NCBI GenBank assembly: GCA_001627925.1
Contig: LUQC01000094.1
Coordinates: 1 to 64,000 of the forward strand
Origin: Rhodobacteraceae bacterium REDSEA-S34_B6
Lineage (GTDB): Bacteria > Pseudomonadota > Alphaproteobacteria > Rhodobacterales > Rhodobacteraceae
Direction of reading: 5' to 3'
DNA: 64,000 nucleotides
The notes beneath the pieces were generated by a model, which was given only the letters and a program-made list of their open reading frames with translations, searched no databases and was not told the DNA's origin. Below, in pieces: positions 1-64,000 of this stretch. How positions within the stretch are numbered: position 1 is the stretch's first letter; each line of letters begins with the position of its first letter. A program made the translations under genes and the position numbers.

Positions 1-9
1 ACATTAAGA

Positions 10-1191
10 ATGATTAATAAAAAAATACTCATAGTAGGGGGAGGTCCAGCAGGACTAATGGCCGCAGATTTTGCCAGCCGTAGCGGTGTGGAAGTTACTA
101 TTGCGGACTCAATGCCAACTTTTGGTAGAAAATTCCTTATGGCTGGAAAGTCTGGACTCAATTTAACCATGCACGAAGATAACGTAACTTTTCAAACACG
201 TATTATTAATAATAATACTACGCTTGAGAAGGCATTAGAAGAATTTGGACCGATAGAAGTAATTGAATGGGCAAATTCGCTAGGTATAAAAACTTTTGTC
301 GGATCAACTGGCCGCGTTTTTCCTACTGAAATGAAAGCATCTCCGTTGTTGCGTAACTGGATATCTAGACTCGATGAACTGGGTGTTTCACGTCAAAATC
401 GCTGGAAGCTAAAATCTATATCAAATAAGGTCGCTACTTTCGAAACACCACAAGGATTATTAAATAAGTCTGCCGACGGAATTGTTTTAGCATTAGGTGG
501 AGCAAGCTGGCCTAAACTGGGGTCCAATGGCGATTGGAAATCACTTTTTGACCCAGCTGAATTAGAAAGCTTTCAAGCTTCAAACTGTAGCTTCATAGTA
601 AAATGGTCTATAAAAATGTCCAAATATTTTGGGCAACCTCTGAAATCAATCAAATTAAGCGCTGGGAACCAATCATCACGCGGAGAAATAATCATTTCAC
701 AAAAAGGAATAGAGGGGGGAGGAATTTACTCACTATCCGCACAATTAAAAAAAGGAGAAGACCTTATACTTGATCTACTACCCGACTGGGACAATGATAA
801 AATCCTTAAACTGTTAACTATACCATGGGGAAAATCTAGCAGCTCAAATATTCTCCGGAAACGTCTAAAACTTGAGCCGATAAAGCAAGCTATATTAAGA
901 GAGTTTGCCATGGATGTTTTTAAAGAACCAGCTTTGCTTACTAAAAGTATAAAATCTCTCAAAATCCCTTTAAATGGAACTGGCCCAATCAAAACCGCAA
1001 TCTCCACTTCCGGTGGAGTGAAAATGGGCTCAATCGATGAAAATTTTATGTTACGAGGCAGACCAGGAATATTTTGTGCCGGAGAAATGCTAGACTGGGA
1101 TGCTCCAACTGGAGGGTACCTTATTACCACTTGCTTAGCTACCGGGCGTATGGCAGGTAAACGAGCTGTGCAGTTCATATCTCATTGCTAA
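10..1191 (+). CDS. BaiN/HI0933-family (TIGR03862-like) flavoprotein
   Basis: This is a predicted cytosolic FAD-dependent NAD(P)-type oxidoreductase of the HI0933/BaiN family; the substrate is unknown. The 393-residue product opens with a beta strand and the dinucleotide-binding GGGPAG at residues 10-15. The family-typical GRKFLMAGKSGLN segment follows near residue 40, and a second FAD-contacting stretch with GEMLDWDAPTGGY lies near the C-terminus. Length fits the family. The reading frame is open to the window edge, but the ATG lies just before the conserved first strand, so the start is credible. mutL follows in the same direction after 54 bp and may be co-transcribed. Assignment to the family is firm; no physiological role can be read from the sequence. 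Confidence 0.85.
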   Translation: MINKKILIVGGGPAGLMAADFASRSGVEVTIADSMPTFGRKFLMAGKSGLNLTMHEDNVTFQTRIINNNTTLEKALEEFGPIEVIEWANSLGIKTFVGSTGRVFPTEMKASPLLRNWISRLDELGVSRQNRWKLKSISNKVATFETPQGLLNKSADGIVLALGGASWPKLGSNGDWKSLFDPAELESFQASNCSFIVKWSIKMSKYFGQPLKSIKLSAGNQSSRGEIIISQKGIEGGGIYSLSAQLKKGEDLILDLLPDWDNDKILKLLTIPWGKSSSSNILRKRLKLEPIKQAILREFAMDVFKEPALLTKSIKSLKIPLNGTGPIKTAISTSGGVKMGSIDENFMLRGRPGIFCAGEMLDWDAPTGGYLITTCLATGRMAGKRAVQFISHC

Positions 1192-1245
1192 AATATTACA
1201 TTTTTCTTTGGTAGAATCGGATATTTACATGCTAGTGGTTGTGGT

Positions 1246-3105
1246 ATGAACAAATATGACCACAAAATAAGCCAAAAGAATGTGATCAAACAGTTAGACG
1301 AAACTGTTATAAATAAAATTGCGGCTGGCGAAGTGGTAGAACGCCCTGCATCAGCAGTAAAAGAATTAATCGAGAACTCAATTGATGCTGGATGTAGTGA
1401 TATTACCATCGAAGTCGCAGATGGCGGCAAGACACTGATTAGAGTAATTGATGATGGGCTCGGCATGTCAGACATCGATCTGCCAATAGCACTTAGAAGA
1501 CATGCGACTTCAAAGTTACTAAATGATAATCTGTTGAACATTAATAGTTTTGGTTTCAGGGGAGAAGCTTTGCCTTCATTGGGGGCAGTAGGCCGACTAA
1601 GAATAATCTCACACAATGAAGGTAATGGGGCACATGAAATCAATGTAAACGGTGGAAAGATTTCGGATATCAAGCCAGCTGCAAGAACTCTAGGAACAAC
1701 AATTGAGTTAAGGGATTTGTTTTATGCCACTCCAGCTAGGTTAAAGTTTCTTCGCTCAACTAAATCTGAACTAAAAGCTATTACCGACACTGTTAAGGGT
1801 TTATCCATCTCTACCCCAAATATCGCCTTCACCTTAATAGACAAAACTGGTGGTAAAAGTAGGAAGATACTTCAGGTTCAGAAAGAGAAAGATGTTTCTT
1901 TAGCATCTATAAAAAACCGTCTCTCAAGAGTTTTAGGTCAAGATTTCTCAAAAAACTCTATTTCTATCGATGTAACTCGAGAAGATGTAAATTTGACTGG
2001 GTATGTATGCTTGCCGACTTATGCGCGGGCATCAAATGCTATGCAGTATTTTTTCGTAAACAGCCGTCAGGTAAGAGATAAACAACTTATCGGGGCACTG
2101 CGTGCGGCGTACTCAGACTTCATGCCGCGTGATAGGTTTCCAGCAGCAGCAATTTACATAAATTGCAGACCCGACTTTGTGGACGTAAATGTCCATCCCG
2201 GAAAATCAGAAGTGCGTTTCCGAGACCCTCAAGGAATACGCAGTTTAATAGTGACAGGGATTAGGCAGGTGATCGCAATAGAGGGCCATCGGTCATCAAG
2301 CACTCTATCGACGGCAGCCCTCGGGGCTATGCGCGAGCAAACTCACCAAATGCCTAGTGCTAATAATGAACAGGTTACTAAAAACTCAAAAAATATGGAT
2401 TACAACGGCAATAAACGCTTTTTCACAAGAGATGTTGAGCCTGCTTTTCAAGAAACATGGAAGCCATCCGCTCGTGATTTCCAAACCAAGGATGAACATG
2501 CAAATTTTATAGAAGAATTTGAAAGTTTCCCCTTAGGCGCGCCAATTGCTCAATTCGGTGCGAACTATATTATTTCACAAAACGAAGATGGAATCGTGAT
2601 AATCGACCAACATGCTGCACACGAGCGTTTAGTATACGAAAAATTGAAAGAACAAGCCAAAGACAATAAAATCGAAGTTCAAGCACTTTTAGTTCCAGAA
2701 ATTCTAGAATTTTCAGAACCAGAAATTCTTGTATTGATAGAATACAAGGATAACCTTAGTAAATATGGGCTTAAATTAAATCAGTTCGGTATAAACTCTA
2801 TTGCGGTCCAAGAAATTCCAGCAATTTTGAATTCAGAAAATATAAAAAAATTGATTTTTGATATTCTTGATGAACTAACAGATCTTGAAAATTCAGACAC
2901 CTTAGAGAAAAAAATAAACGCAGTATTGTCAAGGATAGCTTGCCATGGGTCAATTCGTTCAGGGCGCATGTTAAGAACTGAAGAAATGAATTCCCTGCTA
3001 AGGGAAATGGAAAACACGCCCAATTCGGGACAGTGTAACCACGGAAGACCTACCCATATTTCAATCAGGATGAGTGATATAGAGCGATTATTCGGCAGAA
3101 GGTAG
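1246..3105 (+). CDS. mutL: DNA mismatch repair protein MutL
   Basis: MutL couples mismatch recognition by MutS to strand removal. The 619-residue product has the GHKL ATPase motifs: ENSIDAG near 43-49, DDGLGM at 69-74 and GFRGEAL at 103-109. A variable linker spans roughly 335-425 and a C-terminal dimerisation domain follows. DQHAAHERLVYE at 454-465 matches the DQHA(X)2E(X)4E metal site of endonuclease-type MutL, and a CNHGRP motif near the end supports an active nicking enzyme, as expected in bacteria without MutH. The ATG has no clear Shine-Dalgarno. An in-frame GTG at 1282, just before the conserved QLDETVINKIAAGEV, is an alternative start. It converges on the NDUFS4-like gene with 24 bp between them. 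Confidence 0.97.
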   Translation: MNKYDHKISQKNVIKQLDETVINKIAAGEVVERPASAVKELIENSIDAGCSDITIEVADGGKTLIRVIDDGLGMSDIDLPIALRRHATSKLLNDNLLNINSFGFRGEALPSLGAVGRLRIISHNEGNGAHEINVNGGKISDIKPAARTLGTTIELRDLFYATPARLKFLRSTKSELKAITDTVKGLSISTPNIAFTLIDKTGGKSRKILQVQKEKDVSLASIKNRLSRVLGQDFSKNSISIDVTREDVNLTGYVCLPTYARASNAMQYFFVNSRQVRDKQLIGALRAAYSDFMPRDRFPAAAIYINCRPDFVDVNVHPGKSEVRFRDPQGIRSLIVTGIRQVIAIEGHRSSSTLSTAALGAMREQTHQMPSANNEQVTKNSKNMDYNGNKRFFTRDVEPAFQETWKPSARDFQTKDEHANFIEEFESFPLGAPIAQFGANYIISQNEDGIVIIDQHAAHERLVYEKLKEQAKDNKIEVQALLVPEILEFSEPEILVLIEYKDNLSKYGLKLNQFGINSIAVQEIPAILNSENIKKLIFDILDELTDLENSDTLEKKINAVLSRIACHGSIRSGRMLRTEEMNSLLREMENTPNSGQCNHGRPTHISIRMSDIERLFGRR

Positions 3106-3111
3106 TATTAA

Positions 3112-3131
3112 AGAACCCCGAAGAAGGTTCT
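3112..3131. terminator. Small hairpin between convergent genes
   Basis: AGAACC at 3112-3117 pairs with GGTTCT at 3126-3131 around an 8-nt loop, in the gap between mutL and the NDUFS4-like gene. On the minus strand the stem is followed by a short TTT. The T-run is too weak for a confident intrinsic terminator, but the position between converging genes fits one. Confidence 0.3.
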
Positions 3132-3441
3132 AATGGGTCCAAACAGTTTTTCTATCCGTTGCAAAATTTTCGCCATACCCTCTCTTTCTAATATTCGGAC
3201 GACGCTTTGGCGGGTCCAACACAATAAATTGCAATCCATTGGACTTGGCATACTCAAGAGCAGCTTCCTTGGAGGGAAAACTCAATTTAATTTGTGACTG
3301 CGTATCAACAGATGAAGTCCAGCCCATCAATGGGTCAACCTCGCGAGCTGCCGATGGCGAAAATTCTAAAACCCAAGATTTTGTATTTGCCGAACCCGAG
3401 GACATTGCTGTTTTCGCCGGCCTGAAGATTTTGACAGTCAT
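3130..3441 (-). CDS. NDUFS4-like complex I accessory subunit
   Basis: This 103-residue protein belongs to the ETC complex I subunit family (mitochondrial NDUFS4/AQDQ homologues). In alphaproteobacteria such proteins are supernumerary subunits of the NADH:ubiquinone oxidoreductase, bound to the peripheral arm on the cytoplasmic side. Visible family traits are the N-terminal KIFRPAKTAMSSG, the central WVLEF and GWTSSVDTQSQIKLSF (hydrophobic strands around a conserved tryptophan) and the C-terminal basic KRRPNIRKRGYGENF. Length is normal. It is transcribed divergently from uvrB across about 125 bp. No other nuo genes are in the window. Its presence is a strong alphaproteobacterial marker. Confidence 0.88.
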   Translation of the reverse strand: MTVKIFRPAKTAMSSGSANTKSWVLEFSPSAAREVDPLMGWTSSVDTQSQIKLSFPSKEAALEYAKSNGLQFIVLDPPKRRPNIRKRGYGENFATDRKTVWTH

Positions 3442-3567
3442 TTTGAAACCCTCTTTTAATGATTACTTTATGCTCTATTTAATTTTCATGAGCAAGTTAC
3501 AAATCTAATCAAAAAATAGTAACAAAAGTTTTATGAACATATCCTTTGAAAGAGAGACAACTAGAGG

Positions 3568-5742
3568 ATGACTGATATCAACGTTATTACAAAGGATCAT
3601 TTGGGACCTCGGCCTAAATTGGAGGGTGGTAAAAGCTTTGTAATGGATACAGAATTTGACCCTGCAGGAGACCAAGCCACCGCTATATCAGAATTATCAG
3701 CTGCAATTTTCGGAGGCGAAAGAAACCAGGTTCTATTGGGAGCAACAGGTACCGGAAAAACTTTTACCATGGCTAAAGTGATAGAGGAAACGCAAAAGCC
3801 AGCAATAATTCTAGCTCCAAACAAAACTTTAGCTGCTCAGCTTTATGGCGAGTTTAAAGGGTTTTTTCCAGATAATGCCGTCGAATATTTTGTTAGCTAT
3901 TACGACTATTATCAACCCGAAGCCTATGTTCCAAGATCTGATACTTATATTGAGAAAGAAAGCCAGATCAACGAACAAATTGACCGTATGAGACATTCTG
4001 CAACCAGAGCGTTACTTGAGAGAGACGATGTGATTATAGTTGCATCTGTAAGTTGTATTTATGGTATTGGATCGGTCGAAACCTACGGTGCAATGACACA
4101 GGAGTTAATCGCTGGCGAGATTTATAACCAAAGGGAAGTTATTGCTAATCTAGTCGCTCAACAATATCGACGAAATGACCAGGCATTCCAAAGAGGTACT
4201 TTTAGGGTTCGGGGTGACATACTTGAAATATTCCCTGCTCATCTGGAGGATAGAGCCTGGAGACTATCTTTCTTTGGTGATGATTTGGAAAGCATAATAG
4301 AATTCGACCCTCTTACCGGACAAAAAACCAACATCTTCGATAAAATTCGAATTTATGCAAATTCTCATTATGTAACGCCCAAGCCTACAATGAAGCAGGC
4401 CATAGTAAACATTAAAAAAGAATTAAAAGTTCGGTTGGACCAACTTGTTGCTGACGGAAAATTATTGGAAGCTCAAAGGCTAGAACAGAGAACAAATTTC
4501 GATATAGAAATGCTTGAGGCAACAGGCGTTTGTAATGGGATAGAGAATTATTCACGCTATTTAACGGGTAGAAACCCAGGAGAACCTCCACCAACACTTT
4601 TCGAATTTATTCCGGATCATGCAATTGTTTTTGCTGATGAGAGCCATGTAAGTATACCTCAAATCGGCGGAATGTATCGCGGCGATTACAGACGAAAATT
4701 TACATTAGCGGAGCATGGTTTTCGGTTACCATCTTGTATGGACAATCGTCCACTTAAGTTTGAGGAATGGGATGCTATGAGGCCGCAATCAATTTACGTT
4801 TCGGCTACACCTGGAAAATGGGAGCTTGAGCAAACCACTGGAATATTTACTGAGCAAGTTATCAGACCTACCGGGTTGTTAGATCCAGAGGTAGAAATAA
4901 GACCAGTAGAGATGCAGGTAGACGATTTACTTGATGAGGTCAGAAAGGTTTCTCAATCCGGCTATAGAACCCTTGTAACCACTTTGACAAAACGGATGGC
5001 GGAAGACCTGACAGAATACATGCATGAGCAAGGGATCAGGGTGAGATATATGCATTCTGACATTGATACTATCGAAAGAATTGAAATACTCCGTGACTTA
5101 CGACTAGGTACTTTCGATGTACTGGTAGGAATAAATCTTCTTAGAGAAGGTTTGGATATTCCTGAATGTGGATTAGTAGCTATATTGGATGCAGATAAAG
5201 AGGGATTTTTAAGATCTGAAACATCCTTGGTCCAAACAATTGGCCGCGCAGCAAGAAATGTTGATGGAAGAGTTATAATGTATGCCGATCGGATAACCGG
5301 CTCGATGGAGCGTGCCCTCACAGAAACAAATAGGCGGCGTGAGAAACAGCAAGCATACAATCTCGAAAATGGAATTACGCCCGAAACAGTCAAAAAAAAT
5401 GTCGAGGATATACTGGCAGGTCTTTATAAAGGGGACACTGACCAATCTAGGGTAACCGCGAACGTTGAAACAAAATTACAGGGTGGTTCTAATCTACAAG
5501 CGGTCTTGGATGGCCTTCGCACTGATATGCTTAAAGCTGCTGAAAACTTAGAATTTGAAGAGGCTGCACGATTACGAGATGAGGTTCGACGCCTTGAAAC
5601 AGTTGAGTTAGCTATTTCTGATGATCCACTAGCACGTCAATCGGCAATCAATGCAGCTGAAAATGAAAAAGTTCCCGGCCGCTCAACTGCAGGGAAAGGG
5701 GGCACAAGAGCGTACAGAGGTAAAAGTAGAAGAAAGATCTAA
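3568..5742 (+). CDS. uvrB: Excinuclease ABC subunit B
   Basis: UvrB is the damage-verifying helicase-like subunit of nucleotide excision repair. It is loaded by UvrA and then recruits UvrC. The 724-residue protein has Walker A GATGTGKT at 58-65 and the tyrosine-rich beta-hairpin ([12 protein letters not shown]) that inserts between DNA strands. It also has the DES-type Walker B (FADESH), helicase motif VI (QTIGRAARN) and a C-terminal UVR domain ([17 protein letters not shown]) for UvrC binding. Length is slightly above the E. coli protein because of an N-terminal extension and a basic tail. The ATG is preceded by purine-rich sequence. I saw no clear alphaproteobacterial SOS box (GTTC-N7-GTTC) upstream. 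It ends 4 bp from the convergent DUF4864 gene. Confidence 0.98.
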
Positions 5743-5746
5743 GTGA

Positions 5747-6148
5747 CTATACACTAAAGTCTGATGCAGGTAGAAATTCAACCCCACCTATGCGCCAGGA
5801 ACCATCAAATTCCATCATGTAGTATCGCAAGTAATGCGATTTACCGTTTGCATCTACGATTTGTACTACTTGTGCCAGTCCATGATGATATCTTTCATTT
5901 TCCAAAAAGATTACTTTGGATGGGCGCCATACCATAGGGTATCCGTTACGTACCATTTTTCCAAAATTCTCTGCACTACCAAACTTTTCCCTAAGAAACG
6001 GAGTAGCAAAACTAAATGCTGTCTCAAAATCATTGAGTTTAAATGCGGCTATTTGGTCTTCAATAGTCCTCTTTATCGCGTCATTGCCGCTTGCGCTAAC
6101 CTGAGCAGCAAAGATTGTAAAAATCGCAAATGTAATAACTTTCCACAT
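5747..6148 (-). CDS. DUF4864 exported protein
   Basis: A 133-residue protein with an N-terminal signal peptide: a hydrophobic stretch from about residue 4 to 16, then a likely signal peptidase I site near VSASG. The mature part resembles the DUF4864 family, a small NTF2/SnoaL-like fold. It has DAIKRTIEDQIAAFKLNDFETAFSFA, a mid-protein MVRNGYPMVW and a C-terminal YYMMEFDGSWRIGGVEF. No catalytic function is established for the family, and nothing in the sequence indicates one. It sits between uvrB (convergent, 4 bp) and lysK (same strand, upstream, about 50 bp), so it may be read from the lysK side or from its own promoter. Confidence 0.8.
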   Translation of the reverse strand: MWKVITFAIFTIFAAQVSASGNDAIKRTIEDQIAAFKLNDFETAFSFATPFLREKFGSAENFGKMVRNGYPMVWRPSKVIFLENERYHHGLAQVVQIVDANGKSHYLRYYMMEFDGSWRIGGVEFLPASDFSV

Positions 6149-6198
6149 ATTATATCCTCCACCTCAATAGATAGAGCGGATTTAATCGATATCAATTA

Positions 6199-7776
6199 TT
6201 ACAAAAATTTACCTTCTAGTGCAGAGTCGATTAAGGCGATTGTCTCTTCAATCCCATATAAGGCTATAAAACCACCAAATCTAGGACCTTGGGATGCGCC
6301 TAGCAATATTTCATAAAGTGCTTGGAACCATTTACGCAGCGGGTCAAAACGTTCTCGACCACAAGAAAATACAACACTCTGGAGAGACTCCGCATCTAGA
6401 TCACCATTATAATTAGCCAATTTGTCCCTTAAATCTAATATAGCTTCTCGCTCAACTTCACTAGCTTTTCTGTAGATCTTATTTGGTTTAACGAAATCAT
6501 TGTAAAACGCGACAGCAAAACCGACAGCCTGATCTAAGTCGGGATGTGTTTCTGGAGTAGCCTCAGATTGATAGCGTTTTATAAACCCCCATAGAGTTTC
6601 TTTTTCTTCTGCTCCAGCAACTGAAGCAAGATTTAATAACATAGAAAACGGAATAGCCATATGAGATTTAGGCACACTATTACCATGAATATGCCAAACA
6701 GGATTATTTAGTTTTCCCGAAAAATCTTGATTTGAATACGCTCTTAATTGCTGATGATATTCGTCAACCATCTTTGGAATTATATCAAAATGAAGGCGTT
6801 TCGCAGTTTTTGGCTTTTGGTACATGAAATAAGATAAGGATTCACTGCTAGCATATTTCAGCCAGTCCTCAATAGACACACCATTCCCACTTGTTTTTGA
6901 AATTTTTTGCCCATTTTCGTCAAGAAACAGCTCATAAGTGAAGTGCTCGGGCGGACGGTGTCCTAGTATTCGACAAATTTTATCGTAAATTGGGGTGTTC
7001 GTAGAGTGATCTTTGCCATACATTTCAAAATCTATACCTAAGGCTGCCCATCGAGCACCAAAATCTGGTTTCCATTGTAATTTCACATTTCCACCAGTCA
7101 CAGGCAGGGTCCAATCCTTTCCATTTTCATCAGCAAAAGTGACAGTACTATTGTCTGAATTTACTTCTTTCATCGGTACGTACAGAACTCTTCCAGTCAC
7201 TGGGTGGATAGGTAAGAAAATCGAGTAAGTCTCCCTCCGCTCATCCCGAAGTGACTTCAACATCACAGACATTATCTCATCATAGTTTTCTGCTGCTTTA
7301 ATCAGAATTTTATCAAATTTACCTGATTGGTAGAATTCTGTTGCACTTATAAAATCATACTGAAAATCAAAGGTATTCAGAAATTTTTTCAAAAGCTCAT
7401 TATTATGCTGGCCAAAACTTTCGTATTTCTCAAAAGGATCAGGAACGGAGGTTAGCGGCTTTTGAAGGTTTTCTTCTAACATTTTCTGATTAGGGACATT
7501 TTGTGGCACTTTTCTCATACCATCTAGATCATCCGAAAAACAGATTAATTTACAGGGGATATCACTAATCTCACGAAAAGCCCGCATGACCATAGACGTT
7601 CTAGCCACCTCACCAAAGGTGCCAATATGAGGTAAGCCAGATGGCCCATAACCTGTTTCGAATAGGACATGACCCTTCGCTGGAGGAGCATTTTGATAGC
7701 GCTTCAATACTCGGCGGGCCTCCTCAAATGGCCATGATTTAGAAGTCAAGCCAGCCTCACGCATTTCAGACATCAT
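6199..7776 (-). CDS. lysK: Class I lysyl-tRNA synthetase
   Basis: Charges tRNA-Lys with lysine. This is the archaeal/alphaproteobacterial class I enzyme, not the class II LysS of E. coli. The 525-residue protein has the Rossmann HIGH-equivalent in GPSGLPHIGTFGE (about residues 45-57) and the KMSKS-equivalent KISKTSGNG near residue 290. An alpha-helical anticodon-binding region follows. The start is an ATGATG pair, with SEMREAGLTSKSWPFEEA as the usual alphaproteobacterial N-terminus. Length is normal. It is divergent from the TerB-like gene across 106 bp. No second lysyl-tRNA synthetase is seen here, so this is probably the housekeeping enzyme. Confidence 0.96.
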   Translation of the reverse strand: MMSEMREAGLTSKSWPFEEARRVLKRYQNAPPAKGHVLFETGYGPSGLPHIGTFGEVARTSMVMRAFREISDIPCKLICFSDDLDGMRKVPQNVPNQKMLEENLQKPLTSVPDPFEKYESFGQHNNELLKKFLNTFDFQYDFISATEFYQSGKFDKILIKAAENYDEIMSVMLKSLRDERRETYSIFLPIHPVTGRVLYVPMKEVNSDNSTVTFADENGKDWTLPVTGGNVKLQWKPDFGARWAALGIDFEMYGKDHSTNTPIYDKICRILGHRPPEHFTYELFLDENGQKISKTSGNGVSIEDWLKYASSESLSYFMYQKPKTAKRLHFDIIPKMVDEYHQQLRAYSNQDFSGKLNNPVWHIHGNSVPKSHMAIPFSMLLNLASVAGAEEKETLWGFIKRYQSEATPETHPDLDQAVGFAVAFYNDFVKPNKIYRKASEVEREAILDLRDKLANYNGDLDAESLQSVVFSCGRERFDPLRKWFQALYEILLGASQGPRFGGFIALYGIEETIALIDSALEGKFL

Positions 7777-7882
7777 AATTCTCCATATTCAGTGAATAAA
7801 TTCGTACAGTAGTAAGCTTCCTATTGATACATTCAGGAATGGTCAATATTCTGGGAAAAGCATTGTTTAAGAAAGCAAAAAA

Positions 7883-8314
7883 ATGACACGCGAAATCTCA
7901 CATGCGATGACAGCTCAAGATTGTTTGGTTGCACTCATGGTCGCAATATCTGTATCAGACGAAACAATTAGAACCTCTGAGCTAGTAAAGATTCAATCAG
8001 CGGTTAATAACCTGCCAATCTTCGCAGAATATGACATTGATAGGTTAAATACCGTTTCACAGATAGTTTTTGATTTATTCGAACAAGAAGAAGGTCTTGA
8101 TGCCCTATTCGGCCTAGTTAAAGAAAATTTACCTGCAGAACTGAATGAAACAGCTTATGCCTTGTGCTGTGACGTTGCTGCTGCTGATGGCTTAATATTT
8201 GAGACTGAATTACGTTTGTTAGAGGAAATACGTTACGAATTTAAGATCGACAGGTTACACGCCGCCGCAATTGAAACGGGCTCCAGGGCTAGGCATAAAA
8301 CTATTCCTTCATGA
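7883..8314 (+). CDS. TerB-like (TerB/DjlA-type) protein
   Basis: A 143-residue all-helical protein resembling the TerB fold. The conserved acidic pattern is split between an N-terminal half (DCLVALMVAISVSDETIRTSELVKI) and a C-terminal half (ALCCDVAAADGLIFETELRLLEEI), as in TerB proteins where paired acidic residues bind metal. The family is named for tellurite resistance, but isolated chromosomal copies like this one have no demonstrated tellurite role, and no other ter genes are nearby. Its last 6 bp overlap the end of the convergent nadD gene. Confidence 0.72.
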   Translation: MTREISHAMTAQDCLVALMVAISVSDETIRTSELVKIQSAVNNLPIFAEYDIDRLNTVSQIVFDLFEQEEGLDALFGLVKENLPAELNETAYALCCDVAAADGLIFETELRLLEEIRYEFKIDRLHAAAIETGSRARHKTIPS

Positions 8315-8899
8315 CGCTCTAATTTGCGACGATGATACATTTAGTAAGGGAAGGTTCTTATAGCACCAATATGGTGCTTTCAAATTTCCGAGGTCACGAG
8401 ATTGATTAGCTCTCAATCTATAAGATGAAAATGTCTTTGCCAATTTGGATTTTAAAGGCGCCAAGGTATGATCTGGTCTTGCAAGAATTCCAATCGGAAC
8501 ACGATATACAATTTCTTTCCAATTCATCCACTTATCAAATTGTATCATATTGTCTGCTCCCATGAGCCAAACAAATCTAACATTTGGACATCTTATCTGA
8601 ATTAACTTTAAGGTCTGAGAGGTGTATATTGTATTTAATTCATTCTCAATTTTAGTTACAAAGATTTTAGGGTGCTCAACCAATAGATTAGCAACGCGTA
8701 ATCTCTCACCCACAGGACTTGGATCATTTCTCTTTAAGGGGTTTGAGGGTGTAAGCAACCACCACACTTGATCTAAATCAAAGTATTTCAGTGCGTATTT
8801 ACTAATGTGCACGTGAGCTTCATGAGCTGGATCAAAAGAGCCCCCGAGAAGGCCAATCTTCTGTCGTCTAGAAGCTAAAGGAATTTCCATAAATTCCAT
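8309..8899 (-). CDS. nadD: Nicotinate-nucleotide adenylyltransferase
   Basis: Transfers AMP from ATP to nicotinate mononucleotide in de novo and salvage NAD synthesis. The 196-residue protein shows the nucleotidyltransferase signature GGSFDPAHEAHVH (family consensus GGSFDPxHxGH, here with Ala for the usual Gly) and a WWLLTPSNPLK segment. WLMGADNM lies mid-protein. The C-terminal SSSQIRAS corresponds to the ISSTxIR ATP-binding motif. The protein ends immediately after that motif, short compared with E. coli NadD. An in-frame ATG three codons downstream (8890) is an alternative start. The 3' end overlaps the TerB-like gene tail to tail. The usual rsfS/rlmH neighbours are absent here. Confidence 0.93.
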   Translation of the reverse strand: MEFMEIPLASRRQKIGLLGGSFDPAHEAHVHISKYALKYFDLDQVWWLLTPSNPLKRNDPSPVGERLRVANLLVEHPKIFVTKIENELNTIYTSQTLKLIQIRCPNVRFVWLMGADNMIQFDKWMNWKEIVYRVPIGILARPDHTLAPLKSKLAKTFSSYRLRANQSRDLGNLKAPYWCYKNLPLLNVSSSQIRAS

Positions 8900-9026
8900 A
8901 AGCCAGAATTATTTTCAAAAAGCAAGAGCGTCAATTTCTTCATTATACTATTTATTTCTGCTGAGTATTGCCCCTAAAGTATCATCAGGTTATCACTCTA
9001 CTAGTTTTAAAGTTTCGGAGTTTCAG

Positions 9027-10682
9027 ATGGCTTCCTATCAATACGTATATCACATGCAGGGCGTTTCAAAAACATACCCTGGAGGGAAGAAATGTTTTGA
9101 AAATATTCATTTATCTTTTCTACCAGGTGTAAAAATAGGGGTTGTGGGCGTTAACGGTGCTGGCAAGTCAACATTAATGAAAATAATGGCTGGTATTGAT
9201 AAAGAATTTCAAGGAGAGGCTTGGTCCGCTGAAGGTGCTAAAGTCGGATACTTGCCACAAGAACCTGAATTAAATGAAGCACTCACTGTTCGTGAGAACG
9301 TAATGCTCGGTGTCGCTCCTAAAAAGGCCATTCTCGATAGATACAACGAATTAGCCATGAATTATTCAGATGACACAGCAGATGAAATGGCAGAATTACA
9401 AGATAAAATTGATGCTGAAAATTTGTGGGATTTGGATAGTCAAATTGATGTATCGTTGGAAGCCTTGAGGTGCCCTCCAGATGATGCTGATGTAGGAAGC
9501 CTATCAGGAGGCGAGCGCCGTCGTGTAGCACTCTGCAAGTTGCTGTTGGAGGCTCCTGAAATGTTATTACTTGACGAACCTACCAACCATTTAGATGCTG
9601 AAACAATAGCTTGGTTGCAAAAGCATCTGATCGATTACAACGGTACTATTCTAATTGTAACCCATGACCGATATTTTCTCGATGATATTACAGGGTGGAT
9701 TTTGGAATTAGACCGAGGCCAAGGGATACCTTACGAGGGAAACTATTCTAGTTGGTTGGAACAAAAAGCAAAAAGGCTTGCGCAAGAAGCGAGAGAAGAT
9801 AAGAGCCGACAGAAAACCTTAGAGCGTGAACTTGAGTGGATGCGGCAAGGTCAAAAAGCGCGCCAGGCAAAACAAAAAGCGCGGATTAATGCTTATAATG
9901 ACTTAGCAGGCCAATCTGAGAGGGAAAAAATAACAAACGCTCAAATTGTAATTCCTAATGGACCTAGATTAGGATCAAAGGTGATCGAAGTAAGTAATTT
10001 AAATAAAGCTATGGGCGATAAGTTACTCATTGAAAATCTAAGCTTTTCTTTACCTCCAGGAGGAATCGTAGGCGTAATTGGTCCAAACGGCGCAGGAAAA
10101 TCTACCTTATTTAAAATGCTTACAAAAGAATTAGCAGCTGACACCGGTGATATTTCTATGGGGGAAACAGTTCAATTATCGTATGTTGATCAATCCCGGG
10201 ATGATTTACAGGATAACGAAACTGTTTGGGAGGCCATTTCTGGCGGCGCAGAAATAATTGAATTAGGAGATGCTCAAGTCAACTCAAGAGCATACTGCTC
10301 ATCATTCAATTTTAAAGGTGGTGATCAGCAAAAGAAGTTATCGCTTTTATCTGGGGGTGAGCGTAATAGGGTTCATATGGCAAGACTGCTTAAGGAAGGT
10401 GGCAATGTATTGCTTTTGGATGAGCCAACAAACGATCTGGACGTAGAAACATTAAGAGCTTTAGAAGACGCACTTGTAGATTTTGCCGGCTGCGCAGTTG
10501 TAATTTCTCATGATAGGTTTTTCTTGGACAGAATTTGCACCCACATATTATCGTTCGAAGGGGATGCACATGTCGAGTGGTTTGAAGGAAATTTTGAAGA
10601 TTATGAAGAAGATAAAAAACGTCGCTTAGGACCAGATGCGTTGGAACCGAAACGGATCAAACATAAAAAATTCTCGCGATAA
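9027..10682 (+). CDS. ettA: Energy-dependent translational throttle protein EttA (ABC-F)
   Basis: A cytosolic ABC-F ATPase that binds the ribosomal E site and gates the first elongation step according to ATP/ADP ratio (role established for E. coli EttA). The 551-residue protein has two complete ABC domains. The first has Walker A GVNGAGKST, signature LSGGERRRV and Walker B LLLLDEPTNHLD. The second has GPNGAGKST, LSGGERNRV and VLLLDEPTNDLD. They are joined by a charged linker around residue 270 (MRQGQKARQAKQKARINAY). Length and motif spacing match EttA rather than Uup or resistance-type ABC-F proteins. A CGGAG Shine-Dalgarno lies just upstream of the ATG. It converges on dnaE with 27 bp between. 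Confidence 0.95.
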   Translation: MASYQYVYHMQGVSKTYPGGKKCFENIHLSFLPGVKIGVVGVNGAGKSTLMKIMAGIDKEFQGEAWSAEGAKVGYLPQEPELNEALTVRENVMLGVAPKKAILDRYNELAMNYSDDTADEMAELQDKIDAENLWDLDSQIDVSLEALRCPPDDADVGSLSGGERRRVALCKLLLEAPEMLLLDEPTNHLDAETIAWLQKHLIDYNGTILIVTHDRYFLDDITGWILELDRGQGIPYEGNYSSWLEQKAKRLAQEAREDKSRQKTLERELEWMRQGQKARQAKQKARINAYNDLAGQSEREKITNAQIVIPNGPRLGSKVIEVSNLNKAMGDKLLIENLSFSLPPGGIVGVIGPNGAGKSTLFKMLTKELAADTGDISMGETVQLSYVDQSRDDLQDNETVWEAISGGAEIIELGDAQVNSRAYCSSFNFKGGDQQKKLSLLSGGERNRVHMARLLKEGGNVLLLDEPTNDLDVETLRALEDALVDFAGCAVVISHDRFFLDRICTHILSFEGDAHVEWFEGNFEDYEEDKKRRLGPDALEPKRIKHKKFSR

Positions 10683-10709
10683 AAATCGATTTTACTTTCA
10701 TATAAATGT

Positions 10710-13700
10710 CTAAATCTCTTGAACATCTAAAACACCATCTAAACTTTTGATTGCTCCCCTGACTTGCGGGCTTGTATCGCAGTTAAGGCCAGTATCCAAT
10801 TCAACTTCCCCTGGCAGTCCAGAATCAATTAAACATAAATGGACCGGGCCCTTGGATACAATTTTTTTATTCTCTGAGGCCTGATCCAATACTGATATTA
10901 TAGATGGAAGTACTTTCTTATCTTCCACAAAAATTTTAATTCCATGCGATGTATCAGTTGAAATAGCTTCATCAATATTTGCAATGGATCTGCATAACAG
11001 TTTTAACTGTTCGCCTTCGAGAGATGCTTCGACCGTTAAAATTATCCTAGCCCCGCTTTCGAGATTATTTCTGGATTTCTCCAAGACCTCAGAAAATAAA
11101 GTAACTTCGAAATTCCCGGTAAAATCACTTAACTGAACAAAAGCAAACCTGTTACCCCGGGCCGATTTTCTTTCTTGCCGGCCAACTACAACACCAGCAA
11201 TTTTTACCAAGCACGGGCCTGATAGTGCTTTTTCTTCAACCTCTTCAATTGTAAGAATCTGATTTACTTTAAAAGCAGATTTATAGTCGTCGAGTGGATG
11301 CCCCGTAACATAAAACCCAATAGCTGAAAATTCACGTGACAAACGCTCAGCAGGCAACCAGTCGGAAACCGAAGGTAATACGGGTTCAGGCAGATCATCG
11401 CCTCCATCACCAAAGAGCGATACTTGCTTTGACATCTTCTGATCATGAATAGCCGCCGAATACGCTACCAATGCGTCTAAGCTCTTAAACACCCGATGTC
11501 TATTATTGTCTAGAACATCAAAAGCTCCTGCTTGAACAAGCATTTCGAGAGGACGCTTACCAATTTTCCGCAAATCTAATCGTCTGGCGAAGTCAAATAA
11601 ATTTACAAAAACTTTATTATTTCTAACGTTTACGAGTGCGCCCATTGCTTCCAGGCCCACATTTTTTAATCCTGCTAACCCATAAACTAAAGAGTTTTCT
11701 GATACAGAAAACTTTGGTTGAGAACGATTCACACAGGGAGAAATAAAAGGTAATTTCAAACCTTTTCTGACCTCATCGACATACTGTGAAAGCTTATCTG
11801 TTAAATGTAGATCACAGTTCATAGCACCTGCCATGAATTCAAGAGGATGATTTGCTTTCAACCAAGCTGTTTGATAACTTACTACAGCATAAGCCGCTGC
11901 ATGCGATTTATTGAATCCGTAGTTGGCAAACTTTTCTAATAAATCAAATATTTCTGAGGCTTTCTTTGTAGATATTCCATTATTTTTAGCACCTGCTTCA
12001 AATTTTGGCCGTTCAGCATCCATTGCCGCTTTTATCTTTTTGCCCATCGCGCGCCTTAGTAAGTCCGCCTCACCAAGTGAATAACCAGCCATGATTTGCG
12101 CTATTTGCATGACTTGCTCTTGATAAACAATTATGCCTTGAGTCTCTTCAAGAATATGATCAATCATAGGATGTATTGATACGCGATCTTTTACACCATT
12201 CTTTACATCACAATAGGTAGCTATATTTTCCATTGGTCCGGGTCGATATAAAGCAACCAGGGCCACGATATCTTCGATAGATGTAGGTTTCATTCTTTTG
12301 AGAGCATCCATCATACCAGAACTCTCCACTTGGAAAACAGCAACAGTTTTAGCGGATGCGTATAAATCGTATGTCGATTTATCATCTAGAGGTATGGTAT
12401 TAATTTGATTTTGAGCATTCTCTATCGGTTGAAATAATTGCTGACCATCTGCTGATTGATGCAGCGAACGTCCTGAAGCAATTATTAGATCTATTGCGTT
12501 TTGAATGGCAGTGAGCGTTTTCAAACCTAAAAAATCAAATTTAACAAGCCCTGCTTGTTCAACCCATTTCATATTAAATTGGGTTGCAGGCATATTAGAT
12601 CGCGTATCTTTATAAACAGGCACAAGATCGTCTAATGGGCGGTCACTAATCACTATGCCAGCTGCATGAGTAGCAGCATTTCGCAACAGACCTTCAACTT
12701 TTTGACCATAATTGAGCAATCGATCAACAACCTCCTCTCTTTCTGCTTCCTCTTTTAAGCGAGGTTCTTCAGCAAGAGCTTGCTCAATACTTAAAGGTTT
12801 GACCCCTTCTATAGGGATAAGTTTTGCCAAGCGATCAACTTGTCCGTATGGCATTTGCAAGACGCGGCCCATGTCTCGAATGGCTGCCTTAGACAATAAG
12901 GCGCCAAATGTTATAATCTGACCGACTTTATCATGCCCATATTTTTGTTGAACGTATTGGATGACTTCTTCACGCCTATCCATACAAAAATCTATATCAA
13001 AATCTGGCATCGATATGCGATCTGGATTTAAGAATCTTTCGAAAAGAAGATTGTATCTTAGAGGATCAAGATCAGTTATTGTGAGTGCGTAAGCAACGAG
13101 TGACCCTGCTCCAGAGCCACGACCCGGTCCAACTGGTATGTCCTTTTCTTTTGCCCATTTTATAAAATCCGCGACAATCAAAAAGTAACCAGGGAAACCC
13201 ATCTGCTCAATAATTTTGAGTTCAAAGTCTAATCTTTCTTCATACTCAGAAACTGGCGCAGCATGCGAAATAATTGCTAATCGATTTTTCAAACCATCTT
13301 TGGCCTGTCTGTTTAGCTCAGTTATCTCGTCACTCGCGAATAATGGAAGGATTGGGTCACGGCAAGTGGCCATAAAAGCACAACGCTGTGCTACTTCTAC
13401 TGTACTTTCTAAAGCTTCCGGCAGGTCAGCAAATAAAGCTGCCATTTCTTCCTGTGTTTTAAAATAATGTTGGTTAGTTACAGTTCTGCGAGGCTCCTGC
13501 TGATCAACGTACGCACCGTCAGCGATACATAAAAGAGCATCGTGGGCTTCATACATCTCTATATTATCAAAATATACATCATTTGTTGCAATCAATGGGA
13601 TACTTAAATCATATGCCATTTCGATAAAAAAAGGCTCTGTATCATTCTCCTCTTTGGGCAACCCAGCTCCTTGCGGGTGCCTTTGCAATTCAAGATACAG

Positions 13701-14210
13701 GCGATCAGAAAAAATATTTTGAAATTTTAAAAGTAAATCTCTCGCGGCTTTATTTTGGGCCGCCAGGATCAGTTGGCCTAGGGGGCCTCTAGAACCCCCT
13801 GTGAGACATATCAAACCGTCAGCATGTCTCTCCAATGTTTCGATGGAGATTTCTACCTTTTCATCATCATTTTGAACATACATTTCAGAACTTAGTTTCA
13901 TAAGATTTTTGTAACCAAGTTCATCTTTTGCAAGTAGCACAATTGGAGCAGTCGTTCGAGCCCGCCTCTCTGAACCCATATCTGTAAATCTAAAATCAAT
14001 TTGGCAACCAATAATTGGTTGCAAACCATTATCTTTAAAAAGAACTGAGAATTCTAACGCACTGAATAAATTATTGGTTTCTGTCAGTGCAATAGCAGGC
14101 ATATCATTAGCCTTACAAAGTTCTGGTAGTTTCTTTAAGCGCGTTGCTCCTTCGAGTAGAGAATACTCTGTATGTACACGCAGATGAATATATTTTGGAA
14201 AGCCGCTCAT
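10710..14210 (-). CDS. dnaE: DNA polymerase III alpha subunit
   Basis: Replicative polymerase catalytic subunit, 1166 residues, normal for alphaproteobacterial DnaE. In order: an N-terminal PHP domain beginning HLRVHTEYSLLEGA (partly degenerate metal site, as in E. coli), the C-family polymerase palm with GPGRGSGAGSLVAYAL and the catalytic PDFDIDFCMDRR, fingers, a tandem helix-hairpin-helix region, and a C-terminal OB fold (LVKIAGVVVGRQERKSARGNRFAFVQ). No intein interrupts it. It is transcribed away from xdhA across a 179-bp gap. No SOS-type partner (imuA/imuB/dnaE2) lies nearby, supporting the main replicative enzyme. Confidence 0.98.
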   Translation of the reverse strand: MSGFPKYIHLRVHTEYSLLEGATRLKKLPELCKANDMPAIALTETNNLFSALEFSVLFKDNGLQPIIGCQIDFRFTDMGSERRARTTAPIVLLAKDELGYKNLMKLSSEMYVQNDDEKVEISIETLERHADGLICLTGGSRGPLGQLILAAQNKAARDLLLKFQNIFSDRLYLELQRHPQGAGLPKEENDTEPFFIEMAYDLSIPLIATNDVYFDNIEMYEAHDALLCIADGAYVDQQEPRRTVTNQHYFKTQEEMAALFADLPEALESTVEVAQRCAFMATCRDPILPLFASDEITELNRQAKDGLKNRLAIISHAAPVSEYEERLDFELKIIEQMGFPGYFLIVADFIKWAKEKDIPVGPGRGSGAGSLVAYALTITDLDPLRYNLLFERFLNPDRISMPDFDIDFCMDRREEVIQYVQQKYGHDKVGQIITFGALLSKAAIRDMGRVLQMPYGQVDRLAKLIPIEGVKPLSIEQALAEEPRLKEEAEREEVVDRLLNYGQKVEGLLRNAATHAAGIVISDRPLDDLVPVYKDTRSNMPATQFNMKWVEQAGLVKFDFLGLKTLTAIQNAIDLIIASGRSLHQSADGQQLFQPIENAQNQINTIPLDDKSTYDLYASAKTVAVFQVESSGMMDALKRMKPTSIEDIVALVALYRPGPMENIATYCDVKNGVKDRVSIHPMIDHILEETQGIIVYQEQVMQIAQIMAGYSLGEADLLRRAMGKKIKAAMDAERPKFEAGAKNNGISTKKASEIFDLLEKFANYGFNKSHAAAYAVVSYQTAWLKANHPLEFMAGAMNCDLHLTDKLSQYVDEVRKGLKLPFISPCVNRSQPKFSVSENSLVYGLAGLKNVGLEAMGALVNVRNNKVFVNLFDFARRLDLRKIGKRPLEMLVQAGAFDVLDNNRHRVFKSLDALVAYSAAIHDQKMSKQVSLFGDGGDDLPEPVLPSVSDWLPAERLSREFSAIGFYVTGHPLDDYKSAFKVNQILTIEEVEEKALSGPCLVKIAGVVVGRQERKSARGNRFAFVQLSDFTGNFEVTLFSEVLEKSRNNLESGARIILTVEASLEGEQLKLLCRSIANIDEAISTDTSHGIKIFVEDKKVLPSIISVLDQASENKKIVSKGPVHLCLIDSGLPGEVELDTGLNCDTSPQVRGAIKSLDGVLDVQEI

Positions 14211-14389
14211 ACTTTTAGTTTATTGTGCGAGATAAAAAAACTAAAGGCCTTGAAACAATTAAATTTCATACTTGAAAAAAGGAAATTTTTCGGTTCTTTT
14301 TATGAAGAGTAAATATTTGGTGGCCATTTCTACACCGCATCGAGGTGGTACATCATAGGCATACTAGGGTAAGGCGGTAGGTATTCTGG

Positions 14390-15751
14390 ATGGATATCAG
14401 GTTTCTTCTTAATGGGGAGCCAGTCGCTTTAACTGAGGTTGATGCGACTAAAACTCTGCTAGATTGGTTAAGAATTGACAATCAACTTACTGGAACAAAA
14501 GAAGGCTGTAATGAAGGCGATTGTGGAGCCTGCACTGTTATCATTATCGATAAAGAAAAGGCAATCAAACCTCTAAATTCATGTATTCTATTTCTTCCTC
14601 AGCTTGATGGTAAAGCAGTTCGAACTGTAGAGGGAATTAAAAACCATAAAATACAAGAAAAAATGGTAGAGTTTCATGGCTCACAATGTGGATTTTGCAC
14701 TCCAGGGTTTATTACCTCCATGGTTGCTGCAAGTATTAACGGAGACAAGGATCACGAAACAACCCTAGCTGGCAATCTTTGCCGATGTACTGGCTATGAA
14801 CCGATTATTAAAGCAGCTAGAGTGGCTGAAAATGAAAAAAAGCCAAGCTGGGTTGAAGAAGATTTTCAGAAACTAGCTGAACTTCGAAAATCAGAATCCA
14901 AGAAATTACCAAAATCAAAAAAAGAGTTGGCAGAAATATTACAGAGCGAGCCAAATACTCAGTTAATTGCCGGGGCAACTGACGTTGGATTATGGGTGAA
15001 TAAAGAATTTCAAAAATTTACAAATATTGCTTTTTTAAATCAAGTATCTGATTTTTGTAATATTGAAGAACTACAAGACGCATGGCAAATTGGAGCAGGA
15101 GTTAGTATCGAAAAACTGCGTAAGTGGGCTTTTGTCGAATCACCATCATTTTCAGAATTGCTCACTAGATATGGCTCTACACAGGTTAGAAATGCTGCGA
15201 CTTTGGGAGGAAACATAGCAAATGGCTCACCGATAGGCGATAGTGCCCCAGCATTGATAGCTATGGAAACTGAACTCATCCTAAGGAGTGCAAAAGGACA
15301 GCGAACAATAAAGTTAGAAAACTTTTTTCTTGATTATAAAAAACAGGATCTGAGAGAAGGTGAGTTTTTAGAGTACCTAATTATTCCTAAAACAAATATG
15401 GCCACAAAATGTTATAAAATTAGCAAGCGCTTTGATCAAGATATATCGTCTGTCTGTGGTTGTTTTAATTTCATTTTAAATGATGGTTTACTCAAAAAAT
15501 GCGTGATTGCTTTTGGAGGCATGGCTGGAATACCGAAGAGGGCTTTCCATTTAGAAAGTAAATTACTGAATCAACCATGGGAAGAAGGAGTATTACGCGC
15601 AAGCAGCGATAGTTTGAAAAAAGATTTTACTCCATTGTCCGACCTGCGGAGCTCTTCTGAATACCGCCAAACTTCAGCTCACAATTTATTACTTCGTTGT
15701 TATTATGAAACTCTTGGTTCAAATACAAATGTTCAACAGGTGGAACCATAA
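14390..15751 (+). CDS. xdhA: Xanthine dehydrogenase small subunit XdhA
   Basis: FAD/iron-sulfur subunit of bacterial molybdenum xanthine dehydrogenase, which oxidises hypoxanthine and xanthine to urate and passes electrons to NAD+. Visible parts of the 453 residues are a plant-type [2Fe-2S] domain with GCNEGDCGACTV near residue 40 and a second 2Fe-2S helical domain with CGFCTPGF and CRCTGYEP. The FAD-binding domain carries GATDVGLW and GSTQVRNAATLGGNIANGSP. Length matches Rhodobacter-type XdhA. A GGCGGTAGG-like purine stretch precedes the ATG. xdhB follows after 2 bp, then xdhC and an importer, so this is the first gene of a probable seven-gene purine operon. Confidence 0.95.
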   Translation: MDIRFLLNGEPVALTEVDATKTLLDWLRIDNQLTGTKEGCNEGDCGACTVIIIDKEKAIKPLNSCILFLPQLDGKAVRTVEGIKNHKIQEKMVEFHGSQCGFCTPGFITSMVAASINGDKDHETTLAGNLCRCTGYEPIIKAARVAENEKKPSWVEEDFQKLAELRKSESKKLPKSKKELAEILQSEPNTQLIAGATDVGLWVNKEFQKFTNIAFLNQVSDFCNIEELQDAWQIGAGVSIEKLRKWAFVESPSFSELLTRYGSTQVRNAATLGGNIANGSPIGDSAPALIAMETELILRSAKGQRTIKLENFFLDYKKQDLREGEFLEYLIIPKTNMATKCYKISKRFDQDISSVCGCFNFILNDGLLKKCVIAFGGMAGIPKRAFHLESKLLNQPWEEGVLRASSDSLKKDFTPLSDLRSSSEYRQTSAHNLLLRCYYETLGSNTNVQQVEP

Positions 15752-15753
15752 GT

Positions 15754-18048
15754 ATGAATAAAGCCATACCTCATGACTCAGCGAAGTTACATGTTACTGG
15801 TGAAGCTCGCTATGTTGACGATATTCCACTCCCAGCAAAAACCTTACATCTTGCTTTTGGTCTATCCAGCATAGCCAAAGGTCAAATAAAGTCGATTGAT
15901 CTTTCGGCTGTTAGGGAAGCACCTGGAGTTGTAGATATTATTGTCTCAAAAGACCTTCCATTTGGAAATGATGTTTCTCCAAATGCACATGACGAACCTT
16001 TGCTAGCCGATATATCTGTAAATTTTATTGGTCAGCCAATTTTTATAGTGGCTGCGAATTCACATTTGCAGGCACGATATGCTTCAACTTTAGCCATCAT
16101 TGAATATGCTGAAGAGCAACCAGTCATAAGCATTGAGCAAGCGATTAAGTTGGATAGTCGCTTCGAGGAAGGTCCAAGAGTCTATAATAAGGGTGACGTT
16201 GTATCAGCATTCAAGAGTTCACCAATGACCATTGAAGGCACCCTTGAACTAGGTGGTCAAGAACACTTCTACCTTGAAGGTCAAGCAGCGATAGCGTCCC
16301 CACAAGACGATGGTGAAATGGTAATTTATAGTTCCACCCAGCATCCCACAGAAATTCAGCACAAAGTTGCTGAAACTTTGGGCCTAGACATGAACCTCAT
16401 TAAAGTTGAAGTCCGCCGGATGGGAGGTGGGTTTGGTGGCAAAGAAAGCCAAGGAAATGCCCTAGCATGTGCTTGCGCAATCGCAGCGGTGCGAAATAAT
16501 TCAACTGTAAAAATGCGATATGACCGCGATGATGATATGAAAATCACCGGCAAACGCCATGATTTTCGAATAGAATACACAGCTGGCTTTGATGAGTTAG
16601 GCAGTATCAAGGCACTTGATATTAAACACTATGTTCGCTGTGGATGGTCACAGGATCTATCTCTGCCCGTTGCCGATAGAGCTATGCTGCATGCTGACAA
16701 TTGTTATCACATTCCAAACTTTAGGGTAGAAAGCCACCGATTAAGAACCAATACCCAAAGTGCAACTGCATTCAGAGGTTTTGGCGGACCACAAGGTATG
16801 ATCGGCATGGAAAATATAATCGATCACATAGCCTTTTCACTTAATTTGGATCCTGATTTAGTAAGGAAGCACAATTTCTACACCAGTGAAAAGAAAATCA
16901 AAGATGGGATGAAACCCCAAACGTCTCATTATGGTATGGAAATTAAAGATTTCATAGTTCATGAAATGATGGATGAACTTTTAGAAAGCTCGGAATACTA
17001 TACCCGTAAAACAAAAGTTGCGGAGTGGAATAAAGAGAACAAAATCTTAAAAAAAGGTATAGCTTTCAATCCTGTTAAGTTTGGAATTTCTTTTACACTT
17101 ACTCAACTTAATCAGGCAGGAGCATTAGTCCACGTTTATAATGACGGCTCTGTGAGAATTAATCATGGTGGCACCGAAATGGGTCAAGGCCTTTTCCAAA
17201 AAGTCGCTCAAGTAGCTGCACGTATTTTCGGAATACCAATAAAAAAAGTGCAAATAACCGCCACTGATACCGCAAAAGTACCAAATACTTCAGCAACAGC
17301 AGCCAGCTCTGGAAGTGATCTGAATGGTATGGCAGTAAAAGAGGCCTGTGAAATTATTTGTGCTAGGATTTCATCGCATTTCATTGAAAAATATCGACCA
17401 AATACAAATGATGTTAAATTTGAAGATGGAAGAGTGAGGGGTAGTAACTTCGATATATCTTTTGAGGATGCCGTATACGAAATATACACACAGCGTATTA
17501 GCCTCTCATCAACTGGGTTTTACAAAACACCTGATTTGCAGTGGGACAGAATCAAAGGGAAAGGTCGACCCTTCTACTATTTTGCTTATGGTGCCGCAGT
17601 CTCAGAAGTGGTTGTAGACACGCTAACAGGTGAATTCAAATTATTGAGGAGTGATATATTACACGATGCGGGAAATAGCTTAAATTCAGCAATCGATATC
17701 GGTCAAATTGAAGGCGGATTTATACAGGGCGTTGGCTGGCTCACAACCGAAGAACTTGTTTGGGATGAAAGGGGCGAGTTAAAAACTCATGCACCATCAA
17801 CTTATAAAATTCCTTGTGCATCTGATCGACCAAAAATTTTTAACGTAAGCTTGTTTGATAATTTGAATGTCGAAAATACAATTTACAAATCAAAAGCAGT
17901 TGGAGAACCACCTTTTATGCTTGGTATCTCTGTATTCCTTGCTCTCAGAAATGCAGTGTCTGCTTGTGGCAATGAATGGCCAATCCTAAATGCTCCAGCA
18001 ACACCTGAAAATATACTAAGAGCAGTCAGGCGTGTAAATGGCACTTGA
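15754..18048 (+). CDS. xdhB: Xanthine dehydrogenase molybdopterin subunit XdhB
   Basis: Catalytic molybdenum-cofactor subunit of xanthine dehydrogenase (764 residues; the family is about 770). Motifs seen: GGGFGGKES near residue 227 (cofactor and substrate channel), FRGFGGPQG around residue 344 (the arginine that orients purines), the Q-loop GTEMGQGLFQKV, and KAVGEPPFMLG near the C-terminus with the presumed catalytic glutamate. The purine-binding Arg and Glu context favours xanthine dehydrogenase over aldehyde or CO dehydrogenase relatives. AGGTGGA lies just upstream of the ATG. xdhC overlaps its end by 11 bp, suggesting translational coupling. Confidence 0.95.
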   Translation: MNKAIPHDSAKLHVTGEARYVDDIPLPAKTLHLAFGLSSIAKGQIKSIDLSAVREAPGVVDIIVSKDLPFGNDVSPNAHDEPLLADISVNFIGQPIFIVAANSHLQARYASTLAIIEYAEEQPVISIEQAIKLDSRFEEGPRVYNKGDVVSAFKSSPMTIEGTLELGGQEHFYLEGQAAIASPQDDGEMVIYSSTQHPTEIQHKVAETLGLDMNLIKVEVRRMGGGFGGKESQGNALACACAIAAVRNNSTVKMRYDRDDDMKITGKRHDFRIEYTAGFDELGSIKALDIKHYVRCGWSQDLSLPVADRAMLHADNCYHIPNFRVESHRLRTNTQSATAFRGFGGPQGMIGMENIIDHIAFSLNLDPDLVRKHNFYTSEKKIKDGMKPQTSHYGMEIKDFIVHEMMDELLESSEYYTRKTKVAEWNKENKILKKGIAFNPVKFGISFTLTQLNQAGALVHVYNDGSVRINHGGTEMGQGLFQKVAQVAARIFGIPIKKVQITATDTAKVPNTSATAASSGSDLNGMAVKEACEIICARISSHFIEKYRPNTNDVKFEDGRVRGSNFDISFEDAVYEIYTQRISLSSTGFYKTPDLQWDRIKGKGRPFYYFAYGAAVSEVVVDTLTGEFKLLRSDILHDAGNSLNSAIDIGQIEGGFIQGVGWLTTEELVWDERGELKTHAPSTYKIPCASDRPKIFNVSLFDNLNVENTIYKSKAVGEPPFMLGISVFLALRNAVSACGNEWPILNAPATPENILRAVRRVNGT

Positions 18049-18994
18049 TTACAGTACCTTTAAAACGGTTATAGAAAACAACGGACCGGTGGCTAGAGTC
18101 TTAATTCTGGAGACAAAAGGTTCTACACCAAGGGGCCTTGGTACCGAAATGTATGTCTGGGCCAACGGCACACATGGCACAATAGGAGGCGGCACTCTTG
18201 AATTCGAGGCGATAAAAGCTGCACGTAAAATTTTAGAAACAAAGAAGACAAAACTTAGGTCGTATCCGCTGGGCCCTGAATTAGGGCAGTGCTGCGGTGG
18301 TTTTGTAAAATTAGTAACCGAGTATTATGATGAAAAAGATGTTTCCAATTTGAAAGATCAGACCCTAAATGTAAGATCACTTTCGAGTACAACGGAAACT
18401 CCAAAAACGGTAGCACAGTTCGTCAGAAACTATAAAACAGAGACTATTGACTTTGACCACAAGCTTTCCGAGGACTGGCTAATTGAGAAAGTTATTGCTG
18501 CGAAGGTGCCGATATGGATATGGGGTGCTGGGCACGTAGGTTCTGCAATATTATCGCTTATGGCCCCTTTGCCAAACCTGGACATTTATTGGCTAGATAC
18601 AGAAAGCAGCAGGTTTCCAGACTTAGAACTCTCTAATGTCTACAAAATAGTTTATGAAACACCAGAACAATTTATAAAGCGAGCGCAACCAACTGCTGAA
18701 CATTTGATATTGACTTACTCACACAAAATCGACCTAGAGATCTGTGATAAGATTTTAAAACATGATTTTCAATGGGCTGGCTTAATTGGGTCAAAAACAA
18801 AATTTACTCGTTTTAAAAAGAAACTTTTATCGTTTGGGCACAGCAAAGACAAAATTGACCGAATTCAATGTCCAATAGGATACAAAAAATATGGAAAGCA
18901 TCCTCAACAAATCGCTTTGGGCGTTGTAGTAAATTGGATGGAAAGAAATCACCAGATGCAAAAGGGTTTAATTCTTGATCAAAAAATTGCTTGA
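18038..18994 (+). CDS. xdhC: Xanthine dehydrogenase accessory protein XdhC
   Basis: XdhC binds molybdenum cofactor, helps exchange its oxo ligand for sulfur and inserts it into XdhB (established in Rhodobacter capsulatus). The 318-residue protein has the N-terminal XdhC/CoxI domain with GSTPRGLGTEMYVW, GTIGGGTLEFEA and GQCCGG (cysteine pair implicated in cofactor binding). The C-terminal Rossmann domain begins IWGAGHVGSA and ends with IGSKTKFTRFKKKL and CPIGYKKYGKHPQQIA. It overlaps xdhB by 11 bp and the downstream transporter ATPase by 20 bp. Confidence 0.93.
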   Translation: MALDYSTFKTVIENNGPVARVLILETKGSTPRGLGTEMYVWANGTHGTIGGGTLEFEAIKAARKILETKKTKLRSYPLGPELGQCCGGFVKLVTEYYDEKDVSNLKDQTLNVRSLSSTTETPKTVAQFVRNYKTETIDFDHKLSEDWLIEKVIAAKVPIWIWGAGHVGSAILSLMAPLPNLDIYWLDTESSRFPDLELSNVYKIVYETPEQFIKRAQPTAEHLILTYSHKIDLEICDKILKHDFQWAGLIGSKTKFTRFKKKLLSFGHSKDKIDRIQCPIGYKKYGKHPQQIALGVVVNWMERNHQMQKGLILDQKIA

Positions 18995-20492
18995 GATCAA
19001 TGGAATCTCAAAGACATATCCTGGCGTGATCGCCAACAGCGATATTTCTTTCAATATAAATACTGGTGAAGTTCATGCCTTGCTCGGAGAGAACGGTGCG
19101 GGAAAATCCACGCTAGTAAAAATAATCTACGGGTTAGTGAAACCGGATAGTGGTAACTTGCTATTGAATGGAGTTCCTTTCAGACCAGGAACTCCAAGCG
19201 AAGCTCGAAAAGCTGGCATAGCAATGGTTTTTCAGCACTTTTCACTCTTTGAGGCATTGAGTGTTGCTGAAAATATCTCTTTAGGTATGGATAATCCCCC
19301 AAACCAAAGGGACTTAGGCAAAAAGATAAAATCGGTATCAGAGTCTTACGGACTGCCACTCGACCCAGCAAAGACAGTTGGTGAGCTGTCGGTTGGAGGG
19401 CGGCAAAGAGTAGAAATTATTCGCTGCCTATTACAAAATCCAAAGTTATTGGTGATGGACGAACCAACATCCGTTTTGACACCACAAGAAGTAGATATAT
19501 TATTTAAAACTCTTCTAAAGTTAAGATCTGAGGGCACCTCCATTCTCTACATCAGTCACAAGTTGGAAGAGATAAGAAAATTATGCGATACAGCGACAAT
19601 TTTACGTCTCGGAAAAAAAGTTGATACCTGCACACCAGAGAAAACAAGCACAAAAAAATTAGCAGAAATGATGGTTGGCTCTACTATTAAAGCCCCAGAA
19701 AAATTAAATAAACCTGCTGGGCGGGTTATGCTAAATGTGAACAATATTTGCTGCGTTAGTAAGAGCCAGTTCGGGACTTCGCTTACCAATGTGACATTTG
19801 ATTTGAGGCAAGGAAAAATACTTGGTATTGGCGGTGTTGCTGGTAACGGTCAAGATGAATTATTTGCGGTTTTGTCAGGTGAGCAATTCTCTCAGCATGG
19901 CAGCATTGGTTTAAATGGAATTAATATTACTAAATTCAATCCTAACCAACGAAGAAAAATAGGATTGCTTTCTGCACCAGAGGAGCGCCTAGGCCACGCC
20001 GCTGCGCCTAACATGAGCCTGATCGAAAATACATTAATTACTGCTGAAAATTCTCAAAATCTTGTCTCTCGCGGCTTCATTGATTGGAAGAAAAGTAAAG
20101 CCTTTGCGGAAAAAGTTATAAAGAAGTTTGATGTAAGAACTCCCGGTTCCCAAAATACAGCTGGATCACTTTCTGGAGGGAATTTGCAAAAATTTGTTAT
20201 TGGCAGAGAAATTTTACAGAATCCGAGTGTATTTATTGTGAACCAACCAACATGGGGTGTCGATGCTGCTGCTGCATCTTCCATAAGGCAAGCGCTTTTG
20301 ACACTTTCAGAGAATGGCGCAGCAATTTTAGTCATTTCACAAGATCTAGATGAGCTATTGGAAATCAGTGATCAGTTTGCCGCCTTAAATGGTGGAGCTT
20401 TATCCAGGATAGAAAAAACTGCCGACCTGTCTATGGAACAAATTGGCCTTATGATGGGAGGGGCTAAAGACCTGGAAGTGCACAATGTTTAA
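18975..20492 (+). CDS. BMP-type (nucleoside/purine) ABC importer ATPase
   Basis: Double-domain ATP-binding subunit of a basic-membrane-protein-type ABC importer; this class (NupO/YufO, RnsB) moves nucleosides or purines. In 505 residues the first domain has Walker A GENGAGKST, signature LSVGGRQRVEI and Walker B LLVMDEPTSVLTP. The second has a degenerate Walker A-like GVAGNGQDEL with LSGGNLQKFVIGRE, as usual in this subfamily. The start is a TTG inside the end of xdhC, a 20-bp overlap; no in-frame ATG fits better. The tight link to xdhABC supports purine import as the job; that is inference from context plus family. Confidence 0.88.
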   Translation: MIKKLLEINGISKTYPGVIANSDISFNINTGEVHALLGENGAGKSTLVKIIYGLVKPDSGNLLLNGVPFRPGTPSEARKAGIAMVFQHFSLFEALSVAENISLGMDNPPNQRDLGKKIKSVSESYGLPLDPAKTVGELSVGGRQRVEIIRCLLQNPKLLVMDEPTSVLTPQEVDILFKTLLKLRSEGTSILYISHKLEEIRKLCDTATILRLGKKVDTCTPEKTSTKKLAEMMVGSTIKAPEKLNKPAGRVMLNVNNICCVSKSQFGTSLTNVTFDLRQGKILGIGGVAGNGQDELFAVLSGEQFSQHGSIGLNGINITKFNPNQRRKIGLLSAPEERLGHAAAPNMSLIENTLITAENSQNLVSRGFIDWKKSKAFAEKVIKKFDVRTPGSQNTAGSLSGGNLQKFVIGREILQNPSVFIVNQPTWGVDAAAASSIRQALLTLSENGAAILVISQDLDELLEISDQFAALNGGALSRIEKTADLSMEQIGLMMGGAKDLEVHNV

Positions 20493-21564
20493 ATTAGAAA
20501 AACGTCCCGAACAATCTCAAAAATGGATTTACTTATCTCCTTTCCTAGCAGTCTTAATTACAATGATTTCTGGAGGTATTCTATTTGCCACATTAGGCGA
20601 AAACCCTTTCGAAGCAATACGCATTATCTTCTGGGATCCATTGTTTGATCCAAGTTTTGCAAGTTACTCTCGCCCACAGTTACTTGTAAAAGCAGGCCCT
20701 TTAATCTTAATAGCTATCGGTCTTTCTTTTGGATTTAAGGCAGGTGTTTGGAATATAGGAGCTGAAGGTCAATATATTCTGGGTGCTATTTTTGGAGCAA
20801 GTGTTGCGCTAGCTTTTTACCCTATGGAAAGTAAACTTATCTTTCCGTTGATGATTATCGCTGGTGCGCTTGGCGGCTTCCTTTGGGGATTGATCCCTGC
20901 GTTGCTAAAAGCAAAGCTAAATACCAATGAAATTTTAGTTTCACTTATGCTTGTGTATGTAGCTGAGTCAATACTAGCCTCTGTAAGTCAGGGCCTTTTA
21001 AAAAACCCTGATGGATATGGCTTTCCAGGTTCACGCAATTTACAAAATTATGCAAGCGCGGCCAATGTTGAAATTATCGCTAACTCAGGCATGCATTGGG
21101 GCGTTTTATTTGCTTTTATAACAGTAATTTTCTCCTACATCATTCTAACCAAACATATTCAAGGTTTTAATATTCAATTAACTGGGCAGGCACCTAGAGC
21201 TTCTAAATTTGCTGGAGTAAATCCAACTGCAAATATTGTCTTTTGTCTTGGCATCTCCGGGGCACTTGCAGGTCTCGCTGGAATGTTTGAAGTATCTGGA
21301 CCATCTGGGCAGATAACCATTGAATTTAATTCAGGCTATGGCTTTACCGCAATTATCGTCGCTTTTCTTGGGCGACTACATCCTATTGGTATATTTCTAT
21401 CAGGCTTATTGATCGCCCTGACATATATCGGAGGTGAGTTAGCACAGTTAATGCTAGGTTTGCCTGGAGCTTCTATACAGTTATTTCAAGGAATGCTTCT
21501 GTTCTTCCTTCTCGCAACAGATCTGTTTGCAAACTATAAAGTTAAAATAGGAGCAAATAAATAA
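20485..21564 (+). CDS. BMP-type ABC importer permease 1
   Basis: First of two membrane subunits of the putative purine/nucleoside importer (NupP/YufP type), 359 residues with about nine hydrophobic segments. Family features include KAGPLILIAIGLSFGFKAGVWNIGAEGQY (conserved NIGAEGQ) and FSGYGFTAIIVAFLGR-like residues near the C-terminus. It overlaps the ATPase gene by 8 bp and the next permease by one base (stop/start TAATG arrangement), implying coupled translation and stoichiometric assembly in the inner membrane. Confidence 0.88.
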   Translation: MFKLEKRPEQSQKWIYLSPFLAVLITMISGGILFATLGENPFEAIRIIFWDPLFDPSFASYSRPQLLVKAGPLILIAIGLSFGFKAGVWNIGAEGQYILGAIFGASVALAFYPMESKLIFPLMIIAGALGGFLWGLIPALLKAKLNTNEILVSLMLVYVAESILASVSQGLLKNPDGYGFPGSRNLQNYASAANVEIIANSGMHWGVLFAFITVIFSYIILTKHIQGFNIQLTGQAPRASKFAGVNPTANIVFCLGISGALAGLAGMFEVSGPSGQITIEFNSGYGFTAIIVAFLGRLHPIGIFLSGLLIALTYIGGELAQLMLGLPGASIQLFQGMLLFFLLATDLFANYKVKIGANK

Positions 21565-22487
21565 TGGACTTTTCTAGTATCAATCCTGCTCTTCTAATAG
21601 CCTCCCTGATGGTATCCGCAACGCCCATCTTATTGGCAGCTATCGGGGAAGCAGTTGTAGAAAAATCTGGTGTATTAAATCTCGGTGTAGAAGGTATGAT
21701 GATTGTTGGAGCTGTAGTAGGCTTTATAGTAGCGGTGAATACTGACACACCTCTATTAGGGTTTGTTTGCGCAGCCATTATATCAGGAATATTTTCAATC
21801 ATATTCGGCATACTCACGCAATATTTAAAATCTAACCAGGTAGCGACTGGCCTTGGCCTGACATTAGTAGGCTTAGGTTTATCTGCATTGTTGGGACGGC
21901 CCTATGAGGGGATGAAATCTCCAACTCTCAAGGCGCTGGAAATACCATTCTTTAGCGATATCCCTGTTTTAGGAAAAATGCTATTTTCACACGATTTAAT
22001 GATTTATTTTTCTATTTTTTTAGTAACCTTGGTTTGGTGGTTTTTAAAATACACACACGCCGGAATGGTTTTGAGAGCAGTAGGTGAAAATCATGACGCT
22101 GCTCATGCGCTTGGATACAAGGTCGTTCTGGTAAGAATGCTTGCTATAATGTTTGGTGGTGCCACAAGTGGTTTAGGAGGCGCATATATTTCTCTGGCGA
22201 GAGTTCCACAATGGACCGAAGGAATGACTGCCGGTGCAGGATGGATTGCGTTAGCAATTGTAGTTTTTGCTAGCTGGAGACCATGGCGTGTTTTGTTTGG
22301 TGCCTATATTTTTGGCGGTGTGACAGTATTACAGCTAAATTTACAGGCGGCTGGAGCTTCTATACCTGTCGAGTACTTATCAATGTCACCGTATTTGATT
22401 ACAATTGTAGTTCTTGTTATTATTTCATCACGGGGGAATCAGGGAGCGCCCGCATCCCTGGGACGACCATTTCACGCCTCTTCATGA
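21564..22487 (+). CDS. BMP-type ABC importer permease 2
   Basis: Second membrane subunit (NupQ/YufQ type), 307 residues with about eight hydrophobic helices. The NLGVEGMMIVGAVVGF segment parallels the NIGAEGQ motif of permease 1. The cytoplasmic-loop VGENHDAAHALGYKV resembles the ATPase-docking region of these permeases. Its start overlaps the stop of permease 1 by one base. The substrate-binding gene begins 27 bp downstream. Confidence 0.88.
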   Translation: MDFSSINPALLIASLMVSATPILLAAIGEAVVEKSGVLNLGVEGMMIVGAVVGFIVAVNTDTPLLGFVCAAIISGIFSIIFGILTQYLKSNQVATGLGLTLVGLGLSALLGRPYEGMKSPTLKALEIPFFSDIPVLGKMLFSHDLMIYFSIFLVTLVWWFLKYTHAGMVLRAVGENHDAAHALGYKVVLVRMLAIMFGGATSGLGGAYISLARVPQWTEGMTAGAGWIALAIVVFASWRPWRVLFGAYIFGGVTVLQLNLQAAGASIPVEYLSMSPYLITIVVLVIISSRGNQGAPASLGRPFHASS

Positions 22488-22514
22488 GGCCTATTTCAAT
22501 TTAGGGAGAGATAT

Positions 22515-23585
22515 ATGTACATAAAATCTGTAATAGCTGGCGCAATAGCTTCGCTCGGAGTTGCGGCAGCGGCTTTGGCTGCCGATGTCAAAGTAGGGTT
22601 TGTTTATGTGGGACCAGTTGGTGACTATGGATGGACATATGAGCATGATCAAGGCCGGCTGGCAGTAGAAGAACATTTCGGTGATAGAGTAGAAACTGTC
22701 TACCAAGAATTGGTTCCAGAGGGTGCAGATTCAGAGAGAGTTATGACCCAAATGGCTCTACAAGGAGCAGATTTAATTTTCACAACTTCATTTGGTTATA
22801 TGGAACCAACGATAAACGTTGCAAAAAAATTTCCAGATGTAAAATTTGAACATGCCACTGGCTATATGCGAGCTGACAATGTTTCGACCTATTCAGCTAG
22901 GTTTTACGAAGGAAGAGCTATTCAAGGTCATATTGCAGGGAAGATGACCAAGACAAACAAAGTTGGTTATATCGGATCTTTTCCAATTCCAGAAGTTGTA
23001 AGAGGAATTAACTCTGCATTCATACATGCCAGGAAGGTTAACCCCGATGTCGAATTTAATATAGTTTGGATTTACACATGGTTTGATCCTGCAAAAGAAG
23101 CTGATGCTGCAACTGCTTTAATCGAACAAGGTTGCGATGTCGTATTACAGCATACCGACTCAACTGCACCACAAGCTGCTGCAGAAAAAGCAGGTGGCGT
23201 TATAACTTTTGGCCAAGCTTCGGACATGGCAATGTTCAAACCTATGCCGAGAGTTTCATCCATTATTGACGACTGGGCACCATACTATATTGCCAGAACT
23301 CAGGCTGTCCTAGATGGAACTTGGACTTCAACTGATACCTGGGATGGTATCGGACCTGGCATGGTTGGAATTGGAGAAATTACTTCTGCCGTTCCAGCTG
23401 ATGTAAAAGCAGAAGCACTAGCTATGAAAGATGCAATTGCCTCAGGAGATTATCATCCATTTACAGGACCAATTAATAAACAAGACGGTTCGGTATGGTT
23501 AGCTGCAGGTGAAACTGCAGACGATGGAACTCTTTTGGGCATGAACTTTTATGTCGAAGGCATAAAGGGTGACGTTCCACAATAA
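22515..23585 (+). CDS. BMP-family periplasmic substrate-binding protein
   Basis: Periplasmic binding protein of the importer. The 356-residue precursor has an N-terminal signal with a hydrophobic core at about residues 4-21 and an ALA-AD cleavage site near residue 22; there is no lipobox cysteine, so it is soluble rather than a lipoprotein. The mature protein begins VKVGFVYVGPVGDYGWTYEHDQGR, typical of Bmp/PnrA-type purine or nucleoside binders. It is preceded by AGGGAGAG. It is the last gene before a strong intrinsic terminator. Xanthine, hypoxanthine or guanine are plausible ligands given xdhABC upstream; a nucleoside is the alternative. Confidence 0.9.
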   Translation: MYIKSVIAGAIASLGVAAAALAADVKVGFVYVGPVGDYGWTYEHDQGRLAVEEHFGDRVETVYQELVPEGADSERVMTQMALQGADLIFTTSFGYMEPTINVAKKFPDVKFEHATGYMRADNVSTYSARFYEGRAIQGHIAGKMTKTNKVGYIGSFPIPEVVRGINSAFIHARKVNPDVEFNIVWIYTWFDPAKEADAATALIEQGCDVVLQHTDSTAPQAAAEKAGGVITFGQASDMAMFKPMPRVSSIIDDWAPYYIARTQAVLDGTWTSTDTWDGIGPGMVGIGEITSAVPADVKAEALAMKDAIASGDYHPFTGPINKQDGSVWLAAGETADDGTLLGMNFYVEGIKGDVPQ

Positions 23586-23595
23586 AAAGATTAAT

Positions 23596-23621
23596 AGCCC
23601 CCATAAGTTTATGGGGGCTTT
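23596..23621 (+). terminator. Rho-independent terminator of the purine operon
   Basis: AGCCCCCAT at 23596-23604 pairs perfectly with ATGGGGGCT at 23611-23619 around AAGTTT, followed by TTT. It lies 10 bp after the binding-protein stop and before the flavoenzyme gene. This is the clearest GC-rich hairpin in the first 27 kb. Confidence 0.85.
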
Positions 23622-23645
23622 AAAACCACCGTTGGAACCAATCTA

Positions 23646-24719
23646 ATGACAGATGTAGTAATAATCGGTGGAGGAATTGCCGGCATTGCTGCATGTGCCC
23701 AAATAGCACCCCATTTAAAGGTAACTTTATTAGAAGCCGAACCCGAGTTATGCTATCATTCATCGGGGAGGTCTGCTGCAACATTTATCGAGGATTATGG
23801 TAACAGGGTCACAAAAGAGCTAAATAAAGAAAGCTTGACCTTTCTTAAAAGTGAAAGCCAAGGCTTTTTAAAAAAGCGAGGCTTGTTATTAATTGGCAAA
23901 TACGGTGAAGAGAAAGAATTTCAAACTGATGCCGGGGATCTAGGCTTAGCACATATTTCATTCGATGAAGCTTTCCAACTGCTGCCTTCTCTGAAACAAG
24001 AAGGGATCACACGACAAGCCTACAGACCTGATGTTTACGATATTGATACAAACAAACTCTTTGAATATTACAGAAAAATTGCCTTAGAAAATGGAGCTCA
24101 GATAAGAAAAAAGACAAAACTTATTGGTGCTTATCTTCAGAATAATAAATGGAAAATAAAAAGCTCAAATGGTGACCTATCGGCCAGCATAATGATAAAT
24201 GCAGCTGGAGCTTGGGCCGATCAGGTTGCAGAGTTCTGTGGGATCTCAAAACTTAATATAATTCCCTATAAACGCTCTATCGCTAGAATGCAGGCACCAA
24301 AGGGAGTCGATGTGCAAAATTGGCCTATGCTCGATGGTGTCGGAGAGACTTGGTATGCAAAACCCGATGCAGGAAATCTTATAATATCACCCGCTGACAA
24401 GCAAATGGTCAGCGCTCACGACGCATGGGCAGATGATGCAACGTTAGCGGCTGGCATTCAGTCTTTTCAGGGCGTAGTAAATTTTCCAATCAACCGCATG
24501 CTATCTAACTGGGCTGGTTTGAGAAGCTTTGCTCCAGATGAAAATTTGGTGATAGGACCAGACAAAAATAACTCATCTTTTTTCTGGTTTGCAGGTCAAG
24601 GAGGGTATGGTTTCCAAACAGCAGCAGCCGCAAGTCAGTTATTGTCCGATTTACTACTGGAGAAAAACGTATCAGTTGATAGCGAAATACTTGAGGCCCT
24701 TTTGCCAGGAAGATTTTAA
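23646..24719 (+). CDS. D-arginine dehydrogenase-like FAD oxidoreductase
   Basis: A DAO-superfamily flavoprotein of 357 residues that probably oxidises a D-amino acid or secondary amine. The N-terminal GGGIAGIAA (residues 8-16) binds FAD. The pattern then follows Pseudomonas D-arginine dehydrogenase closely: CYHSSGRSAATFIEDYG, a mid-protein MLDGVGETWYAKPDAG, SPADKQMVSAHDAWAD, WAGLRSFAPD and the C-terminal WFAGQGGYGFQTAAA. The match is by recognition of motif order, not alignment. It starts 25 bp after the purine-operon terminator and overlaps the DUF938 gene by one base, so these two form a unit. No dauB or transporter partner is adjacent, so substrate stays open. Confidence 0.78.
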   Translation: MTDVVIIGGGIAGIAACAQIAPHLKVTLLEAEPELCYHSSGRSAATFIEDYGNRVTKELNKESLTFLKSESQGFLKKRGLLLIGKYGEEKEFQTDAGDLGLAHISFDEAFQLLPSLKQEGITRQAYRPDVYDIDTNKLFEYYRKIALENGAQIRKKTKLIGAYLQNNKWKIKSSNGDLSASIMINAAGAWADQVAEFCGISKLNIIPYKRSIARMQAPKGVDVQNWPMLDGVGETWYAKPDAGNLIISPADKQMVSAHDAWADDATLAAGIQSFQGVVNFPINRMLSNWAGLRSFAPDENLVIGPDKNNSSFFWFAGQGGYGFQTAAAASQLLSDLLLEKNVSVDSEILEALLPGRF

Positions 24720-25372
24720 TGCCACTTCGGGAAAACTTACCACTAACAGCCAGCCAGTTTGCAAATATTGGAGAAAAAAAATTATATTCAGACTCTGCTG
24801 CAAGAAATACTTCCGTAATACTGGAAGTTCTATCTCAATATCTACCGGAGAAAGGAAAAGTCTTGGAGCTTGCAAGTGGTACTGGTCAGCACTGCACATA
24901 CTTCGCTAAGACTTTTTATAATCTTGAATGGCAACCAAGTGATATTGATCCTAAGTGTTTAGATAGCATCAAGGCCTATATTCAAGAAGGAGACCATGAG
25001 AATATTAGAACACCGTTATTGCTTGATGTCACTGCCTGCGACTGGGCCAAAAATATTAATGGTTATGACGTAATAATCACGATTAATATCTTCCATCTCA
25101 TAAGTAATAGAGAAATGAAAAATCTTATTCGCGAAAGTTCATTTGCGCTGAAAAGTAATGGCTATTTTATGATTTACGGCCCATTTATGAGAAGTGGTGA
25201 ACTAATAAGCGATCAAGATTTTAAGTTTCACAACTCACTGACCAATTATGACCAAGAAATCGGGTATAAAGACGACTTTGATATACTTGATGAAATCGAA
25301 GAAAATAACCTATCTCCAGAAGCAGTTATTGAAATGCCTGCTAATAATCTGATGTTTATAGCAAAAAAATAG
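24719..25372 (+). CDS. DUF938 family SAM-dependent methyltransferase-like protein
   Basis: A 217-residue class I methyltransferase-like protein of the DUF938 family. The opening SDSAARNTSVILEVLSQYLP and the SAM-binding motif VLELASGTGQHCTYFAK (about residues 43-59) are diagnostic. WQPSDIDPKCLDSI and a D-rich motif II follow. It ends with MPANNLMFIAKK. The substrate is not established for this family. Its ATG overlaps the flavoenzyme stop codon (TAATG), so the two are translated together. Confidence 0.82.
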   Translation: MPLRENLPLTASQFANIGEKKLYSDSAARNTSVILEVLSQYLPEKGKVLELASGTGQHCTYFAKTFYNLEWQPSDIDPKCLDSIKAYIQEGDHENIRTPLLLDVTACDWAKNINGYDVIITINIFHLISNREMKNLIRESSFALKSNGYFMIYGPFMRSGELISDQDFKFHNSLTNYDQEIGYKDDFDILDEIEENNLSPEAVIEMPANNLMFIAKK

Positions 25373-25410
25373 AACCAAAATAGAGCTTTGATTATTGAAT
25401 TATAAAGTAT

Positions 25411-25441
25411 TAGTGCACTACGATAGTGTAAATCACACTAT
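25411..25441. promoter_or_regulatory. Tandem TAGTG palindromes upstream of the 82-residue gene
   Basis: TAGTGCACTA (25411-25420) is a perfect 10-bp palindrome. Three bases later ATAGTGT (25423-25429) and ACACTAT (25435-25441) form a perfect 7-bp inverted repeat around 5 nt. Both reuse TAGTG/CACTA half-sites. The block ends 11 bp before the ATG, where a repressor operator or a translation-blocking hairpin could act. Which of the two is not decidable from sequence. Confidence 0.45.
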
Positions 25442-25452
25442 AAATTGGGGCC

Positions 25453-25701
25453 ATGATGTTTTCGATCGAACATGAATTTGACTCAACAGTCATAACTTTA
25501 GTTGATGAAGGAACTGCTCAATTACAAGAAGATCTTATCATCAATAGTTTCTCTGAATGCGTAACAATTGAACAATATGACGCTCGTACTGACAAAATTA
25601 ATAAAATCACATTTTCTATGGCTCAGCTAAAGGACTTAAGTGCTGCCATTAATCTTCCTGAGGGAGTGTATACGAGGTTTAAAAAAGAAAATTTTAAGTA
25701 A
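25453..25701 (+). CDS. Conserved-looking small protein of unknown function
   Basis: An 82-residue acidic protein I cannot assign. Visible features: an N-terminal strand-rich part (SIEHEFDSTVITLVDEG), an ECVTIEQYDARTDKINKITFS segment, and a C-terminal AINLPEGVYTRFKK. There is no signal peptide, membrane segment, cysteine pair or nucleotide-binding motif. The amino-acid composition and lack of stops look genuinely coding, and similar short proteins seem familiar from Rhodobacterales, though I cannot name a family. Starts at ATG 25453 or 25456. It has its own upstream palindromes and overlaps the convergent modC end by 8 bp. Confidence 0.65.
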   Translation: MMFSIEHEFDSTVITLVDEGTAQLQEDLIINSFSECVTIEQYDARTDKINKITFSMAQLKDLSAAINLPEGVYTRFKKENFK

Positions 25702-26776
25702 TAACATCCGAAGTAGCGACAGAAACAGTTTTTAAGAATGCAAAACAAGTTTGGCCATGCTTTAAATTCATTGCATTAAGAGAACGCTGCGTTATTCTTG
25801 TTGTTAGTCTATGACCTCCAACTTCAATACCGACAATAGCACCAGGTCCATTCCCTAGAATTACCTCATCCACCTTGCCCTGCAAAATGTTAAGAGCCGA
25901 TATCTTTTTAGGTTTTTCGATTGCAAGTGTTATATCTTTTGCAAGGATTCTTAAATAAACTTTGCTACCTAAAATTGCATCGATCTTGGGCAAAAATAAT
26001 TTAGAACCTGCAAAATCTAGTTCTGTAATGCCATCGGATGCATGTTTTGAGACCTTAGCCTCAACAAAAGATGAAAGGTCTCTTAAACCCAACTTCTTTG
26101 CAACACTGAAACTAGACAATATTTGCAAAGTCTTTCCTTGCTCAAGAATCCTGCCTTTTTCAAGAACTACAATTCTATCAGAAAGTCTGACAACCTCAGA
26201 TTGAGAATGGCTTATGTAAAGGATTGGTATTTTAAAATTATCACGCACGAACTCTAAATAAGGGATTACTTCTGCTTTCAAACCTTCATCAAGCCCGGTC
26301 AAGGGCTCATCCAGAATGAGTATTTTTGGATTGCTCAGCAAAGCCCGACCGATCGCCACTCTTTGCTTCTCACCACCTGATAAATTTCCGGGTAAACGAT
26401 GAAGAATTTGTGCTAAATTTAGCACTTCCACAATTTCTGTAAATGAGCTGAGGTGACCCTTTCGGCCAAATCTATTTGAATACTTTAAGTTACTCTCAAC
26501 CTTCATATGTGGGAATAGCCTTGCATCTTGAAAGACAAAACCAATACCTCTCTTGTTAGCGGGCACATTAATTTTTTGCTGACTTTCAAAAATTACTTCA
26601 TTAAGTATTTTTATATAACCGGAGTCTGGTTTCACTAATCCTGCGATAAGGTTCACCAGCGTTGATTTACCAGCACCCGAAGGTCCAAAAATTGCAGTTA
26701 TACCAATGTCAGCATAAAATTCTGTATTGAGCTGGAAGTCACCCACAGTTTTTTCAATGTTTACAGCTATACTCAT
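25694..26776 (-). CDS. modC: Molybdate ABC transporter ATPase ModC
   Basis: ATP-binding subunit that powers molybdate import. The 360-residue protein has Walker A GPSGAGKST near residue 33, signature LSGGEKQRVAIGRAL near 125, Walker B ILILDEPLTGLD, and the H-loop ILYISHS. A C-terminal mop/TOBE domain from about residue 290 (SALNILQGKVDEVILGNGPGAIVGIEVGG) binds molybdate and is what separates ModC from other importers. Its start overlaps modB by 4 bp. Downstream it converges on the 82-residue gene. It would feed the molybdenum cofactor required by XdhAB encoded 7 kb away. Confidence 0.92.
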   Translation of the reverse strand: MSIAVNIEKTVGDFQLNTEFYADIGITAIFGPSGAGKSTLVNLIAGLVKPDSGYIKILNEVIFESQQKINVPANKRGIGFVFQDARLFPHMKVESNLKYSNRFGRKGHLSSFTEIVEVLNLAQILHRLPGNLSGGEKQRVAIGRALLSNPKILILDEPLTGLDEGLKAEVIPYLEFVRDNFKIPILYISHSQSEVVRLSDRIVVLEKGRILEQGKTLQILSSFSVAKKLGLRDLSSFVEAKVSKHASDGITELDFAGSKLFLPKIDAILGSKVYLRILAKDITLAIEKPKKISALNILQGKVDEVILGNGPGAIVGIEVGGHRLTTRITQRSLNAMNLKHGQTCFAFLKTVSVATSDVIT

Positions 26777-27465
26777 TCGTTGTGTTCTCTTCTGCTCAAC
26801 CTGCTGGCAAGAACTTCAGAAATATATAACGCTCCAATAGAAATCAGTAAAGAAAGACAGACTAATCTTAATGTCATAAAGTTATTGTCTGGGATCTGCA
26901 AAAATTCAAAAATGGCTGATGGTATTGTTTGGGTTTGCCCGGGAATGTTTGATACAAAGGTGATTGTAGCTCCAAATTCTCCCATTGATTTTGCAAATCC
27001 TAAAACAGCTCCCGTTATTAAAGCTGGGATAATTAAGGGCAAAGTTATTGTTAGGAAGATTATAAACTTATTTGCACCCAATGAGTAAGCAGCCACTTCT
27101 AATTTTGAATCAACACTCTCAAACCCTAATCTAATGGCACGAACCATCAATGGAAAAGACATAATGGCAGCAGCAAGCACAGCGCCAAACCAATGAAAGG
27201 CTACAGTGACGCCAAAATAGGTATCTAAAAAACGTCCGATCATCCCGGTGCGATTAAATAAAAGCAATAAAAAGTACCCTGTAACTACAGGGGGTAGTAT
27301 TAATGGAATATGAACAATGACATTTAGTGCCTGCCGGCCCCAGAATTTTTTTCGGGATAAAACATAAGCAATATAGATTGCCGGTAGTAAACTAAAGACA
27401 ACAGACCAAATTGACACCTTTATTGACAACAAAATTGCATCTATTTCCTGCGAGCTTAATTCCAA
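26773..27465 (-). CDS. modB: Molybdate ABC transporter permease ModB
   Basis: Inner-membrane subunit of the molybdate importer, 230 residues with about five or six hydrophobic helices. The cytoplasmic EAA loop reads EVAAYSLGANKFIIFLTITLP followed by the conserved GFAKSMGEFGATITF. It overlaps modC by 4 bp. Normally modA, the periplasmic binding protein, precedes modB. Here the sequence upstream is a short gap and the divergent rimP leader, so modA must be elsewhere or lost. Confidence 0.92.
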   Translation of the reverse strand: MELSSQEIDAILLSIKVSIWSVVFSLLPAIYIAYVLSRKKFWGRQALNVIVHIPLILPPVVTGYFLLLLFNRTGMIGRFLDTYFGVTVAFHWFGAVLAAAIMSFPLMVRAIRLGFESVDSKLEVAAYSLGANKFIIFLTITLPLIIPALITGAVLGFAKSMGEFGATITFVSNIPGQTQTIPSAIFEFLQIPDNNFMTLRLVCLSLLISIGALYISEVLASRLSRREHNE

Positions 27466-27529
27466 AACAAATATCCATTACTTATGCTTGCTTTTTATCA
27501 TGTAGCCAAAGTGACTGACAACTTCAAAA

Positions 27530-27557
27530 TTGAACACTTGCAAATAGAGAATATTAC
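27530..27557 (+). promoter_or_regulatory. Candidate promoter of the rimP-nusA-infB operon leader
   Basis: TTGAAC at 27530-27535 and TATTAC at 27552-27557 are separated by 16 bp, a plausible sigma-70 promoter. Transcription would start near 27564, upstream of the hairpin leader. It is assigned by eye only. Confidence 0.4.
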
Positions 27558-27563
27558 AACTAT

Positions 27564-27639
27564 ACGACGGATAACAGCGGTGTGTTGGGCAACTTTCACT
27601 CCACCGATTTAACGCAGCGGGCCGCAGGCCCGTTTTTTT
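27564..27639 (+). ncRNA. Short structured leader or small RNA before rimP
   Basis: A roughly 75-nt stretch between the candidate promoter and the rimP start. It contains one possible helix (CGGTG at 27578-27582 with CACCG at 27602-27606) and ends in a strong intrinsic terminator. It matches no RNA family I can name; it lacks the SRP GGAAG-type loop and known SAM riboswitch cores. It is either an attenuator for the nusA operon or an independent small RNA. The 5' end is approximate. Confidence 0.4.
27618..27639 (+). terminator. Rho-independent terminator directly upstream of rimP
   Basis: CGGGCC at 27618-27623 pairs with GGCCCG at 27627-27632 around a GCA loop, followed by seven T residues (27633-27639). 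The rimP ATG begins only 10 bp after the T-run. Confidence 0.85.
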
Positions 27640-27649
27640 GTATGAAATA

Positions 27650-28225
27650 ATGATTAACAACTTAATAGCAAAATCCTATATGGATAAAAAACTTGCAGAA
27701 CTCTTAAATCCAATTTTAGAGGATTTGGGATTCGAAATGGTTCGAGTTAGATTATCCAGCGGTGACCCTAGCACCTTACAGATTATGGCTGATCGCTTAG
27801 ACGGTCCGATAGGAGTTGATGAATTAGCAGAAATTAATACATCAGTAGGGACAATCTTAGATGTAGAGGATCCAATACCAGAAAATTATACATTGGAAAT
27901 TTCAAGCCCTGGCATCGATCGACCGCTTACAAGAATAAAAGATTTTGACTCATTCCAAGGTTTTGAAGCCAAAATAGAAACAACCGAACTAATTGATGGA
28001 CGACGACGGTTTAGAGGCGTTTTGGCTGGGGTAAATAATGATGAAGTACTTATCAACCTTGAGGAAGGTACCATCGGTTTAAAATTTACTTGGCTGTCAG
28101 AAGCAAGATTAGTTTTATCGGATGATTTAATTAAAAAAATGCTTAAGAAAAATACCAAGACAAGTATTTTGAATGAAGAAAACTTTGACGAAATTGAAAC
28201 CCAGTTGGAAAATAATGAGGAGTAG
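27650..28225 (+). CDS. rimP: Ribosome maturation factor RimP
   Basis: RimP assists maturation of the 30S subunit. The 191-residue product has the N-terminal alpha/beta domain ([23 protein letters not shown], then [24 protein letters not shown] with the conserved SSPGIDRPL) and a C-terminal SH3-like domain. The reading frame also allows a TTG at 27638, but that lies inside the terminator T-run. The ATG at 27650 gives [19 protein letters not shown], matching the usual alphaproteobacterial N-terminus, so it is preferred. No Shine-Dalgarno is visible, because the terminator occupies that space. nusA follows after 3 bp. Confidence 0.93.
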
Positions 28226-28228
28226 AAA

Positions 28229-29842
28229 ATGGCTATAACTTCCGCAAACCAATTAGAATTGTTGCAAACAGCTGAAGCTGTAGCACGCGAAAAAATGATC
28301 GACCCAAGTCTAGTGGTGGAAGCTATGGAGGAAAGTTTAGCGCGAGCAGCTAAATCACGCTACGGCTCTGAAATGGATATACAAGTTTCTATTGACAGAA
28401 AGACTGGTCGAGCGACATTCCGACGTGTTCGCACAGTTGTAGAAGAAGAACTTTTAGAAAATTACCAAGCTGAAATGACCGTGGAACAAGCCAAACAATA
28501 TATGGAAAACCCAGAAGTTGGACAACAATTCATTGAGGAAATACCTCCAGTGGACATGGGACGCATCGCAGCTCAATCGGCTAAGCAAGTAATTTTACAG
28601 AAAGTGCGAGAAGCAGAGCGTGACAGACAGTTCGAAGAATTTAAGGATCGTGCTGGTACAATAATAAACGGTGTTGTGAAACGTGAGGAATACGGAAACG
28701 TTATAGTTGATGTCGGAAGAGGCGAGGCAATGCTTCGGCGAAATGAAAAAATTGGCCGCGAAAGTTATCGGTCAGGAGACAGGATCCGGTGTTACATAAA
28801 AGATGTGAGAAGAGAAATGAGAGGTCCTCAAATCTTTTTATCAAGAACAGCACCTGAATTTATGGCTGAATTATTTAAAATGGAAGTTCCCGAAATTTAT
28901 GAGGGAATCATCGAAATCAAATCAGTTTCAAGAGATCCTGGATCACGCGCAAAAATATCAGTATTTACCAATGATGGCTCAATTGATCCCGTTGGTGCTT
29001 GCGTTGGAATGCGAGGCAGCCGCGTGCAAGCGGTTGTGAACGAATTACAGGGTGAAAAAATCGATATTATTCCATGGAATGAGGATCAACCAACATTTTT
29101 GGTGAATGCTCTACAGCCTGCAGAAGTAACTAAAGTTGTTTTGGATGAAGAGGCTGGGAAAATCGAAGTTGTTGTTCCAGACGATCAACTATCTCTTGCA
29201 ATTGGGCGTAGGGGGCAAAATGTTCGCTTGGCTAGTCAGTTAACAAATCTCGATATCGATATCTTGACTGAGGCTGAAGAGTCTGTACGGCGCCAAAAAG
29301 AATTTGAAGAGCGTACTACGTTGTTCATGGATACTCTGGATTTAGACGAATTTTTTGCCCAACTCCTTGTTTCTGAGGGTTTTGCGAGTTTAGAAGAAGT
29401 AGCTTACGTCGAATTAGATGAGTTAATGGTAATTGACGGGGTAGACGAGGAGACAGCCAGTGAGCTACAAACCCGCGCTCGTGAGTTTCTTGAGAAAGAA
29501 ACCCAGGAAGCTTTCGACAAATTACGCAATCTCGGTATAGAGGAAGCATTGCTAAACTTTGATGGGCTATCTCCACAAATGCTGCTTGTTCTTGCTGATG
29601 ATGGAATAAAAAATGTTGAAGAGTTTGCGAAATGCGCCGACTGGGAGCTCGCGGGAGGCTGGACAACGGTTGACGGTGAAAGAGTTAAAGATGACGGACT
29701 TTTAGAAAAGTTTGGCGTCACTCTTGAAGAGGCCCAAGATCTCATTATGACAGCACGAGTCATTCTGGGATGGGTAAACCCAGATGAAATTTCGCCAGTT
29801 AATTCTGCTGAGGCTGAAGAGGAAAATTTGCAAGAAAGCTAA
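28229..29842 (+). CDS. nusA: Transcription termination/antitermination factor NusA
   Basis: RNA-polymerase-associated factor controlling pausing, termination and antitermination. In 537 residues: an N-terminal RNAP-binding domain (about 1-130), an S1 domain (GTIINGVVKREEYGNVIVDVGRGEAMLRR), and KH1 and KH2 domains with GACVGMRGSRVQAVVNEL and SLAIGRRGQNVRLASQL. Two C-terminal helix-hairpin-helix-type acidic repeats follow from about 355 (FFAQLLVSEGFASLEEVAY and the MLLVLADDGIKNVEEFA region). Length fits alphaproteobacterial NusA. It is the second gene of rimP-nusA-ylxR-infB; the next start lies one base after its stop. Confidence 0.97.
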   Translation: MAITSANQLELLQTAEAVAREKMIDPSLVVEAMEESLARAAKSRYGSEMDIQVSIDRKTGRATFRRVRTVVEEELLENYQAEMTVEQAKQYMENPEVGQQFIEEIPPVDMGRIAAQSAKQVILQKVREAERDRQFEEFKDRAGTIINGVVKREEYGNVIVDVGRGEAMLRRNEKIGRESYRSGDRIRCYIKDVRREMRGPQIFLSRTAPEFMAELFKMEVPEIYEGIIEIKSVSRDPGSRAKISVFTNDGSIDPVGACVGMRGSRVQAVVNELQGEKIDIIPWNEDQPTFLVNALQPAEVTKVVLDEEAGKIEVVVPDDQLSLAIGRRGQNVRLASQLTNLDIDILTEAEESVRRQKEFEERTTLFMDTLDLDEFFAQLLVSEGFASLEEVAYVELDELMVIDGVDEETASELQTRAREFLEKETQEAFDKLRNLGIEEALLNFDGLSPQMLLVLADDGIKNVEEFAKCADWELAGGWTTVDGERVKDDGLLEKFGVTLEEAQDLIMTARVILGWVNPDEISPVNSAEAEEENLQES

Positions 29843-29843
29843 T

Positions 29844-30482
29844 ATGACAAACGCATTTGAGCATAAAGATACACTACAGAGTAACGAAAGAAAGTGTATC
29901 GCAACTGGCAAAATCAGGGATAGAGACGAAATGTACCGTTTTATAATCGGCCCTGACGGTCAACTTCTACCCGATTTGGCTGAAAAATTACCAGGAAGGG
30001 GTCTATGGGTCTCGGCTAATCAATTATCTTTGAAATTGGCTATAGAAGAAAATCTTTTTGAGAAGTCGGCAAAAAAAACTTTAAAAGTGAAAGATAATTT
30101 AATTTCTGAGATAGAATGCCTCCAATCAAAAAGGTTACTGGATCTTATCCGTTTGGCACGTAAAGCTGGCCAAGCAGTATGTGGCTACGAGAAAGTAAAG
30201 GAGTGGCTTTCAAAAGATAAAGTTTTACTTCTTATACAAGCGCATGATGGTTCTGGTAGAGGCAAGTCAAAACTTAGCCCGCCAGATACTGGAAAATTTA
30301 TTGGCTGCTTAAGTTCACTTGAATTGGGAGAGGCATTTGGGAGACAAAGTGCAATTCATTGTGCAGTTACATCTGGTGGTTTAGCTAAACGTATAGTACA
30401 GGAGGCGCACCGGTTAAAGGGTCTTCGACAGAATTTTGGTGAAGAATCACCTGAAAGGAAAAGACAACTAAATGAGCGATAG
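29844..30482 (+). CDS. YlxR-type RNA-binding protein fused to an L7Ae-like domain
   Basis: A 212-residue protein in the usual place between nusA and infB. The N-terminal 80 residues are the YlxR/DUF448 fold ([25 protein letters not shown] and [10 protein letters not shown]). The C-terminal part resembles the L7Ae/L30e RNA-binding fold ([25 protein letters not shown]). This fused form is common in alphaproteobacteria, whereas Firmicutes encode the two separately. I chose the ATG at 29844, one base after the nusA stop, because residues upstream overlap nusA and lack family similarity. Its end overlaps infB by 11 bp. The role is probably RNase P, ribosome or nucleoid related, not settled. Confidence 0.88.
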
Positions 30483-32952
30483 TGATGGCAAAAAAACTCT
30501 AGGTCTGCGGGGTGGGCCCCGCGCAGGTAATGTCAAACAAAGCTTTAGCCACGGACGTAGCAAGAGTGTTGTTGTCGAAACCAAACGTAAACGGGTAGTC
30601 GTGCCAAAATCGGGCACTGCAAAACCTATGGATGGAGCACAAGCCACAGAGAAAACAGCTAGTGCAAGACCTTCTGGTGTTACAGATGCAGAAATGGAAC
30701 GTCGGATGAAAGCTTTGCAAGCTGCAAAAGCCCGCGAAGCAGAAGAAAAATCGGAACGTATAGCCGAAGAGCAAAATAGGCAAGAAGAGCGCGACAGAAG
30801 AATAGCTGAGCAGGAAGCTAAAGAAAAAGAACAAAGAAATGCTGAAGACAGGGCTCGCAAAAAAGCTGATGAAGAAAAGGCAAGAGTAGAAGCCGAAGAA
30901 TTAGCAAAACAGGCTGCCCTCAATACGCCTGTGCCAAAAGGTGACCCAGAAACTGTGCTGAAGGAGCAAAAAAACCCTCAGTCAGCACAAAGAAAGAAAA
31001 CTCGCGAGGATGAACCTAGTGAAAGACGAAACACAAAGGGTCGTGAAGGATTTGGTCGAAGATCTGGCAAGTTAACTATAAGTCAAGCCCTAGAGGGTGA
31101 AGGCGGCCGACAAAAATCAATGGCCGCAATGAAGCGCAAACAAGAACGAGCACGTCAAAAAGCGATGGGCCAAATGCAGGAGCGCGAAAAAGTTGTAAGA
31201 GACGTTCAAATACCTGAGGCCATAGTCGTTTCTGAATTAGCAAATAGAATGGCAGAGCGTGTAGCAGAAGTTGTAAAAGCGCTTATGAAAATGGGTATGA
31301 TGGTAACCCAGAACCAAGTAATTGATGCCGATACGGCTGAGCTAATCGTCGAAGAATTTGGACACAAAGTCGTAAGAGTTTCAGATGCAGACGTCGAGGA
31401 TGTTATCAATGAGGTGAAAGACGCTGAATCTGATCTAAAGCCCAGACCAGCAGTAGTAACAATAATGGGGCACGTAGATCACGGCAAAACATCTTTGCTG
31501 GATGCAATTAGAAACACCAAGGTAACAGCTGGAGAAGCAGGCGGAATTACACAGCATATCGGCGCGTACCAAGTTGAGACAAAACGAGGTGATATCATAA
31601 GCTTTCTTGATACTCCGGGGCACGCTGCATTCACCTCCATGCGCTCAAGGGGTGCTCAAGTTACCGATATTGTAGTTTTAGTGGTAGCTGCAGATGACGC
31701 TGTCATGCCACAAACAGTGGAGGCAATAAATCATGCGAAGGCTGCAAATGTTCCAATGATTGTTGCTATTAACAAGGTTGACCGAACCGAAGCGAACCCA
31801 GATAAGGTCAGGACTGATCTACTTCAACATGAAGTAATAGTAGAAAAGCTTTCTGGAGAAGTCCAAGATGTCGAAGTCTCGGCAATAAATGGAACTGGAT
31901 TGGATGAATTACTGGAAGCTATAGCGCTACAGGCAGAAATATTGGAACTTACTGCGAACCCAGACAGGGCTGCTCAGGGTGCAGTAATTGAAGCTCAACT
32001 AGATGTGGGACGCGGACCCGTAGCAACCGTGTTAGTTCAACGCGGGACTTTGCAACAGGGTGATATCTTTGTTGTAGGCGAACAATGGGGTAAAGTGAGG
32101 GCACTTATCAATGACCAGGGCAAACGTGTTGATACCGCAGGACCTTCAGTACCCGTCGAAGTGCTAGGCTTAAATGGGACACCTGAAGCTGGTGATGTTT
32201 TGAACGTTGTTGAAACTGAAGCCCAGGCGAGAGAGATTGCAGACTACCGAATTGCAGTTGCAAAGGAGAAACGAGCTACTGCTGGAGCATCCACTTTGGA
32301 ACAAATGATGGCAAAAGCTAAAGAAGACAAAAATGTTTCAGAGCTTCAAATTTTAGTTAAAGCTGATGTGCAAGGTTCTGCAGAAGCAATTGTACAGGCA
32401 ATGGAAAAAATTGGAAATGATGAAGTTAGAGTTCGTGTACTGCACTATGGTGTTGGAGCAATTACAAACACAGATATAAGCCTAGCCGAAGCCTCTAATG
32501 CACCAGTAATTGGGTTTAATGTACGCGCGAACACCTCTGCTCGTCAGGTCGCAAATCAAAAGGGTGTTGAAGTCAGATATTACTCTGTAATCTATGACCT
32601 AGTTGATGATATCAAAGCTGCTGCAAGTGGACTTCTATCAGCAGAAATTCGTGAAAATTTCATAGGTTATGCTCAAATCAAAGAAGTGTTCAAAGTGTCT
32701 GGAGTAGGTAAAGTTGCAGGTTGTATAGTAACGGAGGGCGTTGCGCGACGTAGCGCTGGCGTTCGCTTACTGCGTGACGATGTTGTCATACATGAGGGTA
32801 CACTTAAAACACTTAAGCGCTTTAAAGATGAGGTGCCCGAAGTGCAATCAGGACAAGAATGCGGTATGGCTTTTGAGAATTATGAGGATATCCGAAACGA
32901 TGATGTCATTGAGATTTTTGAGCGACAAGAAATCGAGCGGAACCTAGATTAA
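30472..32952 (+). CDS. infB: Translation initiation factor IF-2
   Basis: GTPase that positions initiator tRNA on the 30S subunit. The 826-residue protein begins with a long, highly charged, low-complexity N-terminal region (about 1-250, rich in Lys, Glu and Arg). The IF2N-like segment follows. The G domain has [20 protein letters not shown] and NKVD, and domains II, III and C-terminal C1/C2 follow ([19 protein letters not shown]). The ATG lies inside the YlxR-L7Ae gene. rbfA and truB, usual downstream partners, are not here. mutT converges with a 2-bp gap. Confidence 0.98.
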
Positions 32953-32954
32953 CA

Positions 32955-33353
32955 TCATAGCCAATCTCTAAGAACCGATATTAGTGGAATATCTGCAGCT
33001 GGCATTGGAAATTCTTTTAAGCTGTTTACATGCACCCATTTTAAGTTCTGACCTTCTTTAGCTTTGGGTGTTCCCTCCCACTTTCGACAAGCGAAAAGTG
33101 GCATCAATAGATGAAAATCTGAATACCCATGACTGGCAAAGGTAAGGGGAGCTAGACAACTTGACCAGGTTTCAATTCCTAGTTCTTCATAAAGTTCTCT
33201 AATTAAGGCATCCTCTGGAGTTTCCCCAGGCTCAATTTTACCGCCGGGAAATTCCCACAAACCCTCCATGCTTTTCCCACTGGGCCTTTGGGCTATTAAA
33301 ACTCTTCCATCCCGATCAATAAGTGCAACCGCTGATACTATTATAACTTTCAT
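32955..33353 (-). CDS. mutT: Nudix hydrolase, probable 8-oxo-dGTP diphosphatase MutT
   Basis: Sanitises the nucleotide pool by hydrolysing oxidised dGTP. The 132-residue product carries a complete Nudix box, GGKIEPGETPEDALIRELYEELGI at about residues 36-59, matching GX5EX7REUXEEXGU. ALIDRDGRVLIAQRPSGKSMEGLWEFPGG precedes it, as in MutT proper. Length fits. Its start overlaps the end of argJ by 4 bp, a frequent argJ-mutT arrangement in Rhodobacterales, so the two are co-transcribed. Confidence 0.92.
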   Translation of the reverse strand: MKVIIVSAVALIDRDGRVLIAQRPSGKSMEGLWEFPGGKIEPGETPEDALIRELYEELGIETWSSCLAPLTFASHGYSDFHLLMPLFACRKWEGTPKAKEGQNLKWVHVNSLKEFPMPAADIPLISVLRDWL

Positions 33354-34582
33354 GATCTATAGTCTGCATTTATTTCTATGTACCTGTCAGTCAGATCGCA
33401 GGTCCAAACCTTTGCACTACCTGTACCTATGCCTAAATCAACATTTAAATTCAAACGTTGGCGCTTCATATATGCAGCACCATCGGACTCTTTATAATGT
33501 GGGGATACCCATCCATCTTCTGCTACCAAAATATCCCCTAATCTTATTGACAATTTATCTCTATCAGCAGATGCACCTGACTTGCCGATTGCCATAACAA
33601 TTCTTCCCCAGTTTGGATCTTCTCCAGCAGCAGCAGTTTTTACCAAAGGGGAGTTGGCTATAGACATAGCGTGCATCTTAGCTTCTTTTCGGTCTACAGC
33701 ACCAGTGACACTAACCTCAATAAACTTGCTTGCCCCCTCTCCATCACATACGACTTGATGCGCCAAATCAAGCATCACTTTTCGTAATCCCTCACGAAAG
33801 TCTAGATCATTTTTATTCACTCGAATACCACTTTTGCCAGTTGCACTAACTAATAAAGTATCAGAAGTTGAGGTATCACTATCAACCGTAATACAGTTGA
33901 ATGTTTCCTCATTTAAATCTGAAACAATTGACTGCAGATCATTTTTATCAATAAGAGCATCTGTAAAAATATATACCAGCATAGTACCCATATTCGGAGC
34001 GATCATACCTGACCCTTTTGCAATGCCCGAAATTGTTATTTTGCCTCCACTCGACCTGACTTTAACACTACTACCCTTAGGAAAAGTATCTGTAGTCATT
34101 ATAGCCCGAGCGGCATTCTCTATTTTTGAAACGTGAAGCGAGTCAACCAGATAATCGAACACGTTTATTATTTTTTGATATTCTAGCAACTCACCTATTA
34201 CTCCCGTTGATGATGAGAATATTCTCTCAACTGGTATCTGCACTCTTGTTGAAAGCTCCGCAATGATTTCTCTAACCGCTAACTCACCATGCCGACCAGT
34301 GAAAGCATTTGCATTACCCGAGTTTACAATTATTGCAGCCCCTGTGTTCTCAACGTTGATGCCAATTTTATTTTGACAATCAATTACAGGCGCAGATCTC
34401 GTCATTGAGCTGGTGAATAAACCAGCAATTACAGTTTCAGGTTCTAAGAGAATAAGAGTAGCGTCTTCACTATCTCCTGATTTTATACCAGCGTTCGCCG
34501 TGGCAAATCTTACTCCTGAAATGGAATGCATAATTGGAAAATTTTTAGGAGCCAACGGGGAAATATTTGATACTATTGACAT
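33350..34582 (-). CDS. argJ: Bifunctional glutamate N-acetyltransferase/amino-acid acetyltransferase ArgJ
   Basis: Moves the acetyl group from N-acetylornithine to glutamate in the arginine acetyl cycle and may also use acetyl-CoA. The 410-residue precursor is expected to self-cleave at the Gly199-Thr200 bond within MIAPNMGTMLVYIFTDA (family consensus ATMLxF); Thr200 becomes the nucleophile of the beta chain. Other conserved parts are VNSGNANAFTG, SSSTGVIGE, MTTDTFPKG, and GEDPNWGRIVMAIGKSG. Length is normal. mutT overlaps its 3' end. Confidence 0.97.
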   Translation of the reverse strand: MSIVSNISPLAPKNFPIMHSISGVRFATANAGIKSGDSEDATLILLEPETVIAGLFTSSMTRSAPVIDCQNKIGINVENTGAAIIVNSGNANAFTGRHGELAVREIIAELSTRVQIPVERIFSSSTGVIGELLEYQKIINVFDYLVDSLHVSKIENAARAIMTTDTFPKGSSVKVRSSGGKITISGIAKGSGMIAPNMGTMLVYIFTDALIDKNDLQSIVSDLNEETFNCITVDSDTSTSDTLLVSATGKSGIRVNKNDLDFREGLRKVMLDLAHQVVCDGEGASKFIEVSVTGAVDRKEAKMHAMSIANSPLVKTAAAGEDPNWGRIVMAIGKSGASADRDKLSIRLGDILVAEDGWVSPHYKESDGAAYMKRQRLNLNVDLGIGTGSAKVWTCDLTDRYIEINADYRS

Positions 34583-34939
34583 TGCATAACCCTATACTGA
34601 TATCTGTATGACCGTTAAAAATAGTAGAATTTGATACATTTTGTGTAGCTCTTTTAATCCACAAATACATTAGGGTCTATATTGATTAAGAACTGAATTT
34701 ATATGTAATTTCCTCAACCGATTACGGCGATATACTTCGATCAAAAACCCATGGAGATTATCTTTGCTTATGAATAAAGCTACTAAACCTATTCTAAAGT
34801 CGCAGAGAACGTTGACACTTTTTATGCATCCCCTTAAATCGCATAGAGAATTTTTACTAGCGTGCTTAAAACTTTTAAGGTTTTCTGACCATAGAAGCAC
34901 TGATCATCAAACTTAAATCCTTTGTGGGTAAGGAATGAA
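34583..34939. other. Non-coding gap between divergent argJ and secA
   Basis: About 357 bp without a credible gene. A 76-codon minus-strand frame at 34670-34900 has no recognisable family, an Arg/Asn/Lys-rich composition and no ribosome-binding site. In many Rhodobacterales I would expect a parvulin-type prolyl isomerase between argJ and secA; nothing like it is visible. The right end holds a candidate secA promoter. Confidence 0.5.
34812..34839 (+). promoter_or_regulatory. Candidate secA promoter
   Basis: TTGACA at 34812-34817 (consensus -35) is followed after 16 bp by TTAAAT (34834-34839). Initiation near 34846 would give a leader of about 95 nt before secA. Confidence 0.45.
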
Positions 34940-37648
34940 ATGTTAGGTCTTGGAAAAATTGCAAAAAAGGTTTTCGGCACTCCAAATGATCGACGAATAC
35001 GAGAAGCTCAAAATATCGTCGAAAGTATCAATGCGTTAGAGAAAGATTTCAGCGTTCTCTCTGATAGTGAAATAAGCTCAAAAACAAAAGAGTTTAAAGA
35101 GCGTCTCGAGAAGGGAGAAACATTAGATATGTTACTTCCGGAGGCTTTTGCGAACTGCCGTGAAGCCGCAAAGAGAGCGTTAGGTCTACGGGCATTTGAT
35201 GTTCAATTACTTGGAGGAATTTTTCTACATCGAGGTAACATTTCCGAAATGAAGACGGGTGAAGGTAAAACTTTAGTTGCTACCTTTCCAGCATATTTAA
35301 ATGCTCTTGTTGGAAAAGGAGTACACATTGTTACAGTGAATGATTATCTTGCAAAGCGAGATGCAGACTGGATGTCAAAAGTTTACACTGCGCTAGGAAT
35401 GACAATAGGGGTCGTTTATCCACAGCAAGGGGATGAAGAAAAGCTAGAAGCATACTCCTGTGATATTACGTACGCGACAAATAATGAATTAGGTTTTGAT
35501 TATCTGCGCGATAATATGAAACCAAGTATAGATCAAATTGCTCAGAAACATCATTATTTTGCTATTGTAGACGAAGTTGATAGCATTTTAGTCGACGAGG
35601 CCAGGACTCCACTAATTATATCTGGTCCAGCTCAGGATCGATCAGAGCTTTACATAAAAATTGATAAACTAATTCCAACCTTAAAAGAAATGCATTTTAC
35701 AATCGACGAAAAATCGAGAAATGTTACTTTTACGGATGAAGGAAACGACTTTTTGGAGCTACAGCTCAGAGAAAGAGACCTACTTCCAGAAAACCAATCC
35801 CTTTACGATCCCGAGAGTACAACTGTGGTCCACCATGTTAATCAAGGGCTAAGGGCGCATAAACTTTTTACTAAAGATAAAGATTATATTGTAAGAGACA
35901 AACAAGTCGTTTTAATCGATGAATTTACTGGACGGATGATGTCTGGAAGACGATTGTCAGAAGGCCTTCACCAAGCGATTGAAGCAAAAGAGGGCTGTGA
36001 GATTCAGCCAGAAAATGTCACGTTAGCTAGCGTTACGTTCCAAAATTACTTTCGGCTGTATGAAAAGTTATCTGGTATGACAGGTACTGCTGCAACTGAA
36101 GCAGACGAATTTATGGAAATTTATAAGCTTGGGGTGCTAGAAATTCCAACAAATAAACCTGTGACCAGATCAGATGAAGATGACAGGGTTTACCGAACTG
36201 CAAAAGAAAAATACGAGGCCATAGTTAAAGAAGTCAAAGAAGCGAACTCAAAAGGCCAGCCAGTTCTATTAGGGACAACATCAATAGAAAAATCTGAACT
36301 TTTGTCAGATTTACTTAAAAAGTCTGGTATCAAGCATAATGTCTTAAATGCACGTCAACATGAGCAAGAGGCATATATAGTTGCTAACGCGGGCAAATTT
36401 AGCGCGGTAACAATTGCGACAAACATGGCGGGCCGCGGTACTGATATACAATTAGGCGGCAACCTGGAAATGGAAGTCTTGGAAGCTCTAGAAAAAAAAC
36501 CAAAATCAAAAGCCGACCAGATACGTACAACTATTGAAAAAAAACATTCGAAAGAGAAAGATCAAGTTTTAGAAGCCGGTGGCTTATTTGTGTTAGCATC
36601 AGAACGGCACGAAAGCCGTAGAATTGATAACCAATTAAGGGGTCGCTCGGGCAGGCAAGGTGATCCTGGCAAAACCTGTTTCTTTCTAAGTTTAGAAGAT
36701 GATTTGATGCGTATATTTGGGTCGGAAAGACTCGACAAAGTATTATCAACGCTTGGTATGGAAGAAGGGGAAGCAATTATACACCCATGGGTAAATAAAT
36801 CCCTTGAACGCGCGCAGTCTAAAGTTGAAGCCCGAAATTTTGATATTCGTAAACAATTACTGAAATTCGACGATGTAATGAATGATCAGAGAATTGCTAT
36901 ATTCGAACAACGCCTTGATATAATGCGCGCTGACGATCAAACTGAAATCATTGATGATATGCGTAACGACGTGATTGACGATCTGATAAATATTCATATT
37001 CCTCCAAAATCATATCCTGACCAATGGGATCTAGATGGTCTCAAAGGAGCGTTAAGGGATGGTATGAACCTTGATTTACCTGTCAAAGACTGGGCAAATG
37101 AAGAAGGTGTAGACGACGAATTGCTGACCCAGCGTATTGAAGATGCGGCGAACTCAATGATGACTGAAAAAACAAAAGCGTTTGGTAAAGAAGCAATGCA
37201 GCAAGTGGAAAAACAACTTTTGCTTCAGACAATTGACACTAAATGGCGAGAGCATCTTATAACTCTGGAACATTTGAGATCCGTTGTCGGTTTTAGGGGT
37301 TATGCTCAGAGAGATCCATTAAATGAGTATAAAAATGAAGCTTTCCAGCTATTCGAGCGTCTTTTAAATGGCTTACGTTACGATGTAACAAAACAGCTTA
37401 GCATGGTGAGACCCCTAACTGATGAAGAACGCAAGGCAATGGTTGCAAAGTTTTTAGACGAACAAAAGAAACTTCAAGTAGCTCCTAAAATAGAGAATAC
37501 AGAAACTACCAAATCAAATTCAAAATTGCCACTTGGAGCAAAAACCCCACCTGAACAAATGCCAACGGGTTGGCAGTCAACCGGCAGGAATGAAATTTGC
37601 CCGTGCGGTTCTGGAAAGAAGTTTAAACATTGCCATGGCCGGTTATAA
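34940..37648 (+). CDS. secA: Preprotein translocase ATPase SecA
   Basis: Motor ATPase that drives unfolded preproteins through SecYEG. The frame is open from a TTG at 34922, but the ATG at 34940 has AAGGAA five bases upstream and gives [13 protein letters not shown], the standard SecA N-terminus. The product is 902 residues. Motifs: [11 protein letters not shown] (Walker A), [20 protein letters not shown] (Walker B/DEAD), [15 protein letters not shown], and [20 protein letters not shown]. The C-terminal [14 protein letters not shown] is the zinc-binding SEC-C motif for SecB or phospholipid contact. Nothing is missing. Confidence 0.98.
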
Positions 37649-37732
37649 TAAATAATTTAATAAACTAAGTTTACCTTAGGTGAGTTTGTGGTAGGCTCTT
37701 TCTGATAATTACGTTTTTTTGAGGAGAGAAAA

Positions 37733-38914
37733 ATGAAGAAAGTAATGGCGGCGATAATATTTTGCAATTTTGTGGTATCATCGGCTGTTGCTGCTGAAAT
37801 TAAAATTGGATTTGTTACTACATTAACAACACCAGCAGCTGTTATCGGTGAAGATATGAAAAATGCTGTTAATCTGGCCTTAGAACATTTGAATGGGAAA
37901 GCTGGCTCACATAAAATTGAAGTGGTGTTTGGTGATGATGGATTCGCACCTGATACTGGGAAGCAAGTAACTGATCGCCTTTTAAAACAAGATAAGGTTG
38001 ACATAATTGCAGGGTATATTTGGAGCCATGTTTTATTAGCATCGCGGAAGTCTGTATTGGATGCAGGGAAAATATTGATTTCCTCAAATGCAGGACCTTC
38101 ACAAATGGCGAGCAAATTGTGCCACGAAAATTTCTTCTCTGCCTCATGGCAAAATGATCAAACGCCAATGGCAATGGGTGAAGTTTTTAATAAAGCCGGT
38201 ATAAAATCGCTTTACATAATGGCTCCAAATTATGCTGCAGGGAAAGACATGGTAGCTGGAATCGAACGAACTTTTAAAGGGCAGGTAGTTGGCAAAGACC
38301 TAACAAAATGGGGTGCGGATGCCCAATTAGACTTCTCTGCTGAGCTCGCTAAAGCAAAGGTATCGGGAGCTGATGGATTGTTTGTTTTTTATCCCGGAGC
38401 TGCTTCTGGAGCTTTTACAAAACAATATCACCAGGCAGGTTTAAAGGATTTACTACCCTTATATTCTGTATTTACGATAGATGGCATTTCTCTACCCAAA
38501 CTACAGGCTGCAAATTTCTCCGGAATAGTGGGATCAAAAGTAACACAACAGTGGGATCCCTCTTTAGATAATCAAGCGAATAAGAAGTTTGTTAACGATT
38601 TCAAAAAACAGTTTGGCAAATATCCTTCATTCTATGCTGCCCAGTCTTATGATACTATTAATATGATAGCGTCTGCTGTAATGGCGGTTGATGGCGATAT
38701 GAGTGATGTTGCCGGTCTCCGATCTGCACTGAAAAGCGCTAATTATAATTCAGTTAGGGGTAAATATTCTTACGGGAATAATAACTTTCCGATTCAAAAC
38801 TTTTATCTGAGAGAGGTTGTTGAAGATTCGGATGGCAATTGGACTACAGAGGTAGTTGATACTGTATTTACAAATCACCAAGACCCATTTGCTGCTGATT
38901 GTAAGTTAAAATAA
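37733..38914 (+). CDS. Branched-chain-amino-acid-type ABC importer, periplasmic binding protein
   Basis: LivK/HAAT-family substrate-binding protein, 393 residues. It has an N-terminal signal (hydrophobic core about 4-20, cleavage near AVAAE), then KIGFVTTLTTPAAVIGEDMKNAVNLALEHLN, the usual opening of type I periplasmic-binding folds. There is no lipobox. A good GAGGAG site precedes the ATG. Four more genes in the same direction (two permeases, two ATPases) complete an importer. The ligand is not readable; relatives bind branched-chain amino acids, other amino acids, urea, short amides or aromatic acids. Confidence 0.88.
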   Translation: MKKVMAAIIFCNFVVSSAVAAEIKIGFVTTLTTPAAVIGEDMKNAVNLALEHLNGKAGSHKIEVVFGDDGFAPDTGKQVTDRLLKQDKVDIIAGYIWSHVLLASRKSVLDAGKILISSNAGPSQMASKLCHENFFSASWQNDQTPMAMGEVFNKAGIKSLYIMAPNYAAGKDMVAGIERTFKGQVVGKDLTKWGADAQLDFSAELAKAKVSGADGLFVFYPGAASGAFTKQYHQAGLKDLLPLYSVFTIDGISLPKLQAANFSGIVGSKVTQQWDPSLDNQANKKFVNDFKKQFGKYPSFYAAQSYDTINMIASAVMAVDGDMSDVAGLRSALKSANYNSVRGKYSYGNNNFPIQNFYLREVVEDSDGNWTTEVVDTVFTNHQDPFAADCKLK

Positions 38915-38972
38915 TCAATAGTCCGTAAGTACAAAACTTTGACAATTAGCTTGTAAAGATCTGGGGGCAGTA

Positions 38973-39896
38973 TTGGACTACACTCTGCTTTTGATACAAG
39001 TGCTAAATGGGCTTCAATTGGGAGTTCTTTTGTTTCTGGTAGCCTCAGGCCTTACTTTAGTTTTTGGGATTTTAGATTTTGTAAACCTTGCACACGGTTC
39101 GATTTACATGTTGGGAGCGTTCGTATGCGCTTCACTGACTTATGCACTGGATAGTTATTTATTAGCAGTAATTTTGGCATTACCCATTATTGGGATTATC
39201 GGATACGTTTTTGAGGTTTTCCTCGCCCGCCCACTCTACAGTAGAGACCATCTGGATCACGTACTAGGAACCTTTGGTGCAATTCTGGTAATTGACACAA
39301 TTGCCCATTTAATTTGGGGTCCCGCTGGAATTGCTATTCCTTTACCGAACTACTTGGATGGGCAAATCAAAATCTCAGAAAATATTGAACTACCTACATT
39401 TAGAGTTTTAATCATCATTGTTGGACTACTAGCAGCTTTCGGTCTGCTTTGGCTGGTGAATTTTACTAGGTTGGGAATGTTAATACGGGCAGGCGCATCT
39501 AATAGAACAATGGTGTCAGCGCTAGGCATTGATATAAGAACCCTTTTTGCAATCGTATTTGCTATTGGCGCAACTCTGGCTGGTATGGCAGGAATGCTTA
39601 TTGCGCCTATCACAGAAGCTTCACTCGGTATGGGAAACAATGTAATAATAACTGCTTTTGTGGTAATTATAGTGGGCGGAATTGGTTCTGTGAAAGGCGC
39701 ACTTGTAGCTGCTTTGCTTATCGGACTAATTGATACCCTTGGACGCGCCTTTCTAGACGATTTTTTCAAAATATTCATGAGCACAGCTGCTGCTGAAAAT
39801 TCTGCTCCAGCCATTTCCTCAATGTCGATCTACCTAATTATGGCATTGATATTGTCGTTTAAGCCAAACGGTTTGTTCCCCCCTAGATTACGGTAA
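38973..39896 (+). CDS. LivH-type ABC permease
   Basis: Inner-membrane permease of the branched-chain-amino-acid type, 307 residues and about eight hydrophobic helices. The N-terminal QVLNGLQLGVLLFLVASGLTLVFG and FVNLAHGSIYMLGAF are hallmark LivH segments. The cytoplasmic MVSALGIDIRTLFAIVFAIGATLAGMAG contacts the ATPases. The start is a TTG at 38973 preceded by CTGGGGGCAG; no upstream ATG fits. It is followed by the LivM-type gene after 10 bp. Confidence 0.88.
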   Translation: MDYTLLLIQVLNGLQLGVLLFLVASGLTLVFGILDFVNLAHGSIYMLGAFVCASLTYALDSYLLAVILALPIIGIIGYVFEVFLARPLYSRDHLDHVLGTFGAILVIDTIAHLIWGPAGIAIPLPNYLDGQIKISENIELPTFRVLIIIVGLLAAFGLLWLVNFTRLGMLIRAGASNRTMVSALGIDIRTLFAIVFAIGATLAGMAGMLIAPITEASLGMGNNVIITAFVVIIVGGIGSVKGALVAALLIGLIDTLGRAFLDDFFKIFMSTAAAENSAPAISSMSIYLIMALILSFKPNGLFPPRLR

Positions 39897-39906
39897 ATAC
39901 AATTCA

Positions 39907-40854
39907 ATGCAATTTATCAAACCACTTAAGTTTTTCATTTTAGCTTCTTTATTGGTCTTTCCTATCCTTTTTAACCAAATCGGAATGTCATTTTATCTAG
40001 ATTTAGCCACTCGTTTATGTATTTTGGCCATAGCAGCAGTTGGTTTAAACCTTATTCTCGGATATGGCGGAATGATTTCCTTTGGCCATGCCGCTTATTT
40101 AGGACTTGGCGCCTATGCAGTTGGAATACCCGCACACCACTGGCTTTATGGCGGATTAGATTTTCTAGCTACAACGAATGGATTTGTGCATATCTTGATT
40201 GCAATAGCGATTAGCGGATTGTTTGCATTGTTAACAGGACTGATATGTTTAAAGACAAAGGGTGTTTATTTTATAATGATAACGATGGCATTTTCACAAA
40301 TGGCATACTATCTGTTTGTTTCAATTGAGGAATACGGAGGTGACGACGGTTTAGTTATTAACACTAGATCAGAGATACCACTGATTAACCTTGATGATCC
40401 AATCCAAATGTTTTTAGTTTCTTTTTCAAGTTTGATCTTCTTTATGTGGCTTGTTCATCTGATTACAAAGTCAAATTTCGGCTTGATTTTATCAGGAATC
40501 AAAGACAACGAAGCTCGGATGGTTTCACTCGGCTACAATGTTTACTTTCATAAATTGATAGCGTTTATATTTTCTGGAATTATTTGTGGTTTCGCTGGGG
40601 TGCTTCTAGGAAATTTTACTACTTTCATATCTCCCGAAATGATCGATTGGTCTAGGTCTGGAGAATTGATGTTTATGGTAATATTAGGGGGTGTCGCAAC
40701 GGTAATGGGCCCTCTTTTTGGTGCAATAGTGTTTGTCATTTTAGAAGAAGTTTTATCTTCAATTACAATTTATTGGCACCTTCCATTTGGGCTTCTTTTA
40801 ATCACTGTAGTCCTGTTTTTTAGGGGTGGCTTGTCCTCACTCTTTTCAAAGTAA
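39907..40854 (+). CDS. LivM-type ABC permease
   Basis: Second permease of the importer, 315 residues with about eight to nine hydrophobic helices. Family marks are ATRLCILAIAAVGLNLILGYGGMISFGHAAYLGLGAYAVG and the loop SGIKDNEARMVSLGYNVYFHKLIAFIFSG. Its C-terminal FRGGLSSLFSK matches LivM proteins. The LivG-type ATPase starts 10 bp downstream. Confidence 0.88.
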   Translation: MQFIKPLKFFILASLLVFPILFNQIGMSFYLDLATRLCILAIAAVGLNLILGYGGMISFGHAAYLGLGAYAVGIPAHHWLYGGLDFLATTNGFVHILIAIAISGLFALLTGLICLKTKGVYFIMITMAFSQMAYYLFVSIEEYGGDDGLVINTRSEIPLINLDDPIQMFLVSFSSLIFFMWLVHLITKSNFGLILSGIKDNEARMVSLGYNVYFHKLIAFIFSGIICGFAGVLLGNFTTFISPEMIDWSRSGELMFMVILGGVATVMGPLFGAIVFVILEEVLSSITIYWHLPFGLLLITVVLFFRGGLSSLFSK

Positions 40855-40864
40855 GGTGCAAAGT

Positions 40865-41608
40865 ATGCAAAATATATTAAAAATAAAAAACTTAAATAAA
40901 AACTTTGGCGGTGTGATAGCGACAAAAAACCTCAACCTTTCCGTATTAGACGGAGACATACATGCTATTATTGGCCCAAATGGAGCTGGGAAAACTACAT
41001 TAGTTTCACAAATCTTCGGACAAGTCTTCCCCGATAGTGGCCAAATTTTTTTTCAAAATATTGATGTTACACAAATTTCTGAATACAAAAAATCTCGGCT
41101 TGGAATTAATCGAACATTTCAAATTACATCAGTCATGAAATCAATGACGGTCTCTGAAAATATACAATTAGCGACTGACAAAATTCGAGAAAATTCGCTT
41201 AATTTTTTTACGACATTTACAAACAAAAATTATGTTCTAGAAAAGGTTGACTTTTGCCTTGGTCAGGTAGGACTAATTGAGGCAAATAATCAACCAGTTG
41301 CAAGTTTGAGCCATGGAGATTGTCGCAAACTAGAGATTGCTATGGCATTGGCTTCAGATGCAAAGCTCTTGCTACTTGATGAGCCAATGGCTGGTCTCGG
41401 CCCGAGTGAAACACAAGAAATGATTGCCCTACTGAACAAGCTGAAAGGAAAACAAACTATATTATTAGTAGAGCATGATATGGATGCAGTATTTGCATTA
41501 GCAGACAGAATATCAGTCTTAGTTTCGGGTGAAATCATTGCAACCGGGGAGCCAAATAACATAAGACACGATTCTAAAGTACAAAAAGCCTACTTGGGGG
41601 AAGCTTAA
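40865..41608 (+). CDS. LivG-type ABC ATPase
   Basis: One of two ATPases of the importer, 247 residues. Walker A is GPNGAGKTT, the signature is LSHGDCRKLEI (the usual LivG form is LSHGxQRxLEI; the Cys is unusual) and Walker B is LLLLDEPMAGLGP. The reading frame is open from 40826 inside the permease gene. The ATG at 40865, after an AAGG-type site, gives the normal LivG N-terminus LKIKNLNKNFGGVIA, so I place the start there. Its stop overlaps the LivF-type start by one base (TAATG). Confidence 0.88.
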   Translation: MQNILKIKNLNKNFGGVIATKNLNLSVLDGDIHAIIGPNGAGKTTLVSQIFGQVFPDSGQIFFQNIDVTQISEYKKSRLGINRTFQITSVMKSMTVSENIQLATDKIRENSLNFFTTFTNKNYVLEKVDFCLGQVGLIEANNQPVASLSHGDCRKLEIAMALASDAKLLLLDEPMAGLGPSETQEMIALLNKLKGKQTILLVEHDMDAVFALADRISVLVSGEIIATGEPNNIRHDSKVQKAYLGEA

Positions 41609-42309
41609 TGTTAACGTTAAGCAATGTTGAAACACATTATGGATCGAGCCAAGCATTATTTGGAGTTTCGCTAAATATTAAGCCAGCCGGCGTGTCGACA
41701 CTTTTAGGGCGAAATGGGATGGGTAAGACTACAACCATAAGTTCAATAATGAATATCAAGTCCAAAACTAGTGGTTATGTTTCATTTAACGGACGAGATA
41801 TAACTAATTTGCCAAGTTTCAAAATCGCTAAATTAGGTATTGGCTTGGTGCCTGAAGGTCGGCAAATCTTTCCTAACTTAACGACACATGAAAACCTTAT
41901 TGCAACTGCAAACATTACTAAAACAAAAAATCTAACTTGGACTTCGGAAAATGTTTATGAGCTTTTCCCAGACCTAAAATCTCGTGCCAAATTCATGGGT
42001 AATTTGCTCTCAGGGGGTGAACAGCAAATGTTGGCAATTGGAAGAGCTCTGCTTACAAACCCTAAACTTTTGATATTAGACGAAGCGACCGAGGGACTTG
42101 CACCCATAATTCGAGAAAAAATCTGGGAAGCTCTTAGAAACATACGTGATAGTGGAATATCAATTTTAATTATCGACAAAAACTTGAAAGATTTATTAAC
42201 TATTTCAGATAACCACAACATTATTCACAAAGGCAAAATAGTTTGGTCAGGATCATCCGCTCAATTAAGATCTTCTAAAGAAGTAACAGAGACATTTCTG
42301 GGTATCTAA
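41608..42309 (+). CDS. LivF-type ABC ATPase
   Basis: Second ATPase of the importer, 233 residues. It has Walker A GRNGMGKTT, signature LSGGEQQMLAIGRAL and Walker B LLILDEATEGLAP, the last being characteristic of LivF. It is the last gene of the five-gene unit. An imperfect hairpin (GAGCC at 42349, GGCTC at 42363) lies after it but lacks a T-run. The next gene converges. Confidence 0.9.
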   Translation: MLTLSNVETHYGSSQALFGVSLNIKPAGVSTLLGRNGMGKTTTISSIMNIKSKTSGYVSFNGRDITNLPSFKIAKLGIGLVPEGRQIFPNLTTHENLIATANITKTKNLTWTSENVYELFPDLKSRAKFMGNLLSGGEQQMLAIGRALLTNPKLLILDEATEGLAPIIREKIWEALRNIRDSGISILIIDKNLKDLLTISDNHNIIHKGKIVWSGSSAQLRSSKEVTETFLGI

Positions 42310-42367
42310 CGAACCAAGCCATTTAATTAAAGTTTTAAGAACCTTAATGAGCCCAAAAACTTGGCTC

Positions 42368-43231
42368 TCAATATGTGTCAAAATCAAGTGCCTCAAAGTC
42401 TGTTTTACTGTGTCTTTCAAGCAAATATTGATTTGGAATTTTTGATTTCCGATTTATTCGCTCACCACGCATCACCGCTGGCCTAGAGCTTAAATTTTTT
42501 GCCCATCTAAGTACGTTGTGATAATCACCAACTTGTAAAAAATCAGCAGCGCCGTATTGCTTGCCTAAGACTAAACGACCATACCAGGGCCATATCGATA
42601 TGTCCGCAATGCTATATTCATCGCCAGTTATAAATTCTTTTTTGGATAATTCACGATCAAGAACATCAAGCTGACGTTTAACTTCCATCGAATAGCGATC
42701 AATTGCATACTGTATTTTCTCTGGCGCATAGACATAAAAATGACCAAACCCACCCCCAAGGTACGGCGCACTAGACATCTGCCAAAAAAGCCAATTGAAA
42801 ACTTCTGTCCGTTGATCGCCGTGTGTCGGTAAAAAAGAGTTAAACTTTTCAGCAAGATACAAAAGTATAGCCCCAGATTCAAAAACCCTTTTAGGCTCAT
42901 CTCCAGAATTATCTAAAAGAGCCGGAATTTTAGAATTTGGATTAATATTTACAAAATCTGAGCCAAACTGTTCCCCTTTCCCGATGCTAATCAACCAAGC
43001 ATCATATTCTGCATCGCTATGACCCATTTCTAAGAGTTCTTCAAACATAACAGTAACTTTTATACCGTTTGGAGTTCCTTGAGAATATAATTGAAAAGGG
43101 TGTTGCCCAATAGGTAAGGTTTTATCATGTGTTGATCCAGCTATTGGGCGGTTAGTAGATGCAAAAGTTCCACCGTTTTCATTCTCCCACTTCCAAATCT
43201 TTGGCGGGACATAATTTATAGGATAATTCAC
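42368..43231 (-). CDS. YghU-like glutathione S-transferase / disulfide-bond oxidoreductase
   Basis: A 287-residue nu-class glutathione S-transferase resembling E. coli YghU, which has disulfide-bond reductase activity with two glutathiones. It has the characteristic N-terminal extension YVPPKIWKWENENGGTFASTNRPIAG before the thioredoxin-like domain (PFQLYSQGTPNGIKVTVMFEELLE, with TPNG at the active-site turn). The helical GST C-domain includes MSSAPYLGGGFGHFYVYAPEK and YSIADISIWPW. Length fits YghU. It is the last member of a leftward set after icd, with its own gap of 54 bp. Confidence 0.9.
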   Translation of the reverse strand: MNYPINYVPPKIWKWENENGGTFASTNRPIAGSTHDKTLPIGQHPFQLYSQGTPNGIKVTVMFEELLEMGHSDAEYDAWLISIGKGEQFGSDFVNINPNSKIPALLDNSGDEPKRVFESGAILLYLAEKFNSFLPTHGDQRTEVFNWLFWQMSSAPYLGGGFGHFYVYAPEKIQYAIDRYSMEVKRQLDVLDRELSKKEFITGDEYSIADISIWPWYGRLVLGKQYGAADFLQVGDYHNVLRWAKNLSSRPAVMRGERINRKSKIPNQYLLERHSKTDFEALDFDTY

Positions 43232-43285
43232 AGCAGATCCTTACTTTAGAAATTAGACTATCACATAAATTTTAAATTTTTCGTC

Positions 43286-45526
43286 TTAGTGAAACTTAAT
43301 ATTAGGTAGCATATCATCAATGATTGAATTCATTGTGGGAGATGGACGCATAATCTTTGCTACCTTTTCTTTATCTGGATGATAGTATCCCCCTAAATCA
43401 ACTTCGAGTCCTTGAATACTATCCAGCTCATTAAGGATTTTTGCGGTATTATCCTTTAACATATTATAAACCGAGGTGAACCGTACTGCCAAATCGTGGT
43501 CTTCTTTTTGCTCAGCGAGTGCTTTCGCCCAATAGAGAGCAAAAAAGAAATGACTGTGTCGATTGTCTATCTCGCCAACCTTTCGACCCGGAGACTTATT
43601 GTTATCCAATATTCCTTGCGTTGCTTTTTCAATAGCCGACCCAAGGGTCGCAGCTTTTTTATTTTCAGAATTAGCCGCCAGAAAGTTAAAACTCTCTCCT
43701 AAAGCACAAAACTCGCCTAAGCTATCCCATCGTAAATGGTTTTCTTTTTGTAATTGTTGAACATGCTTTGGGGCTGAGCCACCTGCTCCAGTTTCAAAAA
43801 GGCCCCCTCCATTCATTAGCTTTACAATAGATAACATCTTTGCTGAAGTGCCGAGCTCTAAAATTGGAAACAAATCAGTTAGGTAATCACGAAGAACATT
43901 ACCAGTAACCGCAATACTATCTTCTCCTTTAGTAATTGTCTCAAGAGTGACTCTTGTAGCTTTTCTTGGCGACATAATCAAAAATCTGTCACGTATTCCT
44001 TTTTTATTTAGAACCTGTTCTACAATAGGAATTAACTGCGCATCATGAGCCCTATTTTGGTCAAGCCAAAATATTGCCTGCGCATCAGTGGCTGCCTGAC
44101 GCTCGATAGCAAGATTAATCCAATCCACAATAGGTGCTTTATTTACTGAACATGACCGCCAAATATCACCACATTTAACCTCATGCTCATGCAGGATAGT
44201 GCCATTTTCGAGGATATAACGAACAGTTCCATCTCTCGGAATTTCAAACGTAGTAGGATGACTGCCGTATTCCTGAGCCTTTTGTGCCATTAACCCAACA
44301 TTAGCAACGGTGCCTGAAGTTGAAGGTTCCAAAGCACCTTTCTCTTTAAAAAATTTTATTGTCTCTTCATAAACAGGGGCATAAGAATTATCAGGAATGA
44401 CACATTTAGTATCTTTCGTAGATCCATCAGGGCTCCATGCTATTCCTCCAGCTCTAATTAAAGCTGGCATAGAAGCATCGATTATAACATCGGAAGGAAC
44501 ATGTAAATTTGTCATTCCTCGTTCACTATCGACCATATACAAATCTGCTTCTTTCTCAATAATAGCATTAAAGTCTTGCGTGATTTTTGAGTCTTGCGAT
44601 ACACGTTTTAATATCTCACTAAGCCCTAAATTGGGGGTCACGCCCAACTCATCTAGAACTTTTCCATGTTTTTCGAAAACCTCTTTAAAAAAAACAGAAA
44701 CAACATGACCAAAAATAATTGGATCAGATACCTTCATCATAGTAGCTTTTAAGTGAACGGAAAAAAGTACATCCTGCTCTTTAGCATCTTTGATTTCTTT
44801 TGAAAGAAAAGCGCGAAGTTCTGATACAGACATAAAAGTTGCATCAACGACTGTACCACTTTCCAATTTTATACCTTTTTTTAAGTCCTCGATATTCCCC
44901 TCTGAATCAGTAAATTCAATCCTTGCAAAACTGGCCTGGTTTTCTTTGATAGTCGCAGATTTTTCATTACTAAAAAAGTCATTCCCGTCCATTGACGAAA
45001 CATGGGTAGCAGAACTTGATCTCCATTTGCCCATGGAATGAGGATTGGCCATAGCATATTTTTTTACTGCTTTGGCTGCGCGGCGGTCAGAATTCCCCTC
45101 TCTTAAAACAGGATTAACTGCTGATCCCTTTATTGTATCATAGAGCTTGCGTACGCTAATTTCATGCTCTGTTGCTGGTTCATAAGGATAATCAGGAACA
45201 GCAAAGCCCTGTAACTGTAACTCCTTTATGGCCGCAACCAGTTGTGGGACTGAGGCCGATATATTTGGGAGTTTAATTACATTAGCTTTTGGGCTTTGAA
45301 CTATTTCACCAAGCTCTTTGAGTCCGTCATCCTGTTTTTGGTCATCCTTTAAATACTTACCAAAAGTCGCCTTGATTCTTCCTGCTAGAGAAATATCCTT
45401 GCTTCCAACATTGATACCTGCCAAGGCCGCGAAAGATCGAACAATTGGAAGCAAAGAAGCACTGGCAAGCCCTGGTGCTTCGTCTACAATTGTATACAAT
45501 ATGTCTGGGTTGGAACTGTTCGACAT
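43286..45526 (-). CDS. Monomeric NADP-dependent isocitrate dehydrogenase
   Basis: Converts isocitrate to 2-oxoglutarate with NADPH formation in the TCA cycle. At 746 residues this is the monomeric IDH-II type, unrelated in size to the 410-residue dimeric enzyme. Family features include MSNSSNPDILYTIVDEAPGLAS at the start, GNSDRRAAKAVKKYA, ADLYMVDSERGMTNLHVPSDVI, IFWLDQNRAHDAQ, and LELGTSAKMLSIVKLMNGGGLFETGAGGSAPKH. Length is normal (about 740). Whether a second IDH exists cannot be seen here. Confidence 0.97.
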   Translation of the reverse strand: MSNSSNPDILYTIVDEAPGLASASLLPIVRSFAALAGINVGSKDISLAGRIKATFGKYLKDDQKQDDGLKELGEIVQSPKANVIKLPNISASVPQLVAAIKELQLQGFAVPDYPYEPATEHEISVRKLYDTIKGSAVNPVLREGNSDRRAAKAVKKYAMANPHSMGKWRSSSATHVSSMDGNDFFSNEKSATIKENQASFARIEFTDSEGNIEDLKKGIKLESGTVVDATFMSVSELRAFLSKEIKDAKEQDVLFSVHLKATMMKVSDPIIFGHVVSVFFKEVFEKHGKVLDELGVTPNLGLSEILKRVSQDSKITQDFNAIIEKEADLYMVDSERGMTNLHVPSDVIIDASMPALIRAGGIAWSPDGSTKDTKCVIPDNSYAPVYEETIKFFKEKGALEPSTSGTVANVGLMAQKAQEYGSHPTTFEIPRDGTVRYILENGTILHEHEVKCGDIWRSCSVNKAPIVDWINLAIERQAATDAQAIFWLDQNRAHDAQLIPIVEQVLNKKGIRDRFLIMSPRKATRVTLETITKGEDSIAVTGNVLRDYLTDLFPILELGTSAKMLSIVKLMNGGGLFETGAGGSAPKHVQQLQKENHLRWDSLGEFCALGESFNFLAANSENKKAATLGSAIEKATQGILDNNKSPGRKVGEIDNRHSHFFFALYWAKALAEQKEDHDLAVRFTSVYNMLKDNTAKILNELDSIQGLEVDLGGYYHPDKEKVAKIMRPSPTMNSIIDDMLPNIKFH

Positions 45527-45667
45527 TTAAAATTAACCTTTCAATTGTAGAAAATAGTGCAATTTATAGGTTCAGTGCACGGATATACCAAGCAAAACTC
45601 TGCACTGCTGCGCTTAAGACATTTGTTAAAGAATTTCAATTATAATATTGGAATAATTAATAATTTC

Positions 45668-47665
45668 CTAATGTCCCAACCTCTGAATCTCTTCGTCAAA
45701 TTCCTTCTCAAATACTAGATCTTCATTATGAAATGCAGCAATAGAAGCCTTAACATAAAAGTTTTCATAATCACTCCACATTTCTGCATAGGTCTCAGTC
45801 CTAATGGACCAGTCTCCTCTTCCAATTTCTTCCGTCCAATGAGTACGGCCACGTGCGGAAAGCGGGTCATCAGGATGTATTGACCACCATTCTCTCGCAA
45901 CAGAGCCTGTAATAAGACCATGCTCTTGATCTATTTTTTTACCAAAATCATCAATTATTTCTGTGGTAACAATTCCTGATTTCAAATCACGTTTCACATT
46001 TCTTTGATTTCCACCCTCTCTTACAGTTGCAATCTTCCAAGGTTTCCCCAAAACAGCTGGCTGGAACCCGCGTTCATCTAAATCGCCATGTGATGAAATT
46101 GGAAGATCAAATTGGCCCTGAACAAGAGTTAGGGTGCCAAGATCAGGCATAGGCCAAAGTAACGGCCAATAACAGTTAGATATTGAGACTCTTATTTTAT
46201 GACCCTTGGGAACCCTGTAAGCTATTTGATCAAGTGTGACCTCAATATCCATCAATTCGTTTGGGATAATATCAGAAATTTTTTCGTGGCCATTTCTGTG
46301 TAATAAGTTCATACAACCATAAGTTATTCTAGTCGATGCCCCGTCAGGATGAATATGGTTTAGTCTAACTATTATTTGACCAGATTTAACATCACTTTTT
46401 ATTTTAAGTCGGATTACGGGTGCACCTATAATGTCAAGTCTTTCAGTTAATATTTCACTATCGTAGCACTTCGAGTGACTATCATCTCGTCTCTGATCAC
46501 CAGGCATTTCTGGTCCAAGCCAGATTGCGCAATATTCTCCTCCATCCAAACCACAATCTTGTGGCGAGCAAACAATATGATTCAGATCTTTAGTTTTACT
46601 AAATTCAGTAAGTTTAGAATTCTCGGTTAAACTGAAGGTGCTGATCGTTGGGCCATCTGGCCAATAACCTTCATTTACCCAAACTCCCGGTCTTTTCGCA
46701 TACCACGATTGCGGTCTAACACCATCCATTAAATAAACTGTATATTTTGGATCTTCTTCTACCCCCGTTTCTAAGTCTTTTAACCACCGGCCCCACCATC
46801 TCAAGGCTTCTTGCAAAAATCCAATTTTTGGTTCGGGAACTGCAAAGTGAGGATACTTGTGAACCCACGGCCCAACTACACCCTTAACTGGCGCCTTGAT
46901 ATTAGATACCAAATGCGACACTGTATTTTTGTAAGCATCTCCCCATCCACCTACTGCAAGAACAGCAGACTTGATGCCATCGTAATTTTCACAAACAGAT
47001 CCGTGCTTCCAATAACTATCACGAGTTTGATGCTTAAGCCATTTTATTGGTAAAAATGGCTCTGCTTTTAAGCGCTTGTTCCACATAGTAGCCCATTCAT
47101 CCCCAACAAGCATTGGATCAGGAGGCCTTGAGGAATAAGACCACATTGTTGATCCCCAACCTAAGTTTTCATTTAACAAACAACCGCCTTTATAATGAAT
47201 ATCATCTGCATACCGATCAACTGTGGAACATAGTGTAATTATTGCCTTCAAGGGTTCTGGCGAACGTTCTGCTATTTGCAGAGAGTTAAAGCCACCCCAG
47301 CTGATGCCCATCATTCCAACTTTCCCGTTACACCAAATCTGAGCTGCAAGCCAATTTATAACCTCAACGCCGTCATTTATTTCACTCTCTGTGTATTCAT
47401 CCTCCATTATCCCATCACTATCCCCATTCCCTCGCATATCAACTCTCACACAAGCGTACCCGTGCGAAGCAATAAATGGATGAGTCAGACAATCGCGGGC
47501 AACGGTGCCATCTCTTTTCCTGTAAGGCAAATATTCTAGGATTGCTGGTACTGGATGAATTTCACTATTTTTTGGCATCCATATACGGGAAGACAATCTG
47601 CATCCATCCGAAAGAATAATTCCTTGATCTTCTATTTCCTTAATTTCGAATAAATCATTTTTCAT
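45668..47665 (-). CDS. CocE/NonD-family alpha/beta hydrolase
   Basis: A 665-residue cytosolic S15/CocE-type hydrolase (cocaine esterase, X-Pro dipeptidyl-peptidase, glutaryl acylase relatives). The nucleophile lies in GISWGG with Ser122. RGNGDSDG (78-85) is the oxyanion-region motif. A C-terminal jelly-roll domain starts at roughly residue 370 (VCSPQDCGLDGGEYCAIWLGPEMPGD and APVIRLKIKSD). No signal peptide. The substrate (ester, amide or proline peptide) cannot be read. It precedes the HTD2-like gene on the opposite strand by 144 bp, so co-regulation is possible but not shown. Confidence 0.82.
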   Translation of the reverse strand: MKNDLFEIKEIEDQGIILSDGCRLSSRIWMPKNSEIHPVPAILEYLPYRKRDGTVARDCLTHPFIASHGYACVRVDMRGNGDSDGIMEDEYTESEINDGVEVINWLAAQIWCNGKVGMMGISWGGFNSLQIAERSPEPLKAIITLCSTVDRYADDIHYKGGCLLNENLGWGSTMWSYSSRPPDPMLVGDEWATMWNKRLKAEPFLPIKWLKHQTRDSYWKHGSVCENYDGIKSAVLAVGGWGDAYKNTVSHLVSNIKAPVKGVVGPWVHKYPHFAVPEPKIGFLQEALRWWGRWLKDLETGVEEDPKYTVYLMDGVRPQSWYAKRPGVWVNEGYWPDGPTISTFSLTENSKLTEFSKTKDLNHIVCSPQDCGLDGGEYCAIWLGPEMPGDQRRDDSHSKCYDSEILTERLDIIGAPVIRLKIKSDVKSGQIIVRLNHIHPDGASTRITYGCMNLLHRNGHEKISDIIPNELMDIEVTLDQIAYRVPKGHKIRVSISNCYWPLLWPMPDLGTLTLVQGQFDLPISSHGDLDERGFQPAVLGKPWKIATVREGGNQRNVKRDLKSGIVTTEIIDDFGKKIDQEHGLITGSVAREWWSIHPDDPLSARGRTHWTEEIGRGDWSIRTETYAEMWSDYENFYVKASIAAFHNEDLVFEKEFDEEIQRLGH

Positions 47666-47809
47666 TTCTCATAACCCCAAGACTTTGCAGTTGCCAAACA
47701 ATATACTAAGAATGTACCAATACTATGTTAATAATCAGTTTGTATAAAATGGATTAATTTTGCTTTCGGTATCGTAAAATTAATCATTATTGAGTTTAGT
47801 CGGTTTATA

Positions 47810-48643
47810 ATGGGCAATTCAGAGTACTCTAAATGGATAGGGAAAACGCAAGAAAAAAATGATAAGTTACTACCATTTCCGGCCCAGTTTATGGAAAATA
47901 CGCTCAACCGAGATGCCACGTTTATTGAAGGAAAGGAATTACCGCCATTATGGCACTGGCTTTATTTTTTAGAGTCAGAAAAACTTTCTAATTTAGGAAG
48001 GGATGGTCATCCAAAAAAAGGTGGGTTTTTACCACCGGTGACTTTACCAAGGCGAATGTGGGCAGGTGGACGCTTTTGGTTTAAAAAACCGTTATTAATT
48101 GGGCAAGACAGCCTAAAAAAGTCAATAATCTTATCTATAAACGAAAAGAATGGGAGCTCGGGACAATTATGTTTTGTGACAGTGAAACATGACTATTTCC
48201 AAAATGAAACTCTCTGCTTGATAGAAGAGCATGATATTGTTTATCGCGAGGATCCAAAAGAAAATGATAAACTTATAGATGGGGTTATTGCCTCGACAGA
48301 CTGGGATATTTGTGAGGAAATTACCCCTTCAAGCACTTTACTATTCAGGTACTCAGCACTGACCTTTAATGGTCACCGTATCCATTATGATAATGAATAC
48401 GCTATTAATACTGAAGGATATAATGGATTGGTTTTTCACGGGCCTTTGATAGCCACTTTACTGATAGACTTGTCTATGCGCGTAAGTAAAAAAACACCCT
48501 CATATTTTGAATTCAGAGGAGTTTCACCAATATCAGGACCAAATGCATTTTCAATTGCGAGCAAAAAGCAAGGTAACGAAATTATTTTATCGGCTATTAA
48601 AAAAAATGGAACTTTATCAATGAAAGCAAAAGCGGTCTATTAA
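47810..48643 (+). CDS. HTD2/MaoC-like acyl-CoA or acyl-thioester dehydratase
   Basis: A 277-residue double-hotdog protein similar to HTD2 and mesaconyl-C4-CoA or itaconyl-CoA hydratases. Recognisable parts are LPPLWHWLYFLE, DGHPKKGGFLPPVTLPRRMWAGGRFWF, IVYRED at the domain boundary, and the C-terminal hotdog with FNGHRIHYDNEYA, GLVFHGPLIATLLIDL and FRGVSPISG. The hydratase dyad Asp/His-type residues are in DNEYA/HRIHYD. Possible roles are fatty-acid or dicarboxylic acyl-CoA metabolism; context does not decide. It converges with dnaJ with one base between the stops. Confidence 0.75.
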   Translation: MGNSEYSKWIGKTQEKNDKLLPFPAQFMENTLNRDATFIEGKELPPLWHWLYFLESEKLSNLGRDGHPKKGGFLPPVTLPRRMWAGGRFWFKKPLLIGQDSLKKSIILSINEKNGSSGQLCFVTVKHDYFQNETLCLIEEHDIVYREDPKENDKLIDGVIASTDWDICEEITPSSTLLFRYSALTFNGHRIHYDNEYAINTEGYNGLVFHGPLIATLLIDLSMRVSKKTPSYFEFRGVSPISGPNAFSIASKKQGNEIILSAIKKNGTLSMKAKAVY

Positions 48644-48644
48644 A

Positions 48645-49668
48645 CTAACCCTTCATCGACTCCCAAAAGGTTTTAACAGAGGAAAAAAAACTATTTGTCT
48701 CAGGATTGTTATCCTCAGAAAGTTCCTCAAACTCCTGTAACAATTCTTTTTGCCTGGCAGTCAAATTAACCGGTGTTTCAACCGCCATCTCAATAAACAT
48801 ATCACCTTTCTGAACTGTTTTTATGGCAGGCATACCTTTACTCTTTAATCTCATCTGTCGTCCCGACTGACTGCCGGCTGGAATACGTACTCTGCTGCGC
48901 CCACCATCTATTGTAGGCACCTCTACCTCTCCACCAAGGCTCGCTTTTGCCATTGAAACTGGAACTCGGCAAAAAAGATTGAGACCATCTCGCTCAAAAA
49001 TTTTATGCTTAGAAACTTCTATAAAAATATATAGATCACCAGAAATACCACCTCTTGGACCTGTCTCACCTTCACCTGCGAGACGAATCCGGGTTCCAGT
49101 TTCCACGCCTGGTGGAACATTTACGCTTAGAGCTCTATCCTTCTTTTGCGTACCCTGTCCTCCACAAGAAGAACACGGATTTTTAATTATTTGCCCTGCT
49201 CCAGAACAAGTTGGACAGCCTCTTTCAACGGTAAAAAAGCCTTGGGTTTATTGTTTTTTGCAGTCCGGCAAAAGCTTCCTCAAGCGAAATTGACAAATTA
49301 TAACGTAGATCAGACCCACGTGACTGTTGCTTACGACCACCGCGGCCGCCACCCATGAAATCACCGAACAGATCATCAAATACATCAGAGAAAGCACTAG
49401 AAAAATCTCCACTTCCGCCGAAACCTGGACCTCCACCTCCGCCTTCAAATGCAGCGTGACCATACCGATCATATGCCGCTTTTTTCTCTGCATCCTTTAG
49501 GACTTCATAAGCCTCATTCACTTCCTTGAATTGAGCTTCAGCATTAGGGTTGTCTGAATTTCGATCTGGATGCAGTTCTTTAGCTTTTGTTCTATAAGCC
49601 TTTTTAATCGCCTCTTTTTCAGAGCCTTTTGGAACACCAAGTACGTCGTAGTAATCACGCTTTGACAT
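48645..49668 (-). pseudogene. dnaJ: Chaperone DnaJ, broken by an internal deletion
   Basis: Hsp40 co-chaperone of DnaK. From ATG 49668 the J domain is intact ([14 protein letters not shown] at 33-35), then the Gly-rich region, up to GLQKTIN at about residue 141. After AAC at 49246-49248 the frame runs into nonsense (PRLFYR, stop at 49225). The correct protein resumes in another frame with [13 protein letters not shown] at about 49244 and continues to the normal C-terminus. About 36 residues are missing, including zinc-finger CxxCxGxG motifs 1 and 2; motifs 3 (CPTCSGAG) and 4 (CSSCGGQG) remain. The net loss is 3n+2 bases. It is immediately downstream of dnaK. Either a real mutation or a sequence error. 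Confidence 0.88.
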
Positions 49669-49734
49669 AGAAGGTGCCCCTTTCAAGGAATGTTTTCATC
49701 AAATTAAATTCAGCCGTAAAAAGGCATTTGTTCA

Positions 49735-51645
49735 CTACGAACGTTGCTCATCATCAAGATCTTCAAAATCAGCATCAACGATGTTGTCGTCAAAATCAGC
49801 ACTACCTGGTTCTTTATCAGAGTTTTCACCGTCTTCTTGGCTAGCTTTATATATTGCTTCGCCTAATTTCATGGCTGCTTCTGTTACATTCTGAATTCCA
49901 GATTTTATTTTTCCTGCGTCCTCAGTTTCCAATTCTTCCTTTAATGCCGAAATTGCTAATTCAATAGCTTCAATAGTTGTCGGATCTACTTTGTCGCTAT
50001 GTTCTTCCATAGATTTTTCCGTAGAGTGAATTAAGCTCTCAGCCTGATTTTTAGCTTCGATTAACTCTCGACGCTCTTTATCTGCTTCAGCATTTTCCTC
50101 GGCATCTTTAACCATATTTTCAATATCTTCATCTGAAAGACCGCCAGAAGCCTGAATGGTTATATTCTGTTCCTTTCCAGTACCCTTATCTTTTGCAGAA
50201 ACAGATACAATACCATTAGCATCAATATCAAAGGTGACTTCGATTTGGGGCATACCACGGGGAGCCGGGGGAATATCTTCCAAATTAAATTGCCCAAGTA
50301 TCTTATTGTCTGTAGCCATTTCTCGCTCCCCTTGGAAAACTCGAATTGTCACAGCATTTTGATTGTCTTCCGCAGTAGAAAACACTTGAGATTTTTTAGT
50401 TGGTATAGTCGTGTTTCTGTCAATTAATCTAGTAAATACGCCACCTAAAGTTTCAATTCCAAGTGACAAAGGAGTAACGTCTAAAAGTACTACATCTTTA
50501 ACATCACCCTGAAGTACGCCAGCTTGTATTGCTGCACCCATTGCCACAACTTCATCTGGGTTTACACCTTTATGAGGTTCCTTTCCAAAAAATTTAGTCA
50601 CTTCTTCCATCACTTTTGGCATACGTGTCATTCCACCAACAAGAACAATTTCGTCTATATCAGAAGTCGACAAACCGGCATCTTTCAAAGCAGCCTGACA
50701 CGGCTTTATTGATGCCTTTATCAAGTCACTTACCAAACTCTCAAGCTTAGCTCTCGTTAGTTTAATAACCATATGGAGTGGTTGGCCGGTACTGGAGTCC
50801 ATAGAAATAAATGGTTGGTTGATTTCTGTTTGACTAGCTGATGAAAGCTCAATCTTGGCCTTTTCTGCCGCCTCCTTGAGGCGTTGAAGCGCCATTTTAT
50901 CTTTTGTTAAATCAACACCATTTTCCTTTTTGAATTCATCTGCAAGGTAGTTAACGATCCTCATATCAAAGTCTTCACCGCCAAGGAACGTATCACCATT
51001 TGTAGATTTTACTTCAAATAGGCCGTCATCAATCTCCAAAATAGTAACATCGAATGTACCACCACCTAAATCATATACTGCAATCGTTTTGCTTTCATTT
51101 TTATCTAAACCATACGCCAATGCAGCTGCTGTTGGCTCATTTATAATCCTAAGAACCTCTAGACCCGCTATTTTACCAGCATCTTTTGTTGCTTGCCTCT
51201 GCGCATCGTTAAAATAAGCAGGAACTGTAATAACAGCCTGTGACACCTCTTCGCCCAGATAACCCTCTGCAGTCTCTTTCATTTTTTGCAATATAAAAGC
51301 TGAGATTTGAGATGGACTGTATTTTTCACCTTGAGCCTCTACCCAGGCATCACCATTGCCCCCATCAATAACGTTAAAGGGAAGGTTTTTTTTATCTTTC
51401 TCCAAATTGGAGTCATCAACACGACGACCAATGAGGCGCTTAACCCCAAAAACTGTATTTGTTGGATTTGTAACGGCTTGGCGTTTAGCTGGCTGCCCTA
51501 CCAATTTTTCATTATCTGAAAATGCCACAATAGATGGGGTTGTTCTTGCTCCTTCTGCATTTTCTATGACACGCGGCTGAGAACCATCCATTATAGCCAC
51601 ACAACTATTAGTTGTCCCTAAGTCAATTCCAATTACTTTTCCCAT
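49735..51645 (-). CDS. dnaK: Chaperone DnaK (Hsp70)
   Basis: ATP-driven Hsp70 chaperone, 636 residues, normal length. The nucleotide-binding domain begins [16 protein letters not shown] and includes [27 protein letters not shown] and [18 protein letters not shown]. The substrate domain has [27 protein letters not shown]. The lid and disordered acidic tail end in [13 protein letters not shown]. Directly followed by dnaJ (67 bp between stop and ATG), and grpE is not near. A candidate heat-shock promoter lies upstream. Frame and length are intact, in contrast to dnaJ. Confidence 0.98.
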
Positions 51646-51743
51646 TACTTTTCCTCATTATTTCCATGGCCTTTTGAGAAATTCGACCTTGCTCGAATTA
51701 GTATTGTATGTAGACCTTGTTGGTTTTAGATCAATCGAGGTGT

Positions 51744-51771
51744 ATATAGGTAGCCTTTGGCAAAGCTTCAA
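51744..51771 (-). promoter_or_regulatory. Candidate RpoH-type promoter of dnaK
   Basis: Read on the minus strand: TTGAAG (51766-51771) then, after 16 bp, CTATAT (within 51744-51749, preceded by C). This resembles the alphaproteobacterial sigma-32 form CTTG-N17/18-CYTATNT. Initiation would leave about 90 nt of leader before dnaK. No CIRCE repeat was seen. Confidence 0.45.
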
Positions 51772-51903
51772 CCACATCCCACATTTTATGTAAAATTTAA
51801 TTGAGTAGTAACAATTGAATAGTTTTGTACGATCAAGTAACTAAATCTACTTAGATAACTTGAAAATTAGTCAGATATTTAAATTTCAGGAAAGTAGTAA
51901 AGT

Positions 51904-52698
51904 TTGGATTACTTTAAGTTAACCGAAGTATTTCGAGATTTGGCATTACAAGCTGGTGATGCAATTATGGAAATTTATTTGCACGGTAATATTGCAATCG
52001 AAACGAAAATTGACTCTAGCCCCGTAACAAATGCCGATAAAACAGCAGACGCCATTATTTACAACGGGTTAAAAGAGGCTTTCCCTGATCTGGATGTTGT
52101 TACTGAAGAAAAATCAGAGAGCCATTATTCACCAAATAAGAATTTTATTTTGGTTGATCCTCTCGACGGCACAAAAGAATTTATAAATAGAACGGGAGAA
52201 TTCACGGTTAATATAGCCTATATTCAAAATAATTCTCCGACCCATGGTGTTGTATATGCGCCAGCAGTTAAGCGCTTGTTTGCCACCGATCAAAACAAAA
52301 AATCTTATGAAATTATACTGCCAGCTGGCAAAACAGGGAAAATCTTAAATAAACCGCTCCAAGTTTCAGTCCCAGACCCAAGCGCTCTAACAGTCTTAGC
52401 ATCAAAATCCCATATTAATCCCGAAACAAAAAAATATATCGAAAAATATTCGATCTCAAATAGTAAAAATGCTGGATCTTCTCTAAAATTTTGTCTTATC
52501 GCGGCTGGGGAGGCTGATTTATATCCAAGATTAGGGCGAACCATGGAATGGGATACAGCAGCAGGTCATGCAATACTCCTCGGTGCCGGCGGGCACGTAA
52601 CAAATCTTTCGACAAATGAACCGCTTTACTATGGCAAACCAGGTTTTGAAAACCCATTTTTTATCGCTCATAGCGATAAAGGCATAATTAAAAATTAA
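51904..52698 (+). CDS. cysQ: 3'(2'),5'-bisphosphate nucleotidase CysQ
   Basis: Removes the 3'-phosphate from PAP/PAPS, protecting sulfate assimilation and RNases. The 264-residue product has the inositol-monophosphatase-type metal site: VTEEKSE, DPLDGTKEFINRTGEFTVNIA (binding Asp-Pro-Leu-Asp) and the second signature WDTAAGHAI. Length fits CysQ. It begins with TTG (51904) preceded by AGGAAAG; no upstream ATG is in frame. It overlaps the end of ptsN by 4 bp tail to tail. Confidence 0.92.
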   Translation: MDYFKLTEVFRDLALQAGDAIMEIYLHGNIAIETKIDSSPVTNADKTADAIIYNGLKEAFPDLDVVTEEKSESHYSPNKNFILVDPLDGTKEFINRTGEFTVNIAYIQNNSPTHGVVYAPAVKRLFATDQNKKSYEIILPAGKTGKILNKPLQVSVPDPSALTVLASKSHINPETKKYIEKYSISNSKNAGSSLKFCLIAAGEADLYPRLGRTMEWDTAAGHAILLGAGGHVTNLSTNEPLYYGKPGFENPFFIAHSDKGIIKN

Positions 52699-53159
52699 GC
52701 TGCCTGTATTTTCTGATTTTCCGTTAAAATGGTAAAAAGGGTTTGCGGATCCGGGTTTGCTCTGAGTTTAGCACAAATAGAATTATCTCTGAGTGTCCGT
52801 GACACAATTGCTAATGCCTTCAAATGATCTACGCCAGCATTTTCAGGAGCAAAAAGTCCAAAAATTATGTCAACTGGTAACTTATCAACTGAACCAAAAT
52901 CTACAGGTGATTCAAGCAAGATAAATGCTCCACACACCCGGTCAACATCGATTGATCTGGCATGTGGCAACGCTATACCATGCCCTACACCGGTTGGTCC
53001 TAGCTTCTCACGCTCAAGTAATGCTTCTAGTAACACCTCACTTCGCATATTATAACAGTTGGCAGCCAATTGAGCCATATCATGTAGCACACGTTTCTTA
53101 CTAGAAGCTGCTGCCACTACCTTTACAGCTTCCGGCTGAAGCAAATCGTAGAGTTCCAT
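52695..53159 (-). CDS. ptsN: PTS nitrogen regulatory protein EIIA-Ntr
   Basis: Phosphoacceptor of the nitrogen-related phosphotransfer system, regulating rather than transporting. 154 residues; the phosphorylated histidine is His66 in GHGIALPHARS. Family length and the PTS EIIA type-2 fold features (VSRTLRDNSICAKLR) are present. It follows hpf by 34 bp on the same strand, the usual rpoN/hpf/ptsN-type arrangement, here without rpoN. Confidence 0.95.
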   Translation of the reverse strand: MELYDLLQPEAVKVVAAASSKKRVLHDMAQLAANCYNMRSEVLLEALLEREKLGPTGVGHGIALPHARSIDVDRVCGAFILLESPVDFGSVDKLPVDIIFGLFAPENAGVDHLKALAIVSRTLRDNSICAKLRANPDPQTLFTILTENQKIQAA

Positions 53160-53193
53160 TTCCGCGACTATTCCTTAAAAATCCCAATATATT

Positions 53194-53760
53194 CTACTTC
53201 GGCTCAACCCAGCCAATATTTCCATCGTCCCTTTGATAAACAATACTAACAAGTTTGTTTGCATCATTTTTAAAAACAAAAAAATCTTTGCCCGAGATCT
53301 CCATTTGCATTACAGCTTCGCCAACAGATAATTTCGGTATAGTTGTCTCGACTTCTGCAATAATTATTGGCTGTAGAGTTTCTGGCTCCGATTCTTCGTT
53401 TTCATCTTCTGAAGCGAGGATATATGATGAAGCGGAGGAAAGTTCAACCGGTGTTGTTCTTGTGGCATGATGGTCCTTCAATCTTCTTTTATAGCGACGT
53501 AATTGTTTTTCCATCTTTGCCGCACAATTATCAAATGATGCATATATTTCATTTTCATGCGACCGAGCCTGTGCTGTTAGGCCTGTCGATAAATGGATAG
53601 TAGCTTCACATACAAATTCATGACCACTTTTAGAAAAAACAACTATGGCATCGGTTGGACGTTCTGCGTATTTTGAAACTACGTCGTCAATTTCGCCTTT
53701 AACGTGCTGCTGTAACGCCATACCAATGTCAATTTGCTTTCCAGAAATTTGGTAGCGCAT
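53194..53760 (-). CDS. hpf: Long-form ribosome hibernation promoting factor
   Basis: Binds and dimerises 70S ribosomes in starvation. An ATG at 53781 is in frame, but the ATG at 53760 has AAAGGAG five bases before it and gives MRYQISGKQIDIG, the standard HPF start, so 53760 is used (188 residues). The N-domain binds the decoding site (ALQQHVKGEIDDVVSKYAERPTDAIVVF, then ARSHENEIYASFDNCAAKMEKQLRRYKRRLKDHH). A C-terminal dimerisation domain (PKLSVGEAVMQMEISGKDFFVFKN, IVYQRDDGNIGWVEPK) marks the long form. A stem-loop and a candidate promoter lie upstream. Confidence 0.95.
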   Translation of the reverse strand: MRYQISGKQIDIGMALQQHVKGEIDDVVSKYAERPTDAIVVFSKSGHEFVCEATIHLSTGLTAQARSHENEIYASFDNCAAKMEKQLRRYKRRLKDHHATRTTPVELSSASSYILASEDENEESEPETLQPIIIAEVETTIPKLSVGEAVMQMEISGKDFFVFKNDANKLVSIVYQRDDGNIGWVEPK

Positions 53761-53793
53761 ATTTACTCCTTTCATGGACAAATAAACTAGTAA

Positions 53794-53822
53794 TCAAAGC
53801 TACGCTCTGCAAACAGCTTTGA
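53794..53822 (-). promoter_or_regulatory. Stem-loop in the hpf leader
   Basis: TCAAAGCT (53794-53801) pairs with AGCTTTGA (53815-53822), 8 bp around a 13-nt loop, in what would be the hpf 5' leader. A second set, GATATCG (53854-53860) and CGATATC (53886-53892), brackets an ATGCATGCAT palindrome. No T-run follows, so these are not a terminator. A regulatory leader is possible but unproven. Confidence 0.35.
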
Positions 53823-53904
53823 AACCTTTTGCTAAATAATAAGGGGTCTTCTTGATATCGAAATCTAGTCAATGCATGCATCAACCGATATCGCGATAAC
53901 TATT

Positions 53905-53933
53905 ATTAAAATGGACCACGCATTTAGTGTCAA
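53905..53933 (-). promoter_or_regulatory. Candidate hpf promoter
   Basis: Minus strand: TTGACA (53928-53933) and TTTAAT (53905-53910) with an exact 17-bp spacer, a near-consensus sigma-70 promoter. Initiation near 53898 would give a leader of about 140 nt. Confidence 0.55.
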
Positions 53934-53951
53934 TTAAAATTGTTATAAATT

Positions 53952-54704
53952 TTATAAGATTTTAAAATTATCGCCTAAATAAACTCGTCGCACATTTTCA
54001 TTTGAAACGACTTCATCTGGTGAACCAGCCATCAATACTTTTCCATCGTGTAAGATGTATGCCTGAGAGACTATATCAAGCGTTTCACGCACATTGTGAT
54101 CTGTAATTAAAAGTCCAATTCCACGATCCTTTAAATCGTGGACCAACGATCGTATATCTGATACAGAAATAGGGTCTACACCAGCAAATGGCTCATCTAA
54201 AAGCAAATATTTTGGATTTGCAGCAAGCGATCTTGCTATTTCAACTCGCCGGCGCTCTCCTCCAGATAAGGCAAGCGCTGGAGCAGTCCTTAAATGTTCT
54301 ATAGAAAACTCTGCCATAAGCTCTTCAAGTCTTTCTCTTCGCTTATGAATATCTTTTTCCGATATATCCAGGATCGCCATTATGTTTTCTTGAACATTTA
54401 ATCCCCTAAAGATAGACATCTCTTGAGGCAAATACCCTATACCTAGGCGTGCTCTTCTATACATAGGTAGTGCGGTGATATCTGCTCCATCCAGAGATAC
54501 TTTTCCACCATCAGCCTGGATCAGACCCGCTATTGCATAAAAAGATGTAGTTTTGCCTGAGCCATTCGGACCAAGCAGGGCGACTACTTCTCCCCTCTTT
54601 ACCGATAGAGAAACATCCTGAATAATAGTTTTTTTTTGGTAACTTTTTCGTAAACCTTGAACTACTAAACCAGCCTGTAAATTTTCAGAAATTAACGTAG
54701 TCAT
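53952..54704 (-). CDS. lptB: LPS export ABC ATPase LptB
   Basis: ATPase of the LptB2FG exporter that extracts lipopolysaccharide from the inner membrane. In 250 residues: Walker A GPNGSGKTT, a Q-loop region near GYLPQEMSIFRGLNVQENI, signature LSGGERRRVEIARSL and Walker B YLLLDEPFAGVDP. ADRVYIL-like H-loop region reads LLITDHNVRETLDIV. Length matches LptB. Its ATG overlaps the TGA of the lptA frame (ATGA), so it is translationally coupled to an upstream gene that is itself frame-broken. Confidence 0.96.
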   Translation of the reverse strand: MTTLISENLQAGLVVQGLRKSYQKKTIIQDVSLSVKRGEVVALLGPNGSGKTTSFYAIAGLIQADGGKVSLDGADITALPMYRRARLGIGYLPQEMSIFRGLNVQENIMAILDISEKDIHKRRERLEELMAEFSIEHLRTAPALALSGGERRRVEIARSLAANPKYLLLDEPFAGVDPISVSDIRSLVHDLKDRGIGLLITDHNVRETLDIVSQAYILHDGKVLMAGSPDEVVSNENVRRVYLGDNFKIL

Positions 54705-55026
54705 TCACTCGAACCTTCTTGTTTTGTAGGCAATAACGTTGTTTGTACGTTACCAGTCCGGAAGCGTAAAATCTAGCTAATTCATTTGTATCAACGTTAA
54801 ATGAGATTTCTGCATAATCGGATGACAGGACTGTATCACCCTGAACTAAACTTACGCTTCCTTTCAGTTCACTCGTTCCAGTTTCTTGATTGAAAGATAA
54901 GCTGTCAGACGAAAAAGATATTGGCGCGCTTCGGTCATTTTCTATACTACCAAAGCCTCTATCAGTATTATCTGATAACAAATAACTTGGTAAACAAATT
55001 AGTATTATTAAGAATGCTTTGACCAT
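54701..55026 (-). pseudogene. lptA: LPS transport protein LptA, internal deletion with frameshift
   Basis: Periplasmic bridge of the LPS transporter. From ATG 55026: a signal peptide (KAFLIILICLPSYLLS), then the OstA beta strands PISFSSDSLSFNQETGTSELKGSVSLVQG and LARFYASGLVT to about residue 93. The frame then reads YKQRYCLQNKK to a stop at 54685. The normal C-terminus appears in another frame as GNVQTTLLPTKQEGSSE ending at TGA 54701, where lptB begins. Around 50 residues of the beta jelly roll are missing. The sequence GGTAACGTAC (54745-54754, minus) reads plausibly in both frames, so a short-repeat deletion is likely. Total is 326 nt, versus about 480 expected. Confidence 0.8.
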
Positions 55027-55037
55027 TTATCTCTCTA

Positions 55038-55646
55038 TTAAATTTTTTCCGGTAGATAATCTACCAAAACCCTGTCACTGAACCACAATTGCATTGGTGA
55101 CTTTGGAGCCTTTCTTTTTATTTCCATTTTTCCTGCATAAATCTTACCCAAAGGAGTCAAACCTTCCACTGGGCCTTCTCCAAATATGTAAGTTCCATCC
55201 GTTGAAATGCGCAATTCTGGAGCAGACAATCTATAACCAGATGAACTAGATATCAAAACTGAACCTGACATCTTGAGGAGGTTTTCAGAATATAAATATT
55301 GTCCGAATTGCGCTGTTGCCTCAATTTCTAAGCCATTTTTACTTTTTACCTTTGCACTAACAGTCTTCATTTCAAGTACCTTTTTGCCCTCGAAGCCCTC
55401 AACAGCTGATTGTGCAGACAAAGAAAGCTCGTCTCCAGCATCAGTATGCCCTGAATAATAGAGTTTATTTATTTGTTGCTTTGCAAGTTCCTCTGCAAAC
55501 TCATTTTTATCAAATGGTAAAACTGCTTGCGACGCCTGATCTCTAGAGAGAACAAACATGGCGACAATTAAACTTACTCCAAAAAAGGGTAAAGCAATTT
55601 TTAAGAAATTAATTACACGAAAATATATTATGTCATAAGTAGCCAA
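55038..55646 (-). CDS. lptC: LPS export protein LptC
   Basis: Bitopic inner-membrane protein linking LptB2FG to LptA. In 202 residues there is a single N-terminal membrane helix (about 15-32, LKIALPFFGVSLIVAMFVL) and a periplasmic OstA-like jelly roll. Motifs are EIEATAQFGQYLYSENLLKMSGSVLISS and the terminal LWFSDRVLVDYLPEK. It lies 11 bp upstream of lptA and 13 bp downstream of rnd. Low sequence conservation is normal for LptC; the assignment rests on fold pattern and operon position. Confidence 0.88.
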   Translation of the reverse strand: MATYDIIYFRVINFLKIALPFFGVSLIVAMFVLSRDQASQAVLPFDKNEFAEELAKQQINKLYYSGHTDAGDELSLSAQSAVEGFEGKKVLEMKTVSAKVKSKNGLEIEATAQFGQYLYSENLLKMSGSVLISSSSGYRLSAPELRISTDGTYIFGEGPVEGLTPLGKIYAGKMEIKRKAPKSPMQLWFSDRVLVDYLPEKI

Positions 55647-55659
55647 GTGCTAATCCAGC

Positions 55660-56277
55660 CTAATGTCCAAAAATATCAGTCTCAGGCCATCCGGATAAAT
55701 CGAGCTTTGCACGTGTAGGTAAAAAATCAAAGCAAGATTTTGCAAAGTCAACTCTTCCCTCTCTCTGTAGACGAAGATCGAGCTCATCCTTCAATTTATG
55801 AAGATACAAAACATCCGAAGCCGCATATTCAAGTTGTGCATCTGTTAATGCTGCAGCGCCCCAATCACTTGATTGCTGCTGTTTAGAAATATCAATATCA
55901 AGCAGCTCTTGTAATAGATTTTTTAGACCATGCCGATCAGTATAAGTTCGCACTAATTTACTCGCAATTTTAGTACAATAGACAGGTCTAGTCATAACAC
56001 CAAAGGCATTCAACAAAGCTGCTATATCAAAACGCCCAAAATGGAAGATTTTCAAAGTTTTTTCATTACTTAACAATTTACAGAGATTTGGTGCAGAGTT
56101 TTGTTCAACCTCAATTTGCACCATATGAGCAACTCCATTACCACTAGACAATTGAACCAAACATAATCTATCCCTGTTAAAGTTAAGACCCATTGTTTCG
56201 CAATCTATTGCAACAAGAGGCCCAAGATCTAAATCATCTGGTAGATCACCTCTATGAAGTATATTGGTCACGGTCAT
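55660..56277 (-). CDS. rnd: Ribonuclease D, single-domain
   Basis: DEDDy-type 3'-5' exoribonuclease for tRNA 3' maturation. The nuclease motifs are AIDCETMG (DxE), FHFGRFDIAAL (D in motif II) and YAASDVLYLHKL (Y...D in motif III). The 205-residue protein lacks the two HRDC domains of E. coli RNase D, the usual alphaproteobacterial short form. A frame opens at 56304, but the ATG at 56277, preceded by GATAGG, gives the normal MTVTNILHRGDLPDDLDLGP, so it is chosen. Downstream lies lptC, the standard linkage. Confidence 0.92.
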   Translation of the reverse strand: MTVTNILHRGDLPDDLDLGPLVAIDCETMGLNFNRDRLCLVQLSSGNGVAHMVQIEVEQNSAPNLCKLLSNEKTLKIFHFGRFDIAALLNAFGVMTRPVYCTKIASKLVRTYTDRHGLKNLLQELLDIDISKQQQSSDWGAAALTDAQLEYAASDVLYLHKLKDELDLRLQREGRVDFAKSCFDFLPTRAKLDLSGWPETDIFGH

Positions 56278-56406
56278 AATCCTATCTCTTTCATCATCAA
56301 GCAATAAACACTATGATGTTTGGAAGCAACTATTCTGAGAGCTTTACTGCAAAATAACGCCATCCGATATCGGGTTCTATACCAAACAACGAAGTTACAA
56401 TTAAAA

Positions 56407-56862
56407 ATGAGCACCCCAAACATCACAAAATTACTCACTTGGAAAAATAATAAAGAGTGGACGTCAAAATGGTTCCAGATTGATCAGAAACTAATAAATT
56501 CTGTCGCGAAAGTAACGCAAGATAACCAATTTATTCATATAGACCCAAACAAAGCTAAAGATACTGAGTACGGTACAACAATAGCACATGGGTTTCTAAC
56601 TATTTCCCTACTCTCCGCAATGTACTACGATGCTATACCCCAAACAGAAGGTCTAAAAATGGGAATAAACATAGGTTTTGATAAAGTGAGATTTGTAGCG
56701 CCGGTCAAATCTACCGATAGGATCCGAGGAGTCTTCCGACTCTCAAAAATTACTGAAAAGAGCTCTAATGTTATAGGATTAACCTGGAGCACTAAAGTTG
56801 AAATAAAGGGAAATACGAAACCTGCATTGCTGGCGGTATGGATTGAAAGCCAGCATTTTTAG
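56407..56862 (+). CDS. MaoC-family (NodN-like) dehydratase
   Basis: A single-hotdog MaoC/NodN-type enoyl-CoA hydratase of about 151 residues. The catalytic Asp/His site is DNQFIHIDPNKA (family DxxxHxD). YGTTIAHGFLTISLLSAM gives the AHG(F/Y) motif. GINIGFDKVRFVAPVKSTDRIRG completes the fold. An upstream TTG at 56320 extends the frame, but those 29 residues look non-homologous, so the ATG at 56407 is preferred. It is divergent from rnd by about 130 bp and ends 2 bp from hemH. The substrate is unknown. Confidence 0.83.
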   Translation: MSTPNITKLLTWKNNKEWTSKWFQIDQKLINSVAKVTQDNQFIHIDPNKAKDTEYGTTIAHGFLTISLLSAMYYDAIPQTEGLKMGINIGFDKVRFVAPVKSTDRIRGVFRLSKITEKSSNVIGLTWSTKVEIKGNTKPALLAVWIESQHF

Positions 56863-56864
56863 TA

Positions 56865-57865
56865 CTAAAGCCAACCCGATAAATTGTCTTCAATAATTTT
56901 ACAGAGCGCACCAATATGCGAAGGCTCTTCGTTTAAACAGGGTATATACAAGAAATCATTGCCACCGGCTTCCTCAAAGCTCTCTTTTATTTCCTCGTTA
57001 ATTTCTTCAAGAGTTTCGATACAGTCTGCTGAGAACGCAGGCGCAATTACTGCAATATTTTTTTTCCCATCCTCTTTTGCTAATCTTGCTACTTCCTCAA
57101 CGGTGTAAGGTTTCAACCATTCCTCTGGACCAAACTTAGACTGAAAGGTTGTAACAATCTCGGTATCAGACCAACCAAGCCGCTCTTTGAGAAGCCGCGT
57201 AGTTTTCTGGCATTGGCAATGATATGGGTCACCTCCTTGCACCAGGTAACGGCGAGGAACACCGTGGTATGAACAAACTAATATTTCTGGTTTTTTATCA
57301 GCCCCTTCATAAGCAGTTTCCACAGACTTAGCCAATGCGTCGATATATAAGGAATTATCGAAATATGGTGAAACGGTTCTAACAGATGGCTGCCATTTCT
57401 CATTCATAAGCGCCCTGAAAAATTGATCATTAGCGTTCTAACTAACGATCGGACCCGTGATTTTGTCGACGGGTTGCCATAGCGCATACAGAAATCCACA
57501 GCCACACTATCTCCATATTTCTCATGCATAATTTTCTTAATTGCGGCTGTTTGAGCTTTGGTTATTGTCATCAATGGGCTTTCTGACTCAGCTTCATTCC
57601 AAATTGACTTATAAGCGGCACCAGACCGAAAAGGCCTTGACGTAAGGATAAGCAGTTGTAGCAAAGGCTGCCAAAGAAATGGAGAATAATCGATCACCCT
57701 TCGATCTGATAAAAATTCATTTAAGTATCTTCTCATCGACCAATAATCATAATTATCGGGCGTACCTAAATTAGCAACTAAGATACCAATCTTTTGCTTT
57801 GGAATTTTTGGATGGTCTTCTTCTGCATACTGTGGTGTCTCGAGTGGCGTTGAAGTATCAAACAT
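56865..57865 (-). pseudogene. hemH: Ferrochelatase, internal deletion with frameshift
   Basis: Last step of haem synthesis, inserting ferrous iron into protoporphyrin IX. From ATG 57865 the N-half is normal (KIGILVANLGTPDNYDYWSMRRYLNEFLSD; VAVDFCMRYGNPSTKSRVRSLVR). After AGA at 57437-57439 the frame goes wrong (TLMINFSGRL, stop at 57404). The proper protein resumes in another frame at GCT 57434 as ANDQFFRALMNEKWQPSVRTVSPYF and carries the catalytic-half features VCSYHGVPRRYL. About 24 residues, normally containing the LFFPLYPQY segment, are missing; the total is 1001 nt. If real, the enzyme would be inactive. Confidence 0.85.
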
Positions 57866-57930
57866 TTCTTTCCTTCAGAGCTAATAGTCAACCTTTTCAA
57901 TTAATTGACATAAAACATTTATCACCATGG

Positions 57931-58752
57931 TCAATCCGGTAACCTAGTTTCTTTTGACCGCAGGGCATCAGCCAAGCGCATTTTTGCACTTCCCGGCCTG
58001 ACTGGCTTTTGTTGACCAGGATCCGGTGCCCAACCTGTGAGATAAATATGTTCATAAGTTGTACTTATCATGTCGTCTGATTTAGAGAAATTCTTTTGAT
58101 ATAGCTCAGATGCTAATCGAAAAACACTACGTTTTGAGAAATTCTTTGTCCTATTCATGAGCACATTTGTTTCAGCCATCGCACGCAAGTCGTGCAGCAA
58201 AGCATAAAAATCTTTATAGAGACACTCTGTAATTGAACTATCTGCCACCGGCAAAGCAAACCCCGCTCTTTGCAGAAGCGAGCCAAGATCACGAATTTCA
58301 GCCAAAGGCATAAACCTTGGATGAATTCCGCCTGATAATGTTGTTTCTGCCTCTATCAGCACATCACGCAGCTCGTTTAATGTCGCTCCACCTAAACACA
58401 CAGCAATCATCAAACCGTCACCTTTAAGAGCGAGCCTTAGCTGAATTAGCTGGCCCACAGGATCATTCGCCCAATGTAATGCCATAGCATGTATTACAAG
58501 ATCATATTTGCCACGTTTTAAATTTAGATTTTCATTATCTTCGATTACGGTAGCCGATGGAAATGCTTTGCGCCAAATCGTTGATAGACCCGTTACAATA
58601 GCAATTGATTGAAAATCTCTATTAATATTAATAAGTCTGTCTTTAACCTCTGATATGGCAAGTTCATGGAGAAAATATCCACCACTATCAACGGCCCTCT
58701 TTCGGTTCATCTTCAATGCTGTTCGATCAACTAAAATCTTAGGGTTATTCAT
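57931..58752 (-). CDS. NDUFAF5-like SAM-dependent methyltransferase family protein
   Basis: A 273-residue class I SAM-binding-fold protein resembling the BioC-like alphaproteobacterial homologues of mitochondrial NDUFAF5 (complex I assembly factor). Features: RKRAVDSGGYFLHELAISEVKDRL at the start, MALHWANDPVGQLIQLRLALKGDGLMIAVCLGG, then NELRDVL, PLAEIRDLGSLLQRAGF, and the C-terminal TYEHIYLTGWAPDPGQQKPVRPGSAKMRLADAL. The glycine-rich SAM motif I is weak here (IAIVTGLST), as often seen in this group, so enzymatic activity is uncertain. ATG 58752 gives the usual start; 58770 is an alternative. It is opposite grxC across 131 bp; comF, its common neighbour, is absent. Confidence 0.7.
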   Translation of the reverse strand: MNNPKILVDRTALKMNRKRAVDSGGYFLHELAISEVKDRLININRDFQSIAIVTGLSTIWRKAFPSATVIEDNENLNLKRGKYDLVIHAMALHWANDPVGQLIQLRLALKGDGLMIAVCLGGATLNELRDVLIEAETTLSGGIHPRFMPLAEIRDLGSLLQRAGFALPVADSSITECLYKDFYALLHDLRAMAETNVLMNRTKNFSKRSVFRLASELYQKNFSKSDDMISTTYEHIYLTGWAPDPGQQKPVRPGSAKMRLADALRSKETRLPD

Positions 58753-58883
58753 TAAAATATTGCCCAACATGAGAATAAAATTCTGAAATTGATAAATTTA
58801 TCAACAGCATTTAGTACTAAATAAACCGTCACTTAATAACAAGATCATAACATTAAAGCAAAACAAACCTGCGACTTTTTGAA

Positions 58884-59141
58884 GTGAACAAGATTACAAT
58901 ATATCTAACCCAAACATGTGGATTTTGTCATGCCGCAAAAAGATTACTAGAAAAGAGTGGAATTTCCTACTACGAAATCGATATTTCATCTGATCTTAAA
59001 GGCAGGGAAGAAATGATGAAAAAATCAAATGGGATGCGAACCGTACCGCAAATATTTGCGAATAATAAACATGTTGGTGGTTTCTACGAATTGTATATTC
59101 TCCAACAATCTGGCGGACTTGAAAAATTATTGAAAGATTAA
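58884..59141 (+). CDS. grxC: Glutaredoxin GrxC
   Basis: Small thiol-disulfide oxidoreductase of 85 residues. The active site is CGFC at 12-15 (E. coli Grx3 has CPYC; the Gly-Phe variant is less common). TVPQIF and a GG pair (GGFYELYILQQSGGL) mark the glutathione-binding surface. The start is a GTG at 58884; there is no good alternative ATG upstream. The Nit-type gene follows after 3 bp, then marR after 2 bp, so all three are one transcription unit. Confidence 0.88.
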   Translation: MNKITIYLTQTCGFCHAAKRLLEKSGISYYEIDISSDLKGREEMMKKSNGMRTVPQIFANNKHVGGFYELYILQQSGGLEKLLKD

Positions 59142-59144
59142 CCA

Positions 59145-59981
59145 ATGTGGAAAGGCGCGCTTTTTCAACTATCCTCTACGGAAAATCCCGAAGAAAACTT
59201 AGAAATCATAAGTAAAATGATTAATATAGCTGCAGCTAAAAATGTAGATTTTATTGCGTTACCAGAGACTGCCAACTGCATTTCAAACTCTAAAACACAT
59301 CAAGACAAAGTACTACAAGTAGAGGAAGAAGACATTACCCTGGCAAGTTTAATCAAAGCTGCCAAAAATAAGTCTCTAAATATATTAGTGGGCTCTCTAG
59401 CTCTCAAACATAATAAAAGCGGAGATGAATTAATAAATCGCTCTTTCTTTATAGACACCTCAGGTAGAATTCTAGCAAAATACGATAAACTTCACATGTT
59501 TGACGCTAACGTATCGTACTCCGAAACATACAATGAGAGCTCAAGATTTGTGGCAGGGGAAAAAGCAATAGTCGTTTCAACTGACATCGGAAAATTCGGC
59601 TTGAGCATATGCTACGATATCAGATTTCCCCATCTTTACAGAGATCTTTCTAAACGGGGAGCACAGATACTGACAGTACCTTCTGCATTTACGGTGCCGA
59701 CAGGTAAGGCTCATTGGGAAATACTATTGCGCGCGCGTGCGATAGAAAACGGTGCTTTCGTAATTGCTCCAGCGCAAACTGGAACACATAATTTTTCCAA
59801 TGGCGGTCACAGAAAGACATATGGCCACTCAATGGCAGTCGACCCATGGGGGACTGTTCTGGTAAATGCCACTAGTAGTGTAAATAGTTTATCATACTTT
59901 TCGTGTGATCTATCTAAGGTGACAGCAGTTCGTTCTAAATTGCCGTCATTGACGCATGATTGTAAGTACAGTTATGAGTAG
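59145..59981 (+). CDS. Carbon-nitrogen hydrolase (Nit-type)
   Basis: A 278-residue nitrilase-superfamily amidase with the Glu-Lys-Cys triad visible: Glu41 in ALPETAN, Lys115 in KYDKLHMFD and Cys156 in SICYDIRFP. The pattern matches Nit1/Nit2-type proteins, some of which hydrolyse deaminated glutathione. Linkage to grxC fits a thiol-repair role, though that is inference. Start at ATG 59145, 3 bp after grxC; length normal. Confidence 0.88.
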   Translation: MWKGALFQLSSTENPEENLEIISKMINIAAAKNVDFIALPETANCISNSKTHQDKVLQVEEEDITLASLIKAAKNKSLNILVGSLALKHNKSGDELINRSFFIDTSGRILAKYDKLHMFDANVSYSETYNESSRFVAGEKAIVVSTDIGKFGLSICYDIRFPHLYRDLSKRGAQILTVPSAFTVPTGKAHWEILLRARAIENGAFVIAPAQTGTHNFSNGGHRKTYGHSMAVDPWGTVLVNATSSVNSLSYFSCDLSKVTAVRSKLPSLTHDCKYSYE

Positions 59982-59983
59982 TT

Positions 59984-60415
59984 ATGGATAACGAAAACTC
60001 ATTGGCAGTATCACTTTTTGGAGAAATCCTTGCACTAGATCAGTTAGTGCGTGCTCGTTTAGCTAAGGTCTTACCTAAAGGAATGGAACTATCCCATTTT
60101 TCAGTATTAAATCAATTGAGCCATACTAAAATTGAAAGAACACCAGCTCAAATTGCAAAAAGTTTCCGTGTTACAAGAGGGGCAATTACAAATACTCTGA
60201 GTAAATTGGAGTTATCGGGATATATACATGTACGGCCCGATTGGGACGACGCAAGACGGAAAATGGTCAGCATTAGCCCTGCTGGTATCGTAGCAAGAAA
60301 CAATGCATTGGCAGCCGTTACACCGATCATAAATGAATTAATAAGCGAAATGGGAGAAGAACGGTTGAAGGCGATTGTTCCCATCTTAAGAGACCTAAGA
60401 CAAAAGTTTGAGTAA
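59984..60415 (+). CDS. MarR-family transcriptional regulator
   Basis: A 143-residue winged-helix regulator. The helix-turn-helix is in TPAQIAKSFRVTRGAITNTLSKLELSGYIHV with the wing RPDWDDARRKMVSISPAG. It follows the amidase gene after 2 bp, so it may control this operon or other loci; its ligand is unknown. After its stop there is a gap of about 140 bp without a gene before nhaA. Confidence 0.88.
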   Translation: MDNENSLAVSLFGEILALDQLVRARLAKVLPKGMELSHFSVLNQLSHTKIERTPAQIAKSFRVTRGAITNTLSKLELSGYIHVRPDWDDARRKMVSISPAGIVARNNALAAVTPIINELISEMGEERLKAIVPILRDLRQKFE

Positions 60416-60558
60416 CATCAAACTTGATTTGGATTGAGCTACACCTAGCTACAAGTTATCTATAATAAACTCGGTGATTGGAGTACTGATTTTATTGTAG
60501 CACTTGATACAATGAATGATTGTTGATAGTCAGCCACAAAAATAAGGTGTGTGTTTTT

Positions 60559-61812
60559 ATGTATCGCGTTTGGAATTTTTTAACTAACTACTCGCTGCTC
60601 CTCATTATTGGAGCCATTATAGCGCTTATTTGGGCTAACACGAATCCAATAAGTTATCACCATTTTGTAGATTACGTTATTTGGGATTATTCCCCAATCG
60701 GCCACTACCATCATGGTCACCGAACTCTGACCTTACATTACTTAGTGAATGATATTCTCATGGCTCTATTCTTTGCAATTGCGGCTAAAGAAGTTTGGGA
60801 AGCGATTATTCTCGAAAACGGAAGCCTAAGAGGTAGAAAAGCAGCTACCCCATTGTTTGCGACTGCGGGGGGCATGTTTGGACCAATAGCAGTCTATCTT
60901 GGTATGGCTATGATGCTTGGCTCTGACACTTACAATGCAGTTGCAAATGGATGGGCAATCCCAACGGCCACCGACATAGCTTTTTGTTATCTTGTGGGAC
61001 GATTAGTGTTTGGTGCTGGCCATCCCGCGGTAAGCTTTTTGTTACTTCTGGCCATTGCAGACGATGCAGCTGGGTTAATCATTTTAGCTATTTTTTATCC
61101 CTCTGGAGAACTGGCTCCAGAATGGCTCTTGTTGTCCGCTGGCGCCGCTCTTTTGGCTTATCTAGTATTTAATTGGCTTCCTGGAAAACTCGATGCTGGC
61201 GATCCAACCAAAGCAAAAGCAACCTGGATTCGTAAAAATTTGTCTTTTTGGCCATATGCTATTGCTGGTTGCATAAGTTGGTATGGTTTTATGCGTTCAG
61301 GTTTACATCCTGCATTAGGACTACTACCCATTGTTCCAGCAATACCTCATGCAGATCGAGCGTTTGGGTTTTTTGACCAAGCAGAAGAACACGTTCATGA
61401 CCTTCTCAATACTATGGAGCACGCTCTTAAACATCCAGTAGAAGTGGTGCTTTTCTTCTTTGGGTTGCTAAATGCCGGCGTAGAATTCTCTGCTATTGGC
61501 GATGCAACTTGGCTAGTTCTAGCTGGTCTGATAATTGGAAAACCGATTGGTATATTTTTATTTGGGTGGCTTGCCGCAGTGCCACTAAAACTGGGAATGC
61601 CTGAAGGCTTAAGGTTGGTTGATCTTGTAGTCATTGGGTTTGTCGCAGCAATTGGTTTTACAGTTTCATTATTTGTGGCAACTGTCGCTTTTGAAGCAGG
61701 ACCTGTGCAAGATGCTGCAAAGATGGGGGCCTTGTTTAGTTTCGCAGCCGCAATTTTATCCATAATCGCTGGTAAAGTTACAAAAGTTGAAAAGAAAGAA
61801 TTAGAAATCTGA
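60559..61812 (+). CDS. nhaA: Na+/H+ antiporter NhaA
   Basis: Sodium/proton antiporter of the inner membrane with about 12 helices, 417 residues. NGWAIPTATDIAFCYLVGRL and LLLLAIADDAAGLIILAIFY contain the paired aspartates that bind Na+ (in E. coli Asp163-Asp164). The long C-terminal part with HALKHPVEVVLFFFGLLNAGVEF and a His-rich loop near the N-terminus (GHYHHGHR) mark a Rhodobacterales-type subgroup. A TTG at 60520 is in frame, but ATG 60559 with AAGGTG upstream gives MYRVWNFLTNYSLLLIIGA, the usual start. Confidence 0.93.
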   Translation: MYRVWNFLTNYSLLLIIGAIIALIWANTNPISYHHFVDYVIWDYSPIGHYHHGHRTLTLHYLVNDILMALFFAIAAKEVWEAIILENGSLRGRKAATPLFATAGGMFGPIAVYLGMAMMLGSDTYNAVANGWAIPTATDIAFCYLVGRLVFGAGHPAVSFLLLLAIADDAAGLIILAIFYPSGELAPEWLLLSAGAALLAYLVFNWLPGKLDAGDPTKAKATWIRKNLSFWPYAIAGCISWYGFMRSGLHPALGLLPIVPAIPHADRAFGFFDQAEEHVHDLLNTMEHALKHPVEVVLFFFGLLNAGVEFSAIGDATWLVLAGLIIGKPIGIFLFGWLAAVPLKLGMPEGLRLVDLVVIGFVAAIGFTVSLFVATVAFEAGPVQDAAKMGALFSFAAAILSIIAGKVTKVEKKELEI

Positions 61813-61909
61813 ACCATGAAGAATATTCTGGCATTATGTTTTGCTTCAGTTAGTATTGCCCGATAACATTTTATCTTTAACGGTTGAGAATTGATCAGTT
61901 ACTCGTACT

Positions 61910-62745
61910 ATGAAACGTCCATGTTTATTGATTTTCGGACTTGGCTACACGGCAAACGCATTAGTAGATTATTTAAGAGATGAGAATTGGGAGGTTTGGG
62001 GCACAACCAGAAGTGCTCCGACGGCCAATTTGCTCAGAAAAAAAAATATAAAGGCACTATTATGGCTATCAATCGGTCAGACTATATTTTGCACTCAATA
62101 GCTCCAACCGAAGTTGGAGATCCTGTTTATGAAAAATTTGCAGAGCAAATCATTTCAAGGTCTAAGCAACTTTCATGGTTTGGATACCTATCTACAACTA
62201 GCGTTTACGGTAATCACGACGGACATTGGGTTGATGAAAAAACACCCGTCAATCCATCAAACAACAGAGGGCGTCTGAGGTTAGAGGCCGAAAATAGATG
62301 GGCTAGCATCAACAATTTACCCTTACATATATTTCGTTTGGCCGGCATTTATGGTGTGAACCGAAATCCCTTGGATAAAATTAGGTCAGGCAAAGCACAG
62401 TTAATAAGTAAACCAGGACAATTTTTTAGTCGGATCCATGTTGAAGACATTGCAAGGGTTTTGAAAGCCTCAATCGATATGCCAAACTACGGCTCAATAT
62501 ATAATGTATGTGATGATATGCCTGCGGCACAAGATGAAGTCTTAGACTATGCAGCAAAACTAATTAACTATCCTGATCTTCCTAAAGTTGTTTTTGAAGA
62601 AGCAGAAATGACCCCGATGGCAGAAAGCTTTTATGCAGACAACAAACGCGTTAAGAATGATCTTATTAAAAGAGAATTTAAACTCACTCTAAAATATCCA
62701 GACTTCAAGTCTGGGCTGAGTGCATTAACTGGCAAAGTAGATTAG
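61910..62745 (+). pseudogene. SDR-type NAD-dependent epimerase (YeeZ-like), frame-broken
   Basis: Predicted extended-SDR-family protein with N-terminal FGLGYTANALVDYL (NAD-binding GxGxxA), then GTTRS and LLRKKNIKALLW. After TGG at 62063-62065 the frame reads LSIGQTIFCTQ to a stop at 62101. The normal protein resumes one frame back at GCT 62065 as AINRSDYILHSIAPTEVGDPVYEKF and continues to 62745 (YLSTTSVYGNHDGHWVDE, with the YxxxK-like region, and FRLAGIYG). About 8-9 residues (roughly 25 nt) appear missing. Related proteins act on sugar nucleotides or are uncharacterised. Confidence 0.75.
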
Positions 62746-62761
62746 GGGCAATTTATCGCTT

Positions 62762-64000
62762 TTATGCTAATTTTGAATTAATCTTAGAAATACCCAGGGT
62801 TGCTAATACTTTGTTAACAATATGCTCAGAATTCATTTCGGCAACGTTATACATATCCGACTGGCTCGCTTGATCGATAAAAACATCGGGAAGAAACATT
62901 GATCGAAACTTGAGCCCACGATCAAAATAACCTTTTTCTGCTATATGCTGTGCGACATGAGATCCAAAGCCTCCAACAGCGCCTTCTTCAACGGTAATTA
63001 TAACTTCGTGTTCAGAGCATAAAAGTTGTATTAAATCGTGATCAAGTGGTTTAGCAAATCGAGCATCTGCAACTGTTATGTTGAAACCCATTGGTCTTAA
63101 AAGTTCAGAAGCCTTAAGGACTTCTTTTAAACGAGCACCAAAACTTAATATAGCAACTTTGTTACCATTATTAATTATCCGGCCCTTACCAATTTCTAAT
63201 AAATCTCCAGCGTTTGGCAGCTCTACTCCAACACCCTCTCCTCTGGGATAACGAAGTGCTATTGGGCCTTCACTATATTCCGCAGCTGTTTGTACCATAT
63301 GGATAAGCTCTGCTTCGTCAGAAGGCGCCATAACAACAAATCCAGGTAGGTTCGCGAGAAAGGAAATATCAAAACTTCCTGCATGAGTGGCCCCATCTGC
63401 GCCAACCAGACCTGCCCGATCAATCGCAAACCTAACTGGTAGTCTCTGTATTGCCACATCATGGACAACCTGGTCATATCCTCTTTGAAGGAAAGTCGAA
63501 TAAATTGCACAAAAGGGTTTCATACCGCCAGCGGCCAGTGCAGCAGAGAATGTTACCGCATGTTGTTCAGCTATTCCAACGTCAAAACATCTAGAAGGGT
63601 ATCTCTCCGAAAAAAGTTTCAATCCCGTTCCATCCGGCATTGCAGCAGTAATTGCACAGATTTTATTATCCTTAGAAGCAAGATCCAGCAACGCATTTGA
63701 AAAAGCAGATGTATAACTTATTGCATTTGACTTGCCTTTTTCCTGTTTACCAGTAACTAAATCAAATTGCGCAGTTGCGTGACCCTTATCCTGTGAATTC
63801 TCTGCGGGAGCAAAACCGCGGCCTTTTTTTGTAACTGCATGAATTAAAATTGGTCCAGTTGCTCTCTGTTTTACAGTTCTTAAAACAGGCAACAATTGAT
63901 CTAAATCATGACCATCAATTGGGCCAATATAAGAAAAACCTAACGCTTCGAACATTGTGCCGCCAACAGCCATACCTTTGAGCAAATCTTTTGCCCGCTT
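62762..64000 (-). CDS. dxs: 1-deoxy-D-xylulose-5-phosphate synthase, 3' part
   Basis: Thiamine-diphosphate enzyme starting the non-mevalonate isoprenoid pathway. The 5' end lies beyond the window: the frame is open through 64000 and the visible 413 codons cover roughly the C-terminal two thirds. Seen: [31 protein letters not shown], the transketolase pyrimidine-binding domain with [18 protein letters not shown] and [18 protein letters not shown], and C-terminal [18 protein letters not shown]. The 17-bp gap to the convergent SDR gene is normal for this genome. Confidence 0.96.

Follow-up and report, generated by a model that had tools for sequence, protein, structure and literature searches.

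A conserved leader with a terminator and a competing helix upstream of rimP–nusA in Rhodobacteraceae, a candidate transcription attenuator

The rimP-leader of Naville and Gautheret (2010) is the closest described relative of the element reported here. It ranked top among predicted attenuators, and control by NusA was proposed for it (PMC2965389). It consists of a GGGC...GCCC stem followed by a T tract, 4–130 nt before rimP in rimP–nusA–infB, with a transcript start 5' of the terminator and both short terminated and long readthrough forms (PMC2965389). In the accessible part of that paper, a protein is proposed to recognize the conserved GGGc...gCCC stem directly. The same part describes no larger conserved element and no antiterminator for the general motif, and mentions for several Gammaproteobacteria a second upstream terminator with a potential antiterminator (PMC2965389). 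Reports that NusA represses its own operon go back to 1985 (references in PMC2965389). In the Bacillus subtilis nusA operon, NusA-stimulated termination in the leader limits nusA and is reported as established (PMC12288461). Termination 31 nt after the transcript start, with proposed NusA feedback, is reported for Streptococcus agalactiae (PMC4448216), and the Escherichia coli metY–nusA–infB operon has terminators upstream of rimP and NusA feedback (PMC6511841).

The window analysed here is a stretch of 64,000 nt of DNA from a member of the Rhodobacteraceae that carries rimP, nusA, ylxR and infB (table 1). The original prediction had placed a strong GC-rich terminator with seven T residues 10 bp before rimP. 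The coordinates agree: the stem-loop AGCGGGCC-GCA-GGCCCGTT occupies 27616–27634 with a GCA loop, and the T run is followed by 10 bases, 27640–27649, and then by the rimP ATG at 27650. A 25-nt hairpin has a minimum free energy of −13.5 kcal/mol (z = −4.26), which none of 200 shuffles equals. A search for the pattern GCGGGCCNNNGGCCCGTTTTTTT with up to three mismatches gave a single occurrence in the window, and none of 100 shuffles contained it. The element is thus a Rho-independent terminator with a GGGC...GCCC stem and a T stretch, situated 10 nt before the rimP ATG (4–130 nt expected) in an operon whose genes are identified by Pfam. It is the alphaproteobacterial form of the rimP-leader, a known kind of element. 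The Rfam covariance models, which we take to include a gammaproteobacterial rimP leader, gave no match in the window at gathering score. For six leader loci, searched with E up to 10, four matches were obtained, none to a rimP family; an Rfam sRNA model partly overlaps the leader of locus L011 at 18.2 bits, its gathering score being 80. BLAST of the leader against plasmids gave no match.

Table 1. Features of the rimP–nusA leader, operon and divergent neighbour in the window.
Feature	Position	Strand	Basis or remark
Divergent ABC permease, modB-like	26773–27465	−	Pfam BPD_transp_1 9.6e-19
−35 element TTGCAA	27538–27543	+	sequence; among 59 family leaders, a TTGC-like −35 spaced by 17 nt is the most frequent arrangement
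−10 element TATACG	27561–27566	+	sequence; layout recurs in relatives
Predicted transcription start	27573	+	A of AACAGCGGT; placed from the −10 position
Leader RNA, about 65–67 nt if terminated	27573–27639	+	R1 match, 83.9 bits
Strand a, GCGGT	27577–27581	+	conserved 5' segment, complementary to GCCGC at 27621–27625
Hairpin 1	27578–27606	+	CGG (27578–27580) with CCG (27604–27606); inner stem 27582–27584 with 27597–27599; inner-stem covariation
Strand b, TCCACCG	27600–27606	+	its CCG has two possible partners, strand a and CGG in the terminator 5' arm
Intrinsic terminator stem-loop (GC stem)	27616–27634	+	terminator scan, folding, pattern search
GCCGC, partner of strand a	27621–27625	+	terminator arm and loop
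T7 tract	27633–27639	+	read from sequence
rimP	27650–28225	+	Pfam RimP_N 1e-19, DUF150_C 2.1e-10; start by homology
nusA	28229–29842	+	Pfam NusA_N 3.7e-32, KH_5 4.3e-28
ylxR	29784–30482	+	Pfam YlxR 3.1e-18; ORF as listed
infB (IF2)	30472–32952	+	Pfam IF-2 1.2e-41

Comparison with the described systems shows both kinship and additions. Terminator anatomy and the position before rimP–nusA–infB are shared with the rimP-leader as described (PMC2965389), whereas the Rhodobacteraceae add to that general motif an upstream hairpin (hairpin 1) and a complementarity between the 5' end and the terminator loop. Both of these additions were absent from the original prediction. As in B. subtilis a terminator stands in the 5' leader, but in the window NusA feedback is something we only infer, and the leader is shorter (about 77 nt predicted, against about 180 nt; PMC2965389). 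The E. coli operon differs in having a tRNA gene, several promoters and RNase III sites (PMC6511841). A tRNA gene search within the window found none, hence no metY-like tRNA before rimP, and one promoter was found. In the literature searched on rimP and nusA leaders or sRNAs (subscription papers, preprints and supplements lay outside its scope), hairpin 1 is not described. The words rimP, nusA and 'ribosome maturation' are absent from the main texts of three Rhodobacter and Paracoccus papers (PMC5107571, PMC6238624, PMC8625941). The Rhodobacteraceae extension and its competing helix appear to be undescribed in the accessible literature.

As had been claimed, the terminator lies between the promoter and the rimP–nusA–ylxR–infB genes. 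The promoter, TTGCAA-17-TATACG at 27538–27566, ends 7 nt before the predicted start A27573, which gives rimP a predicted 5' UTR of 77 nt. The promoter scan requires a final T in the −10 element and therefore did not list it. Alphaproteobacterial −10 elements often have no such T, and CarD has been proposed as a helper (PMC8407463, accessible part). Among 59 family leaders, the −10 is TATATG, TATATC or TATACG in 42, and in 47 it ends 10–11 nt before GCGG. Since the neighbouring gene is divergent, the terminator ends no upstream gene. That neighbour belongs to a modBC-like pair, an ABC permease and a TOBE-domain ATPase, at 25694–27465; the permease ORF as listed begins at TTG 27465, near the rimP promoter.

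Conservation was followed in several samples. In a first set of 22 same-family rimP loci (L002–L023, the window's own included), all 22 have a GGGCC...T terminator 5' of rimP, and the promoter and first hairpin are common to most. A covariance model, R1, was built on 20 of them; L022 and L023, with divergent first hairpins, were omitted. R1 finds one match in the window's genome at the score given in table 1, with a runner-up at 18.4 bits, and, at E up to 0.01, it matches 272 of 295 genomes of the family. A draw from the whole class gave 28 matching genomes of 289, with more than 60 bits only in four same-family ones (the window's included) and at most 27.3 bits in the remainder. The idea that copies of the leader form a regulon was ruled out, as second matches, found in 12 genomes, reach no more than 27.2 bits and the window's genome has only its weak runner-up. 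The nearest 80 among 594 RimP relatives carry titles such as Ruegeria, Sulfitobacter, Roseovarius, Paracoccus and Shimia, and in all 80 an R1 match lies directly 5' of rimP; locus L371 has an additional weaker match on the opposite strand.

To avoid selection by the leader itself, genomes were also chosen by RimP (PF02576), which is present in 60 of 61 family genomes, the window's own included. A terminator precedes rimP in all 59 of these genomes other than the window's. (In G021 the terminator finder's top hairpin is another one, and the leader terminator is still visible.) The strict hairpin-1 pattern occurs in 47 of the 59, and R1, with an E limit of 0.1, matches all 60 loci directly ahead of rimP, no match being weaker than 4.6e-5. 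A class sample had RimP in 101 of 114 genomes; 70 of the 101 upstream regions were examined, with two same-family ones omitted. Outside the family, the terminator is present in 52 of the 70 regions and hairpin 1 in none of the 70. GTGGG in the 5' arm recurs at 43 of the 52 other-family loci with a terminator, with variable loops (L144–L173, L233–L272), and this arm looks conserved across Alphaproteobacteria. Its presence in so many other-family upstream regions makes the rimP terminator a widely shared element, and hairpin 1 looks like an addition of Rhodobacteraceae.

Hairpin 1 is framed by conserved flanks, 5' AACAGCGGY and 3' N-CCACCG, and its upper part is variable. In 100 relatives the inner stem shows double-sided changes at all three pairs; the third pair is unpaired in 26 of the 100 leaders. 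For the whole structure, covariation is 0.119 in 100 leaders chosen by model score, against 0.065 when shuffled and at most 0.032 when slid. In the rimP-selected set it is 0.201, against 0.096 when shuffled and up to 0.081 when slid. Both alignments were fitted to the model, and the 100-leader one (A3) takes 100 of 113 family loci. The minimum free energy structure of the window's own leader lacks hairpin 1, and its z-scores are ordinary (−1.61 for the leader, −0.88 for a transcript cut at the loop). The second helix that can stand beside the pairing of strand a with GCCGC in the window is also unlike the junction of relatives. For these three reasons the argument is a comparative one.

The 5' end and the terminator loop are complementary throughout most of the family. 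All 60 aligned rimP-selected leaders contain GCGG, in 59 of them with C or T as the next base, and hairpin 1 needs only the CGG of this GCGGY. Strand a and GCCGC form five of five pairs in 58 of 60 leaders (56 of 59 by a looser count), and the CCG of hairpin 1 forms three of three pairs with the CGG of the terminator arm in 55 of 60, so that judged by sequence a three-way junction can form in relatives. A CGC loop occurs in 45 of 48 rimP terminators and in 1 of 12 same-stem terminators elsewhere in the 61 family genomes (Fisher p = 1.2e-8). These background terminators come from genome pattern searches, with rimP and non-rimP assigned by coordinates. One palindromic place, G072:C35, is counted in both directions, and a background taken within the loci is too small and partly misclassified. 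GCCGC itself is found in 55 of 59 family rimP terminators and in 2 of 52 from other families. Loops of other families (n = 48) bind the canonical 5' end with a median of −6.7 kcal/mol, against −11.5 for native family pairs; −8 kcal/mol or better is reached by 15 of the 48, by 2 of 12 non-rimP loops and by 58 of 60 native pairs.

Folding predicts an order of events. Averaged over leaders, CGC stabilizes the half-made transcript more than any other of the 64 loop triplets; the native triplet comes first in 33 of the 60 leaders and second in 16. Before the 3' arm emerges the pairing of strand a with GCCGC dominates, and full-length folding favours the terminator: a probe pair of the a:GCCGC helix is above 0.5 in 53 of the 60 transcripts when they end at the loop, against 3 of 60 at full length. 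When the antiterminator was forced in a second calculation, 21 of 51 leaders stayed within 3 kcal/mol of their full-length optimum. Some GC-rich leaders have minimum free energy structures with a long pairing to the terminator 3' arm; as this is not general, it was rejected. Both structures, predicted to exclude each other, are conserved in the family. With so little variation in the a:GCCGC helix there is scant direct covariation, and compensation is seen indirectly, in register-shifted loops and in a permutation comparison.

Among 30 low-scoring or unmatched family genomes, the 23 with a RimP match were inspected. In one (G133) the contig begins too near rimP to show a leader, and several (for example G205, G114 and G132) have the canonical one. 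In others the complementarity is kept in another register: a UGUU loop complementary to 5' CAACAG (G277, G186, G142), ACAGG pairing with CCUGU (G319) or CAGC pairing with GCUG (G221, G313); the loop of G057, a main-set genome, is UGU. Contiguous pairs are reduced to three in G053 and G304 and to four in G059, and the T tract is poor in G224. A degenerate terminator with a long loop precedes rimP in G188 (L381), where attenuation may have been lost. The small-genome, AT-rich relatives G121, G064 and G202 (L399, L400, L402) keep a rimP terminator and have neither a 5' GCGG nor a CGC loop within about 80 nt, which fits joint loss and also a separate lineage. Across 46 distinct family pairs, drawn from 60 main and 10 divergent leaders, native combinations of 5' end and loop outbind re-dealt ones (0 of 5000 permutations, kinship ignored). 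For 12 hand-picked divergent leaders the permutation p is 0.05, or 0.06 without a duplicate.

The comparisons across genomes demonstrate the promoter layout, both hairpins, the complementarity of 5' end and terminator loop, and the near restriction of that complementarity to Rhodobacteraceae. From these we infer that termination and readthrough both occur in the cell, that the switch is kinetic and that NusA is its sensor. It is moderately likely that the leader is a transcription attenuator of rimP–nusA–ylxR–infB with a transient antiterminator, through which NusA limits its own synthesis. The original prediction had offered attenuation as one of two readings, and that reading is well supported by a terminator within the operon's own leader, a divergent neighbour, the presence of the terminator throughout the rimP-selected family genomes and the likeness to published rimP-leaders as far as these are described. 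By analogy with those systems, NusA feedback probably acts on the Rhodobacteraceae leader. The proposed mechanism has six steps. (i) A single promoter would yield an RNA beginning AACAGCGGY, in which hairpin 1 folds first. (ii) As the terminator 5' arm and loop emerge, the 5' GCGGY would pair with GCCGC. (iii) In relatives the CCG of hairpin 1 would then pair with the CGG of the terminator arm to complete a three-way junction. (iv) The a:GCCGC pairing would briefly delay the terminator, which becomes the more stable state once the 3' arm is out. (v) Where polymerase is slow at the U tract or carries NusA there, the transcript would refold and end after about 65–67 nt. (vi) With a fast polymerase or scarce NusA, transcription would read through into rimP–nusA, and NusA would thereby restrict its own synthesis.

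Because the antiterminator would form first and then be displaced, termination would depend on the time spent at the U tract. This time is lengthened by NusA and by pausing. In a bolder form, which we put forward tentatively and hold to be possible, the first nine nucleotides clamp the half-made terminator and readthrough reports polymerase speed or NusA occupancy, which would make the leader an undescribed class of RNA in most of the family. Switches built of anti-antiterminator, antiterminator and terminator, for example those of the PyrR type, likewise have mutually exclusive helices that share strands. By comparison the Rhodobacteraceae antiterminator is short and predicted to be transient. 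If the attenuator reading is true, it would make plain how essential genes can lie behind a strong terminator. With two competing helices in 67 nt and a presence in most genera of one family, the leader offers a small testable system in easily grown bacteria.

A plain NusA-responsive terminator, whose 5' hairpin and loop are a sequence bound by NusA or another protein without any antiterminator pairing, is rather unlikely but has several points on its side. Recognition of the stem by protein, with no antiterminator in the general motif, is what the accessible part of PMC2965389 proposes; in other families of Alphaproteobacteria the terminator occurs with no hairpin 1 before it; the CCA that precedes CCG is conserved even though neither proposed state pairs it; and the invariant GCGGY and CGC could be a protein-binding sequence. 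Against it stand the largely family-restricted GCCGC, the absence of both segments together from the three AT-rich genera, and the register-shifted loops that still complement the 5' end, which protein binding alone does not predict. Somewhat less probable again is control by temperature, in which a cold-shock protein melts the terminator and raises operon expression in the cold, as in E. coli. Cold-shock proteins can antiterminate by blocking hairpins (PMC4956666, accessible part) and the E. coli operon is cold-induced (PMC6511841, accessible part), but the leader has no sequence feature specific to such proteins or to temperature. This control would be compatible with either an attenuator or a plain terminator.

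That the leader is instead a trans-acting sRNA, a stable product of 65–67 nt with rimP transcribed by leakage, seems improbable. The combination of two hairpins with a strong terminator is typical of sRNAs, and a C-rich UCCACC could perhaps contact G-rich ribosome-binding sites. Yet the leader stands ahead of rimP at every locus checked, with one strong copy in each of the 13 genomes examined; its conservation is largely explained by pairing within the leader, the upper part of hairpin 1 being variable; and the Rhodobacter and Paracoccus papers cited above are silent on rimP and nusA in their main texts. The second reading of the original prediction joined a separate small RNA to a leaderless operon. 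Such an operon, with a promoter between terminator and ATG and no 5' UTR for rimP, is highly improbable. It had been argued that no room is left for a Shine-Dalgarno sequence, and the window's 10-nt gap (GTATGAAATA) indeed contains no Shine-Dalgarno-like triplet. Ten nucleotides can, however, hold a weak one: GGA, GAG, AGG or longer occurs 4–16 nt before rimP in 46 of 59 relatives and in the other 13 there is none, and the nearest relative among those retrieved (L003) has GTATGAGATA in the same gap. The promoter scan, with its requirement for a final T, lists none between terminator and ATG, and the conserved promoter upstream of the leader, with the 77-nt 5' UTR that it predicts, disfavours this reading further. 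The attenuator thus remains the preferred account.

At the far end of the operon, a convergent NUDIX gene (32955–33353) follows infB, so that no rbfA lies directly behind infB and the operon as read ends there. The true ylxR start probably lies after nusA. The rimP ATG at 27650 is backed by homology (MINNLIAKS...). It is overlapped, as TAATG, by the stop of a two-codon ORF, ATG AAA TAA, at 27642–27650; this is probably chance and could be an aid to translation where a Shine-Dalgarno sequence is missing.
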